Shown piece after piece: positions 1-64,000 of a stretch of 64,000 bases of DNA; within the stretch, counting starts at the first letter, position 1; each line of letters starts with the position of its first letter. Source of the stretch: Oscillatoria princeps RMCB-10 (lineage in GTDB: Bacteria > Cyanobacteriota > Cyanobacteriia > Cyanobacteriales > Oscillatoriaceae); assembly GCA_019359235.1 (NCBI GenBank), contig JAHHHT010000003.1, positions 62,001 to 126,000 on the forward strand. Reading direction: 5' to 3'. The notes below the pieces were generated by a model. That model saw nothing but the letters and a program-made list of their open reading frames with translations, ran no database searches and was not told where the DNA came from. The position numbers were made by a program, and so were the translations under genes.

Positions 1-207
1 GGACTGATCTCCGTAATAGAGAGTCTGGCTCATAGAATTCGCAGCTCATCAAACAAAGCCCACCGGCACCGGCTTGATTGGGGGGAGATGCCGGCATCCC
101 CTCGCCCGCCGTCTTGCCGGTGGGCGCAGAGGGCAATTTTAACCAACCCTCTACCGCAACCGGCACATCTATTGTATAATCAGTGCAAACCTCTACCGCC
201 GGAAACC

Positions 208-3093
208 ATGCGCTGTCTGAACTGCCATCAAGACGGACTCCCGCCTGACACCCAATTCTGCCCTAACTGTAACACATACTTGCCGGAGCTGATGCGGGAC
301 ATCCTGCCCTGTGGCACTCGGCTGCGCGGGAAGGACTTCGAGATAGAATACGCTTTGGGGCGGGGCGGGTTTGGCATTACTTACCGCGCCCACCAGACTC
401 GTTTAGAGCGGGCGGTTGCTATCAAAGAATTCTACCACCGAGACTCTTGCCAGCGCCTCCCTGAAACCCTCACAATTTCTGTGGCGCAGAACCATAAAGA
501 CATGTTTGAAAAATGGTTGGAGCGCTTCGTGCGGGAAGGGCGCATTTTGGCAAGACTCAACCACCCCAACATCGTGCGGGTGCATGACTTATTTGAGGAA
601 AGAGGCACCGCCTATCTGGTGATGGAACTGCTGGAAGGTGGCACCCTGCGGCAAGAGTTAAACGCCCAACCGGCCAAAAAATTGCCCCCCCAGCGCGTGC
701 GAGAAATAATGGAAGCGCTCGTGGGTGCCTTAGAGGCGGTTCACGAAGAGGAAGTGTACCATTTGGACATCAAACCGGAGAATATCCTGGTAACGCCAAA
801 AGGGCAAGTGGTGTTAATCGATTTTGGGGCGGCGAAGCGGGGAACCAGCGCGACTTGGAGCACCCGCGCTCTATCACCTCGCTATGCGCCGCCAGAACTG
901 ATTGACTCCCAGCGTATAGGGGCGGAAAGCGATATTTTTGAGCTGGGGATGGTGCTGCACGAAATGCTGGCGGGTGCGCTTCCAGAATCCGCCCAGCACA
1001 GGCAGTTGGGAGACACCTGTCAACCGGCAGATTTAGAAGAACCCTGGCGGAGTTTAGTAGCAGCAGCTTTGCCGCTAGATAAAGACAAGCGCCCCAAAAG
1101 TGTGCGGGAATGGTGGAATTCGGCGGGGTTTGCACCGGCAGTTCCATCCCCCGCGCCGGAAGTGCTTGCGCCAACAGTTACCATTACACCGCCGGCAGTA
1201 CTTGCGCCAACAGTTACCATTGCACCACCGGCAGTGCTTGCGCCAACAGTTACCATTACACCACCGGCATTTCAGCTACCTCCTGTAGCTGGATTGCGGG
1301 GCTATTTTATTTTGCCACAACTGGCGCAGCAGGAGATGGTGCGGCAACTGGGGCGCGGAGTTATCAGAGACGTGATTCCCCTGAATCAGGAGTTGGTGCT
1401 GGTGTGTGCGACTGGCGGCGCGGCACTGTTTAATATGAGCAGTGGCGAGGCGCTGTGGGAAATAGACTGTCCGGCAAGATGCGGCGCTTTGAGTCCTGAT
1501 GGCACTCTGCTAGCATTAGTCTGGGCGCGAGATATCTATTTGTGGGATTTGCGCACCGGGAAATTCCTGCGACAGCTTTCTGGACATGGGCATCGGGTGA
1601 CAAGCGTCGCCTTCACCCCAGATGGCAAAATTCTGGCGTCGGGGAGTGATGATGATACCGTGCGACTGTGGGATGTGGCTTCAGGGAGAGAACTGCGACA
1701 GCTTTCTGGACATCGGGAATGGGTGACAAGCGTCGCCTTCTCCCCAGATGGCAAAATTCTGGCGTTGGGGAACCGTAATAATACCGTGCGACTGTGGGAT
1801 GTCGCTTCAGGGAGAGAACTGCGACAGCTTTCTGGACATTGGCATTGGGTGTTCTGCGTCGCCTTCTCCCCAGATGGCAAAATTCTGGCGTCGGGGAGTC
1901 AGGATCAAACCGTGCGACTGTGGGATGTGGCTTCAGGGAGTCAACTGCGAGAGCTTTTTGGACATAGTAATTTTGTGAGTAGCGTCGCCTTCTCCCCAGA
2001 TGGCAAAATTCTGGCGTCGGGGAGTTTAGCTAACGTGCGACTGTGGGATGTGGCAACAGGGAGTGAACTGCGACAGCTTTCTGTACATAGGAGTGTGGTG
2101 TTTAGCGTCGCCTTCTCCCCAGATGGCAAAATTCTGGCGTCGGGGAGCTCGGATAATGCCGTGCGACTGTGGGATGTGGCTTCAGGGAGTGAACTGCGAC
2201 AGCTTTCTGGACATTGGCATTCGGTGAGAAGCGTCGCCTTCTCCCCAGATGGCAAAATTCTGGCGTCGGGGAGCTCGGATAATGCCGTGCGACTGTGGGA
2301 TGTGGCTTCAGGGAGAGAACTGCGACAGCTTTCTGGACATTGGCATTCGGTGAGAAGCGTCGCCTTCTCCCCAGATGGCAAAATTCTGGCGTTGGGGAAC
2401 CGTAATAAAACCATGCGACTGTGGGATGTGGCTTCAGGGAGTGAACTGCGACAGCTTTCTGGACATTGGAATGACGTGAACAGCGTCGCCTTCTCCCCAG
2501 ATGGCAAAATTCTGGCGTCGGGGAGCTCGGATAATGCCGTGCGACTGTGGGATGTGGCTTCAGGGAGAGAACTGCGACAGCTTTCTGGACATTGGCATTC
2601 GGTGAGAAGCGTCGCCTTCTCCCCAGATGGCAAAATTCTGGCGTCGGGGAGCTCGGATAATACCGTGCGACTGTGGGATGTGGCTTCAGGGAGTCAACTG
2701 CGACTGCTTTCTGGACATGGGGATTGGGTGAGCAGCGTCGCTTTCTCCCCAGATGGCAAAATTCTGGCGTCGGGGACTTGGATTATCGTGACACTGTGGG
2801 ATGTGGCAACAGGGAGTCAACTGCGACAGCTTTCTGGACATGGACATGGGTATTCGATGTACAGCGTCGCCTTCTCCCCAAATGGCAAAATTCTGGCGTC
2901 GGGGAGCTGGGATAAAACCGTGCGACTGTGGGATGTGGCAACAGGGAGAGAACTGCGACAGCTTTCTGGACATGGGGATGAGGTGTGGAGCGTCGCCTTC
3001 TCCCCAGATGGCAAAATTCTGGCGTCGGGGAGCAAGGATGGTACGGTGCGGTTGTGGGCGGTTGACGAATTTTTGAACCGCACGCATGGATGA
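208..3093 (+). CDS. Serine/threonine protein kinase with C-terminal WD40 propeller
   Basis: Hanks-type kinase fused to WD40 repeats, 961 residues from the ATG at 208. An upstream in-frame ATG at 88 exists, but the ATG at 208 opens directly on a zinc ribbon (C3-x2-C6, C18-x2-C21) typical of cyanobacterial kinases of this type. The kinase domain covers about residues 45-305: a glycine-rich loop near 50-57, Lys73 in VAIK, catalytic Asp187 in HLDIKPEN and the metal-binding Asp205 of DFG. All catalytic residues are present, so activity is expected. A Pro/Thr-rich linker holds three copies of a VLAPTVTI-type segment. Then come one degenerate and twelve near-identical WD40 units of about 42 residues. 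No transmembrane segment is evident, so it is probably cytosolic. The substrate is unknown; the propeller is presumably a scaffold. Confidence 0.9.
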   Translation: MRCLNCHQDGLPPDTQFCPNCNTYLPELMRDILPCGTRLRGKDFEIEYALGRGGFGITYRAHQTRLERAVAIKEFYHRDSCQRLPETLTISVAQNHKDMFEKWLERFVREGRILARLNHPNIVRVHDLFEERGTAYLVMELLEGGTLRQELNAQPAKKLPPQRVREIMEALVGALEAVHEEEVYHLDIKPENILVTPKGQVVLIDFGAAKRGTSATWSTRALSPRYAPPELIDSQRIGAESDIFELGMVLHEMLAGALPESAQHRQLGDTCQPADLEEPWRSLVAAALPLDKDKRPKSVREWWNSAGFAPAVPSPAPEVLAPTVTITPPAVLAPTVTIAPPAVLAPTVTITPPAFQLPPVAGLRGYFILPQLAQQEMVRQLGRGVIRDVIPLNQELVLVCATGGAALFNMSSGEALWEIDCPARCGALSPDGTLLALVWARDIYLWDLRTGKFLRQLSGHGHRVTSVAFTPDGKILASGSDDDTVRLWDVASGRELRQLSGHREWVTSVAFSPDGKILALGNRNNTVRLWDVASGRELRQLSGHWHWVFCVAFSPDGKILASGSQDQTVRLWDVASGSQLRELFGHSNFVSSVAFSPDGKILASGSLANVRLWDVATGSELRQLSVHRSVVFSVAFSPDGKILASGSSDNAVRLWDVASGSELRQLSGHWHSVRSVAFSPDGKILASGSSDNAVRLWDVASGRELRQLSGHWHSVRSVAFSPDGKILALGNRNKTMRLWDVASGSELRQLSGHWNDVNSVAFSPDGKILASGSSDNAVRLWDVASGRELRQLSGHWHSVRSVAFSPDGKILASGSSDNTVRLWDVASGSQLRLLSGHGDWVSSVAFSPDGKILASGTWIIVTLWDVATGSQLRQLSGHGHGYSMYSVAFSPNGKILASGSWDKTVRLWDVATGRELRQLSGHGDEVWSVAFSPDGKILASGSKDGTVRLWAVDEFLNRTHG
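1561..3063 (+). repeat. WD40-coding tandem array, 126-bp unit
   Basis: Twelve tandem units of about 126 bp encode near-identical WD40 repeats. Segments such as GTCGCCTTCTCCCCAGATGG recur almost without change. The DNA-level identity suggests recent expansion or gene conversion, and a copy number that may vary between strains. Confidence 0.9.
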
Positions 3094-3401
3094 GGCGGCG
3101 TTTTTTGGCGGCGGATTTTTGGGGCGGGTTGATTGATAGGTTTCGCTGTGTCTCTTTGATTGCGGTTGCACCGGCACATCCAAGAAACGGGGGCGTGCCA
3201 GCGCCGGCGGTGTGGCGGCGGGTTGATGAATATGTGTCGCTGTGTCTCAGAGATGCCGGGGGTTGCCGGCACCTACCACCCCCTCGGATACCGCGCTTTT
3301 GCAAGGAAAGCCTTTTTAGCCGGTGGGGGGCAGGCAAGATGCCGGTCCTACGTCCTAAAATAAGTGGCTACTGCTATATTATTGCCCGCCCAATTCCTGA
3401 G
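3094..3401. other. Spacer without recognisable gene
   Basis: GC-rich sequence between the kinase gene and the Rpn-family pseudogene. I see no supportable reading frame, only short G-rich and CACCGGCA-type words. Confidence 0.6.
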
Positions 3402-3910
3402 TTAACTTTCACGCGCCTTCAACCAAGAGACTAAATCCGCCACACTAGAGAAATCCAGCAAGTCTTCCGCCAAATCCCTTAACTGAGGAATGGATAGCCG
3501 GGCGATACGCTCCTCGAATTCAGGTTCCAGCCCACCTAGCCGGTGCGTCAGCAGGCGTCGGAGCAATCTTGGCAACTCGGCTTGCGCTTCGAGCAGTCCT
3601 TGTTGGAATCCTTGTGGAAATCCTATTTCAAACCCTTCCCGCAGAATACTTTGGTAAATCACTGATTCTCGCATGAAAGCCTCCCTGAAGATTGACTGAA
3701 TGAAAGTTACCTCAAATTCCCGCCAAGCTAGGAGTGTGGCTGGCGCTATAAGCTTTTTGCGCACCGCCGCATCTTCCACAGGACTTGCGCAGCGATACTG
3801 AATGTGGTGTGGTGCCGGTTACGCTATCGCTAACCCACCCTACATATAGAGGCTTTGCGTAAGTCCTGTTCCATTATAGCAAGCTGCCGGTGCCTTGCCA
3901 CAAACAGGGC
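3402..3910 (-). pseudogene. Rpn-family nuclease pseudogene interrupted by a MITE
   Basis: The 3' part (3402-3779) encodes about 125 residues closely matching the C-terminal third of the intact neighbour at 4064-4909. Shared features include an FIxSxxRE...ESVIYQSILREG stretch and the DUF4351-like tail ending DLVSWLKARES. At 3779 the similarity is broken by a 90-bp MITE-like insertion. Decayed homology resumes beyond it (3869 to about 3910) before vanishing. The GTG that now opens the remnant is partly made of MITE sequence. The N-terminal nuclease core is missing, so this is a broken tandem duplicate. The similarity to the neighbour extends a little past the stop codon, consistent with a local duplication. 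Confidence 0.8.
3779..3868. mobile_element. 90-bp MITE-like element with 5-bp target duplication
   Basis: Ends are CAGGACTTGCGCA and TGCGTAAGTCCTG, near-perfect 13-bp terminal inverted repeats. It is flanked on both sides by TTCCA (3774-3778 and 3869-3873), a 5-bp target-site duplication. It has no coding capacity. It shares its termini with the element at 5930-6035, so both are probably non-autonomous derivatives of one transposon not present in the window. Confidence 0.85.
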
Positions 3911-4063
3911 GTCGTAAAGTAAAAGGGCGATCGCAAACTTTTCCCCTCATCAAAAACCCCTCTTACTCCCCCTCCCCGCGTGCGGGGAGGGGGTTGGGTG
4001 CCGGGTTCATCTCGCAATTGTGAACGCCCCGCACCGGCAATAATTGCCGGTGCAATTCCTTAG

Positions 4064-4909
4064 TTAACTTTCACGCGCCTCCAACCAAGAGACTAAATCC
4101 GCCACACTAGAGAAATCCAGCAGCACTTCTCCCAACTCCTCCAACTGAGTCATGGATAGGCGGGCGATACGCTCTTCGAGTTGCGGTTCCAGTACCCCCA
4201 GCCGGCGCGTCAGCTGGTGTTGGAGCAGTGTTAGCAACTTGGCACGTCCTTGTTCAATCCCTTGTTCAATCCCTTCTCGCAGAATACTTTGGTAAATGAC
4301 AGACTCTTTCATAAGATCCTCCCTCAATACTGACCGAATGAACGTTTCCTCAAATCGCAGCCCCGCGAGGATGGAGGCGGACGCTATAATATTCTGGCGC
4401 AGCCCCACATCTTCCATCATAGCAACCCGCTGAGAGACTTGCCGCAATAGGGTGTTGGGGTCATCACTTTTGGCTAGCGCCGCCAGCGGTAAGAGTTCGG
4501 AAGCCTCTAGCAGTGGGGCTGGATCTTCTTCCCACAAGCGGATGACTCGATAGCGGTGGACAGTGCTGCTATCGCGATACTCATTTTCGTACACTAACTC
4601 AGAGTTAGTGGACTTCAGGAAAATCACGAACTGCACCAGGGGATATCCAGGATATTCCTTGAGCAGTCTGCTTTTGTACTCCAGCATTCGCACCGGCACC
4701 GGCGGGTTGGAGTAAGGCAGAGTCTGAAATTCCAGATGGAGAATTTGTGCCGAGACTTGCAGGAGGACTAGGGAATCCGCCCGCAGGGGTTCGCTACTGA
4801 GTTCAGTCTTCAGTACCTCCACCCTTTCTGGCTCCATGTTGAGAAGCCAGCGGACAAATGACGCCGGCGAGCTTTCCGCCAGGTATTTACAGGTATTATC
4901 GTAGCTCAA
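4064..4909 (-). CDS. Rpn-family (recombination-promoting nuclease/putative transposase) protein with DUF4351 tail
   Basis: 281 residues. The N-terminal half resembles the Rpn PD-(D/E)XK nuclease family: an acidic residue in LRADSLVLL followed by ILHLEFQT, matching the usual D...E-x-Q core. The C-terminal third (from about 200) carries the ESVIYQSILREGIEQG segment and a DUF4351-type helical tail. Rpn proteins in E. coli are DNA endonucleases that promote RecA-independent recombination; the role here is inferred only from family. A palindrome, GCACCGGCAAT-AATTGCCGGTGC, lies just past the stop (about 4030-4053) and may terminate transcription. A truncated duplicate lies immediately downstream. 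Confidence 0.8.
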   Translation of the reverse strand: MSYDNTCKYLAESSPASFVRWLLNMEPERVEVLKTELSSEPLRADSLVLLQVSAQILHLEFQTLPYSNPPVPVRMLEYKSRLLKEYPGYPLVQFVIFLKSTNSELVYENEYRDSSTVHRYRVIRLWEEDPAPLLEASELLPLAALAKSDDPNTLLRQVSQRVAMMEDVGLRQNIIASASILAGLRFEETFIRSVLREDLMKESVIYQSILREGIEQGIEQGRAKLLTLLQHQLTRRLGVLEPQLEERIARLSMTQLEELGEVLLDFSSVADLVSWLEARES

Positions 4910-5576
4910 CTTCTTCCCCTGATTTCAATGCTTTAATTAACTAATATGGTAACATTAGTGATCCCTGAATGTCAATTGTATGGAGCGAGAAAATTGATAT
5001 AAATATTCCCCCACTCCAACCCCTCTCCGTAGCTCCTGCGGAGCCGCTGCGCTAACACGGGGAGGGGAGCTTTCGAGGCACCCTTTTCCCCTCTGTCCTT
5101 GTCTTTCATGGGAAAAACAGGCAGATTTTGAGCGTCTCGCTCCACTCTTAGCCCGCGCAGGCGGGCTTCGTCTGTATAGCCGCGATTTCCAATCGCCAGG
5201 AACCTAGCTAATCGCCGGGAACCTAGCTAATTGCCGAGTAAATAGCAAGCATATCTATAGCCTTTATCATATTACTGAGGTACTGAGAAACCCGGTTTCT
5301 TTAAGAAACCGGGTTTCTGGGCCATAGTTCAACTGAGAACCGCTATAACCCCTCATTCGCCAACAGGATCATAATATTTACCGAAATCACCGCTAATTAT
5401 GACCGGCACTTCTCAGAATGTCTCAAAGCTTTCTGCCGAAACCGCCCCTACAATAAACAGGGGCGGGGTTAGCCGCCGGCACCCCCCGCCCCCACTTCCC
5501 CAAACATAAAGAAACCCGGTTCCTTCAAGAAACCGGGTTTCTAACTACTCCCGACGCAACCGCCGGTGCGCACTGA
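4910..5576. other. Repeat-filled spacer
   Basis: No gene seen. It holds a degenerate copy of the C-rich CCCTCCCC...GGGGAGGGG repeat (about 5010-5070), an AGCCCGCGCAGGCGGGCT repeat (about 5150-5200) that recurs near 42.3 and 42.7 kb, and two palindromes with AGAAACCCGGTTTCT arms (5286-5318 and 5510-5542). The second lies just downstream of the small gene at 5577-5852 and could act as its terminator. Confidence 0.7.
5286..5318. repeat. Palindromic dispersed repeat (AGAAACCCGGTTTCT family)
   Basis: Perfect inverted repeat with 15-bp arms AGAAACCCGGTTTCT around TTA. The same family recurs at 5510-5542, 44602-44670, 49669-49701, 49733-49747, about 49786-49801 and, degenerate, at 35122-35154, 53750-53766 and 55363-55395. 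Confidence 0.85.
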
Positions 5577-5852
5577 CTAGAAAGGGAGTTTCCCCTGCAG
5601 CTGATTGCCGGCTTGCGTGCAAGCGGCGCATTTGCATCCCAATTGTTCCAAAATCGGATTGCTTTCTCGCGCCGCCAAATGCAGCACTGGATTTTCCCGG
5701 ACTTGTGCAGCCGGTGCTGACAGCACAGGGACAAAAGCAGGAGATACAATCTCTGCAGCGCTAGCGGGATGAGACACCAGTACCGCAGCCCCAAAAATGC
5801 TGCAAGAGGCGAGCAAAATCAGTGTAGCTTTGAGCATAAGATATTTTTGCAA
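5577..5852 (-). CDS. Small exported protein with Cys motif, function unknown
   Basis: 91 residues. A convincing signal peptide (Lys, hydrophobic core LILLASCSIFGAAVLV, then an ASA-type cleavage site) is followed by a short mature domain ending in LEQLGCKCAACTQ. Three cysteines in CKCAAC could bind a metal or form disulfides. I recognise only a general resemblance to small secreted cyanobacterial proteins. It stands alone, with an AGAAACCCGG-type palindrome just beyond its stop that may serve as a terminator. Confidence 0.6.
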   Translation of the reverse strand: MQKYLMLKATLILLASCSIFGAAVLVSHPASAAEIVSPAFVPVLSAPAAQVRENPVLHLAARESNPILEQLGCKCAACTQAGNQLQGKLPF

Positions 5853-5929
5853 GTCAGCCGGTAAATTATTTCCATTCTACTGAATTCCCCCGCACCTTGG
5901 CGAGAGAAACCAGAAGCCTGTAACACAAT

Positions 5930-6035
5930 CAGGACTTGCGCATATCACCCATACGGGGATCAGGAAGAGGGGGAACTGTACAAACGCTCCGGCGTTCGAC
6001 ACCGAAAGCGCCCGCAGTTGGCTGCGCAAGTCCTG
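5930..6035. mobile_element. 106-bp MITE-like element, second family member
   Basis: Begins CAGGACTTGCGCA and ends TGCGCAAGTCCTG, 13-bp perfect inverted termini shared with the element at 3779-3868. Flanked by ACAAT on both sides (5925-5929 and 6036-6040), a 5-bp target duplication. The internal sequence differs from the first copy and does not encode a protein. Confidence 0.85.
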
Positions 6036-6040
6036 ACAAT

Positions 6041-6529
6041 AACACGCAAAATCTCCGACTCCTCCCCCCACCCCCCATTCCGCGAGACGGGGAGGACATT
6101 GACATGTTCCCTGCCGGCACACCTCCTTTATACATATCCCGGTCAAACTGTCAAGAGGCTGCCTGCTCTCCGTTTGTAGTTGGGCTTTAGCCCTAAAGTT
6201 TGTAGTTGGGCTTTAGCCCCACCGGCTCTCCCTCACCGGCCCTCTGGCCAGATTGCAGTCCTGGCCCGACGGCACCACTCCCATCTAACCCACCGCCAGC
6301 CGGTCTCTGACGCCAAGCTGCCGGTCACGCAATTATACGTTTGAATCACTATCTTATAGTTTCCCCTTGTTCCGGGGCGGAAGGGCCCGCCCCTAATGCC
6401 TGGTAAAGCCGCTTTGGAGGCTCCGCCTCCTTAAGTAGCAACTTGAGTTATATAAAATCAATTATCCGGAATACTTCCGTCTGGCAGGGGTGGCGCTCGC
6501 CCAGTCAGCCTGGGTGGCCGCTGGCAGAA
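6041..6529. other. Spacer upstream of the zinc-uptake genes
   Basis: No gene seen. It contains two direct copies of GTAGTTGGGCTTTAGCCC (about 6175-6225; related sequence near 34450-34500) and a CCGGGGCGGAAGGGCCCGCC repeat. The 3' part turns AT-rich and leads into the Zur-box-like site and znuA. Confidence 0.6.
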
Positions 6530-6544
6530 TAAGAATCATTATTA
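6530..6544 (+). promoter_or_regulatory. Zur-box-like operator upstream of znuA
   Basis: TAAGAATCATTATTA is an imperfect 7-1-7 dyad matching 12 of 14 non-central positions of the TGATAAT-N-ATTATCA pattern I recall for Zur boxes. It lies about 115 bp before the znuA start in an AT-rich stretch, a fitting place for zinc-dependent repression. Confidence 0.5.
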
Positions 6545-6658
6545 AATTTGGTAAAATTTCCCCGAGAGTGAAAGCCAGACCAAATAAAATTAGAATCAGC
6601 ATCATTCTCAAAAAAGCTTCCCGCCAGCATCACCCAGTCCTACAGAAGGAGAAAAACT

Positions 6659-7654
6659 GTGATACGCTATACCCCGCACATGACGCTGCTGCTGCTGCTG
6701 CTGTCTGCAGCCGGCTGCAGCCAACCCACCCTCACGCCCACGTCTGAGGGGCAAAACCCCCCTCCCCAGACCAAACAGCTGAAAGTGGTGGCCACATTCC
6801 TGCCGGTGTATTGGTTCACCAAGGCGGTGACTGGGGATAGGGCACAGGTGGAAATCTTAGTTCCCCCAGGAGCGGAGGTGCACGAGTACCAAGCCACACC
6901 GGCAGCCGTGGGCGCAATCGCCACCGCCGGCGTGCTAGTCAAAAATGGCATGGGATTGGAGGAATTCCTGGAAGCAACCGTCAAAAACGCCGGTAATTTC
7001 AAACTCAAGGAAATTGATGCAAGCATTGGCATTCAAACAATAGAGGAGATTTCGCCAGTGGAAACGCCGGTGGGAAATGCCGGTGAAAAAAAAGGCAAAG
7101 ACGAACACGAAGGAGAAGCCCACGATCGCCAGCATCACGAACACGAGGCGGGAAATCCCCACGTCTGGCTAGATCCAGTTTTAGCAAAACAGGAGGTAGA
7201 AAACATTCGGGACGGCTTAATTGCAGCCGACCCCAAAAATCAAGCCACCTATAAGGCAAATGCCGCCGCCTACATTCAGCAACTAGAGCAGCTAGACAGC
7301 CAGTTCAAACAGCGCCTGCAGAAATATCCCAACTGCACGTTTATTACCTTCCACGATGCCTTTCCTTATCTCGCCAAACGCTACAACCTAAAACAAGTAG
7401 CCGTTGTCAAGATTCCAGAGACGAGCCTGTCACCTCAGGATGTGAAAAAGACTGTAGATACGGTTAAGCAATATCAAGTCAAAGCCCTCTTGGGAGAGCC
7501 GGTTACAGACAATAAATTGCTGCAAACTCTCTCGCAAGACTTGAAGCTCACCCTGTACCCGCTGAATTCCCTGGAATCTGGCCCTCTAGACCCGCAACAT
7601 TATTTTACAGCAATGCAAGCCAATCTGCAAACCCTTGAATCTGCTTGCCGGTAA
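6659..7654 (+). CDS. znuA: Zinc ABC transporter substrate-binding lipoprotein ZnuA
   Basis: 331 residues, cluster A-I periplasmic metal-binding protein. The GTG at 6659 has a good ribosome site (AGAAGGAG, 8 bp upstream). The signal peptide ends in the lipobox SAAGC (Cys20), so it is a lipoprotein. The core shows VATFLPVYWFTKAVTGD, the metal-ligand His in PPGAEVHEYQ, a His/Asp/Glu-rich flexible loop (about 140-170) typical of zinc rather than manganese binders, NPHVWLDP, TFHDAFPYLA and the late acidic motif. It captures Zn(II) for the ZnuB channel powered by ZnuC, encoded directly downstream. The znuC ATG follows the znuA stop after five bases. Confidence 0.93.
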   Translation: MIRYTPHMTLLLLLLSAAGCSQPTLTPTSEGQNPPPQTKQLKVVATFLPVYWFTKAVTGDRAQVEILVPPGAEVHEYQATPAAVGAIATAGVLVKNGMGLEEFLEATVKNAGNFKLKEIDASIGIQTIEEISPVETPVGNAGEKKGKDEHEGEAHDRQHHEHEAGNPHVWLDPVLAKQEVENIRDGLIAADPKNQATYKANAAAYIQQLEQLDSQFKQRLQKYPNCTFITFHDAFPYLAKRYNLKQVAVVKIPETSLSPQDVKKTVDTVKQYQVKALLGEPVTDNKLLQTLSQDLKLTLYPLNSLESGPLDPQHYFTAMQANLQTLESACR

Positions 7655-7659
7655 CTTTT

Positions 7660-8499
7660 ATGAACTCCGACTCACCCAATGGCTGGCATGCCCACGCCAA
7701 ATCCAAAATCCCCAACCCCCAAATCCCCACTCTCAAAGTCGAGAACTTGACCGTATATCAGGGCAATTATCTCGCCCTTCGGGATGTGTCGTTTGAACTG
7801 CCGGCGGGAACCGACACCGCAGTAGTTGGCCCAAATGGTGCCGGGAAAAGCACCCTCGCGCAAGCAATTCTAGGGTTAATTCCCCGCAAATCTGGGCGGA
7901 TTGAAATGTTTGGCCGGCCCTTGGAACGGCTGGGACGCCTGTGCCACCAAATAGGCTACGTCCCCCAGAATTTTATCTTCGACCGGTCATTCCCCATTTC
8001 TGTTTGGGAATTAGTCGGATTGGGATGGGTGAAAGAGAGAAATCCCCAATCCAAAATCGAAAATCCAAAATTCAAATGGCCTTGGCAGCCAGAACCGGAA
8101 AAATCGGCAGCGATTGCCGGCGCTTTGCAGCGAGTCGGCGCTGACCAGTTGCGCCACCAAGCTATCGGCACGCTGAGTGGTGGCCAGCTGAAGCGGGTGT
8201 TGCTGGCCTACTGCTTGGTAATGCCGCGCCGGCTGCTGGTGCTGGACGAAGCGTTTGCCGGTGTGGACGCCCAGGGAGAAGCGGATTTCTACGCTTTGCT
8301 CAACGAATTGAAGCGGGAGCACAATTGGACAGTGCTGCAAGTTTCCCACGATTTAGATATGGTGAGCCGGCACTGCGATCGCGTCATTTGCCTCAACCAA
8401 ACCGTAGTTTGCACCGGCAAACCCGAAATTGCCCTGGCACCGCAAAACTTGCTGGCCACCTACGGCCCCACCTTGAGCCGGTACCGGCACCACCACTAA
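7660..8499 (+). CDS. znuC: Zinc ABC transporter ATP-binding protein ZnuC
   Basis: 279 residues from the ATG at 7660. Walker A GPNGAGKST, Q-loop in YVPQNF, signature LSGGQLKRV, Walker B LLVLDEAF and the switch His in VSHD are all present, so it should be an active ATPase. Two stretches look like absorbed noncoding repeat: the N-terminal KSKIPNPQIPTLK and an internal NPQSKIENPKFKWPW after the Q-loop, both encoded by AAATCCAAAATC/CCCAAATCCC-type sequence seen elsewhere in the window. It energises ZnuB and is presumably cotranscribed with znuA. Confidence 0.92.
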   Translation: MNSDSPNGWHAHAKSKIPNPQIPTLKVENLTVYQGNYLALRDVSFELPAGTDTAVVGPNGAGKSTLAQAILGLIPRKSGRIEMFGRPLERLGRLCHQIGYVPQNFIFDRSFPISVWELVGLGWVKERNPQSKIENPKFKWPWQPEPEKSAAIAGALQRVGADQLRHQAIGTLSGGQLKRVLLAYCLVMPRRLLVLDEAFAGVDAQGEADFYALLNELKREHNWTVLQVSHDLDMVSRHCDRVICLNQTVVCTGKPEIALAPQNLLATYGPTLSRYRHHH

Positions 8500-8750
8500 A
8501 GTTAGGGGTTAGGGTTGAGGGGAAAGAAGGACACCCCACGCCTGAGCTGTTGCGCATTTAATTTGCGCTATTCATCCCTATCCCTTAGTTTCCAGGCTTT
8601 TACTGGAAACGAGCTTCTGGAGGATCTGCCTCCTTTCAATGCAAAGCAGATTAAAAGCCTAATAGCTTAGTTCTGGCATCAGGAAGTTTCTTCTTGGACA
8701 TCAAGAAACTAGAGAAACTTGGTTTCTAAAACGAATTAGAAATTCTGGAG
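8500..8750. other. znuC-znuB spacer
   Basis: 251 bp without a gene between two subunits of one transporter, which is unusually long for such an operon. It contains degenerate pieces of the AGAAACC-GGTTTCT repeat (about 8700-8730). I see no clear promoter. Confidence 0.5.
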
Positions 8751-9599
8751 ATGGATGTAGTGATTTACTTGCCGGCAGTTGCCGGTGGCGCAGATTTCTT
8801 CACCTTGCTGCAGTTTCCGTTCATGCAGCGAGCCATCTTGGGCGGCGTACTCATGGGGCTGCTGGGGGGATTGCTGGGCACCTTTGTCACCTTGCGGCAG
8901 CTGTCTTTTTTCAGCCATACTGTCGGTCACGCCGCCTTAGCCGGTGTGGCTTTGGGCGTTCTCCTGGGCGTAAATCCCACTTGGACGCTGCTGCCCTTCA
9001 CGCTTGTTTTCGGGCTCACCGCACTGTACCTGCTCGACCGAAGCGATTTAGCCAGCGACAGCATCTTCAGTATTGCCGTGTCGGCTGCCCTGGCCATCGG
9101 AGTCATCCTCACCAGCTTTATTCCAGGCTACCAGGGCAACCTGATGGGGGTGCTGTTCGGGGATATTCTGGCCATCAACTGGAGCGATTTGATCTTAATC
9201 CTGCTGCTGCTCGCCGTGAGCGCTGTATTTCTGCTGTCAACCCTGCGCCAGCAAATCCTGTTAACCCTGAATCCGGCTGTGGCCAAAGTTCAGGGCATCC
9301 CTGTGCGGCTGCACCGGTACGTGTTTGTGGTGCTGCTTTCCCTGGCGGTTGCTGCAGCCATCAAAGCGGTGGGCATCCTTCTGGTGAATGCCTTTCTGGT
9401 GATTCCCGCCGCCAGTGCCAAATTGCTCTGCCACCGGTTTGCCGGCTTTCTGGCCATTTCTGTGATGCTCGGCGCTCTGAGCAGTATTGCCGGCATGCTG
9501 GTGTCTGGCCTTTTCAACTTGGCCTCTGGCCCCAGCATCGTTGTTGTCCAGTTCTTGCTATTTCTGGCCATTTTGGGCGGGACGAAGCTGAAAGTGTGA
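8751..9599 (+). CDS. znuB: Zinc ABC transporter permease ZnuB
   Basis: 282 residues, ABC-3 family integral membrane protein with about seven to eight hydrophobic segments. The glycine-rich GGVLMGLLGGLLGTFVTLRQ start, FFSHTVGHAALAGVALG (the cytoplasmic coupling region of metal permeases) and the late VGILLVNAFLVIPAASAKLL segment are family hallmarks. It forms the zinc channel with ZnuC and ZnuA. It runs convergently with the metallothionein gene, whose stop lies 45 bp beyond the znuB stop. Confidence 0.92.
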   Translation: MDVVIYLPAVAGGADFFTLLQFPFMQRAILGGVLMGLLGGLLGTFVTLRQLSFFSHTVGHAALAGVALGVLLGVNPTWTLLPFTLVFGLTALYLLDRSDLASDSIFSIAVSAALAIGVILTSFIPGYQGNLMGVLFGDILAINWSDLILILLLLAVSAVFLLSTLRQQILLTLNPAVAKVQGIPVRLHRYVFVVLLSLAVAAAIKAVGILLVNAFLVIPAASAKLLCHRFAGFLAISVMLGALSSIAGMLVSGLFNLASGPSIVVVQFLLFLAILGGTKLKV

Positions 9600-9643
9600 G
9601 GTCTTTATCCCTCACCCCTCACGCTTCATCCTTCACCCAAACC

Positions 9644-9808
9644 CTAGTGGCACTCACACCCGTGATGGCCGCAGCTTTCCCCCTGAGGGTGGCCATTGGC
9701 GCAGGCTTCGCCGCAGTAGTATTTGCCCTCTTTTTGCACGGCATCTTCGAGTGAGACGACGCACAGGCAAGACTCACAGGCACATTTCATTTGGGTTACG
9801 GTGCTCAT
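9644..9808 (-). CDS. smtA: Bacterial metallothionein (SmtA/BmtA family)
   Basis: 54 residues. The cysteine pattern is that of cyanobacterial SmtA: C9-x-C11-x2-C14-x-C16, then YYC32-x3-C36, H40, C46, H48/H49, C51-x-C53 and a final His. The KCACESCLC start and GKYYCGEACANGH centre are diagnostic. In the prototype SmtA these nine Cys and two His bind four Zn ions and one Cys-free-backbone finger-like site. It sequesters zinc in the cytosol. It lies tail to tail with znuB, so uptake and buffering are encoded side by side. Two SmtB-type dyads lie upstream. No smtB regulator gene is in the window. Confidence 0.92.
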   Translation of the reverse strand: MSTVTQMKCACESCLCVVSLEDAVQKEGKYYCGEACANGHPQGESCGHHGCECH

Positions 9809-9848
9809 GGCTGTCTCCGATTCCTTTATTGTTGGTTAGCCAGATATC

Positions 9849-9862
9849 TGAACAGATATTCA
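9849..9862 (-). promoter_or_regulatory. SmtB-type operator dyad, proximal to smtA
   Basis: TGAACAGATATTCA fits the ArsR/SmtB half-site pattern TGAA-N6-TTCA and, from memory, differs at one base from a dyad of the Synechococcus smt operator. It sits 41 bp upstream of the smtA start codon. Confidence 0.7.
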
Positions 9863-9880
9863 TGTTTTTTCACTTTAACA

Positions 9881-9898
9881 CCTGAACCGGCATTCAGG
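9881..9898 (-). promoter_or_regulatory. SmtB-type operator dyad, distal to smtA
   Basis: CCTGAA-CCGGCA-TTCAGG is a perfect 6-bp-arm inverted repeat with the same TGAA-N6-TTCA core. It starts 32 bp beyond the first dyad in the same spacer, mirroring the two-site smt operator-promoter. Confidence 0.6.
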
Positions 9899-10448
9899 CG
9901 TGCTTTAATCTTTTTTTAACGAGCCGGCAGTCGCCATCGCCGCCCGACCTCAATCCGATTGATTAGTGTTGCTTTTAAACTGAGTGGCCTTTAGCTGAAG
10001 CTCAATAATATTAAGGATTAGAATGGTTTCGCCCTTTTCTGCAACCGACAGTCTAGCAAAAGCCCGCCGCACCGGCTGTGTGGGTTGTAAATTTGTTATT
10101 TGTAATAAGCTGTCAGGCGTTTGGTCTGCTTGCTGGGGAAAGGAGGCGGAGCCTCCAGAGGAGCGTTCCCAGGCAGTAGGGGCGGTGCCCCCGTGCCCGC
10201 CCCGGAACGAGGGGAAAGTTGACACCAATGGCCACCCATGCAGGCTGCCCCCGGAACGAAGGGAAACTCGCTCTTACTCCCCCTCCCCGCGTGCGGGGAG
10301 GGGGTTGGGGGGTGGGGTTGTTCATCCCACAAATGTGCGACGGTCGTGATGGTGTTGACCAAAACTGCAGATTGAGAACATGATTGAAGGGCGGGAAAGA
10401 TTTGCCTGTCCCGAAGCTGCAAGCATCCTGAGTTGACAGAAGCCTGCT
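9899..10448. other. Spacer between smtA and the polysaccharide locus
   Basis: No gene seen; no divergent smtB-like gene is present. It contains a GGAGGCGGAGCCTCC palindrome, a GTAGGGGCGGTGCCCC repeat (about 10178-10206) and a full CCCTCCCCGC...GCGGGGAGGGGG repeat (about 10276-10320). A frame at 10023-10349 runs through these repeats and is not credible. Confidence 0.6.
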
Positions 10449-11597
10449 GTGCGATTAAAATACGCCCTCGTCCATGAATGGTTGACGCCCGAGGCCACCG
10501 GCGGCTCGGAACTGGTTGTTCAGGAAATACTCAAACACATCGACGCTGATGTCTATGCGCTGATTGACTTTGAATCCACAAATCCCGACAGCTACCTGTT
10601 CAAGCGGCGGATTGGGACAACGTTTCTGCAACACTTTCCCTTTGCCCGAAAAGGGGTGCAAAAATATCTGCCCCTGCTGCCGCTCGCGATTGAACAGCTG
10701 GATTTGCGGGAGTATGACGTCATACTCTCATCATCCCACGCCGTCGCCAAGGGAGTGCTGGCGTCCCCGCAGCAGGTGCACATCTGTTACTGCCACACTC
10801 CCATGCGCTATGCTTGGGAGATGACATTTGATTACCTCGACAGCTCACCGGCGGGGCGAGGAGTTCAGGGTGTGCTGACGCGGTATCTGCTGCACCGGCT
10901 GCGGCAGTGGGACGCGGTTTCGGCGAATCGAGCCGACTATTTTATTGCCAACTCCCAGCACACGGCACGCCGCATCTGGCGCTGCTACCGGCGGCACTCA
11001 GAGGTGATCTACCCGCCGGTGAATGTAGAGCGATTCCAGTTTCAGGAACAGAAAGAAGATTTCTACTTAACAGTGAGCCGGCTGGTGAGCTATAAAAAAG
11101 TATCCTTAATTGTGCGAGCCTTCAACCAGCTGGGACTGAAGCTAGTGGTGATTGGCAGCGGGCCAGAGCTGGCGCTGCTTCGCCAAATGGCCTTACCGAA
11201 CGTGCGGGTGCTGGGGTGGCAGCCAGATGAAGTCGTGCGGGAGTGTATGGCCAAAGCGAAAGCGTTTGTCTACGCAGCTTGCGAGGATTTTGGCATAGCG
11301 CTGGTAGAAGCGCAAGCTTGCGGGACACCGGTGATTGCCTGCGGTGCCGGTGGAGCGCTGGAAACAGTGCGGGACATCCGGCAGCATCCCGATTCGGGGA
11401 CGGGGTTATTTTTTCCCCCCCAAACCGCAGAAGCCTTAGTGGAAGCGGTGCGGGCTTTCGAGGCTCTGCAGGTCGCTTTCAATCCTGAAAGCGCGCGAAC
11501 GCACGCCGCGCAGTTTGCGCCGGAAATCTTTGCCGAGCGCTACCTGGCCAAAGTGGGGCGCTGCTACCAGGAATTTCACTCCCTAAATTCCGGCTAG
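10449..11597 (+). CDS. Glycosyltransferase family 4 (mannosyltransferase-like)
   Basis: 382 residues with a GTG start. GT-B fold: the N-terminal acceptor half contains VHEWLTPEATGGSELVVQE and the CYCHTPMRYAWE segment. The C-terminal half has the donor-site region VSRLVSYKKVSLIVRAF, VIGSGPEL and the E-x7-E motif in CEDFGIALVEAQACGTPVIA. These proteins transfer a sugar, often mannose, from a nucleotide donor to a lipid-linked glycan. It is followed by a polyprenyl-phosphate sugar transferase and the two GDP-fucose enzymes, so it probably acts in the same exopolysaccharide or O-antigen pathway, at the cytoplasmic membrane. Confidence 0.88.
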   Translation: MRLKYALVHEWLTPEATGGSELVVQEILKHIDADVYALIDFESTNPDSYLFKRRIGTTFLQHFPFARKGVQKYLPLLPLAIEQLDLREYDVILSSSHAVAKGVLASPQQVHICYCHTPMRYAWEMTFDYLDSSPAGRGVQGVLTRYLLHRLRQWDAVSANRADYFIANSQHTARRIWRCYRRHSEVIYPPVNVERFQFQEQKEDFYLTVSRLVSYKKVSLIVRAFNQLGLKLVVIGSGPELALLRQMALPNVRVLGWQPDEVVRECMAKAKAFVYAACEDFGIALVEAQACGTPVIACGAGGALETVRDIRQHPDSGTGLFFPPQTAEALVEAVRAFEALQVAFNPESARTHAAQFAPEIFAERYLAKVGRCYQEFHSLNSG

Positions 11598-11701
11598 AAA
11601 GGTGTCTCTTATCTCCGAAGCCTCTGCAAGGCCCCGCACCTAACAGGGCGTCTGGAGGCTTTACAATCAGGACTGTGTGTGGTGTGAATTGAAGGAGTAA
11701 G

Positions 11702-12406
11702 ATGACTGCCGAAAGCCAACTCATCTCCGGCAAGGTCATTCGGGCGATTGTCAAACGGCCCTTTCAGGGTCTCGCATTGAGTGGTCTAAACGGAGAGTTT
11801 TCTAAGCGGCTGTTCGATATTGTGTTTTCGCTAGCCGTTCTGATCCTGTTTTCCCCAGTTTACCTGCTCTTGGCTCTGCTGATCGCTCTGGCCTCACCGG
11901 GGCAAATTTTTTATGTCCAGGAACGGGTGGGGAAAAACCGCAGGCCCTTTGGCTGCATCAAATTCAGAACGATGGTCGAAAACGCCGACGAAATGTTGCA
12001 GGACATGATCGCCAGATACCCGCACCTGCGTCAAGAATTTGAGGATAACTTCAAGCTGAAGCACGACCCTAGAATAACCTGGATAGGTCGATTTTTAAGG
12101 CTGACCAGCTTGGATGAATTTCCGCAATTCTGGAACGTGTTGAAGGGGGACATGAGCGTTGTGGGGCCGCGACCTTTAGTGGTAGAGGAACTGCCAAAAT
12201 ACGGGCGTCACATCGATAAGGTGCTGACCATTAAGCCCGGGATTACAGGCTTGTGGCAAGTATCTGGGCGGAACGACATCCCCTATCCCCGCCGAGTCCA
12301 GATAGACGTTTACTATGTAAACTTCAGAAATTTTTGGATGGATCTGTGGCTGATTGTGAAAACAATTCGCGTTGTGATTTTTCCCAAAAATAATGGAGCC
12401 TACTAA
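11702..12406 (+). CDS. Polyprenyl-phosphate sugar-1-phosphate transferase (bacterial sugar transferase family)
   Basis: 234 residues. The ATG at 11702 has a GAAGGAG ribosome site. One hydrophobic segment (RLFDIVFSLAVLILFSPVYLLLALLIAL) is followed by the catalytic domain: QERVGKNRRPFGCIKFRTM, LRLTSLDEFPQFWNVLKGDMSVVGPRP and KPGITGLWQVSGRND. All are signature motifs of WcaJ/WbaP-like initiating transferases. It should start glycan assembly by moving a hexose-1-phosphate from a nucleotide sugar onto undecaprenyl phosphate. The N-terminal multi-TM domain of long WbaP proteins is absent, so it is the short monotopic form. Confidence 0.9.
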   Translation: MTAESQLISGKVIRAIVKRPFQGLALSGLNGEFSKRLFDIVFSLAVLILFSPVYLLLALLIALASPGQIFYVQERVGKNRRPFGCIKFRTMVENADEMLQDMIARYPHLRQEFEDNFKLKHDPRITWIGRFLRLTSLDEFPQFWNVLKGDMSVVGPRPLVVEELPKYGRHIDKVLTIKPGITGLWQVSGRNDIPYPRRVQIDVYYVNFRNFWMDLWLIVKTIRVVIFPKNNGAY

Positions 12407-12913
12407 AAAACAGCCATCACAGTCAACAGGTGAGCGGCGGCAGTCAGTGCGGCCTAAGAAGCGCGGTAAAATATGGAAAGACTGAAATACTTCAGAACAA
12501 GGAGTGGCTGGAAATGGAAATTTTTTTGAATTCTTTACAAACATTTCAGGGTTGGTGAGTGCCCGATTGAGGATTTGAAGTTAAGGTAAGGATTGAGGCT
12601 GCACACCGGCTGCCACCGGCAGGGACGCTCGGGTATGGGCAACCACTCTGGCACTCGCAGTCGGAAGCCTGCGCCGGTGTCGCTGCGCTCCAACCCTCGG
12701 GACTGCTATCATCTGCGAGCAGTCTAAAGTCCCAGAGGGCAGATATCTTGCAGTCCGCACGCTCGCGTGCGGCAGCCGGCTTGACCCAACTGGGGATGGG
12801 GGCTTCCAACCCCCCCCTCCGGGAAGCAGGTGAAAAGCAGCCAGACTGTCCATCGGGGAAAAGAATCTATTTTGAGGATTTTTCTTTGCAGTGATTGATA
12901 AGGAATATTCACG
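12407..12913. other. Spacer upstream of gmd
   Basis: 507 bp without a credible gene. It contains GC-rich short inverted sequences and CACCGGC words. AAGGAA lies about 10 bp before the gmd ATG and can serve as its ribosome site. Confidence 0.5.
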
Positions 12914-15043
12914 ATGACGGAACGCAAGCGAGCCCTAATCACAGGCATTACAGGTCAAGACGGCTCCTACTTGAGCGAGCTGTTGCTCGAAAAGGGGTAT
13001 GAGGTTCACGGGATTATCCGGCGGACTTCGACGTTTAACACTGACCGGATTGACCATATCTATGTAGACCCTCACAATGAGGGTGCCCGGCTGTTCCTGC
13101 ACTACGGTGACTTGACCGATGGCGTCACCCTGCGCCGGATTCTGGAGGAAGTCAAGCCGGTAGAAATTTACAACTTGGGCGCTCAATCCCATGTGCGGGT
13201 GAGTTTTGACGCACCGGAATATACGGTTGATACGGTGGGGATGGGCACCCTGCGCCTGCTGGAAGCGATTCGGGACTACCAGCACCGCACCGGCATTCAG
13301 GTGCGCTTCTACCAAGCCGGCTCGTCTGAGATGTTTGGCTTGGTGCAGGAGATACCGCAGAAAGAGACGACGCCGTTTTATCCGCGCAGCCCCTACGCCT
13401 GCGCCAAGATGTACGCCCACTGGCAAACGGTGAACTATCGGGAATCCTACGGACTGTTTGCCTGTAATGGCATACTGTTCAACCACGAGTCGATCGTTGG
13501 TCACAGCCCTGTGATCGTTCGCAAGAATGGCCTGATTGACATTTTGCCTATCGAGGATGTTGTTCCCCACACGAAAGCTCCCAGTCACGGCAACCGTTAT
13601 ACCACTAACCTAGCTGTTGAAAACCAATTTGAAACCTGGGATGCCAACGGATGGGTCAAGGTAACTTGCATGACGGCTTATTGGAATGGATTCAAGCGAA
13701 AGCCAAATAAAACAGTGCATCAGATTGCCGCTAGGGGAGCGGTTTTCCATGCCACCAGCGAGCATGTGGTTTTTGTAGACTCCGGTGAAGGTGCGACTGA
13801 AAAGCCAGCCGGTGAGGTGAAAGTTGGGGAATCCCTGGCACTGATTGACCTGCCTCAGCCGACTGAGCAGATTGACATGACCGAAACGGAGGCTTGGCTG
13901 CTGGGCATAATCGCTGCAGAGGGCTATGTCAGCGAAGAAGGGAAGGTGCAGGTGACCAACCAAGACTCCGCCTTGCTTGACCGGGTGGCGGCGTCGTGGC
14001 GGAAGGTTGCCGGTGGGACATCTTCACGCTATGTTGCTCCCAGCGGTTTTGAGAATGGTGGGGATGCGATTCAACTGGGGCTGAATGGCAATCGCGCCTA
14101 CGGTCGCTATTTGCGAGATTCTCTGTACACCCGATCGGGTGACAAACGCATTCCCAAACGGGTGCTGAACGCTTGCGAGCGGGAGCGTTTGGCGTTTTTA
14201 GAGGGATTTCATGCCGGTGACGGTTTGAAGAGCACCCCTTGCACCTACGAGTTTCAGGGATTCAGGACAGCTTCTGCGGTAATAGCGGCGGGTCTGTACT
14301 GGATGGCGCTGACGACACTCAATCAGCGGGCAATTATTTGCACGGAAGACCGCGAGGGACGGCTTTACTACCAAATTAATCTCAATTCACCGGCACCCGG
14401 GAATAAAGGACAGCACCTGGTCAGACCACTGGCAGAGGTGGTCAAGGCAGAAACGGTGAATTACGACGGTTGGCTCTTTGACCTAGCAACCACAACCGGC
14501 ACGTTTCATGCAGGTGTTGGGCAGGGTTGGATACACAACAGCCCGCGTCGCGGTGAGACGTTCGTCACCCGCAAGATTACCCGGGCGCTCGCCCGCATAG
14601 TCGCCGGCAAACAGAAAAAACTCTACCTGGGCAACCTGGATTCCAAGCGCGACTGGGGCTACGCCAAGGACTACGTGCGGGCGATGTGGCTGATGCTGCA
14701 GCAAGAGCAGCCCGACGATTACGTGATCTCCACCGGCGAAACTTATTCCGTGCGAGAGTTTCTCGATGTGGCGTTCAAGTATGTCAATTTAGACTGGCAG
14801 GATTATGTGGAGTTTGACCCGCGCTACCTGCGCCCTGCTGAGGTTGACCTGCTAATCGGCGACTCCACAAAGGCGCGGGAGAAATTAGGCTGGCAACCCT
14901 CCGTCACTTTTGAGGAGTTGGTTGCTTTGATGGTAAAAGCTGACTTAGAAGCCCTAGGACTAGAATCACCCAGCGGGGATTCGATTCCGTCGCTGAAGGA
15001 TGTGGCTTTTATCCGTCAAGATGCGGGCAGCCGGTTTGACTGA
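12914..15043 (+). CDS. gmd: GDP-mannose 4,6-dehydratase precursor interrupted by an intein
   Basis: 709 residues: a 359-residue enzyme plus a 350-residue intein. The host is a short-chain dehydrogenase: NAD(P)-binding GITGQDGSYL at 11-20, RRTSTFNTDR, the active-site Ser of AGSSEMFG (about 137-138) and the Y161-x3-K165 pair. The conserved NHESPRRGE motif is split after NHE (residue 192) and resumes as SPRRGETFVTRKI at 543. Without the insert the length equals ordinary Gmd. After splicing it converts GDP-mannose to GDP-4-keto-6-deoxymannose, the substrate of the GDP-fucose synthase encoded 140 bp downstream. The reading frame is continuous throughout. Confidence 0.93.
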   Translation: MTERKRALITGITGQDGSYLSELLLEKGYEVHGIIRRTSTFNTDRIDHIYVDPHNEGARLFLHYGDLTDGVTLRRILEEVKPVEIYNLGAQSHVRVSFDAPEYTVDTVGMGTLRLLEAIRDYQHRTGIQVRFYQAGSSEMFGLVQEIPQKETTPFYPRSPYACAKMYAHWQTVNYRESYGLFACNGILFNHESIVGHSPVIVRKNGLIDILPIEDVVPHTKAPSHGNRYTTNLAVENQFETWDANGWVKVTCMTAYWNGFKRKPNKTVHQIAARGAVFHATSEHVVFVDSGEGATEKPAGEVKVGESLALIDLPQPTEQIDMTETEAWLLGIIAAEGYVSEEGKVQVTNQDSALLDRVAASWRKVAGGTSSRYVAPSGFENGGDAIQLGLNGNRAYGRYLRDSLYTRSGDKRIPKRVLNACERERLAFLEGFHAGDGLKSTPCTYEFQGFRTASAVIAAGLYWMALTTLNQRAIICTEDREGRLYYQINLNSPAPGNKGQHLVRPLAEVVKAETVNYDGWLFDLATTTGTFHAGVGQGWIHNSPRRGETFVTRKITRALARIVAGKQKKLYLGNLDSKRDWGYAKDYVRAMWLMLQQEQPDDYVISTGETYSVREFLDVAFKYVNLDWQDYVEFDPRYLRPAEVDLLIGDSTKAREKLGWQPSVTFEELVALMVKADLEALGLESPSGDSIPSLKDVAFIRQDAGSRFD
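13490..14539 (+). other. Intein with LAGLIDADG homing endonuclease inside Gmd
   Basis: In-frame 350-residue insert (Gmd residues 193-542). Splicing blocks: block A starts with Ser193 (SIVGHSPVIVRKNG), block B holds T281-x2-H284 (ATSEHVVF), block F is DLATTTGTFHAG, and block G is GWIHN with His541 and Asn542 followed by extein Ser543. All nucleophiles needed for class 1 splicing are present. Between the splicing halves are two LAGLIDADG-like helices, LLGIIAAEGY (Glu336) and FLEGFHAGDG (Asp436), so a dodecapeptide endonuclease that looks intact is encoded. The site in a highly conserved active-site motif is typical of inteins. Confidence 0.92.
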
Positions 15044-15047
15044 AGTG

Positions 15048-15150
15048 ATACCAATTTGATTTTTGGATGAAACACTTGAGAAATCCTCGTAGGGGCGGTG
15101 CCCCTGTGCCCGCCCCTACTGTGTGTTTCGCGATTAAATAAAATTGGTAT
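15048..15150. repeat. Inverted-repeat element with ATACCAATTT termini
   Basis: Begins ATACCAATTT and ends AAATTGGTAT, perfect 10-bp inverted termini 103 bp apart. The interior carries GTAGGGGCGG...CCGCCCCTAC, another palindrome. No clear target duplication. A MITE-like element between gmd and the GDP-fucose synthase gene. Confidence 0.6.
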
Positions 15151-15183
15151 GAGGGACTAATTTAGGCGGAAATGTAGCAAAAT

Positions 15184-16128
15184 ATGACAGCGCTAGATTT
15201 AAAAGACAAGCGGATTCTGGTAACAGGTGGGGCTGGTTTCTTGGGCCGGCAGGTGATAGCTCAGCTGTGCCAAGCGGGGGCTGACCGCGAGAAAATTGTG
15301 GTGACGCGCTCGCGAGACTGCGATCTGCGGGTAATGGAGAACTGCCAGCGTGCAGTACAACAGCAAGACGTTGTGATTCACCTCGCCGCCCGCGTCGGGG
15401 GCATTGGGCTGAATCGGGAAAAGCCGGCTGAGCTATTTTACGACAATTTGATGATGGGGGCGCAGCTGATTCACGCCGCCTATGAAGCTGGGGTGGAAAA
15501 GTTCGTCTGTGTCGGGACAATCTGCGCCTATCCCAAGTTTACGCCGGTGCCTTTTAAGGAGGAGGATCTGTGGAATGGCTATCCGGAGGAGACAAACGCT
15601 CCTTACGGGGTTGCCAAGAAAGCTCTGCTGGTGCAAATCCAGTCTTACCGGCAGCAGTACGGGTTTAATGGCATCTATTTGCTGCCGGTGAATTTGTATG
15701 GACCGGAGGATAATTTTGACCCCCGCAGTTCCCACGTCATCCCTGCCTTAATCCGCAAGGTGTACGAGGCGCAGGTCAGGGGTGAAAAGCAGCTGCTGGT
15801 GTGGGGCGATGGCAGTCCTTCGCGGGAGTTTCTCTATGTGGATGATGCGGCGCGGGGGATTGTTATGGCTACTCTATCCTACAGTGACTCGGAGCCGGTG
15901 AATTTGGGAACCCATTTTGAAATTACCATCCGGGATTTGGTGGAACTGATCTGCGAACTGATGGAATTTGATGGTGAACTTGTCTGGGAAACGGACAAGC
16001 CGAACGGTCAGCCGCGCCGGTGTTTGGATACCGAACGGGCGAAGAAGGCGTTTGGCTTTACGGCGCAGATGGAGTTCAAGCAGGGGCTGAAGAATACCAT
16101 TGACTGGTATCGCCAGCACGCTGAGTAA
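15184..16128 (+). CDS. fcl: GDP-L-fucose synthase
   Basis: 314 residues, extended short-chain dehydrogenase. Rossmann motif VTGGAGFLG (13-21), [12 protein letters not shown], the catalytic region [11 protein letters not shown] and the Y141-x3-K145 pair (PYGVAKKA), then [14 protein letters not shown], all match the GDP-4-keto-6-deoxymannose 3,5-epimerase/4-reductase family (Fcl/WcaG). It takes the Gmd product to GDP-L-fucose with NADPH. It lies just after gmd on the same strand; a strong hairpin terminator follows at 16144. Confidence 0.92.
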
Positions 16129-16143
16129 TCGAGAGCCGGTCTG

Positions 16144-16177
16144 AAAAACCCGGCTTCTAAAAGAAGCCGGGTTTTTT
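16144..16177 (+). terminator. Rho-independent terminator after the GDP-fucose synthase gene
   Basis: AAACCCGGCTTCT pairs with AGAAGCCGGGTTT around a short A-rich loop and ends in a T-run, 15 bp past the stop codon. It belongs to the AAACCCGG palindrome family, so it may work in both directions. Confidence 0.85.
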
Positions 16178-16384
16178 GTTATATAGCACTAGCCACATTG
16201 CTTAGGACATTACCCATTGAGATTGAGGGCAGGCGAGACGCCTGCCCTACGGGTTGTCTGTCCTGCGGGTATAATAAAGACACCGATTTCTGGTATTATT
16301 TGAGCGCCACTATAGCCGCCGGCGTCTCGCCCCCATCACGTCACAAGGAGATGTAACCTAGCGATCACCTAATTCACCCGCAAC

Positions 16385-16939
16385 ATGCAAAAAGCACAAC
16401 TGCGCCGGCATCTCCTCAAATCCCGCCAGTCGATACCGGCACCCGAAAGGAAGGAAAAAAGCGCTCAACTGTGCGCCCACCTGCAATCCTCACCCCTCTT
16501 CACCCGAGCGCAAACCATACTCGCCTATTTCAGCTTCCGCCAAGAACCCGACCTCAGCCCCCTATTTGCCGGCAATCGCAAATGGGGATTCCCTCGATGT
16601 GTTGAAAAATCTCTTTTATGGCACGGCTGGCAGCCCGGAGAACCCCTGCAAACCGGCCCTTACGGCATTTTTGAACCCCCGCCTGACTCCCCCGCCATAC
16701 AGCCAAATCAGGTAGATTTAATCCTCGTGCCGGCTGTTGCTTGCGACTTTCGGGGATATCGCTTGGGTTACGGCGGCGGCTTCTACGACCGGCTCCTCAG
16801 CTCACCTGAATGGGCGTCAAAACCAAGCATCGGCATTGTGTTTGAATTTGCCCGCTTCCCCGAACTGCCGGTTGATTCCTGGGATAAACCCTTGCGCGGG
16901 GTTTGCACAGAAGCCGGTTTACAGATGGCGCAACAATGA
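16385..16939 (+). CDS. 5-formyltetrahydrofolate cyclo-ligase
   Basis: 184 residues, YgfA/MTHFS family. An N-terminal basic segment (QLRRHLLKSRQSIP) is followed by ILAYFSFRQEPD, PYGIFEPP, then the ATP-binding/active-site motif LVPAVACDFRGYRLGYGGGFYDRLL. It converts 5-formyl-THF to 5,10-methenyl-THF using ATP, so it belongs to one-carbon metabolism. The length is normal. It is preceded by about 200 bp holding a GGCAGGCGAGACGCCTGCC palindrome. Confidence 0.9.
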   Translation: MQKAQLRRHLLKSRQSIPAPERKEKSAQLCAHLQSSPLFTRAQTILAYFSFRQEPDLSPLFAGNRKWGFPRCVEKSLLWHGWQPGEPLQTGPYGIFEPPPDSPAIQPNQVDLILVPAVACDFRGYRLGYGGGFYDRLLSSPEWASKPSIGIVFEFARFPELPVDSWDKPLRGVCTEAGLQMAQQ

Positions 16940-17232
16940 CATCCCAAATTCCCCATCTCACCCCTCTGAAGCCCGCGCAGCGGACGATTGTCCGCCGCGC
17001 TCCAACCACCCTCCTGTCTCTGGAATGTGGTCAGACAAATACAATTACTATATTATGACGGCGCAGAACTTAAATCAAGCATTTTTACAAAAATTTACAT
17101 TCCCCGTGCAGGCCTTACTTAGCCCACAGAGGATAGATGGATTCCCGATTGAGCAGCCCCACCGGCAGGACAGTTTAAACTTAAAGCATTGAGACATGAG
17201 ACTTCAATGGCCCAGTCCCCCGTCCAAACCAG

Positions 17233-18099
17233 ATGACCCAATCCAAAACCCAAAACCCAAAGCCCAAAACTCAACTTCAGTCCAAGTGGAGAGCCCTCTG
17301 GATGTACGTTCCGCTCACCGGCATCGCCCTGCTGACCCTCCTCCCCCTCCTCTGGCTGATCAGCACCTCCCTGAAATCCCCAACAGAAAACATCTTCCAG
17401 TTCCCGCCCCAATTGTGGCCAAGCCAGCCAACATTCCAGAACTATATCAAAGTTTGGCAGACCAATCCTTTCGGGCAGTATCTCTTCAACAGCACCGTGG
17501 TTGCCGCCCTCACAGTCAGCATAAACCTGCTGTTTTGCTCCCTAGCCGCATACCCCCTAGCGCGGCTTGACTTTCGGGGGCGAGACTTGATATTTGCCGG
17601 CGTCATCTCCACGATCATGATTCCCTTCCAAATCGTGATGATTCCCCTGTACATCTTAACAGTTCAGCTAGGTCTGAAAAACACCTATCTGGGCATCATT
17701 TTCCCGTCCCTCGCATCCGCCTTTGGCATTTTCCTGCTGCGGCAAGCTTTCCAGGGCGTTCCCAAAGAACTGGAAGAAGCCGCCCGCATCGACGGCTGCA
17801 CAGAACTGGGGATTTGGTGGCACGTCATGCTGCCGGCAATCCGACCGGCACTGGTGACACTGGCCATTTTCGTCTTCATCGGCTCCTGGAGCGACTTCCT
17901 CTGGCCATTAATCGTTCTCGACCGGCCCGAATACTACACCCTGCCCTTAGGCGTAGCCACACTTGCCGGCACCTTTTCTCTGGATTGGCGTCTGATTGCA
18001 GCCGGTTCGGTGATTTCTATCGCGCCGGTGCTGGTGTTTTTCTTGCTCGTGCAGCGGTACATAGTCCCCACAGATGCCGGCAGCGGGGTGAAGGGATGA
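17233..18099 (+). CDS. Carbohydrate ABC transporter permease (MalG-like)
   Basis: 288 residues with six predicted membrane segments and the EAA coupling loop ELEEAARIDGCTELGIWWHVMLPAIRPAL typical of inner-membrane sugar permeases. Other family marks are STSLKSPTENIF near the N-terminus and WSDFLWPLIVL late. Such permeases pair with a MalF-like partner, a binding protein and an ATPase; none is nearby, so it is an orphan subunit. The N-terminal MTQSKTQNPKPKTQ is encoded by AAACCCAAA-type repeat and may be an absorbed repeat; the true start could be later, at Met24 (WMYVPLTG). Confidence 0.85.
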   Translation: MTQSKTQNPKPKTQLQSKWRALWMYVPLTGIALLTLLPLLWLISTSLKSPTENIFQFPPQLWPSQPTFQNYIKVWQTNPFGQYLFNSTVVAALTVSINLLFCSLAAYPLARLDFRGRDLIFAGVISTIMIPFQIVMIPLYILTVQLGLKNTYLGIIFPSLASAFGIFLLRQAFQGVPKELEEAARIDGCTELGIWWHVMLPAIRPALVTLAIFVFIGSWSDFLWPLIVLDRPEYYTLPLGVATLAGTFSLDWRLIAAGSVISIAPVLVFFLLVQRYIVPTDAGSGVKG

Positions 18100-18177
18100 T
18101 TTTGGATTTTGGATGCAAGGATTTTGGATTTTGAATTTTGGATGCAAGGATTTTGGATTCAATCTTAAATCTAAGAT
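18100..18177. repeat. GATTTTGGAT-type short tandem repeat
   Basis: Direct repetition of GGATTTTGGAT units mixed with GATGCAAG, between the permease and the converging HD-hydrolase gene. Same family as the 24.3-kb array. Confidence 0.8.
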
Positions 18178-20802
18178 TTAAACTTTGGCCGGTTGAGGGC
18201 TGAGGGCTGCTTTGGGATAGGCAATGCGCTTGTGATTGAACTGCTGCCAAACCTGCACGAAAATTTCAGCAATTTTCGACATTTCCTCCCGCGTCAGCCC
18301 GGACTCGGCCAGCTGGTTGTCCTGCCAGCGAGATCTGAGAATTTTATTCACCATATTCAGCGCTTCTTCTGGCGTCGCATCCTTGAGCGAGCGCAGCGCC
18401 GCCTCGCAGGAATCCGCCAGCATCACAATCCCGGTTTCCCGCGACTGGGGAATTGGGCCGTCGTAGCGGAAATCCTCCTCCCGCACCGTCAGGCTGGGGT
18501 TTTCCTTTGCCAGCTGCAGGGCTTGGTGATAGAAATAGGCGATTTGCATCGTGCCTTGGTGTTCCGGGATAAAAGCTTGAATCGCCGCCGGCAGCCGGTA
18601 CTTGCGAGCCATCACCAGCCCTTCACTGACGTGCTTTTTGATAATCGCGGCACTCTTCCAGGGGTCATTGATCTCGTCGTGCTTATTGGGCCCGCCCATC
18701 TGATTTTCAATAAATCCCAGCGGGTCGTGCATTTTCCCAATATCGTGGTATAATGTTCCCGTCCGCACGAGCTCGACATTACACCCCAGCTCTCGGGCGG
18801 CGGCTTCTGCCAGAGTGGCAACAAACAGGGTGTGCTGAAACGTGCCGGGGGCTTCAGCGGCGAGCCGCTTCAAAAGTGGCCGGTTGGGGTTAGCCAGTTC
18901 AGCCAGACGAATGGGGGTAACCAGGTCAAACAAGTTTTCCAGGTAAGGGCTGAGTCCGAGGGCGACAACACTCCACGCCAAGCCGGCGAGAGATTGCAAA
19001 GCCGCTGTGCTGAGCAGGGCATACCAGACCAAGCCAGCACTGGGACTGACAATCAGAGTTGCGATCAGATATACGCCTCCCTGAGTTAATCCCACCGCCA
19101 CGCCCAAGAGAGCCAGTTCCTCGCGGGAGCGCAATCTTCCTGATATCAAGCCGCCGACTGCAGCGCTGGCGGCGCTAGCGAGCAGACAGATCCCGTCGAT
19201 TTCCAGGCCAACCGGCAGCACCCAAGCCAGCAGGCCCGCCACCGTCGCTCCCACGGCGGAGCCGTAGAAACTGCCGGCTAGCAAGCCAATGGCAGGCAAG
19301 CTGGTGGAGGGCACTCGCAAGGCCACTAGCAGCGGGGCGCTCAGGGTGAGCAGCAACAGCAGGATGTGATCGCGCCGGCGCAGTCCGGGGTGAAATCGCC
19401 GCTCCACCAGCCAAAGCCCACCGACTGCCAAGCTGACGACGGCGCTAAAGCCCGCCAGACCCAGCCAGTTGGGCTCTCGCTGGCTCTTGCCGAAGTAATC
19501 GAGCAGCACAAAATCCGCCTGGGCGATCTCCTGCCCTGCTGGGACAATCACCTCGCCCTTCTCAACGGTGACGAAAACCGGCGGCACGGCTTGCGCCACT
19601 TGTTCTGCCTTTCGTCGCGTTTGTTGTGGGTCTTCCCGCAAGTTCGGCTGCAGCACGGAAAGCAGCAGCTTGCGAGCGAGGGGATCTGCCTCAGAGCTAG
19701 CTCCCGCCTTCACCTGCACGCTCACCGCATCTTTTAATATGCCTTCCGGCAGCCCGGGAGGGATGCCTTGAACGAGAATGCGATCCGCCGCCTGATAGAT
19801 GTTCTGCTGCATCTCCTGCCATGCGGCTTCTGACAGGTCGAACAGGGAGGCGTCGTAAGCTTTGAGCGGGCCCAGTGCCGGGGTCTCCGAAAGGGCCGCT
19901 ACAGCCTGGAAGTAACGCTGCCGCGCTCGGTTCACCGTCTGCAGGAGGGCGGAAAAATTTTCGGGGGAAGCCGCTTGCCGGTGGGCCTGAAGTTCCGCAA
20001 CGGCTTGCAACCCAGCGGCATTTAAGGGGGGACGGATATGTTTGATCGCGCCAGAGCCCCCGTCAGTGGGGGCGAGCAGCCGCAGCGCCTCCAGCGATGC
20101 CTTCCACGGCGCTTTAGCTGCAGGCGGTTTGGAGTCCGCTCGTCGGGTCTGTTTGCTTTCTGGCAGATCCTTGACTGCGGCTAGCACAGCTAGCCAGTCC
20201 GCCTCCCTGGCTTTGCGCAAGTACAGCTGCACCGGCAGCGACAAAATCGAATCTGAGGTGAAGGGCACCAGTCCCGCTATCTGCCGGAGTTCGCTGCCCG
20301 CCGCCAGAGCCCGCCGCAGGTTTTTGTAGATTTGCTGGTTGACTGCCGGATCGATCGCCAATACGGGCACCGAACCGGTACGGGCTGCTTTTCGGTTTTC
20401 TGCGGTGGTTTTGGTATCCTCCACCATCACCGACTCAGGAGCCACGATCGTGTAGGGAGCCACAGTGCCCACATCCAGTTTCGGCTTGTTGTAGAAGCGG
20501 TGGCCGATAGCGCCGGTGAGACAGACTACTGCCAGTACCAGCGCTCCTGGTGTGTGCGCTCTGTAAGTTTGGCGTGATGGGAGTGTTTGGCCTAATCCGG
20601 AGCCGGCACCCGATCGCTCGCTCGCCCCTGAAGGCAAAAGGCTTTTTAACGATAGCATTAGCGCTGGCACCGCGTCCCCTGAGATGCTAGCCTGACCCAA
20701 AATTTTTCGCCAGCGCTTAGGCTTAAGCCTTCTTCGCCACTGCTTGCTATAGCGGAGGCGAAGCTGTTCAATTTGTCGCGTGAATGACTCAAGCGCGTTC
20801 AT
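18178..20802 (-). CDS. 7TMR-HD family metal-dependent phosphohydrolase (PgpH-like)
   Basis: 874 residues. Cytoplasmic basic N-terminus, one membrane helix (ALVLAVVCLTGAIGHRFY), a large extracytoplasmic region (7TMR-HDED domain, about 80-400), seven membrane helices (about 410-640), then an HD hydrolase domain with HTLFVATLAEAAARELG, the HD pair in GTLYHDIGKMHDP, FIPEHQG and MLADSCEAA. Characterised relatives (PgpH) hydrolyse cyclic di-AMP. The domain order and length fit, so a c-di-AMP phosphodiesterase role is the best inference. The last codons run up to a repeat array shared with the convergent permease gene. Confidence 0.88.
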   Translation of the reverse strand: MNALESFTRQIEQLRLRYSKQWRRRLKPKRWRKILGQASISGDAVPALMLSLKSLLPSGASERSGAGSGLGQTLPSRQTYRAHTPGALVLAVVCLTGAIGHRFYNKPKLDVGTVAPYTIVAPESVMVEDTKTTAENRKAARTGSVPVLAIDPAVNQQIYKNLRRALAAGSELRQIAGLVPFTSDSILSLPVQLYLRKAREADWLAVLAAVKDLPESKQTRRADSKPPAAKAPWKASLEALRLLAPTDGGSGAIKHIRPPLNAAGLQAVAELQAHRQAASPENFSALLQTVNRARQRYFQAVAALSETPALGPLKAYDASLFDLSEAAWQEMQQNIYQAADRILVQGIPPGLPEGILKDAVSVQVKAGASSEADPLARKLLLSVLQPNLREDPQQTRRKAEQVAQAVPPVFVTVEKGEVIVPAGQEIAQADFVLLDYFGKSQREPNWLGLAGFSAVVSLAVGGLWLVERRFHPGLRRRDHILLLLLTLSAPLLVALRVPSTSLPAIGLLAGSFYGSAVGATVAGLLAWVLPVGLEIDGICLLASAASAAVGGLISGRLRSREELALLGVAVGLTQGGVYLIATLIVSPSAGLVWYALLSTAALQSLAGLAWSVVALGLSPYLENLFDLVTPIRLAELANPNRPLLKRLAAEAPGTFQHTLFVATLAEAAARELGCNVELVRTGTLYHDIGKMHDPLGFIENQMGGPNKHDEINDPWKSAAIIKKHVSEGLVMARKYRLPAAIQAFIPEHQGTMQIAYFYHQALQLAKENPSLTVREEDFRYDGPIPQSRETGIVMLADSCEAALRSLKDATPEEALNMVNKILRSRWQDNQLAESGLTREEMSKIAEIFVQVWQQFNHKRIAYPKAALSPQPAKV

Positions 20803-21191
20803 TTGAAGTCCCTGCTAGATACCCTGTTGCTGCTCAGGGCTTGTTTATCCCACAACCCTACTTTAACTGAGGAGGAAAGCAGGGGAAAATTACCGCGCTC
20901 CTTTGACAGGGGAGATGTCTGTTTGTCCATGCCTTTAAACACACCAGCCAAAGCACCTTTCATCCATGTTCCCGACATACCGCTTGTGGCGGGCTGCTGT
21001 ATATCTAACTGGCATGGCTTGCCGCCGGCATTCCCCCAAAAGCAGATTTTCCCAAAACCTCCCTCGAACTGGCGTTTGGCGAAACACCCAGCCCCCCCGC
21101 CTGTTGAGATCCCCACTCTCTCTGAATAAACAATCTAACAGTATAGCAAATTTTTGCGAGTTTGTCAATATCCCCTCAGACAGAGAAGCGA
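20803..21191. other. Spacer upstream of the HD hydrolase
   Basis: 389 bp, no credible gene. An AT-rich stretch near 21120-21160 could hold promoters, but none is clear. Confidence 0.5.
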
Positions 21192-22217
21192 TTAGCGAGG
21201 GCGAATGATCTGAGGGGCTGCCACTGCTCCCCACCGGCACGATTCAATGCCCGCCTCTGCGGGCTGGTAAACGCCAGACCAAGCCGCAAGCAGGCGCGCT
21301 GCTAGCTGGAGAATCTCCGCCGCCCCCGCCACCCCCCACAGCTCGTTCAGGGGGGAGGTGCCTGCCGGCTGGCTCAGAGCGGCGCGCCACCCCACCGGCA
21401 TGCCGGCAGTGCTGTTATAAGCTCCTGAGAGCGCCCCGGTTAGCATGCCGGTCAAAATCGGGTCGAAGCCGGCACGAACAGCCCGCATAACAGACAGACG
21501 CATGTCTTCTGGGCTGCTAAGAAAACAGTAAAACGCTAGGGCAATCAGCGCACTGTCTGGCGAGCTCTCACCGGCACTCCCATTAGCGGCGGCGCGAGCG
21601 GCAGGTTCCCTCCTGCCCAGCTGCTCCGCAGCCATTTCCAAACAGGCACCTCGCTCCAACAAACTCTCAACCCGCGCAAGCAGCTCCGCTGTGGCGGGAT
21701 TCACCGCACCTGCATCTTCAAGACAGGCAATCGTCTGCCGAATCAGAGTTTGAGGGTCGAGTTTCTCTTTCAGAGCCATTCCCAGAGCACACCCAACCGC
21801 CAGAACTCCCGAACTAGCCGCTCTTGGACTTTGCAAACTGAGGACAGCCCCGTGCAGCTGCGAGAGCAGTTTTTCCTCATTTTCGTGGTAAAACAGAGCC
21901 ATTGGCAGGCAAATCGCTGCTGCCGCCCCCGCTCCCGTTCGGCTGGTGCGGGACAGCTCCTCGCTGCCACCCCAGTGACTCACATTCAAAACGCCGCACT
22001 GAATCAAGCTTTCTGCGCCAGCTACCGCCAGACGCCCCAAGCCGGCGGCCTGACTGCCTCGCCCGGGAGAATCCAGCCTCAATCCCCGACCTCCCACACC
22101 AGGGCGAAGCTGCTGCAGCTGGGCTCTCGACCGGCCCTGACAGCCGGCACCCAAAACTTCGCCGGCTGCAGCCCCCAGCAAGGCCCCTTGAAACCGGCTC
22201 AGGAGTGAGTAGCGCAT
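21192..22217 (-). CDS. ADP-ribosylglycohydrolase-fold protein, probably catalytically degenerate
   Basis: 341 residues. The opening FQGALLGAAAGEVLGA and the late ILTGMLTGALSGAYNSTAGMPVGWRAAL match the first and last motifs of the ADP-ribosylglycohydrolase (ARH/DraG) fold. However, the usual GDALG reads GEVLG, no TDDT is found, and the late aspartate cluster (usually DDTA/DxD before the final helix) is largely absent. It is therefore likely a non-catalytic family member, or one with changed chemistry. It is the last gene of a same-strand run cinA, 45-residue gene, aroQ, this gene, 74 bp after aroQ. Function unknown. Confidence 0.65.
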   Translation of the reverse strand: MRYSLLSRFQGALLGAAAGEVLGAGCQGRSRAQLQQLRPGVGGRGLRLDSPGRGSQAAGLGRLAVAGAESLIQCGVLNVSHWGGSEELSRTSRTGAGAAAAICLPMALFYHENEEKLLSQLHGAVLSLQSPRAASSGVLAVGCALGMALKEKLDPQTLIRQTIACLEDAGAVNPATAELLARVESLLERGACLEMAAEQLGRREPAARAAANGSAGESSPDSALIALAFYCFLSSPEDMRLSVMRAVRAGFDPILTGMLTGALSGAYNSTAGMPVGWRAALSQPAGTSPLNELWGVAGAAEILQLAARLLAAWSGVYQPAEAGIESCRWGAVAAPQIIRPR

Positions 22218-22291
22218 CTTTGGCCTTCTTGAATTCTGACTAATGCCTGCAGCCCAGCAAATCTTTGACTTTTCAATTGACTCAACAGTGC

Positions 22292-22738
22292 TTACCTTTG
22301 CCTGATGTGGTTAAGCAGAGCAATTAGTCCCAGGCGATAGCTCTCAGGGCCAAAGCCACTGATTTGCCCGACAGCCACCGGCGCAATGTAAGAGTGGTGT
22401 CGGAAAGCTTCCCGGCGGTAGATGTTACTCAGGTGAACCTCTACAGTTGGAATCGCCACCGCCGCAATCGCATCTCTGATAGCCACACTGGTATGGGTGT
22501 AGGCACCCGGATTAATTAAAATGCCGTGATGCTGCCCCGAGGCAGCCTGTATAGCATCCACCAGCGCTCCTTCATGATTCGACTGCAGGGTTGAAACTTT
22601 GGCCTCTAGGGACTCGGCCTCCTGTTCTAACAATCGGTTGATTTCATCTAAAGTCACCGTCCCATAGACTCCGGGCTCTCGCTGGCCTAGCAGGTTGAGA
22701 TTTGGCCCGTGCAGCGCCAGGATACTTAAGTTTCGCAA
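22292..22738 (-). CDS. aroQ: 3-dehydroquinate dehydratase, type II
   Basis: 148 residues, starting at TTG (22738) with only a weak GAGGCG ribosome site. [21 protein letters not shown] is the family start with the catalytic Tyr; [30 protein letters not shown] and [19 protein letters not shown] supply the remaining active-site residues. It converts 3-dehydroquinate to 3-dehydroshikimate in the shikimate pathway. It lies 25 bp after a small conserved-looking gene and probably shares its transcript. Confidence 0.95.
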
Positions 22739-22763
22739 CAGTCGCGCCTCACAAAGAAACAGA

Positions 22764-22901
22764 CTACCGGCGGTGCTTGGGATCGTTAACTGGTATCGGA
22801 ATGGGTTCCGGTTCTGGCCCGACGTCCGGGCCTAGCAGCGCCTCAATTAGCTTGCGAGCCCATTCCTTAAGTTTTTCCAGCACCTTCTCAATGTAGTCCA
22901 T
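22764..22901 (-). CDS. Small acidic-tailed protein of 45 residues between cinA and aroQ
   Basis: ATG at 22901 with AAGGAG 11 bp upstream. The product begins [20 protein letters not shown], an amphipathic helix, then a Pro/Glu-rich tail ([11 protein letters not shown]). The helix-plus-PEP pattern looks familiar from small cyanobacterial proteins, but I cannot name a function. The good ribosome site, tight spacing to aroQ and codon-like composition argue that it is real. Confidence 0.65.
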
Positions 22902-23019
22902 TGAACAGACAGCTCCTTAAATCGTACCTGAATTCCCGCTCGTAAAGGTGGTAAACTGTCAAGCCACTCAAGCGGTGAATTTAGTTCTTTACTACATGAT
23001 AACCAATCATCCAAAATCA

Positions 23020-24297
23020 TCAACCCGAGGGCTGAGCTGGCTGGCACACTCCCGCCAGTAATTTTCGCCGCAGGAGATCGAGGGCGGTGCGGGCGCTGAG
23101 GTGGCGTACCTGCTCGCGAGAGCGCACCGCACCAAAGCGGTACTGAAAAGTTTCCACCTCACCAGATGGCCCTGCCAGTCCAATATAAACCAGACCCACG
23201 GGCTTGGCCTCTGTACCGCCTCCGGGTCCGGCGATGCCGGTGACGCTCAGCCCCCAGGTGGCACCCAGCCGCGTGCGGACACCGGCAGCCATTTGCCCGG
23301 CAACCGCCTCACTCACCGCACCGTGCTGCGCCAAATCTTCCGGACTAACCCCCAGCAGGGAAATTTTCACCTGATTGTCATAGGAAATAACGCCGCCGAG
23401 AAAATAATTAGAACTGCCGGCGACATCCGTCAGCATCTGGCCTGTGCCGCCGCCGGTGCAAGACTCGGCCACGGCCAGGGTAAGACCGGCATCAAGCAGC
23501 AAGCGACCGCACACCGACGCCAGGGTGTCCTCATCCGCCCCGAAACAGTCACTGCCGGCGAGAAGGCGCAGCTGTCCCTCCACCGGCGCAATCAGCTGCA
23601 GCGCCTCTGCTTGAGAACTCGCTTTAGCTGATATGCGCAACTTCACCTCACCATAACTGGCGTACGGAGCCACTGTGGGGTTCGGCAGGTGCAGAAAGCT
23701 CTCCACTTTCTCCGCCAAAGCTGACTCAGCGATGCCCCAGAACTTTAAGGTCCGGCTGTAAATAATTTCCTTTCCCCAGCCCTGACTTTTCAGATAGGGA
23801 ACAGCGGTTTCCTGCCACATCCGCTGCATTTCTGACGGTACGCCTGGGAAAGTCAGAATGGTCAAGCCGGTGCTCTGCTGCCAGATGATGCCCGGTGCCG
23901 TGCCGGTGGGATTGGGCAAAATCTGGGCACCTTCTGGAATCAGGGCTTGTTTGCGGTTGCTCGGGCTCATCTGGCGTCCGCGGGCGGCGTGCTTGGCGGC
24001 GATGTCTTCGAGGACTGCCGGCTGCTCAACCAGAGGAGCGCCAAAAAAGTCGGCTATCGTCTCGTGGGTGAGGTCGTCGGGCGTAGGGCCCAAACCGCCG
24101 GTGAAAATCAGCACTTGAGAGCGCTCGCCGGCAATGGCCAGGACGCGCTTGATGCGGTCTGGATTGTCCCCCACTGCGGTTTGGTAGTAGTGAGGGATTC
24201 CCAGCGCCGCCAGCTGCAGCGCCAGAAACTGGGCGTTGGTATTGGTGATGTCCCCTAACAGGAGTTCTGTGCCGACACAGATAATTTCAGCACTCAT
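23020..24297 (-). CDS. cinA: CinA-family protein (nicotinamide-nucleotide amidase)
   Basis: 425 residues. The N-terminal MoeA/MogA-like COG1058 domain has AEIICVGTELLLGDITNTNAQFLA, FTGGLGPTPDDLTHETIA and FPGVPSEMQRM. The C-terminal COG1546 amidase domain has VAESCTGGGTGQMLTDVAGSSNYFLGGVISYDN and VTGIAGPGGGTEAKPVGLVYIG. The complete two-domain form is typical of cyanobacteria; it deamidates NMN in NAD salvage and may have ADP-ribose pyrophosphatase activity. First gene of a same-strand group ending with aroQ and the ARH-like gene. A GATTTTA repeat array lies directly upstream. Confidence 0.93.
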   Translation of the reverse strand: MSAEIICVGTELLLGDITNTNAQFLALQLAALGIPHYYQTAVGDNPDRIKRVLAIAGERSQVLIFTGGLGPTPDDLTHETIADFFGAPLVEQPAVLEDIAAKHAARGRQMSPSNRKQALIPEGAQILPNPTGTAPGIIWQQSTGLTILTFPGVPSEMQRMWQETAVPYLKSQGWGKEIIYSRTLKFWGIAESALAEKVESFLHLPNPTVAPYASYGEVKLRISAKASSQAEALQLIAPVEGQLRLLAGSDCFGADEDTLASVCGRLLLDAGLTLAVAESCTGGGTGQMLTDVAGSSNYFLGGVISYDNQVKISLLGVSPEDLAQHGAVSEAVAGQMAAGVRTRLGATWGLSVTGIAGPGGGTEAKPVGLVYIGLAGPSGEVETFQYRFGAVRSREQVRHLSARTALDLLRRKLLAGVCQPAQPSG

Positions 24298-24304
24298 GGG
24301 ATTG

Positions 24305-24414
24305 CAGATTTTAGATTTTAGATTTTAGATTTTAGATTTTAGATTGTGCCGGCCCTGAAAATTTTAGATTTTAGATTTTAGATTTTGGATTTTAGAGCGT
24401 GCCGGCCCTGAAAA
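24305..24414. repeat. Heptamer tandem repeat (TTTAGAT) arrays
   Basis: Two arrays of TTTAGAT-type heptamers, each followed by GTGCCGGCCCTGAAAA, arranged as a direct duplication upstream of cinA. Confidence 0.9.
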
Positions 24415-24507
24415 ATGCAAAATCCTCGTTTCCGGTAGAGGCGGGCGTGCGATGCCAGCCATTGGAACGAGGCTTGGGAGCAAAAACCGAGAGGGGTGCT
24501 GCTGGCG

Positions 24508-25560
24508 CTAAGATTGTCGAGCGTACTTCCAGACGCGCCAGCTGGTATAACTCAGGAGGGCAGTGGCAGCGAGGGCATAAGCGAGCCCGCTGGGGAAGCC
24601 AGAAAAAGCCAGCGCCAAACTGCCCACCCAGAGTGTGAGAGAGTAAATGAACAGGACGGCCCACCGGTGAGAAAGACCCGCCTGCAGCAGGCGGTGGTGC
24701 AGGTGGCGTTTGTCGGCAACAAAAGGAGATTTGCCCTCGCGCAGCCTGGAGAGGATGACAGCGGACATGTCCAAAATCGGAACGGCCAGGATCAGGTAGG
24801 GCAGCAAGACTGCTGTGACGGCAGTGGTTTTAACCAAGCCAATCACTCCCACACCGGCGAGGGTGAAGCCCATGAAATAGGCTCCCCCATCTCCCATAAA
24901 AATCTCGGCGGGGTTAAAGTTGTATTTCAGGAAGCCCAGAGCCCCACCTGCTAGGGCTGCCGCAATCAGGGCGGCTGCCGGCTGGTGCATGAACAGGCTG
25001 ACGAACATCATCACGAGGGCGGCTATCCCAGACACGCCGGCAGCTAATCCGTCGAGCCCGTCAATCCAGTTTATGGCATTGGCCATGCCCACGAGCCAAA
25101 TCACCGTAATCGGCAAGCTCAGGATGTCCATATGGGTCAGCCCGAGAAAGGGAATCGTCAGAAAATCAATGCTGACGCCGGCTTTCCAGGCCATACCGGC
25201 AACCAAGACTTGCATCAGCAGCCGCACAAAAGGCGAGAGGCTAAAAAGGTCATCTGCCAAGCCTATAAGGAAGAAAGCCAGACCGCCAATCGTGACGCCC
25301 CAGATTTCATATTCTTTGTCTGGAGGCAGAACCGTGCCACGGTAGTCTACAAAGCCCCCCAATTTCCAGACAGCCAGGAGTGCAATTATGGTGCCGACAA
25401 AAATAGACACGCCTCCCAATCGCACCATCGGGCGCTGGTGGACTTTGCGCCCACCAGGCTGGTCTACGCGGCCTATTTTGAGGCCAATGTTTTTGACAAC
25501 TGGTGTGCTCCAGAGCACAACGAGGTTAGAAACCAGAAAGGCGACCAGGTGGTACAGCAT
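24508..25560 (-). CDS. MraY/WecA-family polyprenyl-phosphate GlcNAc-1-phosphate transferase
   Basis: 350 residues, about ten to eleven membrane helices. Cytoplasmic motifs: DQPGGRKVHQRPMVRLGGVSIF, GLADDLFSLSP (the catalytic Asp pair), NAINWIDGLDGLAAG, GDGGAYFMGF and the late HLHHRLLQAG. The His-rich motif and lack of the MurNAc-pentapeptide signature favour the WecA/TagO branch over MraY. It should load a HexNAc-1-phosphate onto undecaprenyl phosphate for surface glycan synthesis, a second initiating transferase besides the one at 11702-12406. Confidence 0.88.
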   Translation of the reverse strand: MLYHLVAFLVSNLVVLWSTPVVKNIGLKIGRVDQPGGRKVHQRPMVRLGGVSIFVGTIIALLAVWKLGGFVDYRGTVLPPDKEYEIWGVTIGGLAFFLIGLADDLFSLSPFVRLLMQVLVAGMAWKAGVSIDFLTIPFLGLTHMDILSLPITVIWLVGMANAINWIDGLDGLAAGVSGIAALVMMFVSLFMHQPAAALIAAALAGGALGFLKYNFNPAEIFMGDGGAYFMGFTLAGVGVIGLVKTTAVTAVLLPYLILAVPILDMSAVILSRLREGKSPFVADKRHLHHRLLQAGLSHRWAVLFIYSLTLWVGSLALAFSGFPSGLAYALAATALLSYTSWRVWKYARQS

Positions 25561-25920
25561 GGAGAGGCATCTGAAATAACGAGGGTGCGAGACGAGTCGT
25601 GTGTCAGCCAGAGTGTACTATATTTCAGACATTCACAGCTCCCAGGGAGCCACCGGAAAATGTCGGGGGTTGTGGGTGATAGGGTCTGTTGGTATTGGGA
25701 GAAAGGGATGGCGCTACCTTGCGTCACGAGTCAGAAGTCATATCAAGTTCGGTTGAGTGCCCATAATATCTGTGAGTGGGGGTATCGGGCATTGGGCATC
25801 ACCGCTTCCCTTGCCCAGGCTCCTGATTGCGGTTAATCAACCGGACATGATATCAGCCGTGGCTGCTGCCCCTCACCCAAAACCCAAAACCTTTCTCCCA
25901 AAAGGCTTGCACCCTTGATC
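25561..25920. other. Spacer between glyA and the GlcNAc-1-P transferase gene
   Basis: 360 bp, no credible gene. It probably contains the promoter of the minus-strand transferase near 25590-25630 (AT-rich), but I could not fix it. Confidence 0.5.
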
Positions 25921-27204
25921 TCAAACCAGAGCCGGTACTGGCACCGTTAAATGGGGGTACAGGGGGAAGCTGGCGCACAAGGCAGCCACCCGCCGGCGGC
26001 AATCTCGGGTAACTGCCTCATCTTCCGGATTCAGCAGCCGGTCGGCAATAATATCGGCAATTTCGGTAAATTCCGCCGCTCCCATGCCGCGCGTGGTCAT
26101 TGCCGGCGAACCCAGCCGCAGCCCGCTGGTGACGAAGGGCGACTCTGGATCGAAGGGAACGGTGTTTTTGTTGGCCGTAATGTTGACGCCGCCGAGGAGA
26201 CTGTCGGCAATTTTGCCGGTCATGCCAATCGAGCGCAGGTCAACGAGCATCAGGTGGTTGTCTGTGCCGCCCGATACAATCTTGAATCCCCGCTGGCTGA
26301 GGTGCGCCGCCATAGCGCTGGCGTTTTCAATGACAGAGGCAGAATAGGCTTTGAATTCTGGCTTGAGGGCTTCTCCAAAAGCAACGGCTTTACCGGCGAT
26401 CACGTGTTCTAGGGGCCCGCCCTGGGTGCCGGGGAAAACGGCTTTATCGAGTTTTTTGCCCAGTTCGGGGTCGCCGGTCAGTATTATACCACCCCTCGGG
26501 CCGCGCAGGGTCTTGTGGGTGGTGGTTGTGACGACATGGCAGTGGGGGATGGGGTTGGGGTGATGGCCGGTGGCCACCAACCCGGCGATGTGGGCGATAT
26601 CTGCCAGCAGGTAGGCTCCCACTTGATCGGCTATGGAGCGGAACTTCTGAAAATCGATCGTGCGGGGGTAAGCCGAGTACCCGCAGATGATCAATTTAGG
26701 CCGGTGCTGCTTTGCCAGTTCCAGGATTTGGTCGTAGTCGAGCTGTTCTGTTTCCCGGCTGACGCCGTAGTGACGCACTTGGAACCACTTGCCGGAGACG
26801 TTCACCGGCGAGCCGTGGGTCAAGTGGCCGCCGTGGGACAAATCCATTCCCATGATGGTGTCTCCGGGCTCCAGCAGCGCCAGGAACACGGCAAAGTTCG
26901 CTTGTGCGCCGGAGTGGGGCTGGACGTTGGCGTGCGCGGCACCAAACAGCTGCTTGGCCCGGTCGATGGCCAGCTGTTCGATGCCGTCGATGTGCTCGCA
27001 GCCGCCGTAGTAGCGTTTGCGGGGCAGCCCCTCGGCATACTTGTTGGTCAGTACCGAGCCTTGGGCGGCTAGAACTGCCGGTGAGGTAAAGTTTTCACTG
27101 GCAATCAGTTCCAAGTGATCCCGCTGGCGCATCAGTTCGCGCCCAATCAACTCGGCTACAGCTGGATCGGTGGCAGCCAGGAAGTCTGAGTTACTCTGAG
27201 TCAC
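25921..27204 (-). CDS. glyA: Serine hydroxymethyltransferase
   Basis: 427 residues, full length for the PLP-dependent family. [54 protein letters not shown] and the PLP-lysine motif [16 protein letters not shown] are all present. It interconverts serine and glycine while making 5,10-methylene-THF, supplying one-carbon units and taking part in photorespiratory glycine handling. Monocistronic as far as can be seen. Confidence 0.96.
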
Positions 27205-27561
27205 AGGGTTTTCCCCTCACGAGAAATGTTAAGAATTGTTTGAATTTCCGGCAGCCGGCGCTTTCAGTCACCGAGAAGGCCGGGACTGTTTTGGCCAGCC
27301 AGTGTTTCCCAAAAAAATTTATTATACCTTATTTGCGCCGGCTGCGCGCGTTGAATCAGTCGGGGAGCACCCCGTTAAGGGTTTGAGCCGTCGTCAGCAC
27401 CGGCACGCTTTGCCATTTTCTATTTTCTAGTTATAACTGACACAACCGATACTTCACATCTCTGGCTGCGAGCGTTAAGCTGTGCGTTATTTTGCCCGCT
27501 CTCCCTGAAAGCCTGACTTACAATGAAGTCAAGGGATTTTGGGAAGTACCGGAGGTGTGGA
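27205..27561. other. Spacer upstream of glyA
   Basis: 357 bp between divergent genes; no gene seen. Contains an AT-rich block (27310-27335) that may be a promoter region. No riboswitch-like structure was recognised. Confidence 0.45.
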
Positions 27562-27759
27562 ATGTTGGTGATTCTAATGGACGATCGAATTATTTCCCCT
27601 CAGCAAGTCTGCCAAACCTGCTTAATGGCCGATGGCAGCGGTCAGCCCCGCTGGCGGCACGGTCAGCTCGGCTGCGGACACCCGATTAGCAAGCCTGCGT
27701 CGCACCAGGCAGAGCAGTACGAGTGCCAGATGGGCTTCCGGATCGCCAATATCCAGTGA
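27562..27759 (+). CDS. Small Cys-rich zinc-ribbon-like protein
   Basis: 65 residues from the ATG at 27562, chosen because GGAGG lies 6 bp upstream; a shorter start at 27577 (MDDRIISPQQ) is possible. The CQTC pair, a GCG and a YECQM give four cysteines that could hold a zinc ion. It resembles small uncharacterised cyanobacterial proteins; no function can be assigned. It is followed after 148 bp by the Tic20-like gene. Confidence 0.6.
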   Translation: MLVILMDDRIISPQQVCQTCLMADGSGQPRWRHGQLGCGHPISKPASHQAEQYECQMGFRIANIQ

Positions 27760-27907
27760 GGGGCGCTCTCGCGGGCGCAGTGTGGCGGGGCGGATTGAAC
27801 GACTCTGGGCGGAGACTTGGCCCTCCGGTCAAGCTAGCCCACGCTTCTGCGCTATCCTGAGTTCAGGAGAAACTGACGATTAACACTCTGGCTCAGGAGG
27901 ATACCTC

Positions 27908-28387
27908 ATGTCTTGGCGCGGGTCTACGACCGTTTCCGACCGGATTTTTGCTTGCCTGCCTTATCTGCTTCCCCTGATTGATGGCCTGGACTTTGGGCGG
28001 TTTTTGTTTGACCAGTTTCCGGCCTTGCAACTGGTTTTTATGCCGCTGCTGCCCTTGATACAGATTTACAGCGGTATCCCCTTTGCAGGATTTATTATTT
28101 TCTTGGCCTTGTATCTGGGAGTGGTGAGAAACGAAAAAATCAGTCACTTCATTCGTTTCAACACGATGCAGGCGATTCTTTTGGACATTATTTTGATGCT
28201 GTGCGGTCTGGTTGTGCCAATTTTAGCAAGCGGCCTCCCCGTCAGATTTGTCCTGGAAACTCTCTACAACATGATATTTCTGGGCATCCTGGCAGCTTTT
28301 ATCTATTCAGTTGCCCAGTCGCTGATGGGGCGTTACGCAGAAATTCCCACCCTTTCCGATGCGGTTCACATGCAAGTGCGCCCTTAG
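27908..28387 (+). CDS. Tic20-family membrane protein
   Basis: 159 residues with four membrane helices. The AGGAGG ribosome site is 8 bp before the ATG. ACLPYLLPLIDGL, PLLPLIQIYSGIPFAGFIIFLALYLGVVRNEKISHFIRFNTMQAILLDI and the final AQSLMGRYAEIPTLSDAVHMQV are typical of the bacterial relatives of chloroplast Tic20. In plastids Tic20 is part of the inner-envelope import channel; the role in cyanobacteria is unresolved. Confidence 0.85.
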   Translation: MSWRGSTTVSDRIFACLPYLLPLIDGLDFGRFLFDQFPALQLVFMPLLPLIQIYSGIPFAGFIIFLALYLGVVRNEKISHFIRFNTMQAILLDIILMLCGLVVPILASGLPVRFVLETLYNMIFLGILAAFIYSVAQSLMGRYAEIPTLSDAVHMQVRP

Positions 28388-28428
28388 GCTCTGAGGCGGG
28401 ATGACACCCTGATGGCACCCGAGTCGCG

Positions 28429-29220
28429 CTATTGCGTTTTGGGAGAGCGCCGCGCCACAACGGTATTTTCCAGGCTGCCAATGCCTTCTATTTCGACGCG
28501 AACGCGGTCGCCTGCTTGCAGGGGCCCTATTCCGAGCGGCGTTCCCGTCAGCACCACATCTCCGGGGAGGAGTGTCATCACCTGCGAGATATACGACACC
28601 AGCACGTCCGGCGGAAACACCATTTGGTCGGTGCCGGTGGACTGCACGGGTTGGTCGCTGTCATTGAGAAATGTCTGCAGGCGTGCGCCGGGACTCAACT
28701 CTCGGACGATCCAGGGCCCGAGGGGGCAGAATGTATCAAACCCTTTGGCCCGCGTCCACTGGTCGTCCCGCTTCTGTAAATCCCTTGCGGTCACGTCATT
28801 GGCGATCGTGTAACCCCAAATTTTCGCTTGCGCTTGCTCCGGGGTGCAGTCGGTACAGGGCTCTCCGATGACGAGAGCCAATTCTCCTTCGTAGTCCACT
28901 CGCTGTGACTGGGGGGGGTAAGCAATCTCCCCTCCCGTCGGGATGACAGCAGTTGGCGGTTTGAGAAAGAGCAGCGGTTCGCTGGGAACTGCGGTTCCCA
29001 TCTCGGCGGCATGGTCGGCATAATTCTTGCCGACGGCCACAATTTTGGACGGTGCGCAGGGAGCCAGCAGCTGGTAAGTGTCGGGCTCTAACTGCAAGTT
29101 CGTGGGCTGTCCTTTTAACCAGGGAGGCGCATCGAGCACCTGAACGCTTTGGCTCAGTTGCAATAAACCGTAGTAAATCCGTCCCTCTGGTGTTAGGACG
29201 CGGACGTAGCGCTGTGCCAT
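28429..29220 (-). CDS. Fumarylacetoacetate hydrolase family protein
   Basis: 263 residues. CAPSKIVAVGKNYADHAAEMG, FLKPPTAVIPTGGEI, the metal-binding RVDYEGELALVIGE, GYTIANDVTARDLQ, and VVLTGTPLGIGPLQAGDRVRVEIEGIGSLEN are the FAH-superfamily motifs with the Glu-Glu-Asp metal ligands in place. Members are Mg-dependent acylpyruvases, oxaloacetate decarboxylases or hydratases; the exact substrate cannot be read from the sequence. Convergent with the Tic20-like gene. Confidence 0.88.
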   Translation of the reverse strand: MAQRYVRVLTPEGRIYYGLLQLSQSVQVLDAPPWLKGQPTNLQLEPDTYQLLAPCAPSKIVAVGKNYADHAAEMGTAVPSEPLLFLKPPTAVIPTGGEIAYPPQSQRVDYEGELALVIGEPCTDCTPEQAQAKIWGYTIANDVTARDLQKRDDQWTRAKGFDTFCPLGPWIVRELSPGARLQTFLNDSDQPVQSTGTDQMVFPPDVLVSYISQVMTLLPGDVVLTGTPLGIGPLQAGDRVRVEIEGIGSLENTVVARRSPKTQ

Positions 29221-29710
29221 GACGTTGAGTTATGTCTTAGTGTGGGTCTTTGAGCTTTTGACGGCTCATCTGAGGATTTTAGCGGCTCTGGGCTGTGGGG
29301 CACCTGTCCTTAAAAAAATGTCAGCGGGTGGGTCTTTGAAATTCACAATATTGTAATGCTTTGCTTCTTCTGTGGGGAGCGGCAGTGCCGGCATGAAGTC
29401 TGGAAGTCTTGACCGGCACTGCCAGCAAGCCCCTGTCTCCCTGAGGCCGGTGAGGTCGCGCAACGGTCGCCCTTTTCTGAAAAACACTTGTCTTTGCCGG
29501 CTAAGGCATGCTACCATACAGGTTTTGCAAGTAAAAAGTGGCGGCAGCCGGCTCGCCGGTCTGGCGGCCAGTGCCTTTCAGCGCCCGCTGGCACCGGCAT
29601 GGGGCCTGGGCCCAGACCCGCCCGCTTGGGGCTGGCCTTTGCTTGCAGCACATCCCCCCGCCAGCCTGACGGCCATAGCGTCGAAAACACTTCCAAACCA
29701 CAGGACTCTC
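29221..29710. other. Spacer and leader upstream of rpsF
   Basis: 490 bp, no gene. GC-rich with many GCCGGC-type words near the 3' end. It may contain the rpsF promoter and a structured leader, but I could not define either. Confidence 0.45.
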
Positions 29711-30031
29711 ATGAACTACATTTACGAAACCATGTACATCTTGCGTCCGGATCTGGGCGAAGAACTCACTGAACAGGCCATCGCTAAGTATCAAAAGCTG
29801 CTGCGGGATCAGGGAGCCGATCCCATCGACACTCAGCATCGCGGCAAGCGCCGCTTAGCCTACGAAATCGGCAAGTACCGGGAAGGCATCTATATCCAGA
29901 TGAATTATAAGGCCCCGGGAAGCGCCATAGCGGTACTCGAACGAGCCATGCGCCTGAGTGATGACGTGATTCGCTATCTCACGGTTAAGCAGGAAGTCCC
30001 CGAACCCAAACCAGAACCTGCCGCAGTCTGA
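29711..30031 (+). CDS. rpsF: 30S ribosomal protein S6
   Basis: 106 residues from the ATG at 29711. The start [15 protein letters not shown] is the family beginning; longer upstream frames run through GC-rich spacer and are not credible. [20 protein letters not shown] and [36 protein letters not shown] complete the S6 fold. It binds S18 in the small subunit platform. It stands alone as is common in cyanobacteria and converges with the 6S RNA candidate. Confidence 0.95.
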
Positions 30032-30090
30032 GCCTCTTCTGGGTCAAACTGCGGCTTGGGCACGATTACCTCCGATCACGGGTTATATAT

Positions 30091-30120
30091 AAAAACTCCC
30101 CTGTCCCAGAGACAGAGGAG
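30091..30120 (-). terminator. Rho-independent terminator of the 6S RNA candidate
   Basis: On the minus strand CTCCTCTGTC pairs with GACAGGGGAG across a TCTGG loop and runs into TTTTT. It sits 12 bp past the predicted RNA end and may also stop rpsF transcription from the other side. Confidence 0.8.
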
Positions 30121-30132
30121 AAAATTCTTTTA

Positions 30133-30315
30133 GGCTCACCGCGACGCCGTCTTACCTCAGTTTTTGACCTGGATATTCCAGGTGGGCACTATTTGTCTAG
30201 CTTAAAGTTTCCGGCTACATGGCCGGTCTACTGCTGCTAGAACGCTTAGCTCCCTTTTTTTAGAAGACATAGATCATAAAACATTATTGGCAGTCACCAA
30301 CGCCGCAGTGCAACC
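30133..30315 (-). ncRNA. ssaA: Probable 6S RNA (ssaA)
   Basis: A 183-nt unit with no reading frame, its own promoter and a strong terminator. Its ends pair: GGTTGCACTGCGGCG at the 5' end with CGTCGCGGTGAGCC at the 3' end, with one bulge and a few G-U pairs. The middle forms a long hairpin (TCTAGC...GCTAGA outside CCGGC-CATGTA-GCCGG) preceded by a partly paired region. A closed rod with internal bulges of about 185 nt is the 6S RNA shape, and as I recall cyanobacterial ssaA is linked to purK, which lies 0.8 kb upstream on the same strand. 6S RNA binds RNA polymerase. Identity is inferred from length, structure and position only. Confidence 0.6.
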
Positions 30316-30321
30316 TTCTCT

Positions 30322-30349
30322 ATTGTAGTCTATCTGCCAGCTTTGACAA
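30322..30349 (-). promoter_or_regulatory. Promoter of the 6S RNA candidate
   Basis: Minus-strand -35 TTGTCA (30349-30344), 16-bp spacer, -10 TACAAT (30327-30322), then six bases to the proposed first nucleotide G at 30315. A near-consensus sigma-70-type promoter. Confidence 0.7.
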
Positions 30350-30851
30350 GGGGGTGTCAGCGATTTCCCCCCACGCAGAAAAATTATTCACTTGTCTTGA
30401 TAATTTCTGTAATCTGTGTTAAAATTTACTTCCCCAATGTCTCTGCACTCTTTCCGCCCCCCACGGCAGGCATCACAATACAGCGCCGGCGACAGCGGTT
30501 GGGGCGAATCCTTGGAACGAATCAAAGAAGCACCTGCGTCAGCTGGGGAGGGGTTTTTCACTCCCTTGGCACCGGCACGCAAGTGGGGGTCGTCGGGCAA
30601 TTGGCACAAGAATGCCCGCCCCGTTAAGCTGCAGAAAAAGCCGCCGCTGTCAATAGGTAATTGTTCACCTGGCAAGGCTTTTTCACCGGCTCCTTTGTTT
30701 TGGGCATTGGGCACGCCGCTCCTGCGGAGCCGCTGCGCTAACGCACGCTCGCACGCTCGCATTGCTGTCCCCGACGCCCGACGCCCTTCCTGAAAGATCT
30801 TGCGGGAATTCAACTGAACTTGAGTTCCCCGGACATTTTCAGCTGTTGGCC
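30350..30851. other. Spacer between 6S candidate and DUF454-like gene
   Basis: About 500 bp without a credible gene. It includes a CTCCTGCGGAGCCGCTGCGC repeat (near 30718-30740, also seen near 5033) and GCACGCTCGCACGCTCGC direct repeats. Confidence 0.5.
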
Positions 30852-31001
30852 TTACCTTGAGAATGCCTTATAAAAGCAGACTCCTGCTATTAAAAGAAAC
30901 GGAGTTCCAGGAATCAAGGGGAGAAGGATACCTACCAGCCCCAAAACCGAGAAGCCGGTTCCCGCAGCTACAAGCGCTGCTTTTTTAAGGAGATTTAACA
31001 T
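30852..31001 (-). CDS. Short DUF454 (YbaN-like) membrane protein
   Basis: 49 residues from the ATG at 31001; longer upstream in-frame starts run through spacer. VLGLVGILLPLIPGTPFLLIAGVCFYKAF matches the conserved N-terminal helix pair of DUF454 proteins, with the LP-x2-PGTPF signature. Typical members are about 120 residues, so this is a mini form or a truncated remnant. Function unknown. Confidence 0.55.
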   Translation of the reverse strand: MLNLLKKAALVAAGTGFSVLGLVGILLPLIPGTPFLLIAGVCFYKAFSR

Positions 31002-31112
31002 ATCTCTCGCCAAATGAATTGTCCTCTGTAATATTATCACACAATTCTTAATTTTGCAAGAGGGGCGAGACACCCCCAACAAAAAGCCAGCGCTCGAAAT
31101 CTCCTGAGGCTC

Positions 31113-32330
31113 TCAACCGTACCAAATGGATTCAATGGTGCCGGCAGTCGCCAAAGCTTCTTGCCGCAACCGGCTTTCTGGAGCGTCGAGCAAAACCGTA
31201 ACGTGCCCCAGTTTGCGCCCGATACGGGATTCACTCTTGCCGTACCAGTGCACGCGAGCACCGGCAACCTCAGCCAGCTGCTGCCGTTTGGCAATATAAT
31301 CATCCCGCGAATTCTCAAAACCGAGCAGGTTCACCATCACCGCACCGGCACAGGTGAGGGCTGGGCTGCCCAAGGGTAAATCGCAAACGGCTCGCAAGTG
31401 CTGTTCAAATTGTGAGGTAAAGCAGGCGTCCAGGGTGAAATGCCCAGAATTGTGCGTGCGGGGGGCAATTTCATTGACCAGCACTTTGCCGGTGCCGGTG
31501 AGAAAGAGTTCGATGCCAAACACCCCCACGGCTTGCGAACTTTCTAGCAGAGTCCGGGCGATTTCCTCAATTTCTGCCACCACCGGCGCTTCCAGAACAG
31601 CTGGGGCGATGACGCGCCGGCAGACTTGATTTTCTTGCTGGGTTTCCACTATCGGGTAAAGAGATATTTCACCGCCCGCTGAGCGGGCGGCGATTGCAGC
31701 CAATTCCCGCTCAAAGGGGACAAATTCTTCCAGCAGCACGGGAGGGCACCCCCACTTTTGCCAGGTGGATTCCAGCTGAGCGGCGTCTTTGACAATTACT
31801 GTACCCTGTCCGTCGTAGCCGTGCCGGCGGGCTTTGATCACTGCGGGGAAACCCAGGGGTTGAGATGCCGGGATTTGGGGATTGGGGGATTTTGATGGTT
31901 CCGTTTCCTGTTGCCAAGCTAGAAACTGGGGCACCGGCAGCCCCAAATCGCGCAGGTAGCAGCGCTGGTGATATTTGTCAAGCAGGGGGGCTAGTACCTG
32001 CAGTCGCGGGCGGAAGCAGACGCCTTGTTGGGCGAGGGGCATTAAGGCGTCCAGGTTGACAAATTCATTCTCGAAGGTGATGGCGTCGCAGCGGCTGGCT
32101 AGCTGAGCGGTGGCTGCGGCGTCGTCGATGGGTGCGAGGACGGTTTCAGCGGCAATTGCGGCGGCGGGATCGGTGGTGCCGGGGGTTTGGATAACCAGTT
32201 CAATTCCCAGGGATTCAGCTGCGCCGGCCATCATCCAAGCCAGCTGTCCCCCGCCTATGACGCCAACCCGCTTGATTTTTCTCGGTTGATTCTCAGCCAA
32301 TTCGGTGAGTGGCATTAATTCGTGATTCAT
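31113..32330 (-). CDS. purK: N5-carboxyaminoimidazole ribonucleotide synthase
   Basis: 405 residues, ATP-grasp enzyme. VGVIGGGQLAWMMAGAAESLG begins the nucleotide-binding domain; FENEFVNLDAL, KARRHGYDGQGTVIV, LLEEFVPFERELAAIAARS, NEIAPRTHNSGHFTLDACFTSQFEQHLRA and the C-terminal KLGHVTVL are family motifs. It uses ATP and bicarbonate to convert AIR to N5-CAIR in purine synthesis. After QFLAWQQETEP it carries SKSPNPQIPASQP, encoded by the same repeat seen in ZnuC and CobJ, an apparently tolerated in-frame insert. Its 5' end overlaps the 3' end of the upstream cyclase gene by 38 bp. Confidence 0.94.
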   Translation of the reverse strand: MNHELMPLTELAENQPRKIKRVGVIGGGQLAWMMAGAAESLGIELVIQTPGTTDPAAAIAAETVLAPIDDAAATAQLASRCDAITFENEFVNLDALMPLAQQGVCFRPRLQVLAPLLDKYHQRCYLRDLGLPVPQFLAWQQETEPSKSPNPQIPASQPLGFPAVIKARRHGYDGQGTVIVKDAAQLESTWQKWGCPPVLLEEFVPFERELAAIAARSAGGEISLYPIVETQQENQVCRRVIAPAVLEAPVVAEIEEIARTLLESSQAVGVFGIELFLTGTGKVLVNEIAPRTHNSGHFTLDACFTSQFEQHLRAVCDLPLGSPALTCAGAVMVNLLGFENSRDDYIAKRQQLAEVAGARVHWYGKSESRIGRKLGHVTVLLDAPESRLRQEALATAGTIESIWYG

Positions 32331-33801
32331 CAGTTCTGCGCTCTAAGTTGTGAGTTTTTTTTCCCGTGAGGAAATACGTCCTCATCTTTCCTTTGCCTTT
32401 GACATCGATGTCGCCTCGATCCTTAAAGAGATATTGATGTCGCAATAGCTGGTAGGTGGCTGCTGTGACTTGAATGCAGCCGGCTTTTCCGTGGGATTCC
32501 ATGCGGCTGGCTGTATTCACGGTGTCGCCCCAAATATCGTAGCTGAATTTTCTCAGGCCAATCACTCCCGCGACTGCGGGCCCAGTAGCGAGCCCGATGC
32601 GGAGGCTCAGCGGTTCGCCTTCTTTTGTGCGGAAGCGGGAAATTTCTTGCTGCATGTCAAGCGACATTTCCGCAATTGCTTCAGCGTGATTCGCTTTGGG
32701 CACCGGCAGACCTCCGACGACCATATAGGCGTCACCAATTGTTTTGATTTTCTCTAACCCGTGCCATTCTGCCAGCCGGTCGAAGGCTGAGAATATCTCG
32801 TTGAGCAGAGTCACCAACTCTCTGGGGGTTGTGCGGCTGGCAATTTCTGTAAAGTTTACTATATCGGCAAACAGGACTGTGACTTCTGGAAAGTAGTCAG
32901 CCAGTGTGCTGCTATTCTGTTTCAGCCGCTCGGCTATTGCTGCCGGCAAGATATTGAGCAGCAGGCGCTCGGACTTTTCCCGCTCGGCTTCCAAGAGTTT
33001 GGTCTGGAAATAGTTTCTCCGGATATAAAGCTCTATCAGGTAGCAGGAAGACATCCCGATGAGGTTGGCGCAAATCAGATACAAGTTGGCGCTCGCTAGC
33101 TTGGGTGAGGAAAGATGCCTGACCCATATCGCTACGATATCGTAAGCCGCTATCAGCGCACACCCCGTAAGGCTCGCGCAGATAAATCTGAGCTTTGTCA
33201 AGGTATAAGCGGCCATCAGCAGGAGAATCAAAGACACATGAATATCGTCAAAATACCTGTCTCTGATCGCGGCTGACAGGGCTATGAGGCTGAATCCGGC
33301 TATCAGGATAGCGAGGCTGATAGATGCTTGCATGAATTTTCTGAAATGCCGGTAAAATGTGAGGCCGAAAATAGCCAATACCAGGGGGCAAGCGATTGCG
33401 TAGCGAATCGCCCATATTGTTTCTTTTTCGGCAGGGAGCAGTGAGGCATCTAAAATCCCGAATGCCGAATATAAAACAATCCCCGCGAGCAAGGCGAATC
33501 GGACTTGATTCAGATATTTATCAAAGTAATCCCTGATGAAAGCACGTTCTAGTGTTTCATCAAATCGCAATGTCAGGAAATTCATCTTCACGTCGGCAGC
33601 CATTTTTTTCGCCTCTTCCGTGCGGAATACATCAAAGGGAATAAGGCTAACTACACGCACGATATCGCTCTGGTTTTTGAATTCCCCACAAGAAGTCTTT
33701 GCTGGAGCGACCTGTCCAGTCGGAGACAGACCAGTAGTAGCCCTGATTAACCGACAAAACGGCTTAAACCCCAACTCCCTTAGGCATTGGAGCCTATTCA
33801 T
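32293..33801 (-). CDS. Membrane-bound class III adenylate cyclase
   Basis: Up to 502 residues. Later starts at 33603 (MAADVKMNFLTLRF) or 33585 are plausible, because the first 65 residues are weakly supported. Six membrane helices lie in about 95-260, then a short coiled linker (LLEAEREKSERLLLNILPAAIAERLKQ) and the catalytic domain: VTVLFADIVNFTEIA (metal Asp), EKIKTIGDAYMVVGGLP (substrate Lys), IGLATGPAVAGVIG and YDIWGDTVNTASRMES (substrate Asp, transition-state Asn/Arg). The Lys/Asp pair indicates ATP rather than GTP. It makes cAMP, probably in response to a membrane signal. Its last 38 bp overlap purK, so translation may be coupled. Confidence 0.88.
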   Translation of the reverse strand: MNRLQCLRELGFKPFCRLIRATTGLSPTGQVAPAKTSCGEFKNQSDIVRVVSLIPFDVFRTEEAKKMAADVKMNFLTLRFDETLERAFIRDYFDKYLNQVRFALLAGIVLYSAFGILDASLLPAEKETIWAIRYAIACPLVLAIFGLTFYRHFRKFMQASISLAILIAGFSLIALSAAIRDRYFDDIHVSLILLLMAAYTLTKLRFICASLTGCALIAAYDIVAIWVRHLSSPKLASANLYLICANLIGMSSCYLIELYIRRNYFQTKLLEAEREKSERLLLNILPAAIAERLKQNSSTLADYFPEVTVLFADIVNFTEIASRTTPRELVTLLNEIFSAFDRLAEWHGLEKIKTIGDAYMVVGGLPVPKANHAEAIAEMSLDMQQEISRFRTKEGEPLSLRIGLATGPAVAGVIGLRKFSYDIWGDTVNTASRMESHGKAGCIQVTAATYQLLRHQYLFKDRGDIDVKGKGKMRTYFLTGKKTHNLERRTDESRINATHRIG

Positions 33802-33893
33802 TATTAAAGGATTAAATTTTGAGGGGGTGGGGATTTACAGGTTTTCTTAACAAGACATCCCCGCTGAACTTGTCAGTCCCTGGGGTGGCGGCG

Positions 33894-34385
33894 TCACCGG
33901 CATCCCAGGGAGTCGCGGGTGGCGACGCCGGTTTTGGGATTGACGCCGGAAGCTAAGGCGCAGAGTTCTTTGATTTGCGCCCCGTCCAGCATGGCATCGG
34001 TGAAGTCGGCACCGGCAATCTTTACATTATCAAATTTGGAGCGCAGCAAAATGCTTTCGGCGAAGATGGCATCGCTCAAGTCAGCGCCGGCGAAGTTGAC
34101 CCCATCTACCAGCGCGTTGGTTAGGTCTGCGCCGTGCAGGCTGGCTTTGGTGAGCACGGAGGTGCTGAGAACCGCTCCCTGCAAGTCAGCGCCTTGAAGA
34201 TTGGCGGCGTGCAGGTTGGCGTTGGAAAACTCAGCTACCCGCAGGTTTTGGCCAGAAAAATCCCTGCCGCTGAGATTGGCATTGCTAAACGACAGGGGTG
34301 GGGGATAGTCCAGTGCCTGTGCCGGTGCCGGTGAGCTCAACAGCAGCAGCGCCAGCAGGAAAGCAGCCAGTTGTCGGAAGAACAT
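33894..34385 (-). CDS. Exported pentapeptide-repeat protein
   Basis: 163 residues from the ATG at 34385, which opens a signal peptide (MFFRQLAAFLLALLLLSSPAPAQA); longer in-frame starts extend into non-coding-like sequence. The mature part is built of A(N/D)LxG pentapeptides: NANLSGRDFSGQNL, NANLHAANLQGADLQGAVL, GADLTNALVDGVNFAGADLSDAIF. This makes a right-handed quadrilateral beta-helix. The last 30 residues (ELCALASGVNP...RDSLGCR) resemble thylakoid-lumen pentapeptide proteins. Lumenal or periplasmic; role unknown. Confidence 0.85.
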   Translation of the reverse strand: MFFRQLAAFLLALLLLSSPAPAQALDYPPPLSFSNANLSGRDFSGQNLRVAEFSNANLHAANLQGADLQGAVLSTSVLTKASLHGADLTNALVDGVNFAGADLSDAIFAESILLRSKFDNVKIAGADFTDAMLDGAQIKELCALASGVNPKTGVATRDSLGCR

Positions 34386-34597
34386 AAAAACTCGGTAAAT
34401 TAGGAACGGGGGCGGATGGGGAAGCCTGGGGTGCCGGTGCGCCGTTTGCAATAGGGGCTTTAGCCCCACAGTTTGTTTGTAGTAGGGCTAAAGCCCCACC
34501 GGCGGCTGTAAAGGCTCTTTTCCAGGTTACTGCATCCCGCGTCGGAGCCAGACGCCGGCGCTCCCTAAAATCCTAATAGCGATCATCCAAACAACTT

Positions 34598-34957
34598 ATG
34601 CTAAATTTCTTTTTGACGTGGCTGCTTGCTGCCCTTTCCCTAGTAATTACGGCCTATCTCGTACCGGGCATTCATATTGCCAGTTTTACAGCCGCTGCAG
34701 TTGCAGTGATTGTCATGGGGTTGGTCAATGCCATTGTTAAACCCATTTTGACCATTCTCACTTTGCCCCTGACTATTCTCTCTTTGGGTCTGTTTCTGCT
34801 GGTGATCAATGCCATCTCGCTGTCGCTGGTGGGCTATTTCACTCCGGGTGTTACGGTTGCCGGTTTTTGGCCGGCTCTAATTGGTTCCATCGTCCTGTCC
34901 CTAGTGTCCGGTCTGATTAACCGATTTGTCAACCTCGACCAGAGGGTGGCTGAATAA
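34598..34957 (+). CDS. Phage-holin-like membrane protein (YvlD/DUF360 type)
   Basis: 119 residues with four membrane helices. LTWLLAALSLVITAYLVPGIHIASF, GLVNAIVKPILTILTLPLTILSLGLFLLVINAISL and a final SLVSGLINRFVN are characteristic of the mycobacterial-type four-TM holin family, found widely in bacteria outside phages. Standalone; function unproven. Confidence 0.85.
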   Translation: MLNFFLTWLLAALSLVITAYLVPGIHIASFTAAAVAVIVMGLVNAIVKPILTILTLPLTILSLGLFLLVINAISLSLVGYFTPGVTVAGFWPALIGSIVLSLVSGLINRFVNLDQRVAE

Positions 34958-35121
34958 GCGATGGGGTGGGCGAGAGAGCGCTCTCTCCCCGCAGGGATTG
35001 CCCACCCCGCCACCTGCGGAATTAAGCTGTTATAGCAGTTGGCACTTAGGTTAGTGTGATTCGTAGGGTGCGTTCCCTTCGAGGGAACGCACCCTACCCC
35101 CTATACCTTCGCGTAAATTTC

Positions 35122-35154
35122 AGAACCCCGGTTTCTTAAAGAAACCGGGGTTCT
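35122..35154. repeat. AGAACCCCGGTTTCT palindrome
   Basis: Perfect 15-bp-arm inverted repeat, a variant of the AGAAACCCGG family, located 23 bp past the cobJ stop where it can terminate minus-strand transcription. Just before it (about 35066-35096) is GTAGGGTGCGTTCCC...GGGAACGCACCCTAC, a second palindrome repeated at about 63230-63264. Confidence 0.8.
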
Positions 35155-35176
35155 GGGCAACCTGGGGGTGCGCAAA

Positions 35177-37315
35177 TCATTTAGAACTGCTATGTTCCCC
35201 ACTAAAACCCAAGTAACCCCGTGGGGTAATCATCCAACCGGCATGAGTGCGGGTGCTTTGATTTCCAATCAGCACCGTGGTGAGCATATCAATGGGTATT
35301 TCGATAAATTTGTCAAGCGTCGTCAGACTAATTTGTTCCTCTTCTCGATAGGCGGAGCGGACAATAGCCACCGGCGTGTTGGGATCGCGGTGCTGCAAAA
35401 AAATCTCCCTGGCTCGCACAATCTGCTCAGTTCTAGTTTGCGAGCGCGGATTGTAAAGCGCAGTAACAAAGTCCGCCATCGCAGCGGCGAGCAGTCTTTT
35501 CTCAATTACCTCCCACGGCGTCAGCAAATCGCTCAAGCTAATCGCGCAAAAGTCGTGCATCAAAGGTGCCCCCACGCGGGAGGCGGCGGCTTGCAGGGCG
35601 GTAATTCCGGGAAAAACTCGCACTGCGGGGGTTTTGCCGTCCCAGTTTTGGGCGCGGAGTTCTTCGAGCACTAATCCCGCCATGCCATAAATGCCGCAGT
35701 CGCCAGAAGAGACAACCGCTACGGTTAACCCCCAGTTTGCCAGTTCAATCGCTCTGTTAGCTCGCTGGCGCTCCTGGGTGATCGGGAGGGATTCGACAAT
35801 TTGTCCGGGATGAAGCAGGGGGGCGATTAAGTCGATGTAGAGGGAGTAACCGATAACGGCGTCGGCTCGGGCGACGGCTGTTTGGGCGGCGGGGGTCATT
35901 TGCTCCAGTGTGCCGGGGCCGGTGCCAATTAGCAAGAGGGTGCCGGTGCGACCTGTATATTCTTGCTGGGATTGGGCAATGGCGACGGTAACTGCTCCTG
36001 GCTGTCCTTCGGCGCGGTAAATTTGTTTGGGCGCGAGCAGGGGTTGGGGAGGGGATGCCGGGATTTGGGGATTTGGGGATTGGCTGTCTGGGTTTGCGGC
36101 TAGGAGGGCGGCTGCTTCGGCTACGCTGGGGGTTCGGACTTCTTTTTCGACTGCGGCTGAGGGGTTGGGCACCGGCACGTTTCGCAGCAATTCCGCTGGG
36201 AAGGTTCGCAATGGCCAGTTTCGCTCTTGGCAGAGTTCTACTAACCCAATTTCATCGGCTTTCAGGTCGATTGTGGCAATGCCGGCAATGGCGCTTTCTG
36301 CTAGCTGGTGAGTTTGGCAAGTCTGCTGAATGGCTGTCTCAATCAGCTGTTTCGATGTGCCTCGCTCGCAACCGGCTCCCACCCATAAAACTCTTGGATG
36401 CCAGTGGATTTCTGGGATTTGTTGGGAGTGGGATGGGTGTGGCTGTTTGTGACCGATCCAGATTCTCGCCGCCGGCTGTCTGGGATTTTCGCCAGCACTG
36501 TCAATGTTGGCACCGGCATGATTGATGTTGGCACCTGCATGATTGATGCTGGCACCTGCATGATTGATGCTGGCACCGGCATGATTGATGCTGGCACCTG
36601 CATGATTGATGCTGGCACCTGCATGATTGATGTTGGCACCGGCATTGTTTATGCTGTCGCCGGCATGATTAATGCTGGCACCGGCATGATTAATGCCATC
36701 CGGGTTTTTGTCAATTGCTGCCGGCTCAAAATAGAAAGGATGTTTCTGGGGGAGATGGATTTGCCAAAGGGTGGAGCCGGCTTCTTGAATGACTTGTACT
36801 GCTTCGCCTCGCGCCACAGCGGCGCTGACACCTGTCCAATCGCCGGCTCCGCGCTCCCAGCCAAAGGGGACGCCGAGCAGGTCTGCAGCCGGCAGTCCCA
36901 ATCCAGCTGATGCGCCGGTTAAGACGGGTGTGGCTCCCAGTTGCAGGGCGATCAGTCTTGTCAGTTGGTCTGCGCCGGCTTGGTGTCCGCCGCACAAACT
37001 GATGGCGAACTTGCCGGTGTCATCCAAGACGACCACGGCGGGGTCGCTGGATTTGTGCTGCAATAGGGGTGCGATGAGGCGAACTGTCGCGCCGGTGGCT
37101 AAACAGAAGATAAATGCGCGGTGGTGTGGCCAGAGTGTGGCCAAGTGGGCTTTGAGGGAGCCGGTGTAAGTTTGGCTGCCTTTGATGCCGGTAATCGATT
37201 CTGGCACCCAAAGGGTAGCGCCGGCATTCTCGCACAGGGGTTGGAGGCGCTGAGCGCCGGTGGGGGTAGTGGCGAGCGCCGCTATTGGCTGAAATTCGCC
37301 CCATATTGAGGGCAT
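35177..37315 (-). CDS. cobJ: CbiG-CobJ fusion: cobalt-precorrin 5A hydrolase / precorrin-3B C17-methyltransferase
   Basis: About 712 residues from the ATG at 37315 (MPSIWGEFQ); an earlier ATG at 37360 lies in low-complexity sequence. The CbiG part has FCLATGATVRLIAPLL, VVVLDDTGKFAISLCGGHQAGADQLT and, after a linker, GAGCERGTSKQLI. The CobJ part has LLLIGTGPGTLEQMTPAAQTAVARADAVIGY, SSGDCGIYGMAGLVLE, FPGITALQAAASRVGAPL and ALYNPRSQTRTEQI (SAM-binding tetrapyrrole methylase). It performs ring contraction steps in B12 or pseudo-B12 synthesis. The linker carries ten near-identical seven-residue INHAGAS-type repeats, and another linker segment SPNPQIPAS derives from a dispersed repeat. No cobalamin riboswitch was seen upstream. 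Confidence 0.9.
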   Translation of the reverse strand: MPSIWGEFQPIAALATTPTGAQRLQPLCENAGATLWVPESITGIKGSQTYTGSLKAHLATLWPHHRAFIFCLATGATVRLIAPLLQHKSSDPAVVVLDDTGKFAISLCGGHQAGADQLTRLIALQLGATPVLTGASAGLGLPAADLLGVPFGWERGAGDWTGVSAAVARGEAVQVIQEAGSTLWQIHLPQKHPFYFEPAAIDKNPDGINHAGASINHAGDSINNAGANINHAGASINHAGASINHAGASINHAGASINHAGANINHAGANIDSAGENPRQPAARIWIGHKQPHPSHSQQIPEIHWHPRVLWVGAGCERGTSKQLIETAIQQTCQTHQLAESAIAGIATIDLKADEIGLVELCQERNWPLRTFPAELLRNVPVPNPSAAVEKEVRTPSVAEAAALLAANPDSQSPNPQIPASPPQPLLAPKQIYRAEGQPGAVTVAIAQSQQEYTGRTGTLLLIGTGPGTLEQMTPAAQTAVARADAVIGYSLYIDLIAPLLHPGQIVESLPITQERQRANRAIELANWGLTVAVVSSGDCGIYGMAGLVLEELRAQNWDGKTPAVRVFPGITALQAAASRVGAPLMHDFCAISLSDLLTPWEVIEKRLLAAAMADFVTALYNPRSQTRTEQIVRAREIFLQHRDPNTPVAIVRSAYREEEQISLTTLDKFIEIPIDMLTTVLIGNQSTRTHAGWMITPRGYLGFSGEHSSSK
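36496..36705 (-). repeat. 21-bp tandem repeat inside cbiG-cobJ
   Basis: About ten contiguous units related to GATTGATGCTGGCACCTGCAT, encoding INHAGAS-like heptads in frame. There are no spacers, so it is not a CRISPR array. Likely a length-variable minisatellite. Confidence 0.9.
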
Positions 37316-37360
37316 TGGGCATGGGGCATCGGGCGTTCGGACGTTCGGGCGTTCGGGCAT

Positions 37361-37549
37361 TGCTAAGTTCAGTTAATCTACAAGATATGATAATAGAAGT
37401 TAGATTTTCTATTTGATATTGTGTGCGGTTTAGTGCTATAATTAATTAGTTTATACCCGAATTAAGACGCGACAAATGGCGTCTCTACAACAGGCGTAGG
37501 ACAGGCGTCTCGCCTGTCCCCGTCTCGCCTGTCCCCGTTTCGCCTGTCC
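37361..37549. other. Short repeat spacer upstream of cobJ
   Basis: Holds an AT-rich stretch and three tandem versions of CGTCTCGCCTGTCC, part of the GGACAGGCGAGACGCCTGTCC palindrome family. No gene. Confidence 0.6.
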
Positions 37550-37666
37550 TTAACGCTGGACTTCAGCCGGCTCATTGGAGGGAACCAGCAGGGGGGCGAT
37601 GAAGGCGATTAAAATTCCTCCCATGACTAAGATTTCGGCAACCCGCAGTACGGTATTTTTTTTCAC
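37550..37666 (-). CDS. 38-residue single-span membrane peptide
   Basis: GTG at 37666 with AAAGGAGG 8-10 bp upstream. The product starts MKKNTVLRVAEILVMGG and has one hydrophobic helix (ILVMGGILIAFIAPLLV) with a short polar tail. Its start lies within 3 bp of the stop of the cytochrome-like gene, so the two are probably cotranslated. No family recognised; a small partner subunit is possible. Confidence 0.6.
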   Translation of the reverse strand: MKKNTVLRVAEILVMGGILIAFIAPLLVPSNEPAEVQR

Positions 37667-37668
37667 AG

Positions 37669-38283
37669 TTAATTGCCTCCTTTAGAAGTGAGCCGGTGCA
37701 GCCAGGAGCGGATTTTATTAGGCCACTCAGCCGGGCTATCTTCCGGGCGGTAGTGAATGGCAAACATGGACAGGATAAGGTTAGCGCCGCCCACTTTAGC
37801 GTTCATCAGCAGGTGCGCCGCCAGACAAAACACCAAAACCGCCCATGCGGTCAGGTGCAGGATATACCAGATATGGTTAAATTCCTCCTTGGGGAGCCAT
37901 TCTTCTTGCATCATCCGGCCTGATATTAAAGCCAATGTTGCTGCCAGTAACATGGCTGTATTGACAATTCGGTGGAGGCTGTACCACCAGATGGGTTTGC
38001 CAACCTGTGCGAGTTTTTTAAAGGAGTCGGGCTGGACGAGGCGTTTTTCACCGGCATGGAAGCTGTATAATGCAAAAGCCGGCATCACAAACAGTAAAAT
38101 CAGACCAAAGGTGCCGTGGATGCCAATAATATTGGGAATCCGAGGCAGGGGCAGTTTGAGCAACCGTCCGTCAAAGGTATTGTACACTAAAAATGAGGTG
38201 ACAATTGCCAGCAGGGCGATGAGAGCATTGAGATTGTGGAACAGTCTCAGGAGCAGGGGCTGGTAGGGTTTAGATGGGGGCAT
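37669..38283 (-). CDS. Cytochrome b561-like multi-helix membrane protein
   Basis: 204 residues from the ATG at 38283 (MPPSKPYQPLLLRLFHNLNAL); the frame extends further upstream but without support. Four to five membrane helices with regularly placed histidines: RLFHNLNAL, GIHGTFGLILLF, SLHRIVNTAMLL, ILHLTAWAVLVFCLAAHLLMNA. Such spaced His residues are the heme ligands in di-heme cytochrome b561/Ni-Fe hydrogenase cytochrome b folds. Electron donor and acceptor unknown. A 38-residue membrane peptide follows immediately on the same strand. Confidence 0.7.
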   Translation of the reverse strand: MPPSKPYQPLLLRLFHNLNALIALLAIVTSFLVYNTFDGRLLKLPLPRIPNIIGIHGTFGLILLFVMPAFALYSFHAGEKRLVQPDSFKKLAQVGKPIWWYSLHRIVNTAMLLAATLALISGRMMQEEWLPKEEFNHIWYILHLTAWAVLVFCLAAHLLMNAKVGGANLILSMFAIHYRPEDSPAEWPNKIRSWLHRLTSKGGN

Positions 38284-38580
38284 GAGTGTATCCTCGCAGT
38301 TGTTATCGGTGCAGGGGGTGGGGTGGGTAACGGGGGGGCATCCCGATTGTGCAAAGAAGCCCATATCAATGCTACAATGATTTCAGCAGCGGGTAGGAGG
38401 AGAAGATTTTTAGCCAGCTGAATCCCGGAAACGGGATTGAAACAGGGTTTTGCATCTTTTCTCTTCTTTCCCCCTTCCCCGTGAACGGGTGGCGGGTTTC
38501 GGGGGTGGGGTTCTCTGAGATGCGCCCCACTCCCCAACTCCCCGCTGATAAGTATGCCGATACAATTAAGCCTAACAGCT
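38284..38580. other. Spacer with C-rich repeat
   Basis: About 300 bp without a gene; contains a degenerate CCCCTTCCCCGTGAACGGG-type repeat (about 38468-38512). Confidence 0.55.
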
Positions 38581-38703
38581 GTAGGGTGCGTTCCGCCTGA
38601 CCTCACTCTTTATTTGTGTGATAAAATCGATAAGGCGGAACGCACCTCACCCTGTAGCGGTGCGTTCCGGGTGCGAGAATGGATGAGGCGGAACGCACTC
38701 TAC
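38581..38703. mobile_element. 123-bp inverted-repeat element (GTAGGGTGCGTTCCGCCT termini)
   Basis: Starts GTAGGGTGCGTTCCGCCT and ends AGGCGGAACGCACTCTAC, 18-bp inverted termini with one mismatch. A related 145-bp element in reverse orientation lies at 42069-42213; both share the internal CATCCATTCTCGCAC and CACACAAATAA segments. It ends 5 bp before the stop codon of the TPR gene. No clear target duplication. Confidence 0.75.
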
Positions 38704-38708
38704 TTTCT

Positions 38709-41297
38709 CTAGGAGCGGGAGCGCTCCACATATTCAAATGCCTTTTCCAGATTGCCGGTTTTGATGCAAGCTTGCACCATGTTTTGATAGATGTCAATAG
38801 ATTCGCTGACGATTTCCTGTCGGCGCTCGTCTGACATCGCCTGGGAGCGAATTTCTTCCACCGCATCGATTGCCGGTGCGTACCCCTGCATCGCTTCTCG
38901 CCACCGCCCCGCTGTGAATGCCATATCGCCCAAATTGCGCCCGGTTTGCAAGCATTCTAGCGGGAAGGTGGCAGGAGTGCGGATTTCTAGGGCGGATTGG
39001 TAACACTGAATCGCTTCTTCAATTTGTCTTTGTTTCTCGTAAGCAGTCCCCAGATTGTGTTGAGTCGCCGCCCAATCTTGGGGGAATGCGTTGCGGGTGC
39101 GTACCTGCAAGGCTTGCCGGTAACACTCGATTGCCTGTTCCAGATTCTCGGCTATATCTCCCTTGATGCGCTTCCAGTAAGCATTCCCCAGATTGTGTTG
39201 AGTCGCCGCCCAATCTTGGGGGAATGCGTTGCGGGTGCGTACCTGCAAGGCTTGCCGGTAACACTCGATTGCCTGTTCCAGATTCTCGGCTTTATCTCCC
39301 TTGATGCGGTCCCTGTAAGCATTCCCCAGATTGTTTTGAGTCATCGCCCAATCTTGGGGGAATGCGTCGCGGGTGCGTACCTGCAAGGCTTGTCGGTAAC
39401 ACTCGATTGCCAGTTCCAGATTCTCGGCTTTATCTCCCTTAATGCGGTTCCTGTAAGCAATCCCCAGACTGTTTTGAGTCATCGCCCAATTTTGGGGGAA
39501 GGCGTCGCGGGTGCGTACCTGCAAGGCTTGTCGGCAACACTCGATTGCCAGTTCCAGATTCTCGGCTTTATCTCCCTTGATGCGGTCCCTGTAAGCATTC
39601 CCCAGATTGTTTTGAGTCATCGCCCAATCTTGGGGGAATGCGTCGCGGGTGCGTACCTGCAAGGCTTGTCGGTAACACTTGATTGCCTGTTCCAGATTCT
39701 CGGCTTTATCTCCCTTGATGCGGTTACAGTAAGCAATCCCCAGACTGTTTTGAATCGCCGCCCAATCTTGGGGGAATGCGTCGCGGGTATATACCTGCAA
39801 GGCTTGCCGGTAACACTCGATTGCCAGTTCCAGATTCTCGGCTATATCTCCCTTGATGCGATCACTGTAAGCAATCCCCAGATTGTGTTGAGTCGCCGCC
39901 CAATTTTGGGGGAATGCGTCGCGGGTATATACCTGCAAAGCTTGCCGGTAACACTCGATTGCCAGTTCCAGATTCTCGGCTTTATCTCCCTTGATGCGGT
40001 TCCAGTAAGCAAGACCCAGATTGTGTTGAGTCGCCGCCCAATCTTGGGGGAATGCGTTGCGGGTGCGTACCTGCAAGGCTTGCCGGTAACACTTGATTGC
40101 CTGTTCCAGATTCTCGGCTTTATCTCCCTTGATGCGGTTACAGTAAGCAATCCCCAGACTGTTTTGAATCGCCGCCCAATCTTGGGGGAATGCCTTGCGG
40201 GTGCGTACCTGCAAGGCTTGTCGGTAACACTTGATTGCCTGTTCCAGATTCTCGGCTTTATCTCCCTTGATGCGGTTCCAGTAAGCAAGACCCAGATTGT
40301 ATTGATTAATCGCCCTATTTCGAGGAAATTCGTCGCGGGTGTATTCCAGCAAGGCTTGCCGGTAACACTTGATTGCCATTTCCAGATTCTCGGCTTTATC
40401 TCCCTTGATGCGATCACTGTAAGCAATCCCCAGACTGTTTTGAGTCATCGCCCATTCTTCGGGGCAGATGTCGCGGGTGAATTCCAGCAAGGCTTGCCGG
40501 TAACACTCGATTGCCATTTCCAGATTTTCGGCTTTATCTCCCTTGATGCGATCCTGGTAAGCATTCCCCAGATTGTTTTGAGTCATCGCCCAATCTTCGA
40601 GTAAGGTGTCGCAGCTGTATTCCAGCAAGGCTTGCCGGTAACACTCGATTGCCATTTCCAGATTTTCGGCTTTATCTCCCTTGATGCGTTTGCGGTAAGC
40701 AAGCCCCAGATTGTTTTGAATACCCGCCCAATCTGTGCGGTCTGCGTCGCGGGTGAATACTCGCAGAGCGAGATGGTAGCCGGCAATCGCTATTTCCAGA
40801 TTGCTGGCTCTGTTGCCCAAGGGGAACTGCGCAATTACTTCGCTGAAAGAGCAAAAATCTGCTGCGAAGGTTAGTGCTTGTTCTGGATCAGCTTCCGAGA
40901 GCTTGGCTGTTGCCCAACTTGCGTAAAGTTCAGCCAAGGTGTCATTCAGTTTGTCCTGGTTGGCAGAGAGCAGCGGGTGTACCACTTCCGGGTTGTCATT
41001 GCTGTCGCTGGTGGCTTGGAGTACCTCAAATAAGAACGCGAGATATTCTTCTCGGAGTGCTACAGTTGCGGAATTGCTGATATCTGCTGCTAGCCGACGA
41101 GCAATATCAGTTAAATATTCAGCCCTGCTCCCATCGCCCTGTTGTGCCAGCTGAGCTGCCACCTGTTCCATCACCCGCACCAAGCCCTCATCAATCAAGT
41201 TTTGGTGCGCATTGAGGATGTTAGCTTCTTCCCCGCTGGGACAGTCGAGTAAGGCTTGGATAAGATTGAGATAGTCTTGTTGGCGCTGTTCGTCCAT
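38709..41297 (-). CDS. TPR-array protein, apparently truncated (effector domain missing)
   Basis: 862 residues. An N-terminal helical region (about 1-185) precedes twelve nearly identical 46-residue TPR-like units (QNNLGNAYRDRIKGDKAENLE type), two degenerate TPRs and a final segment ending ACIKTGNLEKAFEYVERSRS. In related cyanobacterial proteins, as I recall, this segment is followed by RRLVDL and a C-terminal CHAT caspase-like peptidase domain. Here a TAG occurs right after ERSRS and a repeat element begins 5 bp on. What remains is a protein-interaction scaffold. Whether it is expressed is unknown; the frame is open over its whole length. Confidence 0.8.
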   Translation of the reverse strand: MDEQRQQDYLNLIQALLDCPSGEEANILNAHQNLIDEGLVRVMEQVAAQLAQQGDGSRAEYLTDIARRLAADISNSATVALREEYLAFLFEVLQATSDSNDNPEVVHPLLSANQDKLNDTLAELYASWATAKLSEADPEQALTFAADFCSFSEVIAQFPLGNRASNLEIAIAGYHLALRVFTRDADRTDWAGIQNNLGLAYRKRIKGDKAENLEMAIECYRQALLEYSCDTLLEDWAMTQNNLGNAYQDRIKGDKAENLEMAIECYRQALLEFTRDICPEEWAMTQNSLGIAYSDRIKGDKAENLEMAIKCYRQALLEYTRDEFPRNRAINQYNLGLAYWNRIKGDKAENLEQAIKCYRQALQVRTRKAFPQDWAAIQNSLGIAYCNRIKGDKAENLEQAIKCYRQALQVRTRNAFPQDWAATQHNLGLAYWNRIKGDKAENLELAIECYRQALQVYTRDAFPQNWAATQHNLGIAYSDRIKGDIAENLELAIECYRQALQVYTRDAFPQDWAAIQNSLGIAYCNRIKGDKAENLEQAIKCYRQALQVRTRDAFPQDWAMTQNNLGNAYRDRIKGDKAENLELAIECCRQALQVRTRDAFPQNWAMTQNSLGIAYRNRIKGDKAENLELAIECYRQALQVRTRDAFPQDWAMTQNNLGNAYRDRIKGDKAENLEQAIECYRQALQVRTRNAFPQDWAATQHNLGNAYWKRIKGDIAENLEQAIECYRQALQVRTRNAFPQDWAATQHNLGTAYEKQRQIEEAIQCYQSALEIRTPATFPLECLQTGRNLGDMAFTAGRWREAMQGYAPAIDAVEEIRSQAMSDERRQEIVSESIDIYQNMVQACIKTGNLEKAFEYVERSRS
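39075..40730 (-). repeat. 138-bp tandem TPR-coding array, twelve units
   Basis: Twelve contiguous 138-bp units (46 codons each), near-identical at DNA level. The opposite strand is stop-free over much of the array, giving a long spurious antisense frame. Confidence 0.9.
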
Positions 41298-41389
41298 TTG
41301 TGTCCTCTCGGTGAATCGTGCTGCTTATGTCCACCCCCTACGCCTCCCCGCTCTCGCACAGAGGGCTGGGGGGTTAGCTTAATATTATA

Positions 41390-41526
41390 GCAGATTGCAA
41401 CTGAGTGAAGTACAGATATTAGATCCCCCCTTGCCCCCCCTTAAAAAGGGGGGCTTTGAGAATGTCCCCCCCTTTTTTAGGGGGGCTAGGGGGGCTCAAA
41501 CTGTACTCCACGCAAGTGAAAACTGC
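41390..41526. mobile_element. MITE-like element with 26-bp imperfect inverted termini
   Basis: Left end GCAGATTGCAACTGAGTG.. and right end ..CACGCAAGTGAAAACTGC are imperfect inverted repeats sharing a GTACAG/CTGTAC core. A homologous element lies at 58745-58898, with the same GATATTAGATCCCCCC beginning. The interior is a C-tract/G-tract hairpin. The left flank is TA. Confidence 0.7.
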
Positions 41527-41763
41527 CATAGTATCGGGTGCCGGCAACTTTTTATGCCGGCACTTTGCAAAATTTTATCTTTCTCATCTCCGGCGCAGTG
41601 GCGCTCCAGAATCCGCCCTCCCTGAACAACCCACAGCTTCCCCTCAATTTCTGCCCCATCCAACCGGCGAATTAACCTCTCTACAGCTTCCCGCCGGTCT
41701 GCCAAACTGCGGCGAAATGGCCAACCTACCGGGAGCATCCCGTTTTTGAAACTACCCTGGTGA

Positions 41764-41830
41764 GGGCGAAGCATTCGGATTATCAATTGCTGGTTTTGAC
41801 CGAGAGATTATTCGCCCGAATGCTTCGCCC
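41764..41830. repeat. Inverted repeat GGGCGAAGCATTCGG
   Basis: Perfect 15-bp arms 67 bp end to end. A relative with GGGCGAAGCATGAGCG arms lies at 42428-42519. Short palindromic elements of one family. Confidence 0.8.
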
Positions 41831-41879
41831 CTACATAATCGGGATGCTCACAACCTCCCAGCTCCATCCCCGGATAATC

Positions 41880-42050
41880 AGAAGGGTTCAATCGGAAGCC
41901 GTTGGCAAAACCGCTTTCCGGGCCAACATCTGCAGTGCCGGTGGCAAATATCAATCAATTCCACATCAGGCGCTGAACTCAAGCCAAGTCGCAGTTACCA
42001 CATCATATCCCGCTTGGCGCAACAAAGCAGCAATGCCGGCATGAACATTG
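41880..42050 (-). pseudogene. Fragment of a DUF5615-like (PIN-like) toxin gene
   Basis: The minus strand reads NVHAGIAALLRQAGYDVVTATWLEFSA, then a stop; shifting one frame continues APDVELIDICHRHC. Joined, this resembles the DUF5615 PIN-like pattern LLR-x-x-GYDVVTA...APDVEL. The start and the C-terminus are missing. Tentative. Confidence 0.35.
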
Positions 42051-42068
42051 TTCCTCGTTCCTTTGAAA

Positions 42069-42213
42069 GTAGGGTGCCTTCCGCATCATCCATTCTCGCA
42101 CACATAATGGGGTAGACTCGCACGCGGAACGCACCGCTACAGGGGGAGGTGCGTTCCGCCTTATTGATTTCCCCACACAAATAAGGGATGCGCTCAGGCG
42201 GAACGCACCCTAC
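42069..42213. mobile_element. 145-bp inverted-repeat element, relative of 38581-38703
   Basis: Starts GTAGGGTGCCTTCCGC and ends GCGGAACGCACCCTAC. In the opposite orientation it aligns over most of its length with the 38.6-kb copy, with about 20 bp extra in the middle. Confidence 0.75.
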
Positions 42214-42765
42214 AACTACGCACCCTACTGGAAAAAAACGCCCCGCCGCAAGCATCAATCCAAAAAGTCCGCGTTGGGCGAAGCCCTTCCCGCAGGGTAG
42301 GCGGACTTTGTTTGTATAGCCGCGATTTCAAGATGCCGGTGGCGAATTGATGTAGGGTCTTACCCCGCTCTATACCCCCTTTTGGAGTTAGCTTTTTAGA
42401 GGTTGTCTGTGGGTAGCGTTAGCGTCAGGGCGAAGCATGAGCGTTAGCGCAGCGGCTGCGTCAGCAGCTATGTAATCTTTTCCCTGAGTCCCATAAATAG
42501 TCGCGCTCATGCTTCGCCCCTACACAAGATCCGATGTAGGGGCTTTCGCATTGGCGTTAGGAGCTTTACGACTGCGCCCGAAATTTCGCTTCGCCAATGC
42601 TTCGCCCTCTCGTCTAGTTGTCGCTACATTTCCCCCCAATACACCTTGCACCGGCACCCCGCATTCCAAAAAGCCCGCGCAGGCGGGCTTCGTTTGTATA
42701 GCCGCGATTTCAATCGCCCGGATCTTAGCAACAAAGCGTTCTAGTAAGGAACACACCCCACCAAC

Positions 42766-42794
42766 AAAAACGCCCGACTGCAGGAGTCGGGCGT
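42766..42794 (-). terminator. Rho-independent terminator of ndhB
   Basis: On the minus strand ACGCCCGACT pairs with AGTCGGGCGT around CCTGC and is followed by a T-run. It is 39 bp past the ndhB stop. Confidence 0.85.
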
Positions 42795-42832
42795 CTGGCA
42801 AAATTTCAGTAACTCGCGAACATTAATCCCGC

Positions 42833-44398
42833 TTAATTAGCGGAGAGATGTTCAGCAACCGGCACAGAAGCCACCGGCTTGGCGTGCGAGACGCTCGCTT
42901 GCAGCATCGGGGTGCGGCTAACGGAATCATTCGCCAGAGTGAACAGCGGGTTGGAGAGAATTCCAGCCAGAGAAGTCGCCACCAGCGCCAGCACCAAACT
43001 CACTTGCAAAGGACGCATGCCGGTAAAATCCCAGCGGATTGGCGGATAATTCTTCACCGCATCAGACATTTCCTGGGGTTCTTTGACCACCATCATCTTG
43101 ACGACGCGGATGTAGTAGTAAATCGAGACGACACTGGTAATTAACCCCAAGATGACTAAGCTGTACAGTCCAGCTTGCCAGCCGGCCCAGAACAGGTAAA
43201 TCTTGCCAAAGAAACCGGCGAGGGGAGGAATCCCACCCAAGGAGAGCAGGCAGATGCTCAGTGTTAAGGTGAGCAGTGGGTCTTTTTGATACAAGCCGGA
43301 ATATTCGCTAATTTGGTCGGTGCCGGTGCGCAGGGAGAAGAGAATCACGCAAGCGAAGCCGCCCAGGTTCATAAACAGGTACACCAGCATGTAGAATATC
43401 ATGCTGGAGTAACCGGCTTCGGTGCCGGCAATCAAACCAATCATCACGAAACCGGCTTGAGCGATGGAGGAGTAAGCCAGCATCCGCTTCATGCTGGTTT
43501 GGGCGAGGGCGACGACATTGCCCAACACCATGCTGAGAATCGCCAAAGCGGTGAAGACAAAGTGCCACTGAGCTTGCACCTGCGGGAAAGCGGTGGTCAG
43601 GAGGCGGATGGCGAGGGCGAACCCAGCAGTTTTGGAACCGACGGAGAGGAAAGCAACCACAGGGGTGGGAGAACCTTCGTAAACGTCAGGCGTCCACTGG
43701 TGGAAGGGAACGGCGGAAATTTTGAAGGAAATGCCGGCGATGGCAAAGACGAGGGCAATGACTGCAGCCAGGGATTGACCGGCATTTGCCTTCTCGATGC
43801 CGGCGGCGATCGCGCTCAGGGTTGTTTCTCCCCCGGATATGCCGTACAGCAGGGAAATGCCGTAGAGGAAGACTGCCGAACTGGAAGCCCCAATCAGCAA
43901 GTATTTCAGCGCCGCTTCATTGGAGCGAGGATCGCGCTTCATGTAGCCGGTGAGCAGGTAGGAGGCAATACTGAGGGTTTCCAGGGAGACAAAAATCGTC
44001 ACCAGTTCGTCCGCACCGCAGAGGAACATGCCCCCGAGGGCGGCGGTGAGCAAAATCGAGAGGAATTCCGCCAAAGAGGTGCCGCTTTGCTCGACGTAGG
44101 TGACAGACATCAAAATCGTCACAGCTGCAGACAGGGCGACGATCCCGCGAAACACGACGCTGAGGGCGTCGCCGTTAAAGCCGCCCAGAAAAGAGATGGG
44201 GTTGGAGGTATGCCACTGATAGTACAGGGCGACGACGGAACCGAGGAGACCGGCAATCGCCACATAGGGAGTCCAGCGGTTGGAGGTGCGCCCGACAATC
44301 AGGTCGCCGACTATTAGCACAAGAAGGGTGAGAATGACAATCCCCTCTGGCAAAATCGTGCCGGCGTTCAGCTGGGCTGCAAGATTGGCAAAGTTCAT
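42833..44398 (-). CDS. ndhB: NAD(P)H-quinone oxidoreductase subunit 2 (NdhB)
   Basis: 521 residues, about fourteen membrane helices. [26 protein letters not shown] is the standard cyanobacterial NdhB start. [79 protein letters not shown] and the C-terminal [20 protein letters not shown] are antiporter-like subunit motifs with the key Glu and Lys residues. It pumps protons in the thylakoid NDH-1 complexes for cyclic electron flow, respiration and CO2 uptake. Monocistronic, with its own terminator. Confidence 0.96.
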
Positions 44399-44792
44399 AA
44401 GGTTCAGGCAGGTTGGACAGTATCGCTTGGCAAGACCTGGGTGAGGTTGGCTAGCTTAAGAATCCTTTACAAGATTGGATTTTACCGCGTTCTGCCCCTA
44501 TCCGAACTCGTGCCGGCTTTTCTGTCTCGCCCCTGCAGGCGACCTCTACCCCTGGATATAAGAGACTATTTCTAAATAATTGTTAAGGCCGCAAGGGGTT
44601 GAGAAACCGGGTTTCTTTTGCTGGGTCAAGTGATATGGAATGGCCCACAGCCACAAGAAACCCGGTTTCTGGCTCCTTCACTTTTCTTTATAAACAGTCT
44701 CTAAATTCTGCCCGCACTCCCACAGCCGCTCGCGGGATTCAGCTCTAACTGTGACAAAATTTTAAGTTTTAAGGTCTTTAATTTTTTATTTT
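44399..44792. other. Spacer upstream of ndhB
   Basis: 394 bp, no gene. Two inverted copies of AGAAACCCGGTTTCT lie at 44602-44616 and 44656-44670, forming a larger hairpin. The ndhB promoter is probably at 44440-44480 but not resolved. Confidence 0.55.
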
Positions 44793-45212
44793 CTAGGTTC
44801 GCCAGTTATCCAGTTTCAGACTGTAACCCAGTCCTTGAATGCGCTGGTAGTGGGATATGTTGCCGGTGACTAAAGTTAAGTTGTGCTGTAATGCGGTTGC
44901 GGCAATCATCGCATCAGCCAGACCAATGGGCTGTCCTGTGCGTTCCAAATCCCCACAGATGCGCCCTGCTATTTCAGCAGTAGCCCGATCTAGTGCCAGC
45001 ACCTCCGCATCAGAAATATCTACTAAAAACCGCTGAATGCGGTCTTCCCGATGCAGCTTCTGCCAGCCTTTGACAACTTCTAGGACTGTGATGACAGAGA
45101 GAGTATAGCCACCAAAGGCATGACGATAAGCCGTAGCCCTAGCGGCAACGCGCCGGTCGATACGCTTGAAGATTTCAGAAAAAATATCCGTGTCAAGTAG
45201 TGCTTTGTCCAA
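44793..45212 (-). CDS. PIN-domain (VapC-like) toxin
   Basis: 139 residues with a TTG start at 45212 lying inside the antitoxin gene (20-bp overlap). ALLDTDIFSEIFK (first Asp), TVLEVVKGW (Glu), IGLADAMIAATALQHNLTLVTGN (third and fourth acidic residues) give the four-acid PIN ribonuclease site. Expected to cleave RNA when freed from its antitoxin. The overlap with the preceding antitoxin gene is classic type II toxin-antitoxin layout. Confidence 0.85.
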   Translation of the reverse strand: MDKALLDTDIFSEIFKRIDRRVAARATAYRHAFGGYTLSVITVLEVVKGWQKLHREDRIQRFLVDISDAEVLALDRATAEIAGRICGDLERTGQPIGLADAMIAATALQHNLTLVTGNISHYQRIQGLGYSLKLDNWRT

Positions 45213-45447
45213 ATCTTTGATTTAACGGGTGTGCTGCCCGATCCTTCATAATTTCTGCTAGCATCTCGTCCACCGATTCCGGGTCATCGGCGAACATTCC
45301 TAGTATACGGTCTTGTGGGGGTTCTGCCACTGCCAGCTTGTTGATGGCTTCGGCAATCAGTTCTGGCAACGCACAATTGCGCTGATTGGCCATCGCCCGG
45401 GCCCGTGCCAGGGTGGGTCCGTCCAGTTCAAGTTCAATCTTTTCCAT
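45193..45447 (-). CDS. Antitoxin of the PIN-domain toxin
   Basis: 84 residues, MEKIELELDGPTLARARAMA..., a short beta strand then helix typical of ribbon-helix-helix DNA-binding antitoxins. Its C-terminal MFADDPESVDEMLAEIMKDRAAHPL is the probable toxin-neutralising tail. It precedes and overlaps the toxin gene and should autoregulate the pair. A near copy lies directly upstream. Confidence 0.8.
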   Translation of the reverse strand: MEKIELELDGPTLARARAMANQRNCALPELIAEAINKLAVAEPPQDRILGMFADDPESVDEMLAEIMKDRAAHPLNQRFGQSTT

Positions 45448-45483
45448 ACTACCTCATCTTTCCCGGCCCAACTACCTGTCATT

Positions 45484-45739
45484 CTAGCATTGTGTTTGTC
45501 CAAATCTTTGATTTAACGGGTGTGCTGCCCGCTCCTTCATAACTTCTGCTAGCATCTCGTCCACCGATTCCGGGTCATCGGCGAACATTCCTAGTATACG
45601 GTCTTGTGGGGGTTCTGCCACTGCCAGCTTGTTGATCGCTTCGTCAATCAGTTGTGGCAGCGCACAATTGCGCTGATTAGCCATCGCCCAAGCCAGCGCC
45701 AGAGTGGCTCCGTCCAGTTCGAGTTCTATTTTTTTCCAT
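45484..45739 (-). pseudogene. Duplicated antitoxin gene with frameshift at its start
   Basis: Encodes an almost identical antitoxin (KIELELDGATLALAWAMA...MFADDPESVDEMLAEVMKERAAHPLNQRFGQ). The ATG at 45739 is followed by GG and seven As, where six would keep the frame, so ATG translation is shifted out. Only an in-frame GTG at 45813 would read the whole domain. The copy ends shortly after the point where the toxin gene would start. Inactive, or expressed by slippage in the A-run or from the GTG. Confidence 0.7.
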
Positions 45740-45813
45740 GCTGCCTTCCCTTTGCTATCCCCACTGCCGGCCAGTCTAGCATTTTCCACCGGCACCCCTG
45801 TGAGCAGCCGCAC

Positions 45814-46863
45814 TTTTAGGCATTATAATTATAATAAATTATCGGCCTTCTTTGCTTATTGTGGCGCGGGCAGGTCTGACCGCTTTTAAAACTGTTTGCC
45901 AGTCTGCCGGCACAGTTAAGAGTGGGAGGGGTTTCGACTTTTACCTGCTAGCAGTAAGTCGCGCTTTTCGCTGGACAGAAAGCCTTGCAACTGCAATTTA
46001 CCTCGTTCCCAGGCAGAGTCTGGGAACGCCGTTAAGGAGGCTTTGCCTCCAAAAGTTGCAACTTGGGTTAAATACTTTGACCCGCCTGAAGCTCCCCGAT
46101 TCAAGCCGGCACCCCGAAAAACACCGGCCCGCTCGAGAACCAGCCATATTGAGAGTGCAGTTCAGCCCCCGACTGGTGCGGCAGAGCCGGTTGCTTCCCC
46201 TTTTGCTAGAATCTGGAGAGTGGGGGCGGGAGAACCCCAGCCCAGCTTTTCTGGTTTGATTTGCAGCGCCGGCAGGTCACACACATCCCCCTATCCAAAT
46301 CCCGCTATCCAAGAAGTTGCGCGGGTTTTTCTCCCCATCTGCAGCGAGCGGATAAAACCTGACATCCAGGCGGTTGCTTTCCTGTTATCTCCCCAGGCTT
46401 TTGTAGAAAATTATATTTGACCCCCTGTAGAGATGCGACATGTCGCCTCTCCATACCAGAGCGGCTTTTTGTCAGGGGGTGAGCCGGCGCAGCCCGTTGC
46501 GCCGCCTGATTCAGGGTTTAAATCGCAACCGATTGCCGGCACCCATCCTTCCCCAGATAGAGGAGCCGGGACTCCCGGAGCGCCGCCAAGGGTGGCCTTG
46601 CCCGCCGCCAAGGCCGGCAACAGACTTATCAATTTGGCGCGGTGCAAAAAAATCGCCGGCAGCCGCTCAGCAGACAGAGCAGTGGCCTTAAAACTTTTAT
46701 GACCATTAATATTCGATATAAAGAGAGTGGGGTACTTTTACCATTAAAGGCTGGCGAGCGTCCCACCCCTGAATCCCCCTGTGGAACCGTCCCCCTTGAC
46801 ATATCGCTCAAATTATCTAATTTGGACTCTCTAGCCTAGCTGCTATTTTTCCCTGAAGGTGCC
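45814..46863. other. 1.05-kb spacer upstream of topA
   Basis: No convincing gene; frames at 45852-46259 and 46043-46420 run through repeats. Contains CGTTCCCAGGCAGAGTCTGG-type palindrome (about 46004-46028) followed by GGAGGCTTTGCCTCC. A related palindrome lies at about 53694-53720. A ribosome-site-like GAAGGTG lies just before topA. Confidence 0.55.
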
Positions 46864-49539
46864 ATGTCAACCCTTGTCATCGTCGAATCTCCCACAAAAG
46901 CACGCACCATCCGTAACTACCTGCCTTCTAACTATCGGGTGGAAGCGTCGATGGGCCATGTGCGTGACCTGCCCCAGTCGGCTAGCGAAATTCCCGAAGC
47001 GGTCAAGGGAGAAAAATGGGCGCAGCTGGGGGTCAACGTGGAGGCTGACTTTGAACCCCTATATGTCATCCCCAAAGACAAGAAAAAAGTTGTCTCAACA
47101 CTCAAAGAAGCCCTAAAAGGCGCAGATGAACTGATTCTAGCCACAGACGAAGACCGGGAAGGCGAGAGCATCAGCTGGCATCTGCTGCAAGTGCTGCAGC
47201 CCAAGGTGCCGGTGAAGCGGATGGTGTTTCACGAAATCACCCGAGAAGCCATCCAGGAAGCCCTAACAAACTGCCGCCACATCGACGAGCAGCTGGTGCG
47301 CGCCCAAGAAACGCGGCGGATTCTCGACCGGCTGGTGGGCTACACCCTCTCCCCCCTGCTGTGGAAGAAAATCGCTACCGGACTGTCCGCAGGGCGAGTG
47401 CAGTCCGTAGCGGTGCGGGTGCTGGTGCAGCGGGAGCGCCAGCGCCGAGCGTTCCGCCAGGGCAGCTACTGGGATCTCAAGGCAACCTTAGCCCACGAAA
47501 ACACCCTCTTTGACGCCAAACTCGTCACCCTAGCCGGCACCCGGCTAGCCCAAGGCAGCGATTTCGACGAAACCACCGGCCTTCTTGCTGCCGGTCGCCA
47601 TGTGATTTTGCTCAGCGAAGCGGAAGCTAGAGCCCTCGAAGAGCGACTGACCGGCATTCCCTGGACAGTCAGCGGCACAGAAGAGCGACCGGTCACCCGC
47701 AAACCCGCCCCCCCGTTTACCACCTCGACGCTGCAGCAGGAAGCCAACCGCAAACTGGGACTCTCCGCCCGGGAGACAATGCGCATTGCCCAAAGTCTGT
47801 ACGAGCAGGGGTACATCACCTACATGCGGACAGACTCCGTGCACCTGTCAGAGCAAGCGATCGCGGCGGCTCGCGCCTGCGTCGAGCAGCTGTACGGCCC
47901 ACAGTACCTCAGCCCCCAACCGAGGCAGTACACCACCAAGAGCAAAGGCGCTCAAGAAGCCCACGAAGCCATCCGCCCTGCCGGCAGCAGCTTTCGCACC
48001 CCGCAGCAAACTGGCTTGAGCGAAGACAGTCGGGAATTCAGACTCTACGACCTGATCTGGAAGCGCACCATCGCCACCCAAATGGCGGACGCCCGCCAGA
48101 CTTTCGTCACAGTTGAGCTGCTTGTGGAAGATGCCGGTTTCCGCACCACCGGCAAGCGCATCGACTTCCCCGGTTTCTTGCGAGCCTACGTCGAAGGCTC
48201 CGACGATCCAGAAGCCGCCCTGGAAGACAAAGAGGTGATTCTCCCCCCCCTGAACCTTGGCGATTGCCCCAGCTGCCGCGAACTGCAAGCCCTCGGCCAC
48301 CAAACCCAGCCGCCGGCTCGCTACAGCGAAGCGTCCTTGGTGAAAACCCTGGAAAGCGAAGGCATCGGGCGTCCCAGCACCTACGCCAGCATCATCGGCA
48401 CCATTATTGACCGGGGCTACGTGCAAGTTGCGGGCAACGCCCTGGTTCCCACCTTCACCGCCTTTGCCGTCACCAACCTGCTGGAAAAACACTTTCCCGA
48501 TTTGGTGGATACCCGCTTCACATCCCGCATGGAGCAGACTCTAGATGACATTTCCACAGGCGAAGCTAGCTGGCTTCCCTACCTGCAGGAATTTTATTTG
48601 GGCCAAACCGGTCTGGAAACCCAAGTAAAAGAGCGGGAAAGCCAGATCCATACCAGCGAAGCCCGCACCGTGGAACTGGAGAACCTGGAGGCAAAAGTTC
48701 GCATCGGTCGCTACGGCGCTTACATAGAGGCCCAAAATGGCAATGGGCCGGTGACGGCTTCTCTCCCCAGAGACTTAACGCCGGCAGACCTGCACCCGGA
48801 GCTAGTTGAGGAGCTGGTGCGGCAGAAAACAGAAGGCCCCCGCAAGTTAGGCATTCATCCGGAAACCGGCGAGCCTATCTACCTGCTGAACGGCACTTAC
48901 GGTCCTTACCTCCAGCTGGGTGAAGTGTCGGAAAATCACAAAAAACCCAAACGAGCTTCTTTGCCCAAAGGGGTGAGCGCCGACGACGTAACCGAGGACA
49001 TGGCGGTGGGCTTGCTGTCCCTGCCCCGCACCTTGGGAGTCCATCCCGATACCGGCGGCAAAATCCTGGCAGGACTGGGGAAGTTTGGCCCTTATGTGGT
49101 GCACGACATGGGGGCGGAGGGGAAAGACTACCGCTCCCTGAAAGCCGGCGATCATATATTGACAGTTTCCCTGGAACGCGCTACGGAACTGCTGGCGGAG
49201 CCCAAGAAGGGACGGGGCGGCAATCGCAGCAAGCCCAAGACACCGCTGCGGGAAATGGGCCCCCACCCGGCGGATGGGGAGCCGGTGAATGTCTACAAAG
49301 GGCAGTACGGGCCATATCTCAAGCACGGCAAGATCAATGTCTCTCTGCCCAAAGACTTGCCGGTGGAGGATCTGACGCTGGAAAAAGCTGTGGGACTGTT
49401 AGCCGCGAAGGCGGCATCAAAGAAATCCAGCCGCAAGTCGAGCAAGTCAGGCTCGGAAGCCGGCCAGCCGGCAGCCGCCCTGCCGGCAGCCGCTGCTGTG
49501 GAAACCGCCCCAGCCAACCACGCTAGGAGCAGCGATTAG
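46864..49539 (+). CDS. topA: DNA topoisomerase I
   Basis: 891 residues, type IA topoisomerase. TOPRIM domain with [13 protein letters not shown] and DEDREGE (metal-binding acids), [17 protein letters not shown], and the active-site Tyr in [14 protein letters not shown]. The [12 protein letters not shown] segment follows. After the core, four C-terminal repeats of the IGRYGAYIE / NGTYGPYLQ / LGKFGPYVV / KGQYGPYLK type replace the zinc fingers of E. coli TopA, as in other cyanobacteria. A basic [10 protein letters not shown] and Ala/Pro tail ends it. It relaxes negative supercoils by single-strand passage. Confidence 0.96.
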
Positions 49540-49831
49540 ATGCCGTCAGCGACAGAGCTCCAACCCCCCTCTCGTTCTCGGGCTATCGCCTGGGAACGCT
49601 TTTTTTGAGAGTCCGGACTGCAGGTCTTGAAATCTGATAGCGGTTTTCAGTTGGATGAAGCAGGCATAAGAAACCCGGTTTCTCCAAGAAACCGGGTTTC
49701 TCAGTCCCTCACAAAGGATGAAAAACGCTATGAGAAACCGGGTTTCTTTTGGCAATCCCGAGGAAAAATCCGTCAAGACCGGCAGAGAAACCCGGTTTCT
49801 TCCCCTGGATTTTTAATACCAGACCGGCGTT
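49540..49831. repeat. Cluster of AGAAACCCGGTTTCT repeats
   Basis: Four arms of the palindrome family occur within 140 bp: a full palindrome at 49669-49701 and single arms at 49733-49747 and about 49786-49801. They sit between the convergent topA and alanine dehydrogenase genes, where they may serve as terminators. Confidence 0.8.
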
Positions 49832-50920
49832 CTAGACTGCCAAATCTGGGAACACCTCCCGCACCGCCGGGTGCCCCAGCCGGTGATTGGCCACATTCAA
49901 TCCCCCCGCCAAAGCCGAATCCATTTCCAGGGCTCCCACGCCAAAATTGGCCAGTTTGAGAACGTAAGGCAGCGTGCTGTTGTTGAGCGCCTGCGTCGCT
50001 GTCCAGGGAACCGCTCCCGGCATATTCGGCACGCCATAGTGGACGACATCCTCTTCGATATAAATGGGATTGGTGTGGGAAGTGGGTCGCAATGTCTCCA
50101 CGCAACCTCCCTGATCCACCGCCACATCGACAATCACAGAACCGGGGTGCATCCGTTTCACCAAACTGCGGGGGACAAGCACCGGCGCTCGCCGCCCGGG
50201 CACCAGCACCGCACCGATCAGCAAGTCCGCCTCACGAACAGCAGCTTCAATATTCAAAGACTCGCTATAAATCAGCTGCACTCTGGAGCCAAACAGGGTT
50301 TCCAGATAGGCGAGCCGGTCTACGCTAATATCCAAAATCTCAACTCGGGCACCCATCCCGACAGCAATTTTGGCGGCTTCTGTGCCAACTACGCCGCCAC
50401 CCAAAATCACGACTTTTCCTGGCATCACCCCGGGAACGCCGCCCAAAAGTACGCCCCGCCCCCCTTGCTGGCGCTCCAAGAAGCGGGCACCGAACTGCAC
50501 CGCTAGGCGACCTGCTATAATGCTCATGGGGGTGAGCAGGGGCAGTCGCTTGTCTGGCAGTTCTACGGTTTCGTAAGCGATCGCAGTGACGCCACAATCT
50601 ATGAGATGCTCAGTTAATGCCCGGTCAGCTGCCAAGTGCAAGTAGGTGAACAGCATCTGCCCTTTTTGGAGAAACTTGTACTCCGGCAAAAGCGGTTCTT
50701 TCACCTTAACGACAAGCTCTCGGTTCCAGGCATCCTCTGCTGTCGGGACGATTTTAGCCCCTGCCTGAATGTACTCCTCATCCGCGAACCGGGAACCATT
50801 CCCCGCGCCGGTTTCCACAAACACCGCATGGCCGCTCTCACACAGCACCCGGACGCTGCCGGGACTCAGCCCAACCCGAAACTCCCGATCCTTCGTTTCT
50901 TTGGGGACACCAATTTCCAT
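49832..50920 (-). CDS. ald: Alanine dehydrogenase
   Basis: 362 residues. MEIGVPKETKDREFRVGLSPGSV opens the family; KVKEPLLPEYKFL holds the pyruvate-binding Lys, YLHLAADRALTEHL the catalytic His, VVILGGGVVGTEAAKIAVGMGA the NAD-binding site and VDVAVDQGGCVETLRPTSH the catalytic Asp. It interconverts L-alanine and pyruvate plus ammonium with NAD. Convergent with topA. Confidence 0.95.
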   Translation of the reverse strand: MEIGVPKETKDREFRVGLSPGSVRVLCESGHAVFVETGAGNGSRFADEEYIQAGAKIVPTAEDAWNRELVVKVKEPLLPEYKFLQKGQMLFTYLHLAADRALTEHLIDCGVTAIAYETVELPDKRLPLLTPMSIIAGRLAVQFGARFLERQQGGRGVLLGGVPGVMPGKVVILGGGVVGTEAAKIAVGMGARVEILDISVDRLAYLETLFGSRVQLIYSESLNIEAAVREADLLIGAVLVPGRRAPVLVPRSLVKRMHPGSVIVDVAVDQGGCVETLRPTSHTNPIYIEEDVVHYGVPNMPGAVPWTATQALNNSTLPYVLKLANFGVGALEMDSALAGGLNVANHRLGHPAVREVFPDLAV

Positions 50921-51128
50921 TTGCTACCTCTTATGACCCTTGTTTCTAGCTTAAGCCGGTCAGCCGATACCAGTTTTTTCTGCGACTGATTGCCATCCCG
51001 GACAGCCTGCAGCCCCCCGCACGCCCAGCCAAGGGAGCCGGTGGGGCCATCAAAGCGATGGAGTGAAATCCACCCCCAGATTTTTTGGCTGACGCCGCGC
51101 CACGCCTCTCCAAAATGGAGGACAATGG

Positions 51129-51146
51129 ATAGTTAAGAATTGTAAC
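51129..51146 (-). promoter_or_regulatory. HLR1-like RpaB site upstream of hli
   Basis: The minus strand reads GTTACAAT-TC-TTAACTAT. The first half matches the HLR1 unit (G/T)TTACA(T/A)(T/A) fully and the second matches six of eight bases, with the proper 2-bp gap. RpaB/HLR1 controls many hli promoters. It is 14 bp upstream of the start codon, closer than usual. Confidence 0.35.
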
Positions 51147-51160
51147 GAAGAGGCAGAACC

Positions 51161-51331
51161 GTGACCCAACCGCAACCAACCGTCACCCCCAGACTGGAAG
51201 AGCCGAAGTTCGGCTTTAATGAATATGCAGAGCGCTTGAATGGCCGAGCGGCTATGATAGGCTTCGCGCTGACCTTGCTCGTTGAATACCTCACCGGCCA
51301 AGGGCTGCTGACATGGCTCGGCCTCAACTAG
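51161..51331 (+). CDS. High-light-inducible protein (Hlip)
   Basis: 56 residues with GTG start and GAAGAGG 8-14 bp upstream. KFGFNEYAERLNGRAAMIGFALTLLVEYLTGQG carries the chlorophyll-binding E-x2-N-G-R-x-A-M motif in a single membrane helix, the core of the LHC superfamily. Hlips sit in thylakoids, bind chlorophyll and carotenoid, and protect photosystem II assembly under strong light. Confidence 0.93.
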   Translation: MTQPQPTVTPRLEEPKFGFNEYAERLNGRAAMIGFALTLLVEYLTGQGLLTWLGLN

Positions 51332-51600
51332 GCTGACGCCCCAGCCCAACCCGATCGAGAAACAAGTACCGGCGGCTGTCAGTCTCTGTACCCAAGACCG
51401 GGCAGGGGTTGGGCTTTTCACCCCCAAGATGGATGCGGAGGCTGTCAGCAGGCTGCCAATTTGCCCAAATACAGGCGCTCTTTCAGGATTGCCCAGACCT
51501 GAACGGGTAACTTTGAGCTAGAGTAGCGGTAGACCTAGAACCGTTAAAGCGTAACACTTAAATCTAAACTCGAAAATAAATCGGAACAGAGCAAACAGTG

Positions 51601-51894
51601 ATGAACGTTGCGTGGCCTAGAATTTTAAAGTCAGCCTATCGTAGAGAACCCATTACCAGCTTTATCATTACGGTTGGGGCCGTGGATGCGGTAATTGGGG
51701 GAATCGGGGCTCGCGGGTCTTTGCTCAGTTTCGGACTCACTGTGGCAGGCATCGCCCTGGCGCTGCGCTGGTGGCAAATGCAGCGCAGTCAGCCCGAACA
51801 GCCAGAACGAGTCCCCGAACTCTATCTGCCTCCCTCGTCCTCTCGACCGCAGCTGCCGGTGCTGATGCCGGCAAAAAAACGCCCTCCCCATTAA
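51601..51894 (+). CDS. Hypothetical membrane protein, 97 residues
   Basis: ATG at 51601 (a GTG at 51598 is also in frame). An N-terminal YRREPITSFIITVGAVDAVIGGIG and a second hydrophobic stretch SLLSFGLTVAGIALALRWW suggest two membrane helices, then a Pro-rich cytosolic tail ending AKKRPPH. It looks like a small uncharacterised cyanobacterial protein; no function assigned. Confidence 0.65.
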   Translation: MNVAWPRILKSAYRREPITSFIITVGAVDAVIGGIGARGSLLSFGLTVAGIALALRWWQMQRSQPEQPERVPELYLPPSSSRPQLPVLMPAKKRPPH

Positions 51895-51972
51895 GTTGAG
51901 TTTTGTAAACAGAGTGTTGCAAACAGGTGAGCGTTTGAATAAAATCAGGGCAGCCGGCACTGCCCCTACCTC

Positions 51973-52461
51973 ATGGAACATAGTTTGAGGCACCGGCAGG
52001 CGGGCTTTCGACCTGAACTCACCGGCTCACCCGCCACTTCTAAATTGCTCAAGATTGGCTCGGTAGCCGCCCGCACCGGCTTGCCGGTGAAAACTATTCG
52101 CTACTACGAAGAGATCGGTCTGCTGACGCCAGCGGTGGAGCGCTCTGAGTCAGGCTACCGGCTCTTTGATGGCCAGGTACTGAACCGGCTGGCGTTCATC
52201 AAGCGGGCTCAATCCCTGGGGCTGAGCCTGAGTGAAATTAAAGAAATTCTCAACGTTCACGACAAGGGCGATCTCCCCTGCGGTGAGGTCAAACAGCGGC
52301 TGCAGGCAAAGCTAGAGGCGATTGCCGAACAGATTGAAGCGCTGCAAACCCTGAAGGCTGAGTTGCAAGGAGTTCTGTCTGGCTGGCAAGAGCAACCGCC
52401 TGCAGAGCGCATCGCCCGCACGATTTGCCCAAACATTCAGTGTGGGAACGATCAAGGATGA
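51973..52461 (+). CDS. MerR-family metal-responsive regulator
   Basis: 162 residues. After a 26-residue leader, KIGSVAARTGLPVKTIRYYEEIGLL forms the winged helix; SGYRLFDGQVLNRLAFIKRAQSLGLSLSEIKEIL continues the DNA-binding domain; a dimer coiled coil covers about 105-136. Cys103, Cys152 and Cys157 (LPC..., ICPNIQC) lie where MerR/ZntR-type proteins bind mercury or zinc. It probably activates a heavy-metal resistance promoter. Its stop overlaps the start of the WD40 gene (ATGA), so that gene is likely cotranslated. Confidence 0.85.
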   Translation: MEHSLRHRQAGFRPELTGSPATSKLLKIGSVAARTGLPVKTIRYYEEIGLLTPAVERSESGYRLFDGQVLNRLAFIKRAQSLGLSLSEIKEILNVHDKGDLPCGEVKQRLQAKLEAIAEQIEALQTLKAELQGVLSGWQEQPPAERIARTICPNIQCGNDQG

Positions 52462-53690
52462 AAGATTCTCAACCGGCAGAACAAACAGCGTCCCAAACTA
52501 AAAGGATCGTTGAAACTTTTTCCACTCATCGAAAATCCCCTCAAGCTCCCCCTCCCCGTGCACGGGGAGGGGGTTGGGGGGTGGGGTTCTTCATCCCACG
52601 AATCTGCAACTCTTTGCGCAACCGGCTCGCACTGTGGGGGGCAGTTGCAGCGGCGGCTGCCGGTACAGTTACCATTGCTAACATCAGTCCGCCCTTACTG
52701 GCAACTGCAGCGCCGGCAACTAAGGTAGCAATGTCCGCAACTCGCGCCCTGAATGCTGCAGCTGGGGTGAACCCCCAACTGGTTCGCACCTTGGAAGGAC
52801 ATAAAGGAACAGTGGAAGTTCTTGCCTTCAGCCCAGATGGAAAAATCCTTGCCAGTGGGGGAGGCAGCCTCGATCCGAAAATTAGATTGTGGGATATGCA
52901 AACTGGGGACAATATCCGCACTCTCAAAGGACACAACACGAGAGTGCTGGCGCTGGCAATCGCTGCAGACGGTCAAACTCTTGCTAGTGGGAGCGACGAC
53001 TCTACGCTCAATTTCTGGAATCTCAAAACCGGCAAGCTGAACTACAAATTCATGGAGCCGGCCAGCAATATTATGTCACTGGCGATTAGCCCTAACGGTC
53101 AATCTCTCGTCAGTGGCGGTTTGGACGGACTGAAAGTGTGGGATGTCATTCAGCAGCGCCCCCTGACAACCCTCCTGCGTTACGAGAGTGTCTATTCCGT
53201 TGCCATCAGTCCCAACAATCGCCTGCTGGCGAGTGGCAGTAAAGACGCTACGGTGAAAGTTTGGAATCTGGCAACCGGCGAATTACTCGCCACTCTCAAA
53301 GGGCACACACAGCCGGTGAGCGCTCTCGCTTTCACTCCCGACAGCCAAACCCTAATAACAGCCAGTTATGACGCCAGCATCAAACTGTGGGACACACAGA
53401 CTGGACAGCTCGCCGGCTCACTCCTCGGACACCACAGTCAGGTGAATTCCCTGGCGATGCGTTCGGATGGGAAAATCTTGGCGAGTGCCGGTCAGGATGG
53501 CATTTGGATTTGGGATTTGAAAAGCCAGAAGCTGATTAACAAATTTCCCGGACATTCAAACTGGGTTCAATCCCTTGCTTTCAGTCCTGACGGACAGATA
53601 CTTGCCAGTGGGGGGTATGACAGCACGGTTAAGATTTGGCAAATTGGCGCTTCACCTGAAAAGCCGGCGTTGACCAACAACCCTCGTTAA
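52458..53690 (+). CDS. WD40 repeat protein with N-terminal membrane anchor
   Basis: 410 residues, start chosen at the ATGA overlap with merR. One hydrophobic segment (LALWGAVAAAAAGTVTIANI) precedes seven WD40 repeats (about 115-405), a full beta-propeller, probably outside the cytoplasmic membrane. Residues about 28-45 (SPQAPPPRARGGGWGVGFFIP) are encoded by a copy of the intergenic CCCTCCCCGTGCACGGGGAG repeat in frame. Partner unknown; coupling to merR suggests coexpression, not a proven shared role. Confidence 0.82.
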   Translation: MKDSQPAEQTASQTKRIVETFSTHRKSPQAPPPRARGGGWGVGFFIPRICNSLRNRLALWGAVAAAAAGTVTIANISPPLLATAAPATKVAMSATRALNAAAGVNPQLVRTLEGHKGTVEVLAFSPDGKILASGGGSLDPKIRLWDMQTGDNIRTLKGHNTRVLALAIAADGQTLASGSDDSTLNFWNLKTGKLNYKFMEPASNIMSLAISPNGQSLVSGGLDGLKVWDVIQQRPLTTLLRYESVYSVAISPNNRLLASGSKDATVKVWNLATGELLATLKGHTQPVSALAFTPDSQTLITASYDASIKLWDTQTGQLAGSLLGHHSQVNSLAMRSDGKILASAGQDGIWIWDLKSQKLINKFPGHSNWVQSLAFSPDGQILASGGYDSTVKIWQIGASPEKPALTNNPR

Positions 53691-53803
53691 CCCTCGTTCC
53701 CAGGCGGAGCCTGGGAACGCTCTGCAGTCGGCAGAGCCGACTTTCTTAAAGAAACCAGGTTTCTGGGGCTTTCTGGCAGGGGGTTTCTGGGAGAAGCCAT
53801 GTT

Positions 53804-55351
53804 ATGCTTAATGATGTCGGCATACAGAACACTATGGAATCTCTTGCCAATCCACTGAAAGTCATCCTTTCTATCCAAGAGCAGCTGGAAAAACTAGATG
53901 AAGAGCAGCGCCCGATTGCCAGTCAAATTCCCAGCGCTCCTCAGCGCATTCGCGGACTTGCCGGCACGGGCAAAACTATCTTACTGGCAAAACGGCTCGC
54001 CAAAATCCACGCCAGCCATCCAGAATGGAAAGTCGCTTTCGTTTTCTTCACCCAGTCACTCTATGACCAGATTTTAGATCGTATTTATAAAGAATACCTT
54101 AAGAAAACGGATGAGGAGCCAAACTGGGATATAATTCATGTTTTACACGCTTGGGGGTCAGTGGCTCGAAATGGCTTCTACAGAACTCTAGCGCTTGCGT
54201 GTGGGAAAAAGCCACTGAGTGTCGGGGATGTGGAAAGAGAGCTGCAGCACCAAAAACGGAACATTTCCCCTGGGGAGGCATTTGAATATGTCTGCAACCG
54301 GCTGGAAGAAGAAGTCCCCAATATACCCGTCCTCTACGATGCTATTTTAATTGATGAGGGGCAAGACTTGCCGGCCTCGTTTTACCGATTAGCGTGGAAA
54401 ACCCTATCTGAAGCGAAGCGGCTTTACTGGGCTTACGATGAGGCGCAAGGGATTGGCTCCTTAATGGTGCCGACAGCTACAGAGATATTTGGGCTGAAAC
54501 CTGATGGAACACTGGCGGTAGATTTAAGAGGTTCTGCCAAGAATCTCAACGTTTGCTACCGAACTCCGAAACTGCTGCTGATGGCTGCACATGCGGTGAA
54601 TATGGGACTGTTCCGCAAACAAGGGCCATTGCAGGGAGTGACTGAGAAAAAAGATTGGGCGAATTTGGGTTATGAAGTTGTGGAAGGCGACTTTACCGAT
54701 GCTAGCGTTAAAGCGGGAAAGCCGGTAAAAATCACGCGCCCCGATAAATTTAGCCCTCACCCCGCAGACCTAAAAGCTGATCTGCGCGAAGCTGCCGGTG
54801 AGTTGCTGATTCTTCAAACCTTCAGCGATGAGTCTGAGGAAATAGAGTGGGTTGCCGAGGAAGTTGCTAGCGATATAAAGCGCGGTTTACAACCAGATCA
54901 CATCTTGATTACGACGATAAAGGGCAAGGGAAAGCCCAATTATTTTGAACGACTTAAAGCAGCGCTCAGCAGTCGCGGAGTCAGCAGCTACATTGCCGGT
55001 GTGGATGGCAACCCTGATATTTTTCGGATTGAGGGGTGCGTGACAATATGCGGCATTCACAGTGCTAAAGGCAATGAAGCTTATAAAGTCTATGCTTGCA
55101 GATTCCACAACGTTACTCGCCCCCTTGTGAATCCAGAGAGCGATTCTCGTGAGCGCGATGAGGCAGAACTGCGCAAGCGAAATGAGGCATTTGTTGCCCT
55201 GACTCGCAGCCGGATTTGGTGTGCGGTAACAGGACTGGAAGACCCTATTTTTGATGAGCTGCGAACAGCTAACGCGCAGTACCCTAATTTGATTTTCCCT
55301 GCTTTTAATCAGAAATCACTTAAAAGAGTTACCAGTGAAGGACAGGGTTAA
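53804..55351 (+). CDS. Superfamily I (UvrD-like) helicase without nuclease domain
   Basis: 515 residues from ATG 53804 (53834, MESLANPL, is an alternative). Walker A in RIRGLAGTGKTILLAKRLA, Walker B in DAILIDEGQDLPASFYRLAW, WAYDEAQGIGSL, a Tyr-Arg in VCYRTPKLLLMAAHAVNMGL, late ICGIHSAKGNEAYKVYACRF and FVALTRSRIWCAV correspond to SF1 motifs I, II, III, IV and V/VI. It parallels the helicase half of the convergent gene at 55685-57874 nearly motif by motif, so the two are paralogues; this one lacks the N-terminal NERD region. Likely DNA/RNA repair or defence; exact role unknown. Confidence 0.8.
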   Translation: MLNDVGIQNTMESLANPLKVILSIQEQLEKLDEEQRPIASQIPSAPQRIRGLAGTGKTILLAKRLAKIHASHPEWKVAFVFFTQSLYDQILDRIYKEYLKKTDEEPNWDIIHVLHAWGSVARNGFYRTLALACGKKPLSVGDVERELQHQKRNISPGEAFEYVCNRLEEEVPNIPVLYDAILIDEGQDLPASFYRLAWKTLSEAKRLYWAYDEAQGIGSLMVPTATEIFGLKPDGTLAVDLRGSAKNLNVCYRTPKLLLMAAHAVNMGLFRKQGPLQGVTEKKDWANLGYEVVEGDFTDASVKAGKPVKITRPDKFSPHPADLKADLREAAGELLILQTFSDESEEIEWVAEEVASDIKRGLQPDHILITTIKGKGKPNYFERLKAALSSRGVSSYIAGVDGNPDIFRIEGCVTICGIHSAKGNEAYKVYACRFHNVTRPLVNPESDSRERDEAELRKRNEAFVALTRSRIWCAVTGLEDPIFDELRTANAQYPNLIFPAFNQKSLKRVTSEGQG

Positions 55352-55442
55352 ATTGAGCGGAGAAACCGGGTAACTTCGGCGAAACCCGGTTTCTGACAGT
55401 CAGAAAAACGAGAGAAAAACTAACCCAAGTTGCTACTTAACT

Positions 55443-55677
55443 CAAGTTGCTACCTACAAGTTTAAGCATCCAGATCCCCCCAAACGGGGCGGGCACGGGG
55501 GCACCGCCCCTACAAAGGGGGGCTTTGAGGATGTCCCCCCCCTTTTTAAGGGGGGGCTAGGGGGGGATCTCGCCCGACTCACTTCTAAGTAGCAACTTGA
55601 GTTACTTAGCAGTGAGTCAGGATCGATCCGCCCCGTTTGGGGGGATCTGAATGCTTGGACTTGTAGGTCCCAACTTG
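55443..55677. repeat. 235-bp element with 50-bp inverted termini
   Basis: Left arm 55443-55492 and right arm 55628-55677 are inverted copies identical at 45 of 50 positions (start CAAGTTG, core ACCTACAAG, GATCCCCCCAAACGG). The interior has a C-tract/G-tract hairpin and a second hairpin GACTCACT...AGTGAGTC. It fills the gap between the convergent helicase genes. Confidence 0.85.
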
Positions 55678-55684
55678 AATAAAA

Positions 55685-57874
55685 CTAAATCCCTTCTCCC
55701 TCACCGATATCTCGCTTCGGCGGGCGCTTGTAGGTAAAGGTGAACGTGTCCCCACTCCCTATAACTTTCCGCATTTCCTCATACATGGGATAGCTGCCAA
55801 TGCCACTGAGCGTCGCCCATCCACGCGCTCTCGTTAAAGCCACAAACAGCTGGTTGCGGAGATTCACATTATCCTCATTTCGAGCGACATGATCGAACCC
55901 AACCACATAAACCATATCAGCCTCATGCCCTTTTGCCCGGTGGATGCGAGATACTGTCACGCCGCCATCGTGCCAGAATTTATCCGGGTCATTGTTTGGC
56001 CATTCAGGCAGCGGGTCGTTCAACTGCAAAGCCGTCGGAATATAAACATCAATGCCCTGTTCTATCAAGAACCCAGCCACCTGAGTTTCTAATTCGATAG
56101 CATCGGAAATAGAGCCTAAAACGACGACCAAAATATCGCGGCTGGGCTTGAACCCGTCATCCTGGAGGTTGTGGGTGATGTTCTCAGCCAGAGCTGTCAT
56201 TTCTTCCTGACGGGAATTGTAGGTTTTGAACTGCAATACCTCTTTGCCCCAAAGCTGGGGAATCGGATTCGGTGAGTTTTCTGCCGGACGCTGCAGGGTA
56301 ATTTGCCGGCCAGAAATAAACTTGCCATTTCCCACGACTTCGTAGCCGATTTCTTTCCAAGCTTTTTGATTGGTGATGCCGGCGAGCATACCGTCTGGGC
56401 GCAGCAATCCCATGCCGATTGCGTGAGCGGCGGTGAGAATCGGACCCGGAGTGCGGTAGCACCGGCGCATCACTTCCGACCTTTTTATCCCGCCAGGGTA
56501 CTGCGGTTGCTTGCTCAAGAGATTGCTCAACTTCTCGCCGAATACCTCCTTCGCCTTTGGCACTGCCAGGCTATCTAAACTTTGCGCTTCGTCGTAAGCC
56601 CAAATCAAGCGCCGCTCCTCTGGATTTTGCGGTTCAACCGGTCGCAAAGCCTGATAAGCCAGCCAGTAAATCGCTTGCTTGTCTTGATATTTTAGGTTAT
56701 CTTCCGCTACTAAATCTTGCCCTTCATCAATTAAAATGGCATCAAAGAGAGGTTCAATTTTTATTTCTTCCAAAAGGCGCTTGCAGAGGTCTGCCAGTCC
56801 CCGGTTAGGCAGTCTTTCCGATGTGTCTCGAACCGTTCGCCGGCGGATGCCGTGAAATTCGCAAATCGTCCCGTAGAAACCGGGTTGCTCATTAGCGCCC
56901 CAAGCGTGAAGAACTCGCAACTTCTGGTTAGTTTTTGGATCGTACTGAACGTCACCGCCGCTAAACCGGCGCACCCACCTGTCCACCAATCCGGTTATCA
57001 AATCGTAGAGAGTGCGAGTGAAAAAAACTAGAGCAATATCCCAGTCGGGGTGTTTCAGGTGCATGTGAGCGGCTTTCTGGCACAGCAGCACAGTTTTTCC
57101 CGAACCGGCAATGCCGCGAATCCGCTGAGGTCCCGGAGGGATTTCTTTCCCGATATGCTCTTGGTGAAAATCTAACTCAGACAGCTGTTTCTCCAAACTC
57201 GCCATGACGCCAGAGCGGCTTTTGCTGTTGGTAGAATCAGCGTTTCTCGGGGGTTTCTTCAGCACCGGCGCTCCCCCTATCACAGAACCCAGCACCCCCC
57301 ACTGCTCGTCATTCAGGGTTTCTCCCGCAACGGCGGGAGCGGCTTTTTGAATGCGCTCCAGCAAGCCGGCTTTTCCCAGTTGCTCTTGGAAAATAACCGG
57401 CGGACAGTTGGGCAATTTATCAAAGCCTTTTTGCTTCCACTGTTCCTCTGTAATTAGAGGTAGCGCCACCAGCGAGCGCCCGGTAACTTTGCGCCAGATT
57501 GCCGGTTCGCGGTCGCAGTAGGCCAGCAAAGCCAAAAGCTGGTTTTTCCCGTGTTGGGCGGGGTTTTCCGCGTGTTTTTCAGCGTTCTTAAATTTCCACT
57601 GTTCGCCGTTTAATTCCGCAATTTGGTCAATCGTGACACCGCTGACCTCAATGACAATCGCGCCCAGCTCTTTATCGGCAATGAGGATGTCAGGTTCCTT
57701 GCTAATCTCTCCCGCCTTCGCAAAAATGGGATAGCGCCAGTACCCGACACAGTTCCTGTCCGCAAAGGCGCTGCGGACAGCATCCCAAACTTTCTGAGCC
57801 GCACCGTTCGCAGTTGACCCCACCGGCTCCGTGGTGATAAATTTGCGACCCTGATCTTCAATTCCTAAAGCCAT
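55685..57874 (-). CDS. NERD-like nuclease domain fused to superfamily I helicase
   Basis: 729 residues. The first 200 hold a nuclease-related region: an acidic PDILIADKELGAIVIEVSGV resembles the NERD/PD-(D/E)XK core, though the expected E-x-K reads EVS. The helicase part follows: RIRGIAGSGKTVLLCQKAA (Walker A), DAILIDEGQDL (Walker B), WAYDEAQSLDSLAVP, CYRTPGPILTAAHAIGMGL, VSRIHRAKGHEADMVYVVGFDH and LFVALTRARGWATL. The two parts are joined by a linker at 200-235. NERD-helicase fusions process nucleic acids and some belong to defence loci. The paralogue without NERD converges from the other side. Confidence 0.82.
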   Translation of the reverse strand: MALGIEDQGRKFITTEPVGSTANGAAQKVWDAVRSAFADRNCVGYWRYPIFAKAGEISKEPDILIADKELGAIVIEVSGVTIDQIAELNGEQWKFKNAEKHAENPAQHGKNQLLALLAYCDREPAIWRKVTGRSLVALPLITEEQWKQKGFDKLPNCPPVIFQEQLGKAGLLERIQKAAPAVAGETLNDEQWGVLGSVIGGAPVLKKPPRNADSTNSKSRSGVMASLEKQLSELDFHQEHIGKEIPPGPQRIRGIAGSGKTVLLCQKAAHMHLKHPDWDIALVFFTRTLYDLITGLVDRWVRRFSGGDVQYDPKTNQKLRVLHAWGANEQPGFYGTICEFHGIRRRTVRDTSERLPNRGLADLCKRLLEEIKIEPLFDAILIDEGQDLVAEDNLKYQDKQAIYWLAYQALRPVEPQNPEERRLIWAYDEAQSLDSLAVPKAKEVFGEKLSNLLSKQPQYPGGIKRSEVMRRCYRTPGPILTAAHAIGMGLLRPDGMLAGITNQKAWKEIGYEVVGNGKFISGRQITLQRPAENSPNPIPQLWGKEVLQFKTYNSRQEEMTALAENITHNLQDDGFKPSRDILVVVLGSISDAIELETQVAGFLIEQGIDVYIPTALQLNDPLPEWPNNDPDKFWHDGGVTVSRIHRAKGHEADMVYVVGFDHVARNEDNVNLRNQLFVALTRARGWATLSGIGSYPMYEEMRKVIGSGDTFTFTYKRPPKRDIGEGEGI

Positions 57875-59006
57875 TTTTCTGAATTGAATAATTTTTCACC
57901 ACTATAGTCTCTGGTGGCGTTGGTTGGGGGGGATTTTAACAATGTTTAAATAATCTGCGCGGTTTGACTGCCGGTGCCGGCACCCCTGGGGGGTTTCACC
58001 TTCCGGGGCTTCTGTTGCAACGCCGGTTGGCGGGCAGCGCATCAAAAGGATCGAGGCGTCGCACTGAGGCGTCGGATGAACCCCACCCCCCAACCCCCTC
58101 CCCGCTTGCGGGGAGGGGGACTAAGAGGGGGTTTCGATCAAGGAAAAAAATTTCAATCATCCTTCTACTGTGCAACGCCAGGATCGAAGTGCAGGGGCAA
58201 TCCCCCCGCAGTTGCCTCGTTGCAGCCACCGCCGGTGGCCCGGAAAGCAGTTGGGCTAAATGGGACAGGCGAGACGCCTGTCCTACGAGGTATATCCGTA
58301 GGGACTGCGTAGCGCCGGCGCTCATTTTTGTGCTTCTTCCGGCTATTTTATCTCATATATAGCAGTAGACAGTCAGTTTAGGACACAGGGACACTCGCGC
58401 CTGTCCCAATGTCCTTGAGGGCAGGGGTTCCGGCCTTGTAGAACGCACCCGTCGCGTCTCTACTGTCCATTGCTATATCGAGCCGGTGGGGCGGGCCGCA
58501 ACCATAAGAGTGAGAGGCGCTCCGCCCCCGCCCTCCGGCACTCTCGCACAGTCCTGTGAGAAACACAGAAAAATTTTTCCGCACACCCCTTGACAGCGCC
58601 GCTCAGCTTCGATAAGATAGCACCATCGCCTACTTCACGCAAGTGAGATACGGGCGACCCCACCCCCCAACCCCCTCCCCGCATGCGGGGAAGGTGGGGG
58701 AAAGAGAGGATGTCAAACCGGCATTGCCAGCACCGGCGCTGCTAGCAGATTTCAGCCGAGTGAGGTACAGATATTAGATCCCCCCCTAGCCGGGGCGGAA
58801 GGGCCCGCCCCTACAAAAGGGGGGGGACATTCTCAAAGCCCCCCTTTTTAAGGGGGGTTTGGGGGGATCTAACTGTACTCCACTCAAGTGAAAAGTGCTA
58901 AAGATTCGCCCCTGCGGAACTGAGAGCCGGTGGATCTGGAACCAGCGCTCGCCGGTGAGCCCTACCGCCGCGCCACCGCACTGTACAAATCACCCACACT
59001 AATCTT
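57875..59006. other. 1.1-kb repeat-filled spacer
   Basis: No gene. Holds two copies of the CCCTCCCCGC...GCGGGGAGGGGG repeat (about 58085-58125 and 58660-58705), a GGACAGGCGAGACGCCTGTCC palindrome (58263-58283), and the MITE-like element at 58745-58898. Divergent promoters for the two flanking genes must lie here but were not resolved. Confidence 0.6.
58745..58898. mobile_element. TA-flanked MITE-like element, relative of 41390-41526
   Basis: Begins GCAGATTTCAGCCGAGTG and ends CACTCAAGTGAAAAGTGC, imperfect inverted termini, with TA on both sides (58743-58744 and 58899-58900), as for Tc1/mariner/IS630-type insertion. It carries a nested CCGGGGCGGAAGGGCCCGCC insertion absent from the other copy. 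Confidence 0.7.
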
Positions 59007-62000
59007 ATGCCAGCCAGTAACTTACCCCCCAACACAGACCCGATTCTTTACAGCAACAAGAACTTGAGCCTGGATGAAGGCAATACTGCCACAATTGCTA
59101 ACAGCGTGCTAAAAACAGAAGATGCTGATGGCGATGCGATTACCTATACGCTGACGACTTTGCCGGCGCACGGCACCCTCAAGCTCAACGGTACTGCCCT
59201 CAAATTGACCGGCAACAAGACTTTCACTCAAGCTGACATTGACAGTAACCGGCTCATCTACACCCACGATGGCACCAAAACCAGCGGCGACAGCTTTAGC
59301 TTCACCGCCACTGATGGCAAGGGGGGCAACATTAGCCCCACCACCTTTAAGATTACCGTCAATCCATACAACCACGCACCCAGCGATATTAAGCTCAGCA
59401 AAACCAGCATCGCCGAAAACAGCCCCACCGGCACGGTTATTGCCGACCTGTCCGCTCTTGACCTCAACAAAGCAGACACCCACACGTACAAACTCTACGA
59501 TCCTGTTGGCGGGCGCTTCACGATTGACGGCAACAAGCTAAAAGTTGCCAATGGCAGCCTGTTCGACTTTGAGACAAAAAGCACTTACGAGATATTCCTG
59601 CAAGCCACGGATAGCGGGAGTCCCAAAAAAAGCAGTTCCTGGAAACCCTTTACAATTAACCTCACCAATGTTAATGAAGCGCCAATAGTAGCCAATGCCA
59701 TCTCTAACCAAACCACAACTGCCGGCTCTGCCTTTAGCTACCAGGTGGCATCCAGCACTTTTACTGATGTGGATGCCGGTGACAGCCTCACCTATTCGGC
59801 AACTCTGGCGAACGGTTCTCCTCTCCCCAGCTGGTTGAGCTTTAACCCCGCAACCCGCACCTTCACCGGCACACCCACCAAGAGCAACGCCGGCAATCTC
59901 AGCCTCCAAGTCCGCGCCACCGACAAAGCCGGTGCTAGCGCCAGCACTCCGCTTAACCTGACCGTCAACCCCGGAGTAAATAACGCGCCCACTGACATTA
60001 CTCTCAGCAAGAACAGCATCGCCGAAAACAGCCCCACCGGCACGGTTATTGGCAACCTGTCCGCTCTTGACCCCGACTCAAACGACAGCCACACTTACAC
60101 TCTGCTCAATAACGCCGGCGGGCGCTTCAGTATTGACGGGAACAAGCTAAAAGTTGCCAATGGCAGCTTGTTTAACTTTGAAAGTGCCACCAGCCATACT
60201 ATTCGGGTGAGAACCACCGATATTGGCGGCAAGACTTTTGAAAAAGACTTGACACTTGGCGTCACGAATGTTAATGAAGCGCCAACTGTTACCAGCGCCA
60301 TTCCGACGCAAACCACGGGTTTTGGTCAAGCCTTCAGCTACCAGTTGCCTGCCAACACTTTCACTGATGTGGATGCCGGTGACAAGCTCACCTATTCGGC
60401 AACTCTGGCGAATGGTTCTCCTCTGCCCAGCTGGTTGAGCTTTAACCCCGCAACCCGCACCTTCTCCGGCACACCGGCAATTGCCAATGCCGGCAATCTC
60501 AGCCTGAAAGTTTCCGCCACCGACAAAGCCGGTGCTAGCGCCAGCACTCCCTTTAACCTGGGAGTCATAAATCAGGCACCGGTGCTGAATATTCCCCTCT
60601 TTTTGCAGGGCGTTCAGTGGACAAATAATCCTCAGTTAAAGCAGAGCGGTAACAAGTTTACTTTTGCTCCCAACACCTTCACTGACTCCGATCCAGGTGA
60701 CAGCCTGACATACACGGCTAATTGGGTTCATGGGTTCAATTGGAATTGGCAAAATGTTAGTGGGTGGACAAACTCACCTGTTTTGCTCTCTGCGGCTCAA
60801 AAAACCCCCCTGCCCAACACAATCCAGTTCGACTCCGCAACCCGCAGTTTCACTATCTCTCCGGCGCTGCAAGGTGATATCTGGATTGAGGTAAAAGCAA
60901 TAGACAAAGCTGGTGCCACTGCAAGCGACTTATTTCATATCTGGAACTGGGGCAGTGGCGTAGGGATTGACAACTACATCTCTGGGGGCACCGCCTTCTT
61001 CGACGCCAACAAGAATGGGGTGCAGGATGCCGGTGAACCTTTCGCCACTACCACTGAAAACGGCGAATTTGATATCGATATCAACCTCGATACCTTCGAC
61101 ACCAATCAGAATGGCTCCCTCGACCCAGAAGAAGGCCGGATTGTAGTCACCGGCGGCACAGATGTAGCCACCGGCTTGCCCCTAGCAACCCCTATCACAG
61201 CCCTGCCCGATTCCTTTGTCGTCACCATGTTAACCAGCGTGGTGGCAGAATTAGTTGACCGGGGCTTAACCCCAGATGAAGCGCAGACAAAGCTAAAATC
61301 CGCACTCTCACTGCCGGCTGATATTGACCTCCCTACCCTAGATCCCGTCGCCGCCACGAATAGCAATGAAGCGGGTGGCGCTCAAGTCTTCTCGGCAATG
61401 ATTAAAGCCCAAAACACCGTCACCCAGATTGTCAGTTTACTAGACGGCGCATCCTCAGCTTCTGTGAGTCAGCTGACTAAAGCCGCAGTCGGAGCAATTG
61501 CCACTCAAATTCAGACAGATCAGCCCCTGGATTTAACCGGCGCAGCCACCTTAGACAAACTGATTCGGGAGGCGGCAACTAAAGCGCAACAGATTGACCC
61601 CAATCTCAACCTGCAGGCGGTGCTGAGCGCTGCCACCCAAGCCGCCCAAATCATGGCGGAAAGCAATCAAAGCATCGACAAAGCCGCAGCCAACAATACT
61701 GGCAGCAATATTACCAAAGAAGTTGCCCGCGCACAAGTCATCACCCTCGGTGAAATCACCAAAGACCTGCAAGAAGTCACAGCGGGAACGAAGACAATTG
61801 AGCAAGCGGTTGCGGAAAATACCGGCGCAGCTTTAGACAGCCAAATTCTCGCCGCAAAACCGGCTGCCGGACAAACCTTGACCGGCACTGCAGACAGTGA
61901 TACACTCTATGGCAGCGCCCGCAACGACAGCATCGATGGCGGTGCCGGCAGCGACACCATCATCGGCCTTTTTGACAGCGACACAATCACCGGCGGGCGC

Positions 62001-62801
62001 GGAAACGACGTATTTGTCATCCGGCGGGGAGACGGCGCTGACATTATTACAGATTTCGCCGGTGTGGGAAGGGGCGGGAATCCCAGTCAAGCCACCATCG
62101 CCGCTGCCGATATCTTGCAATTTGAGGGTGCCGGTTTAACCGCCAGCAACATGCTCCTGACTCAAAAGGGTGCCGATTTGAATATCACATTCGAGGGAGT
62201 TACCGACACCTCTGTCACCCTGAAAAACTTTGCCCTAGACAACCTGGATAACCTCCTCAAAGCCACTAGCGCCACCGCAGACCTTGCCAATATCTCATTT
62301 GACGGAGAGGCCGATATTAAAGATAGCTTCGATGTCATCAATTCTGAACTGCAATTCAACCGCGCCGTTTACCAGGAAAACACCACCACTTTCCTCAACG
62401 ACCTGAATAATTTCACTCTCGGATTCGACAACTCCAGCGATACTATCAACGGTCAGGGCGGGAATGACACCCTTTCCGGACTCAGTGGAGATGACCTCTT
62501 GCGCGGAGGTGCCGGTGATGACTTGCTCAATAGCGGATTGGGCAACGATACCCTCACCGGCGGCAGCGGGCGCGACCTTTTTTCATTAGGAAAAAATAAC
62601 GGCAGTGAAACCATCACCGACTTTGAAGATGGCACGGATTTGATGGCATTGCGCAAAGGTTTCAAATTCTCTGAACTGTCGATTACCTCTGGGAGCACCG
62701 GCACGAATATCTGTCTGGCGAGTACCGGCGAAGTGTTAATGTCCCTCCAGGGTGTGGAATCCAACCTGATCACCGCTCAGGATTTCACGCCGGTGTGGTG
62801 A
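59007..62801 (+). CDS. Large secreted cadherin-like/RTX calcium-binding protein
   Basis: 1264 residues, no N-terminal signal peptide. Domains: a CSHR-like module (about 15-120, DADGDAITYTLTTLPAHGTL), two cadherin-like modules (SIAENSPTGTVI...) alternating with two putative Ig modules (SALxNGSPLPSWLSFNPATRTF), a third Ig-like module, a DANKNGVQDAGEPF segment (about 665), a long helical linker (about 720-960), then RTX nonapeptides (GGAGSDTIIGLFDSD; GGNDTLSGLSGDDLLRGGAGDDLL). RTX repeats bind calcium and mark type I secretion, whose signal is at the C-terminus. Probably a surface or matrix adhesin. Exporter genes are not adjacent. Two cadherin-Ig pairs are near copies. Confidence 0.85.
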   Translation: MPASNLPPNTDPILYSNKNLSLDEGNTATIANSVLKTEDADGDAITYTLTTLPAHGTLKLNGTALKLTGNKTFTQADIDSNRLIYTHDGTKTSGDSFSFTATDGKGGNISPTTFKITVNPYNHAPSDIKLSKTSIAENSPTGTVIADLSALDLNKADTHTYKLYDPVGGRFTIDGNKLKVANGSLFDFETKSTYEIFLQATDSGSPKKSSSWKPFTINLTNVNEAPIVANAISNQTTTAGSAFSYQVASSTFTDVDAGDSLTYSATLANGSPLPSWLSFNPATRTFTGTPTKSNAGNLSLQVRATDKAGASASTPLNLTVNPGVNNAPTDITLSKNSIAENSPTGTVIGNLSALDPDSNDSHTYTLLNNAGGRFSIDGNKLKVANGSLFNFESATSHTIRVRTTDIGGKTFEKDLTLGVTNVNEAPTVTSAIPTQTTGFGQAFSYQLPANTFTDVDAGDKLTYSATLANGSPLPSWLSFNPATRTFSGTPAIANAGNLSLKVSATDKAGASASTPFNLGVINQAPVLNIPLFLQGVQWTNNPQLKQSGNKFTFAPNTFTDSDPGDSLTYTANWVHGFNWNWQNVSGWTNSPVLLSAAQKTPLPNTIQFDSATRSFTISPALQGDIWIEVKAIDKAGATASDLFHIWNWGSGVGIDNYISGGTAFFDANKNGVQDAGEPFATTTENGEFDIDINLDTFDTNQNGSLDPEEGRIVVTGGTDVATGLPLATPITALPDSFVVTMLTSVVAELVDRGLTPDEAQTKLKSALSLPADIDLPTLDPVAATNSNEAGGAQVFSAMIKAQNTVTQIVSLLDGASSASVSQLTKAAVGAIATQIQTDQPLDLTGAATLDKLIREAATKAQQIDPNLNLQAVLSAATQAAQIMAESNQSIDKAAANNTGSNITKEVARAQVITLGEITKDLQEVTAGTKTIEQAVAENTGAALDSQILAAKPAAGQTLTGTADSDTLYGSARNDSIDGGAGSDTIIGLFDSDTITGGRGNDVFVIRRGDGADIITDFAGVGRGGNPSQATIAAADILQFEGAGLTASNMLLTQKGADLNITFEGVTDTSVTLKNFALDNLDNLLKATSATADLANISFDGEADIKDSFDVINSELQFNRAVYQENTTTFLNDLNNFTLGFDNSSDTINGQGGNDTLSGLSGDDLLRGGAGDDLLNSGLGNDTLTGGSGRDLFSLGKNNGSETITDFEDGTDLMALRKGFKFSELSITSGSTGTNICLASTGEVLMSLQGVESNLITAQDFTPVW

Positions 62802-62825
62802 GACACTCTTGTGAGAGGTGCTTTC

Positions 62826-63059
62826 CTAGCCGGCCCCCACGCCCGCCTCACAAGAGGTGCCGGCTGCCGGCAAACAAAAAGGGAAGAGAACCGGTGTCCT
62901 CTTCCCTCCTTGATTGTTGCTTTGGGTTTCCCCTTTCAGCTTGTTCCGCATCATCTGCTGCTGCTTCTTGAGCTGTCGCGCTCGTGCGGAGCCACCTTTA
63001 CCCTTGGAGTTCCGCCCCTCGCGGCGAGGCGACTCCCAGCTTTTCAGTCGTTGAGCCAT
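62826..63059 (-). CDS. Small basic protein, 77 residues
   Basis: ATG at 63059 with AAGGA 3 bp away (AAGGACAATG). The product starts MAQRLKSWESPRREGRNSKG and continues with a Lys/Arg/Gln-rich helix (ARARQLKKQQQMMRNKLKGE). Its last 25 residues (PVLFPFCLPAAGTSCEAG) come from repeat-like DNA. The first 50 residues look like a conserved, possibly nucleic-acid-binding cyanobacterial peptide. No function assigned. Confidence 0.6.
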   Translation of the reverse strand: MAQRLKSWESPRREGRNSKGKGGSARARQLKKQQQMMRNKLKGETQSNNQGGKRTPVLFPFCLPAAGTSCEAGVGAG

Positions 63060-63379
63060 TGTCCTTAACCTCATCAAATCAAACTGCACAGGCGAGACGC
63101 CTGTGCTACGCCAAGACGCCTATGGAACCTCAAAAGGCTGGCAACCCCTCCCTGTCTTACTCCCCCTCCCCGCTAGCGGGTTGGGGGTTGGGGGGTGGGG
63201 TTTCCCAGGCCCCTTTTCAGCTATAACTCGTAGGGTGCGTTCCCTCTTAGGGAACGCACCCTACCCCTCATCAAATCAAACTGCACAGGCGAGACGCCTG
63301 TGCTACGCCTCCCTCTCTTCCTCCCCCTCTCCCCTTGTGGGGAGGGGGTTGGGGGGTGGGGTTCCCCCCTTTTCACGAG
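63060..63379. other. Repeat spacer before tRNA-Leu
   Basis: 320 bp, no gene. Two CACAGGCGAGACGCCTGTG palindromes (63088-63106 and 63284-63302), two C-rich CCCTCCCC.../GGGGAGGGGG repeats (about 63163-63203 and 63325-63366) and a GTAGGGTGCGTTCCCTC palindrome (63229-63265). Confidence 0.65.
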
Positions 63380-63461
63380 TGGGCAGGAAGAGAATCGAAC
63401 TCTTATGCCTTTCGGCGTTAGATTTTGAGTCTAATGCGTCTACCAGTTTCGCCACCCGCCC
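63380..63461 (-). tRNA. trnL-CAA: tRNA-Leu (anticodon CAA)
   Basis: 82 nt read on the minus strand. Acceptor GGGCGGG pairs with CCTGCCC (one G-U), discriminator A. D-arm region TGGCGAAACTGGTAGACGCA; anticodon stem TTAGA/TCTAA around CTCAAAA, giving anticodon CAA; long variable arm CGCCGAAAGGCA (class II); T-arm AGAGTTCGATTCTCT. CCA is not encoded. All leucine class II features fit. Confidence 0.95.
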
Positions 63462-64000
63462 TTGGGTTCGCTCTTCTCATTATACACAACTTTCCGATTT
63501 TGCAACAGGGATTCATAATCTTTGCTGCTCGCCCAGCGGTCAATTTCTCGGGCCCGCAGCACCGGCAGCGGGTGAGTCAGCCCAGCCGTCTGGGCCTGCT
63601 TGAGCAGTTGGCCCAGCTGGGTGCTGCCGGTTTGATCGTAAGCGCGAGCTTGAGCCAGAAAAGCGTCAGCATTCAGCTGCGGTGCCAGAGTTGGGGAACC
63701 GCCGGCAAGCTTCATCAGCAGCGAGATCGTCACCTTCGGGTCTTGGGTGGCCAGCAGGGCCGCCCGGTCGCAAGTAAATTCCGCACAGCGCAACCATTCC
63801 ATCAGTTGAGCTTGCAGGCTTTGGGCGATAAAACCGCCCCAGGACGGCAGCTGGCCGGCTGCCAGCACCATCAAATTCGCCAGCGTCAGGTAAACCCCGT
63901 GGTCGCACTTCAGGTGGCCGAGTTCGTGGGCGATCACCGCCTGAATCTCTGCCGGTGTCAGCAGCTCGATCAGGGAAGTGTGCACGACAATAAAAGCTTG
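63440..64000 (-). CDS. M48-family metallopeptidase, C-terminal part (runs off the window)
   Basis: The reading frame enters from the right edge (QAFIVVHTSLIELLTPAEIQ...), so the true start is outside. The zinc site HELGH lies in AVIAHELGHLKCDHGVYL; the third ligand region follows as RCAEFTCDRAALLA. A membrane-like LTLANLMVLAAGQL and SWGGFIAQSL lie between. This is an HtpX/M48 membrane-associated protease. The stop codon TAG and the last seven codons lie inside the tRNA-Leu gene, a 22-bp overlap. Confidence 0.88.
   Translation of the reverse strand, partial: QAFIVVHTSLIELLTPAEIQAVIAHELGHLKCDHGVYLTLANLMVLAAGQLPSWGGFIAQSLQAQLMEWLRCAEFTCDRAALLATQDPKVTISLLMKLAGGSPTLAPQLNADAFLAQARAYDQTGSTQLGQLLKQAQTAGLTHPLPVLRAREIDRWASSKDYESLLQNRKVVYNEKSEPKGGWRNW
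63479..63484 (-). promoter_or_regulatory. -10 element of the tRNA-Leu promoter within the protease gene
   Basis: The minus strand reads TGTGTATAATG: a perfect TATAAT with an extended TG motif, 17 bp before the mature tRNA 5' end. It lies inside the protease coding region. A weak TTGCAA (63505-63500) is upstream. Confidence 0.6.

Follow-up and report, generated by a model that had tools for sequence, protein, structure and literature searches.

The window analyzed here is a 64,000-nucleotide stretch of the genome of Oscillatoria princeps RMCB-10 (contig JAHHHT010000003.1, positions 62,001 to 126,000). An open reading frame at 12914-15043 (709 aa) encodes GDP-mannose 4,6-dehydratase (Gmd). It is interrupted by an intein exactly at NHE/SPRRGE (slashes mark junctions). 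The insert at 13490-14539 contains 1,050 nt in 350 codons, is in frame, and is stop-free; the first-pass annotation had given it the same coordinates. The extein flanks match the TIGR01472 Gmd model with 552.7 bits (cut-off, 415) and Pfam GDP_Man_Dehyd with an E value of 2.3e-144, each in two stretches. The predicted masses are 38.3 kDa for the intein, 41.2 kDa for spliced Gmd, and 79.5 kDa for the precursor. A glycosyltransferase is also encoded upstream of gmd. The features are listed in Table 1.

Table 1. Features of the gmd locus, in window coordinates
Feature	Position	Strand	Evidence
Bacterial sugar transferase, upstream of gmd	11702..12406	+	PF02397, E 8e-68
N-extein of Gmd, 192 codons, C-terminal end ...GILFNHE	12914..13489	+	TIGR01472 best stretch, ORF residues 5-204; 97-98% identity to intein-free alleles
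Intein in Gmd (350 codons), class 1 type, Ser1	13490..14539	+	Same-site homologues; empty alleles; fold of model
Ser1 codon TCG	13490..13492	+	Cys (TGC/TGT) in 28 other bacterial copies
N-terminal Hint region, residues 1-125; private changes C1S, T6S, R28T, V49T, T64Y	13490..13864	+	Alignment
Block B, T89-S-E-H92	13754..13765	+	T89 and H92 unchanged across 18 aligned copies
LAGLIDADG homing endonuclease domain, about residues 131-305	13880..14404	+	LAGLIDADG_3 at 135-168; I-DmoI VIA matches at 127-302; 64/64 invariant positions
LAGLIDADG helix 1 (...AWLLGIIAAEG), acidic Glu144	13883..13924	+	Model helix 132-144; alignment
LAGLIDADG helix 2 (RLAFLEGFHAGDG), acidic Asp244	14177..14224	+	Model helix 230-242; D244 unchanged across 18 aligned copies
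C-terminal Hint region, blocks F and G, ends His349-Asn350	14405..14539	+	24/24 invariant positions retained
C-extein of Gmd: Ser+1 (AGC), PRRGE, stop codon included	14540..15043	+	TIGR01472; 96-97% identity to intein-free alleles
GDP-L-fucose synthase-like (fcl-like) gene, step after Gmd	15184..16128	+	NF047922, E 1.7e-88, only 297 bits (cut-off, 500); Epimerase family

All of the splicing residues claimed in the first pass are present. They are Ser1 (TCG), T89-S-E-H92 in block B, the terminal His349-Asn350, and Ser+1 (AGC). The insert belongs with class 1 inteins. It has a Cys/Ser-type nucleophile at residue 1, T-x-x-H, a terminal His-Asn followed by Ser+1, and a Hint fold, and it is a precise in-frame insert that is missing from some alleles (G001 and G002). 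The available excerpt of PMC7664689 gives residue 1 of class 1 inteins as Cys or Ser. A class 3 assignment (Trp-Cys-Thr motif, block F Cys) was rejected; Ser1 is present and no Cys lies beyond residue 284. The intein contains four cysteines (60, 229, 251, and 284), none of them at the junctions. It has both residues of the Ser1/Ser+1 subgroup, which PMC10189870 defines by Ser1 with Ser or Thr at +1. According to the excerpted text of that paper, these inteins as a group have an extra "NX" histidine, which was needed in the three that were tested; in this motif Arg or Lys comes just before the histidine. No NX histidine was seen at candidate residues 62-65 or 70-71; the alignment to 5o9i and the alignments made by eye disagree on NX placement. 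The window intein probably splices.

In the proposed comparison of the insert with intein and Hint profiles, no Hint family was among its Pfam matches up to an E value of 1. LAGLIDADG_3 did match (E value of 2.4e-4), but its 21.7 bits are below the cut-off of 22.5. Sequence-profile support taken alone is weak for intein identity. The best single-sequence match of the insert to PDB sequences had an E value of 0.0078, and an 18-row intein profile matched 2cw7 at 3.1e-6. This is PI-TkoII/PI-PkoII, a class 1 intein with Ser1 and Ser+1, to which the window intein is 22% identical over the aligned part. The window intein differs from it in coming from an otherwise Cys1 bacterial family and in having no NX histidine identified. 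The endonuclease-bearing TliVMA intein (7qss and 7qsu) occupies a different host protein and site and is 19% identical to the window intein.

The structure model contains LAGLIDADG helices at 132-144 and 230-242, leading into Glu144 and Asp244. Two helices that end in acidic residues, together with the fold, mark the domain as a LAGLIDADG homing endonuclease. It is intact-looking, and it would be expected to cut the empty gmd allele. The splicing residues, both acidic residues, and the empty alleles support the earlier identification of the insert as a Gmd intein that includes a LAGLIDADG endonuclease domain.

The host had been taken for an archaeon, which is wrong. It is a cyanobacterium, of the order that includes Synechocystis salina LEGE 00031, Spirulina sp. 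CS-785/01, and an Oscillatoriaceae cyanobacterium. Its genome (G000) is 8.49 Mb. Intein-free alleles at the site, which the first-pass annotation had proposed to look for among relatives, were found in two genomes of the same genus (G001 and G002). Their empty gmd genes are 96-98% identical in protein and about 93.5% in DNA, and the residues past the empty site are SARRGE in G001 and SPRRGE in G002. Among eight genomes sampled from the family (three of one genus, its own included), the intein was found only in the window's genome (threshold, E value of 1e-10). The junction has 5 base differences in 15 bases from the G002 empty allele (13487-13489 and 14540-14551, a post hoc choice), all of them silent. 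These differences are suggestive of a short conversion tract.

At the NHE/SPRRGE site, 29 genomes of bacteria (Cyanobacteria, Chloroflexota, and one Myxococcota MAG) and 18 viral contigs carry an intein. The bacterial genomes contain 29 distinct Gmd intein copies including the window copy, which is 53-82% identical to the other 28. It is a member of this family by both the same codon boundary and sequence homology. A scan of genome contigs retrieved 12 loci from 35 candidate stretches, and 12/12 were in Gmd at the same site. Profile searches matched 7 of 386 genomes in the phylum sample. The order sample of 388 genomes gave 20 matches, 19 of them in Gmd and one (L153) in another protein. In the phylum of L021, 2 of 350 genomes matched; in that of L026, the single match among 235 genomes was L026's own. 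All of these samples overlap. The host of L034 is unsure because its genome has 9% contamination and its Gmd resembles the Chloroflexota type. The anatomy of the intein, its site, and its homology are established.

L153 is from another cyanobacterium of the order. It contains an intein-like insert in a protein that we take to be dCTP-deaminase-like.

In ten cyanobacterial copies (L143-L152), at least one of the two acidic motif residues has been lost. L143 is 357 aa long and the other nine are 329-332 aa; L144-L151 come from eight genomes of one genus (g172) and are 329 aa. Counted over columns invariant in 15 endonuclease-intact rows, the decayed copies retain 34-40 of 43 N-terminal Hint positions, 20-21 of 24 C-terminal Hint positions, and 35-46 of 64 endonuclease positions. 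Splicing residues are retained while homing residues are gone, which argues that members of the family splice. At this metabolic gene the family displays several stages of the homing cycle, from empty alleles through copies with an intact endonuclease to decayed copies with most splicing positions.

The window intein as a query found one viral relative, L027. The pattern G-x-LFNHEC, which picks Cys1 by design, found 14 viral contigs, and 14/14 encode Gmd with a Cys1 insert at the NHE/SPRRGE site; in L125 and L126 only the first junction is within the contig. A looser pattern found 16 viral contigs, 12 already found and 4 new (L134-L137). Residue 1 in this pattern may be Cys, Ser, Thr, or one of a few others, but residues 6-7 must be Ser/Thr (not AGY) and Pro, so the pattern misses some copies. 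The four new contigs (e.g., L134:207-2501) encode Gmd inteins with Thr1 (NHE/T...), an intact TxxH, and the end HN/SPRRG. To our knowledge, Thr at intein residue 1 is rare or unreported, although the term Thr1 occurs twice in PMC10189870. Altogether, the 18 viral contigs (L120-L137) contain 14 Cys1, 4 Thr1, and no Ser1 copies. Viral Gmd loci number at least 597 overall. A viral scan with the intein alignment confirmed 0 of 18 stretches, its two patterns probably being too narrow. When either of the two L027 inteins served as the query for a viral scan, L027 was the only contig retrieved.

These phage inteins (IMG/VR) share the insertion codon of the window intein, and their 16 complete copies are 31-43% identical to it. 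L134 and L027, at least, look like phage DNA because L134 encodes a terminase large subunit (PHROG, E value of 1.4e-28) and L027 a head maturation protease. The viral status of the remaining contigs is from the IMG/VR classing. PHROGs gave no match for two open reading frames in L134 and one each in L124 and L127 that had suggested portal or capsid proteins, and these readings are set aside. Two phage Gmds, those of L027 (2282-5623) and L123 (Gmd frame), contain a second intein at the (S/T)-S-E motif, which we take to be catalytic. The junctions are ..YNAG/C..N/SSEEYG and ..YQA/C..N/STSELFG. In an annotated phage collection, 87 of the 88 matching gmd records have one place covering at least 80% of the query; most phage gmd genes there are uninterrupted. 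No close match of the window copy was found in phages (7 records, <60% identity) or plasmids (1 weak record).

Two viral loci (L127:6309-10078 and L124:765-3706) contain gmd with the intein near an fcl-like gene (nucleotide-sugar epimerase, phrog_540). The same gene order is found in bacteria.

In a phylogeny of 39 inteins, 23 from bacteria and 16 from viruses (with the g172 copies represented by L144 and L151 only), one branch (100/99) separates the bacterial inteins from the viral ones. If the root is on the viral side, the Chloroflexota and Myxococcota inteins are nested in the cyanobacterial ones (98/96 and 100/99). In an 18-copy extein tree, cyanobacterial Gmd exteins separate (95/98) and the Myxococcota Gmd groups with them (99/100). 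In the matching intein tree, the Myxococcota intein groups with Chloroflexota (96/99); in both trees 3 of 15 inner branches are starred, and the extein tree has a long-branch warning at the Myxococcota row. The conflict is established and points to horizontal spread. Transfer between phyla is its simplest reading. Phage copies, some of them adjoining fcl-like genes, offer a vehicle for such transfers.

Residue 1 is Ser in the window copy and Cys in 28/28 other bacterial copies, and this difference is an established one. The sister of the window copy is L140, a Cys1 intein with 82% identity (branch support, 99/93). Cys was probably the ancestral residue in the window lineage. The window copy breaks five columns that are invariant in 18 others, all within residues 1-64 (C1S, T6S, R28T, V49T, and T64Y). 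In a comparison against 16 others, it has seven departures and L035 has eleven. Many departures alone are no mark of a nucleophile switch, because L035 has more and yet is Cys1.

The changes are concentrated at the N terminus. Residues 1-99 account for 19 of the window's 28 private changes at well-conserved columns, against an expected 30% (P = 3.4e-5), in a test on 10 cyanobacterial rows from which L035 and the ten decayed copies were left out. The nine other rows had no such enrichment at P < 0.05 (lowest, 0.069). A Fisher test of the private changes of the window against those of L140 was not significant (16/22 vs 4/8, P = 0.38). The ratio of differences in residues 1-99 to those in 131-305 is 1.33-2.49 between the window and its eight closest rows and 0.49-1.46 in the 28 pairs among those eight. 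The window copy retains 64/64 invariant endonuclease positions, 24/24 in the C-terminal Hint region, and 37/43 in the N-terminal Hint region. Against L140, dN is 0.186 and dS 1.373 in residues 1-125, and dN is 0.066 and dS 1.365 in the endonuclease. The equal dS and unequal dN make selection likelier than import as the source of the N-terminal excess. The dN/dS of the extein is ordinary, with purifying selection like that on intein-free congeners. Constraint on both endonuclease and extein is established.

We consider it likely that the window contains a mobile class 1 intein in gmd, with an intact-looking LAGLIDADG endonuclease, after a Cys-to-Ser switch of its nucleophile. The Hint domain would excise the intein after translation, beginning with an N-O acyl shift at Ser1. 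The chain would then be transferred to Ser+1, Asn350 would cyclize, and a final acyl shift would restore a normal peptide bond. The predicted products are a Gmd of 359 aa and the released 350-aa intein, which would then cut intein-less gmd alleles, and repair would copy the intein in. Phages with gmd have the family too, and it has probably moved between Cyanobacteria, Chloroflexota, and Myxococcota. In the window lineage, Ser would have replaced Cys as the N-terminal nucleophile, accompanied by a cluster of substitutions in the N-terminal splicing region that may compensate for Ser1. Several points count against this reading. C1S was inactive in several inteins, no NX histidine was seen at the candidate positions (alignment uncertain), and the five changes at columns invariant in 18 copies could mean weakened splicing. 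A Gmd-like paralogue might buffer the loss of Gmd, Pfam did not detect Hint, and the extein tree carries its long-branch warning.

A more specific version is possible, and we put it forward tentatively, with somewhat more doubt than confidence. One lineage at one site would use three nucleophiles: Cys in the other bacteria and in most of the phages found, Thr in a phage clade, and Ser in the window's cyanobacterium. The window copy would be a natural Cys-to-Ser switch, compensated by T6S, R28T, V49T, and T64Y, with an active endonuclease. If true, it is a natural path to a substitution for which laboratory attempts have often failed. The Ser1 copy may show how inteins can change a key nucleophile residue. 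With Cys1 L140 it forms a close pair (82% identity) that differs in the catalytic nucleophile, which is of potential importance.

The Ser1 copy may instead be impaired in splicing, with a relaxed N-terminal Hint region and little active Gmd, the loss being tolerated through a paralogue or loss of fucose. C1S made several Cys1 inteins inactive, as stated in the excerpt of PMC10189870. The excess of amino acid change in residues 1-125 at equal dS and the Gmd-like paralogue in the genome also fit impairment. However, the extein is under purifying selection as in intein-free congeners, and the C-terminal Hint region is intact at 24/24 positions. TxxH, HN, and the +1 residue are all retained, and TGY to TCG requires two base changes. 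We regard impairment as unlikely. Less likely again is that residues 1-99 were recombined in from a same-site Ser1 intein that has not been sampled. The concentration of differences in residues 1-99 would fit such an import, but the two parts do not differ in dS against L140 (1.37 in each, though near saturation), and no Ser1 occurs among the 28 other bacterial and 18 viral copies.

We take the NHESPRRGE loop of Gmd to bind NADP and substrate; unspliced Gmd is therefore predicted to be inactive. It is plausible that GDP-fucose supply depends on splicing, with the fcl-like gene next to gmd, but the genome also encodes an intein-free Gmd-like paralogue (L010; TIGR01472, 354 bits, below the cut-off of 415). 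The earlier suggestion that splicing responds to redox state is weakened by Ser1 and Ser+1, with no cysteine at either junction. A regulatory intein, whose splicing would depend on redox, metal, or temperature and tune GDP-fucose supply, is improbable. Conditional splicing is reported for a DnaB intein in the available part of PMC6195587, and zinc-transport genes are nearby, as neighbors only. Against regulation, the window copy has no junction cysteine and the Gmd intein occurs in 7/386 genomes of the phylum sample and 19/388 of the order sample. An intact endonuclease is also more in keeping with a mobile element than with a fixed switch. An assembly or sequencing artifact behind the Ser1 gene is very improbable, and nothing was found in its favor; the frame is open throughout, 64/64 invariant endonuclease positions are retained, and other assemblies carry same-site homologues.

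The first-pass annotation knew of no described Gmd intein, but one is already in print. The excerpt of PMC9403480 describes gmd inteins, classed as type II, in Thermosynechococcus from Taiwan and India. Like the window copy, the Thermosynechococcus intein is an endonuclease-bearing intein in a cyanobacterial gmd. The excerpt does not name its insertion codon or residue 1; the window copy is from another cyanobacterium and has Ser1. The excerpted text of PMC11467894 contains no Gmd intein. Searches of open-licence literature, not aimed at each point, showed nothing among the papers listed on phage Gmd inteins, cross-phylum spread, Ser1 or Thr1 at this site, or double Gmd inteins. Inteins in gmd are already known; the Ser1 state within an otherwise Cys1 bacterial family is the odd feature.

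Two other intein-like inserts were observed in the window's own genome. The one in GyrB (L002, G000:C8:107059-110460) has LAGLIDADG-like motifs. The one in PurL (FGAM synthase; L004, G000:C40:61952-65191) is roughly 480 aa.
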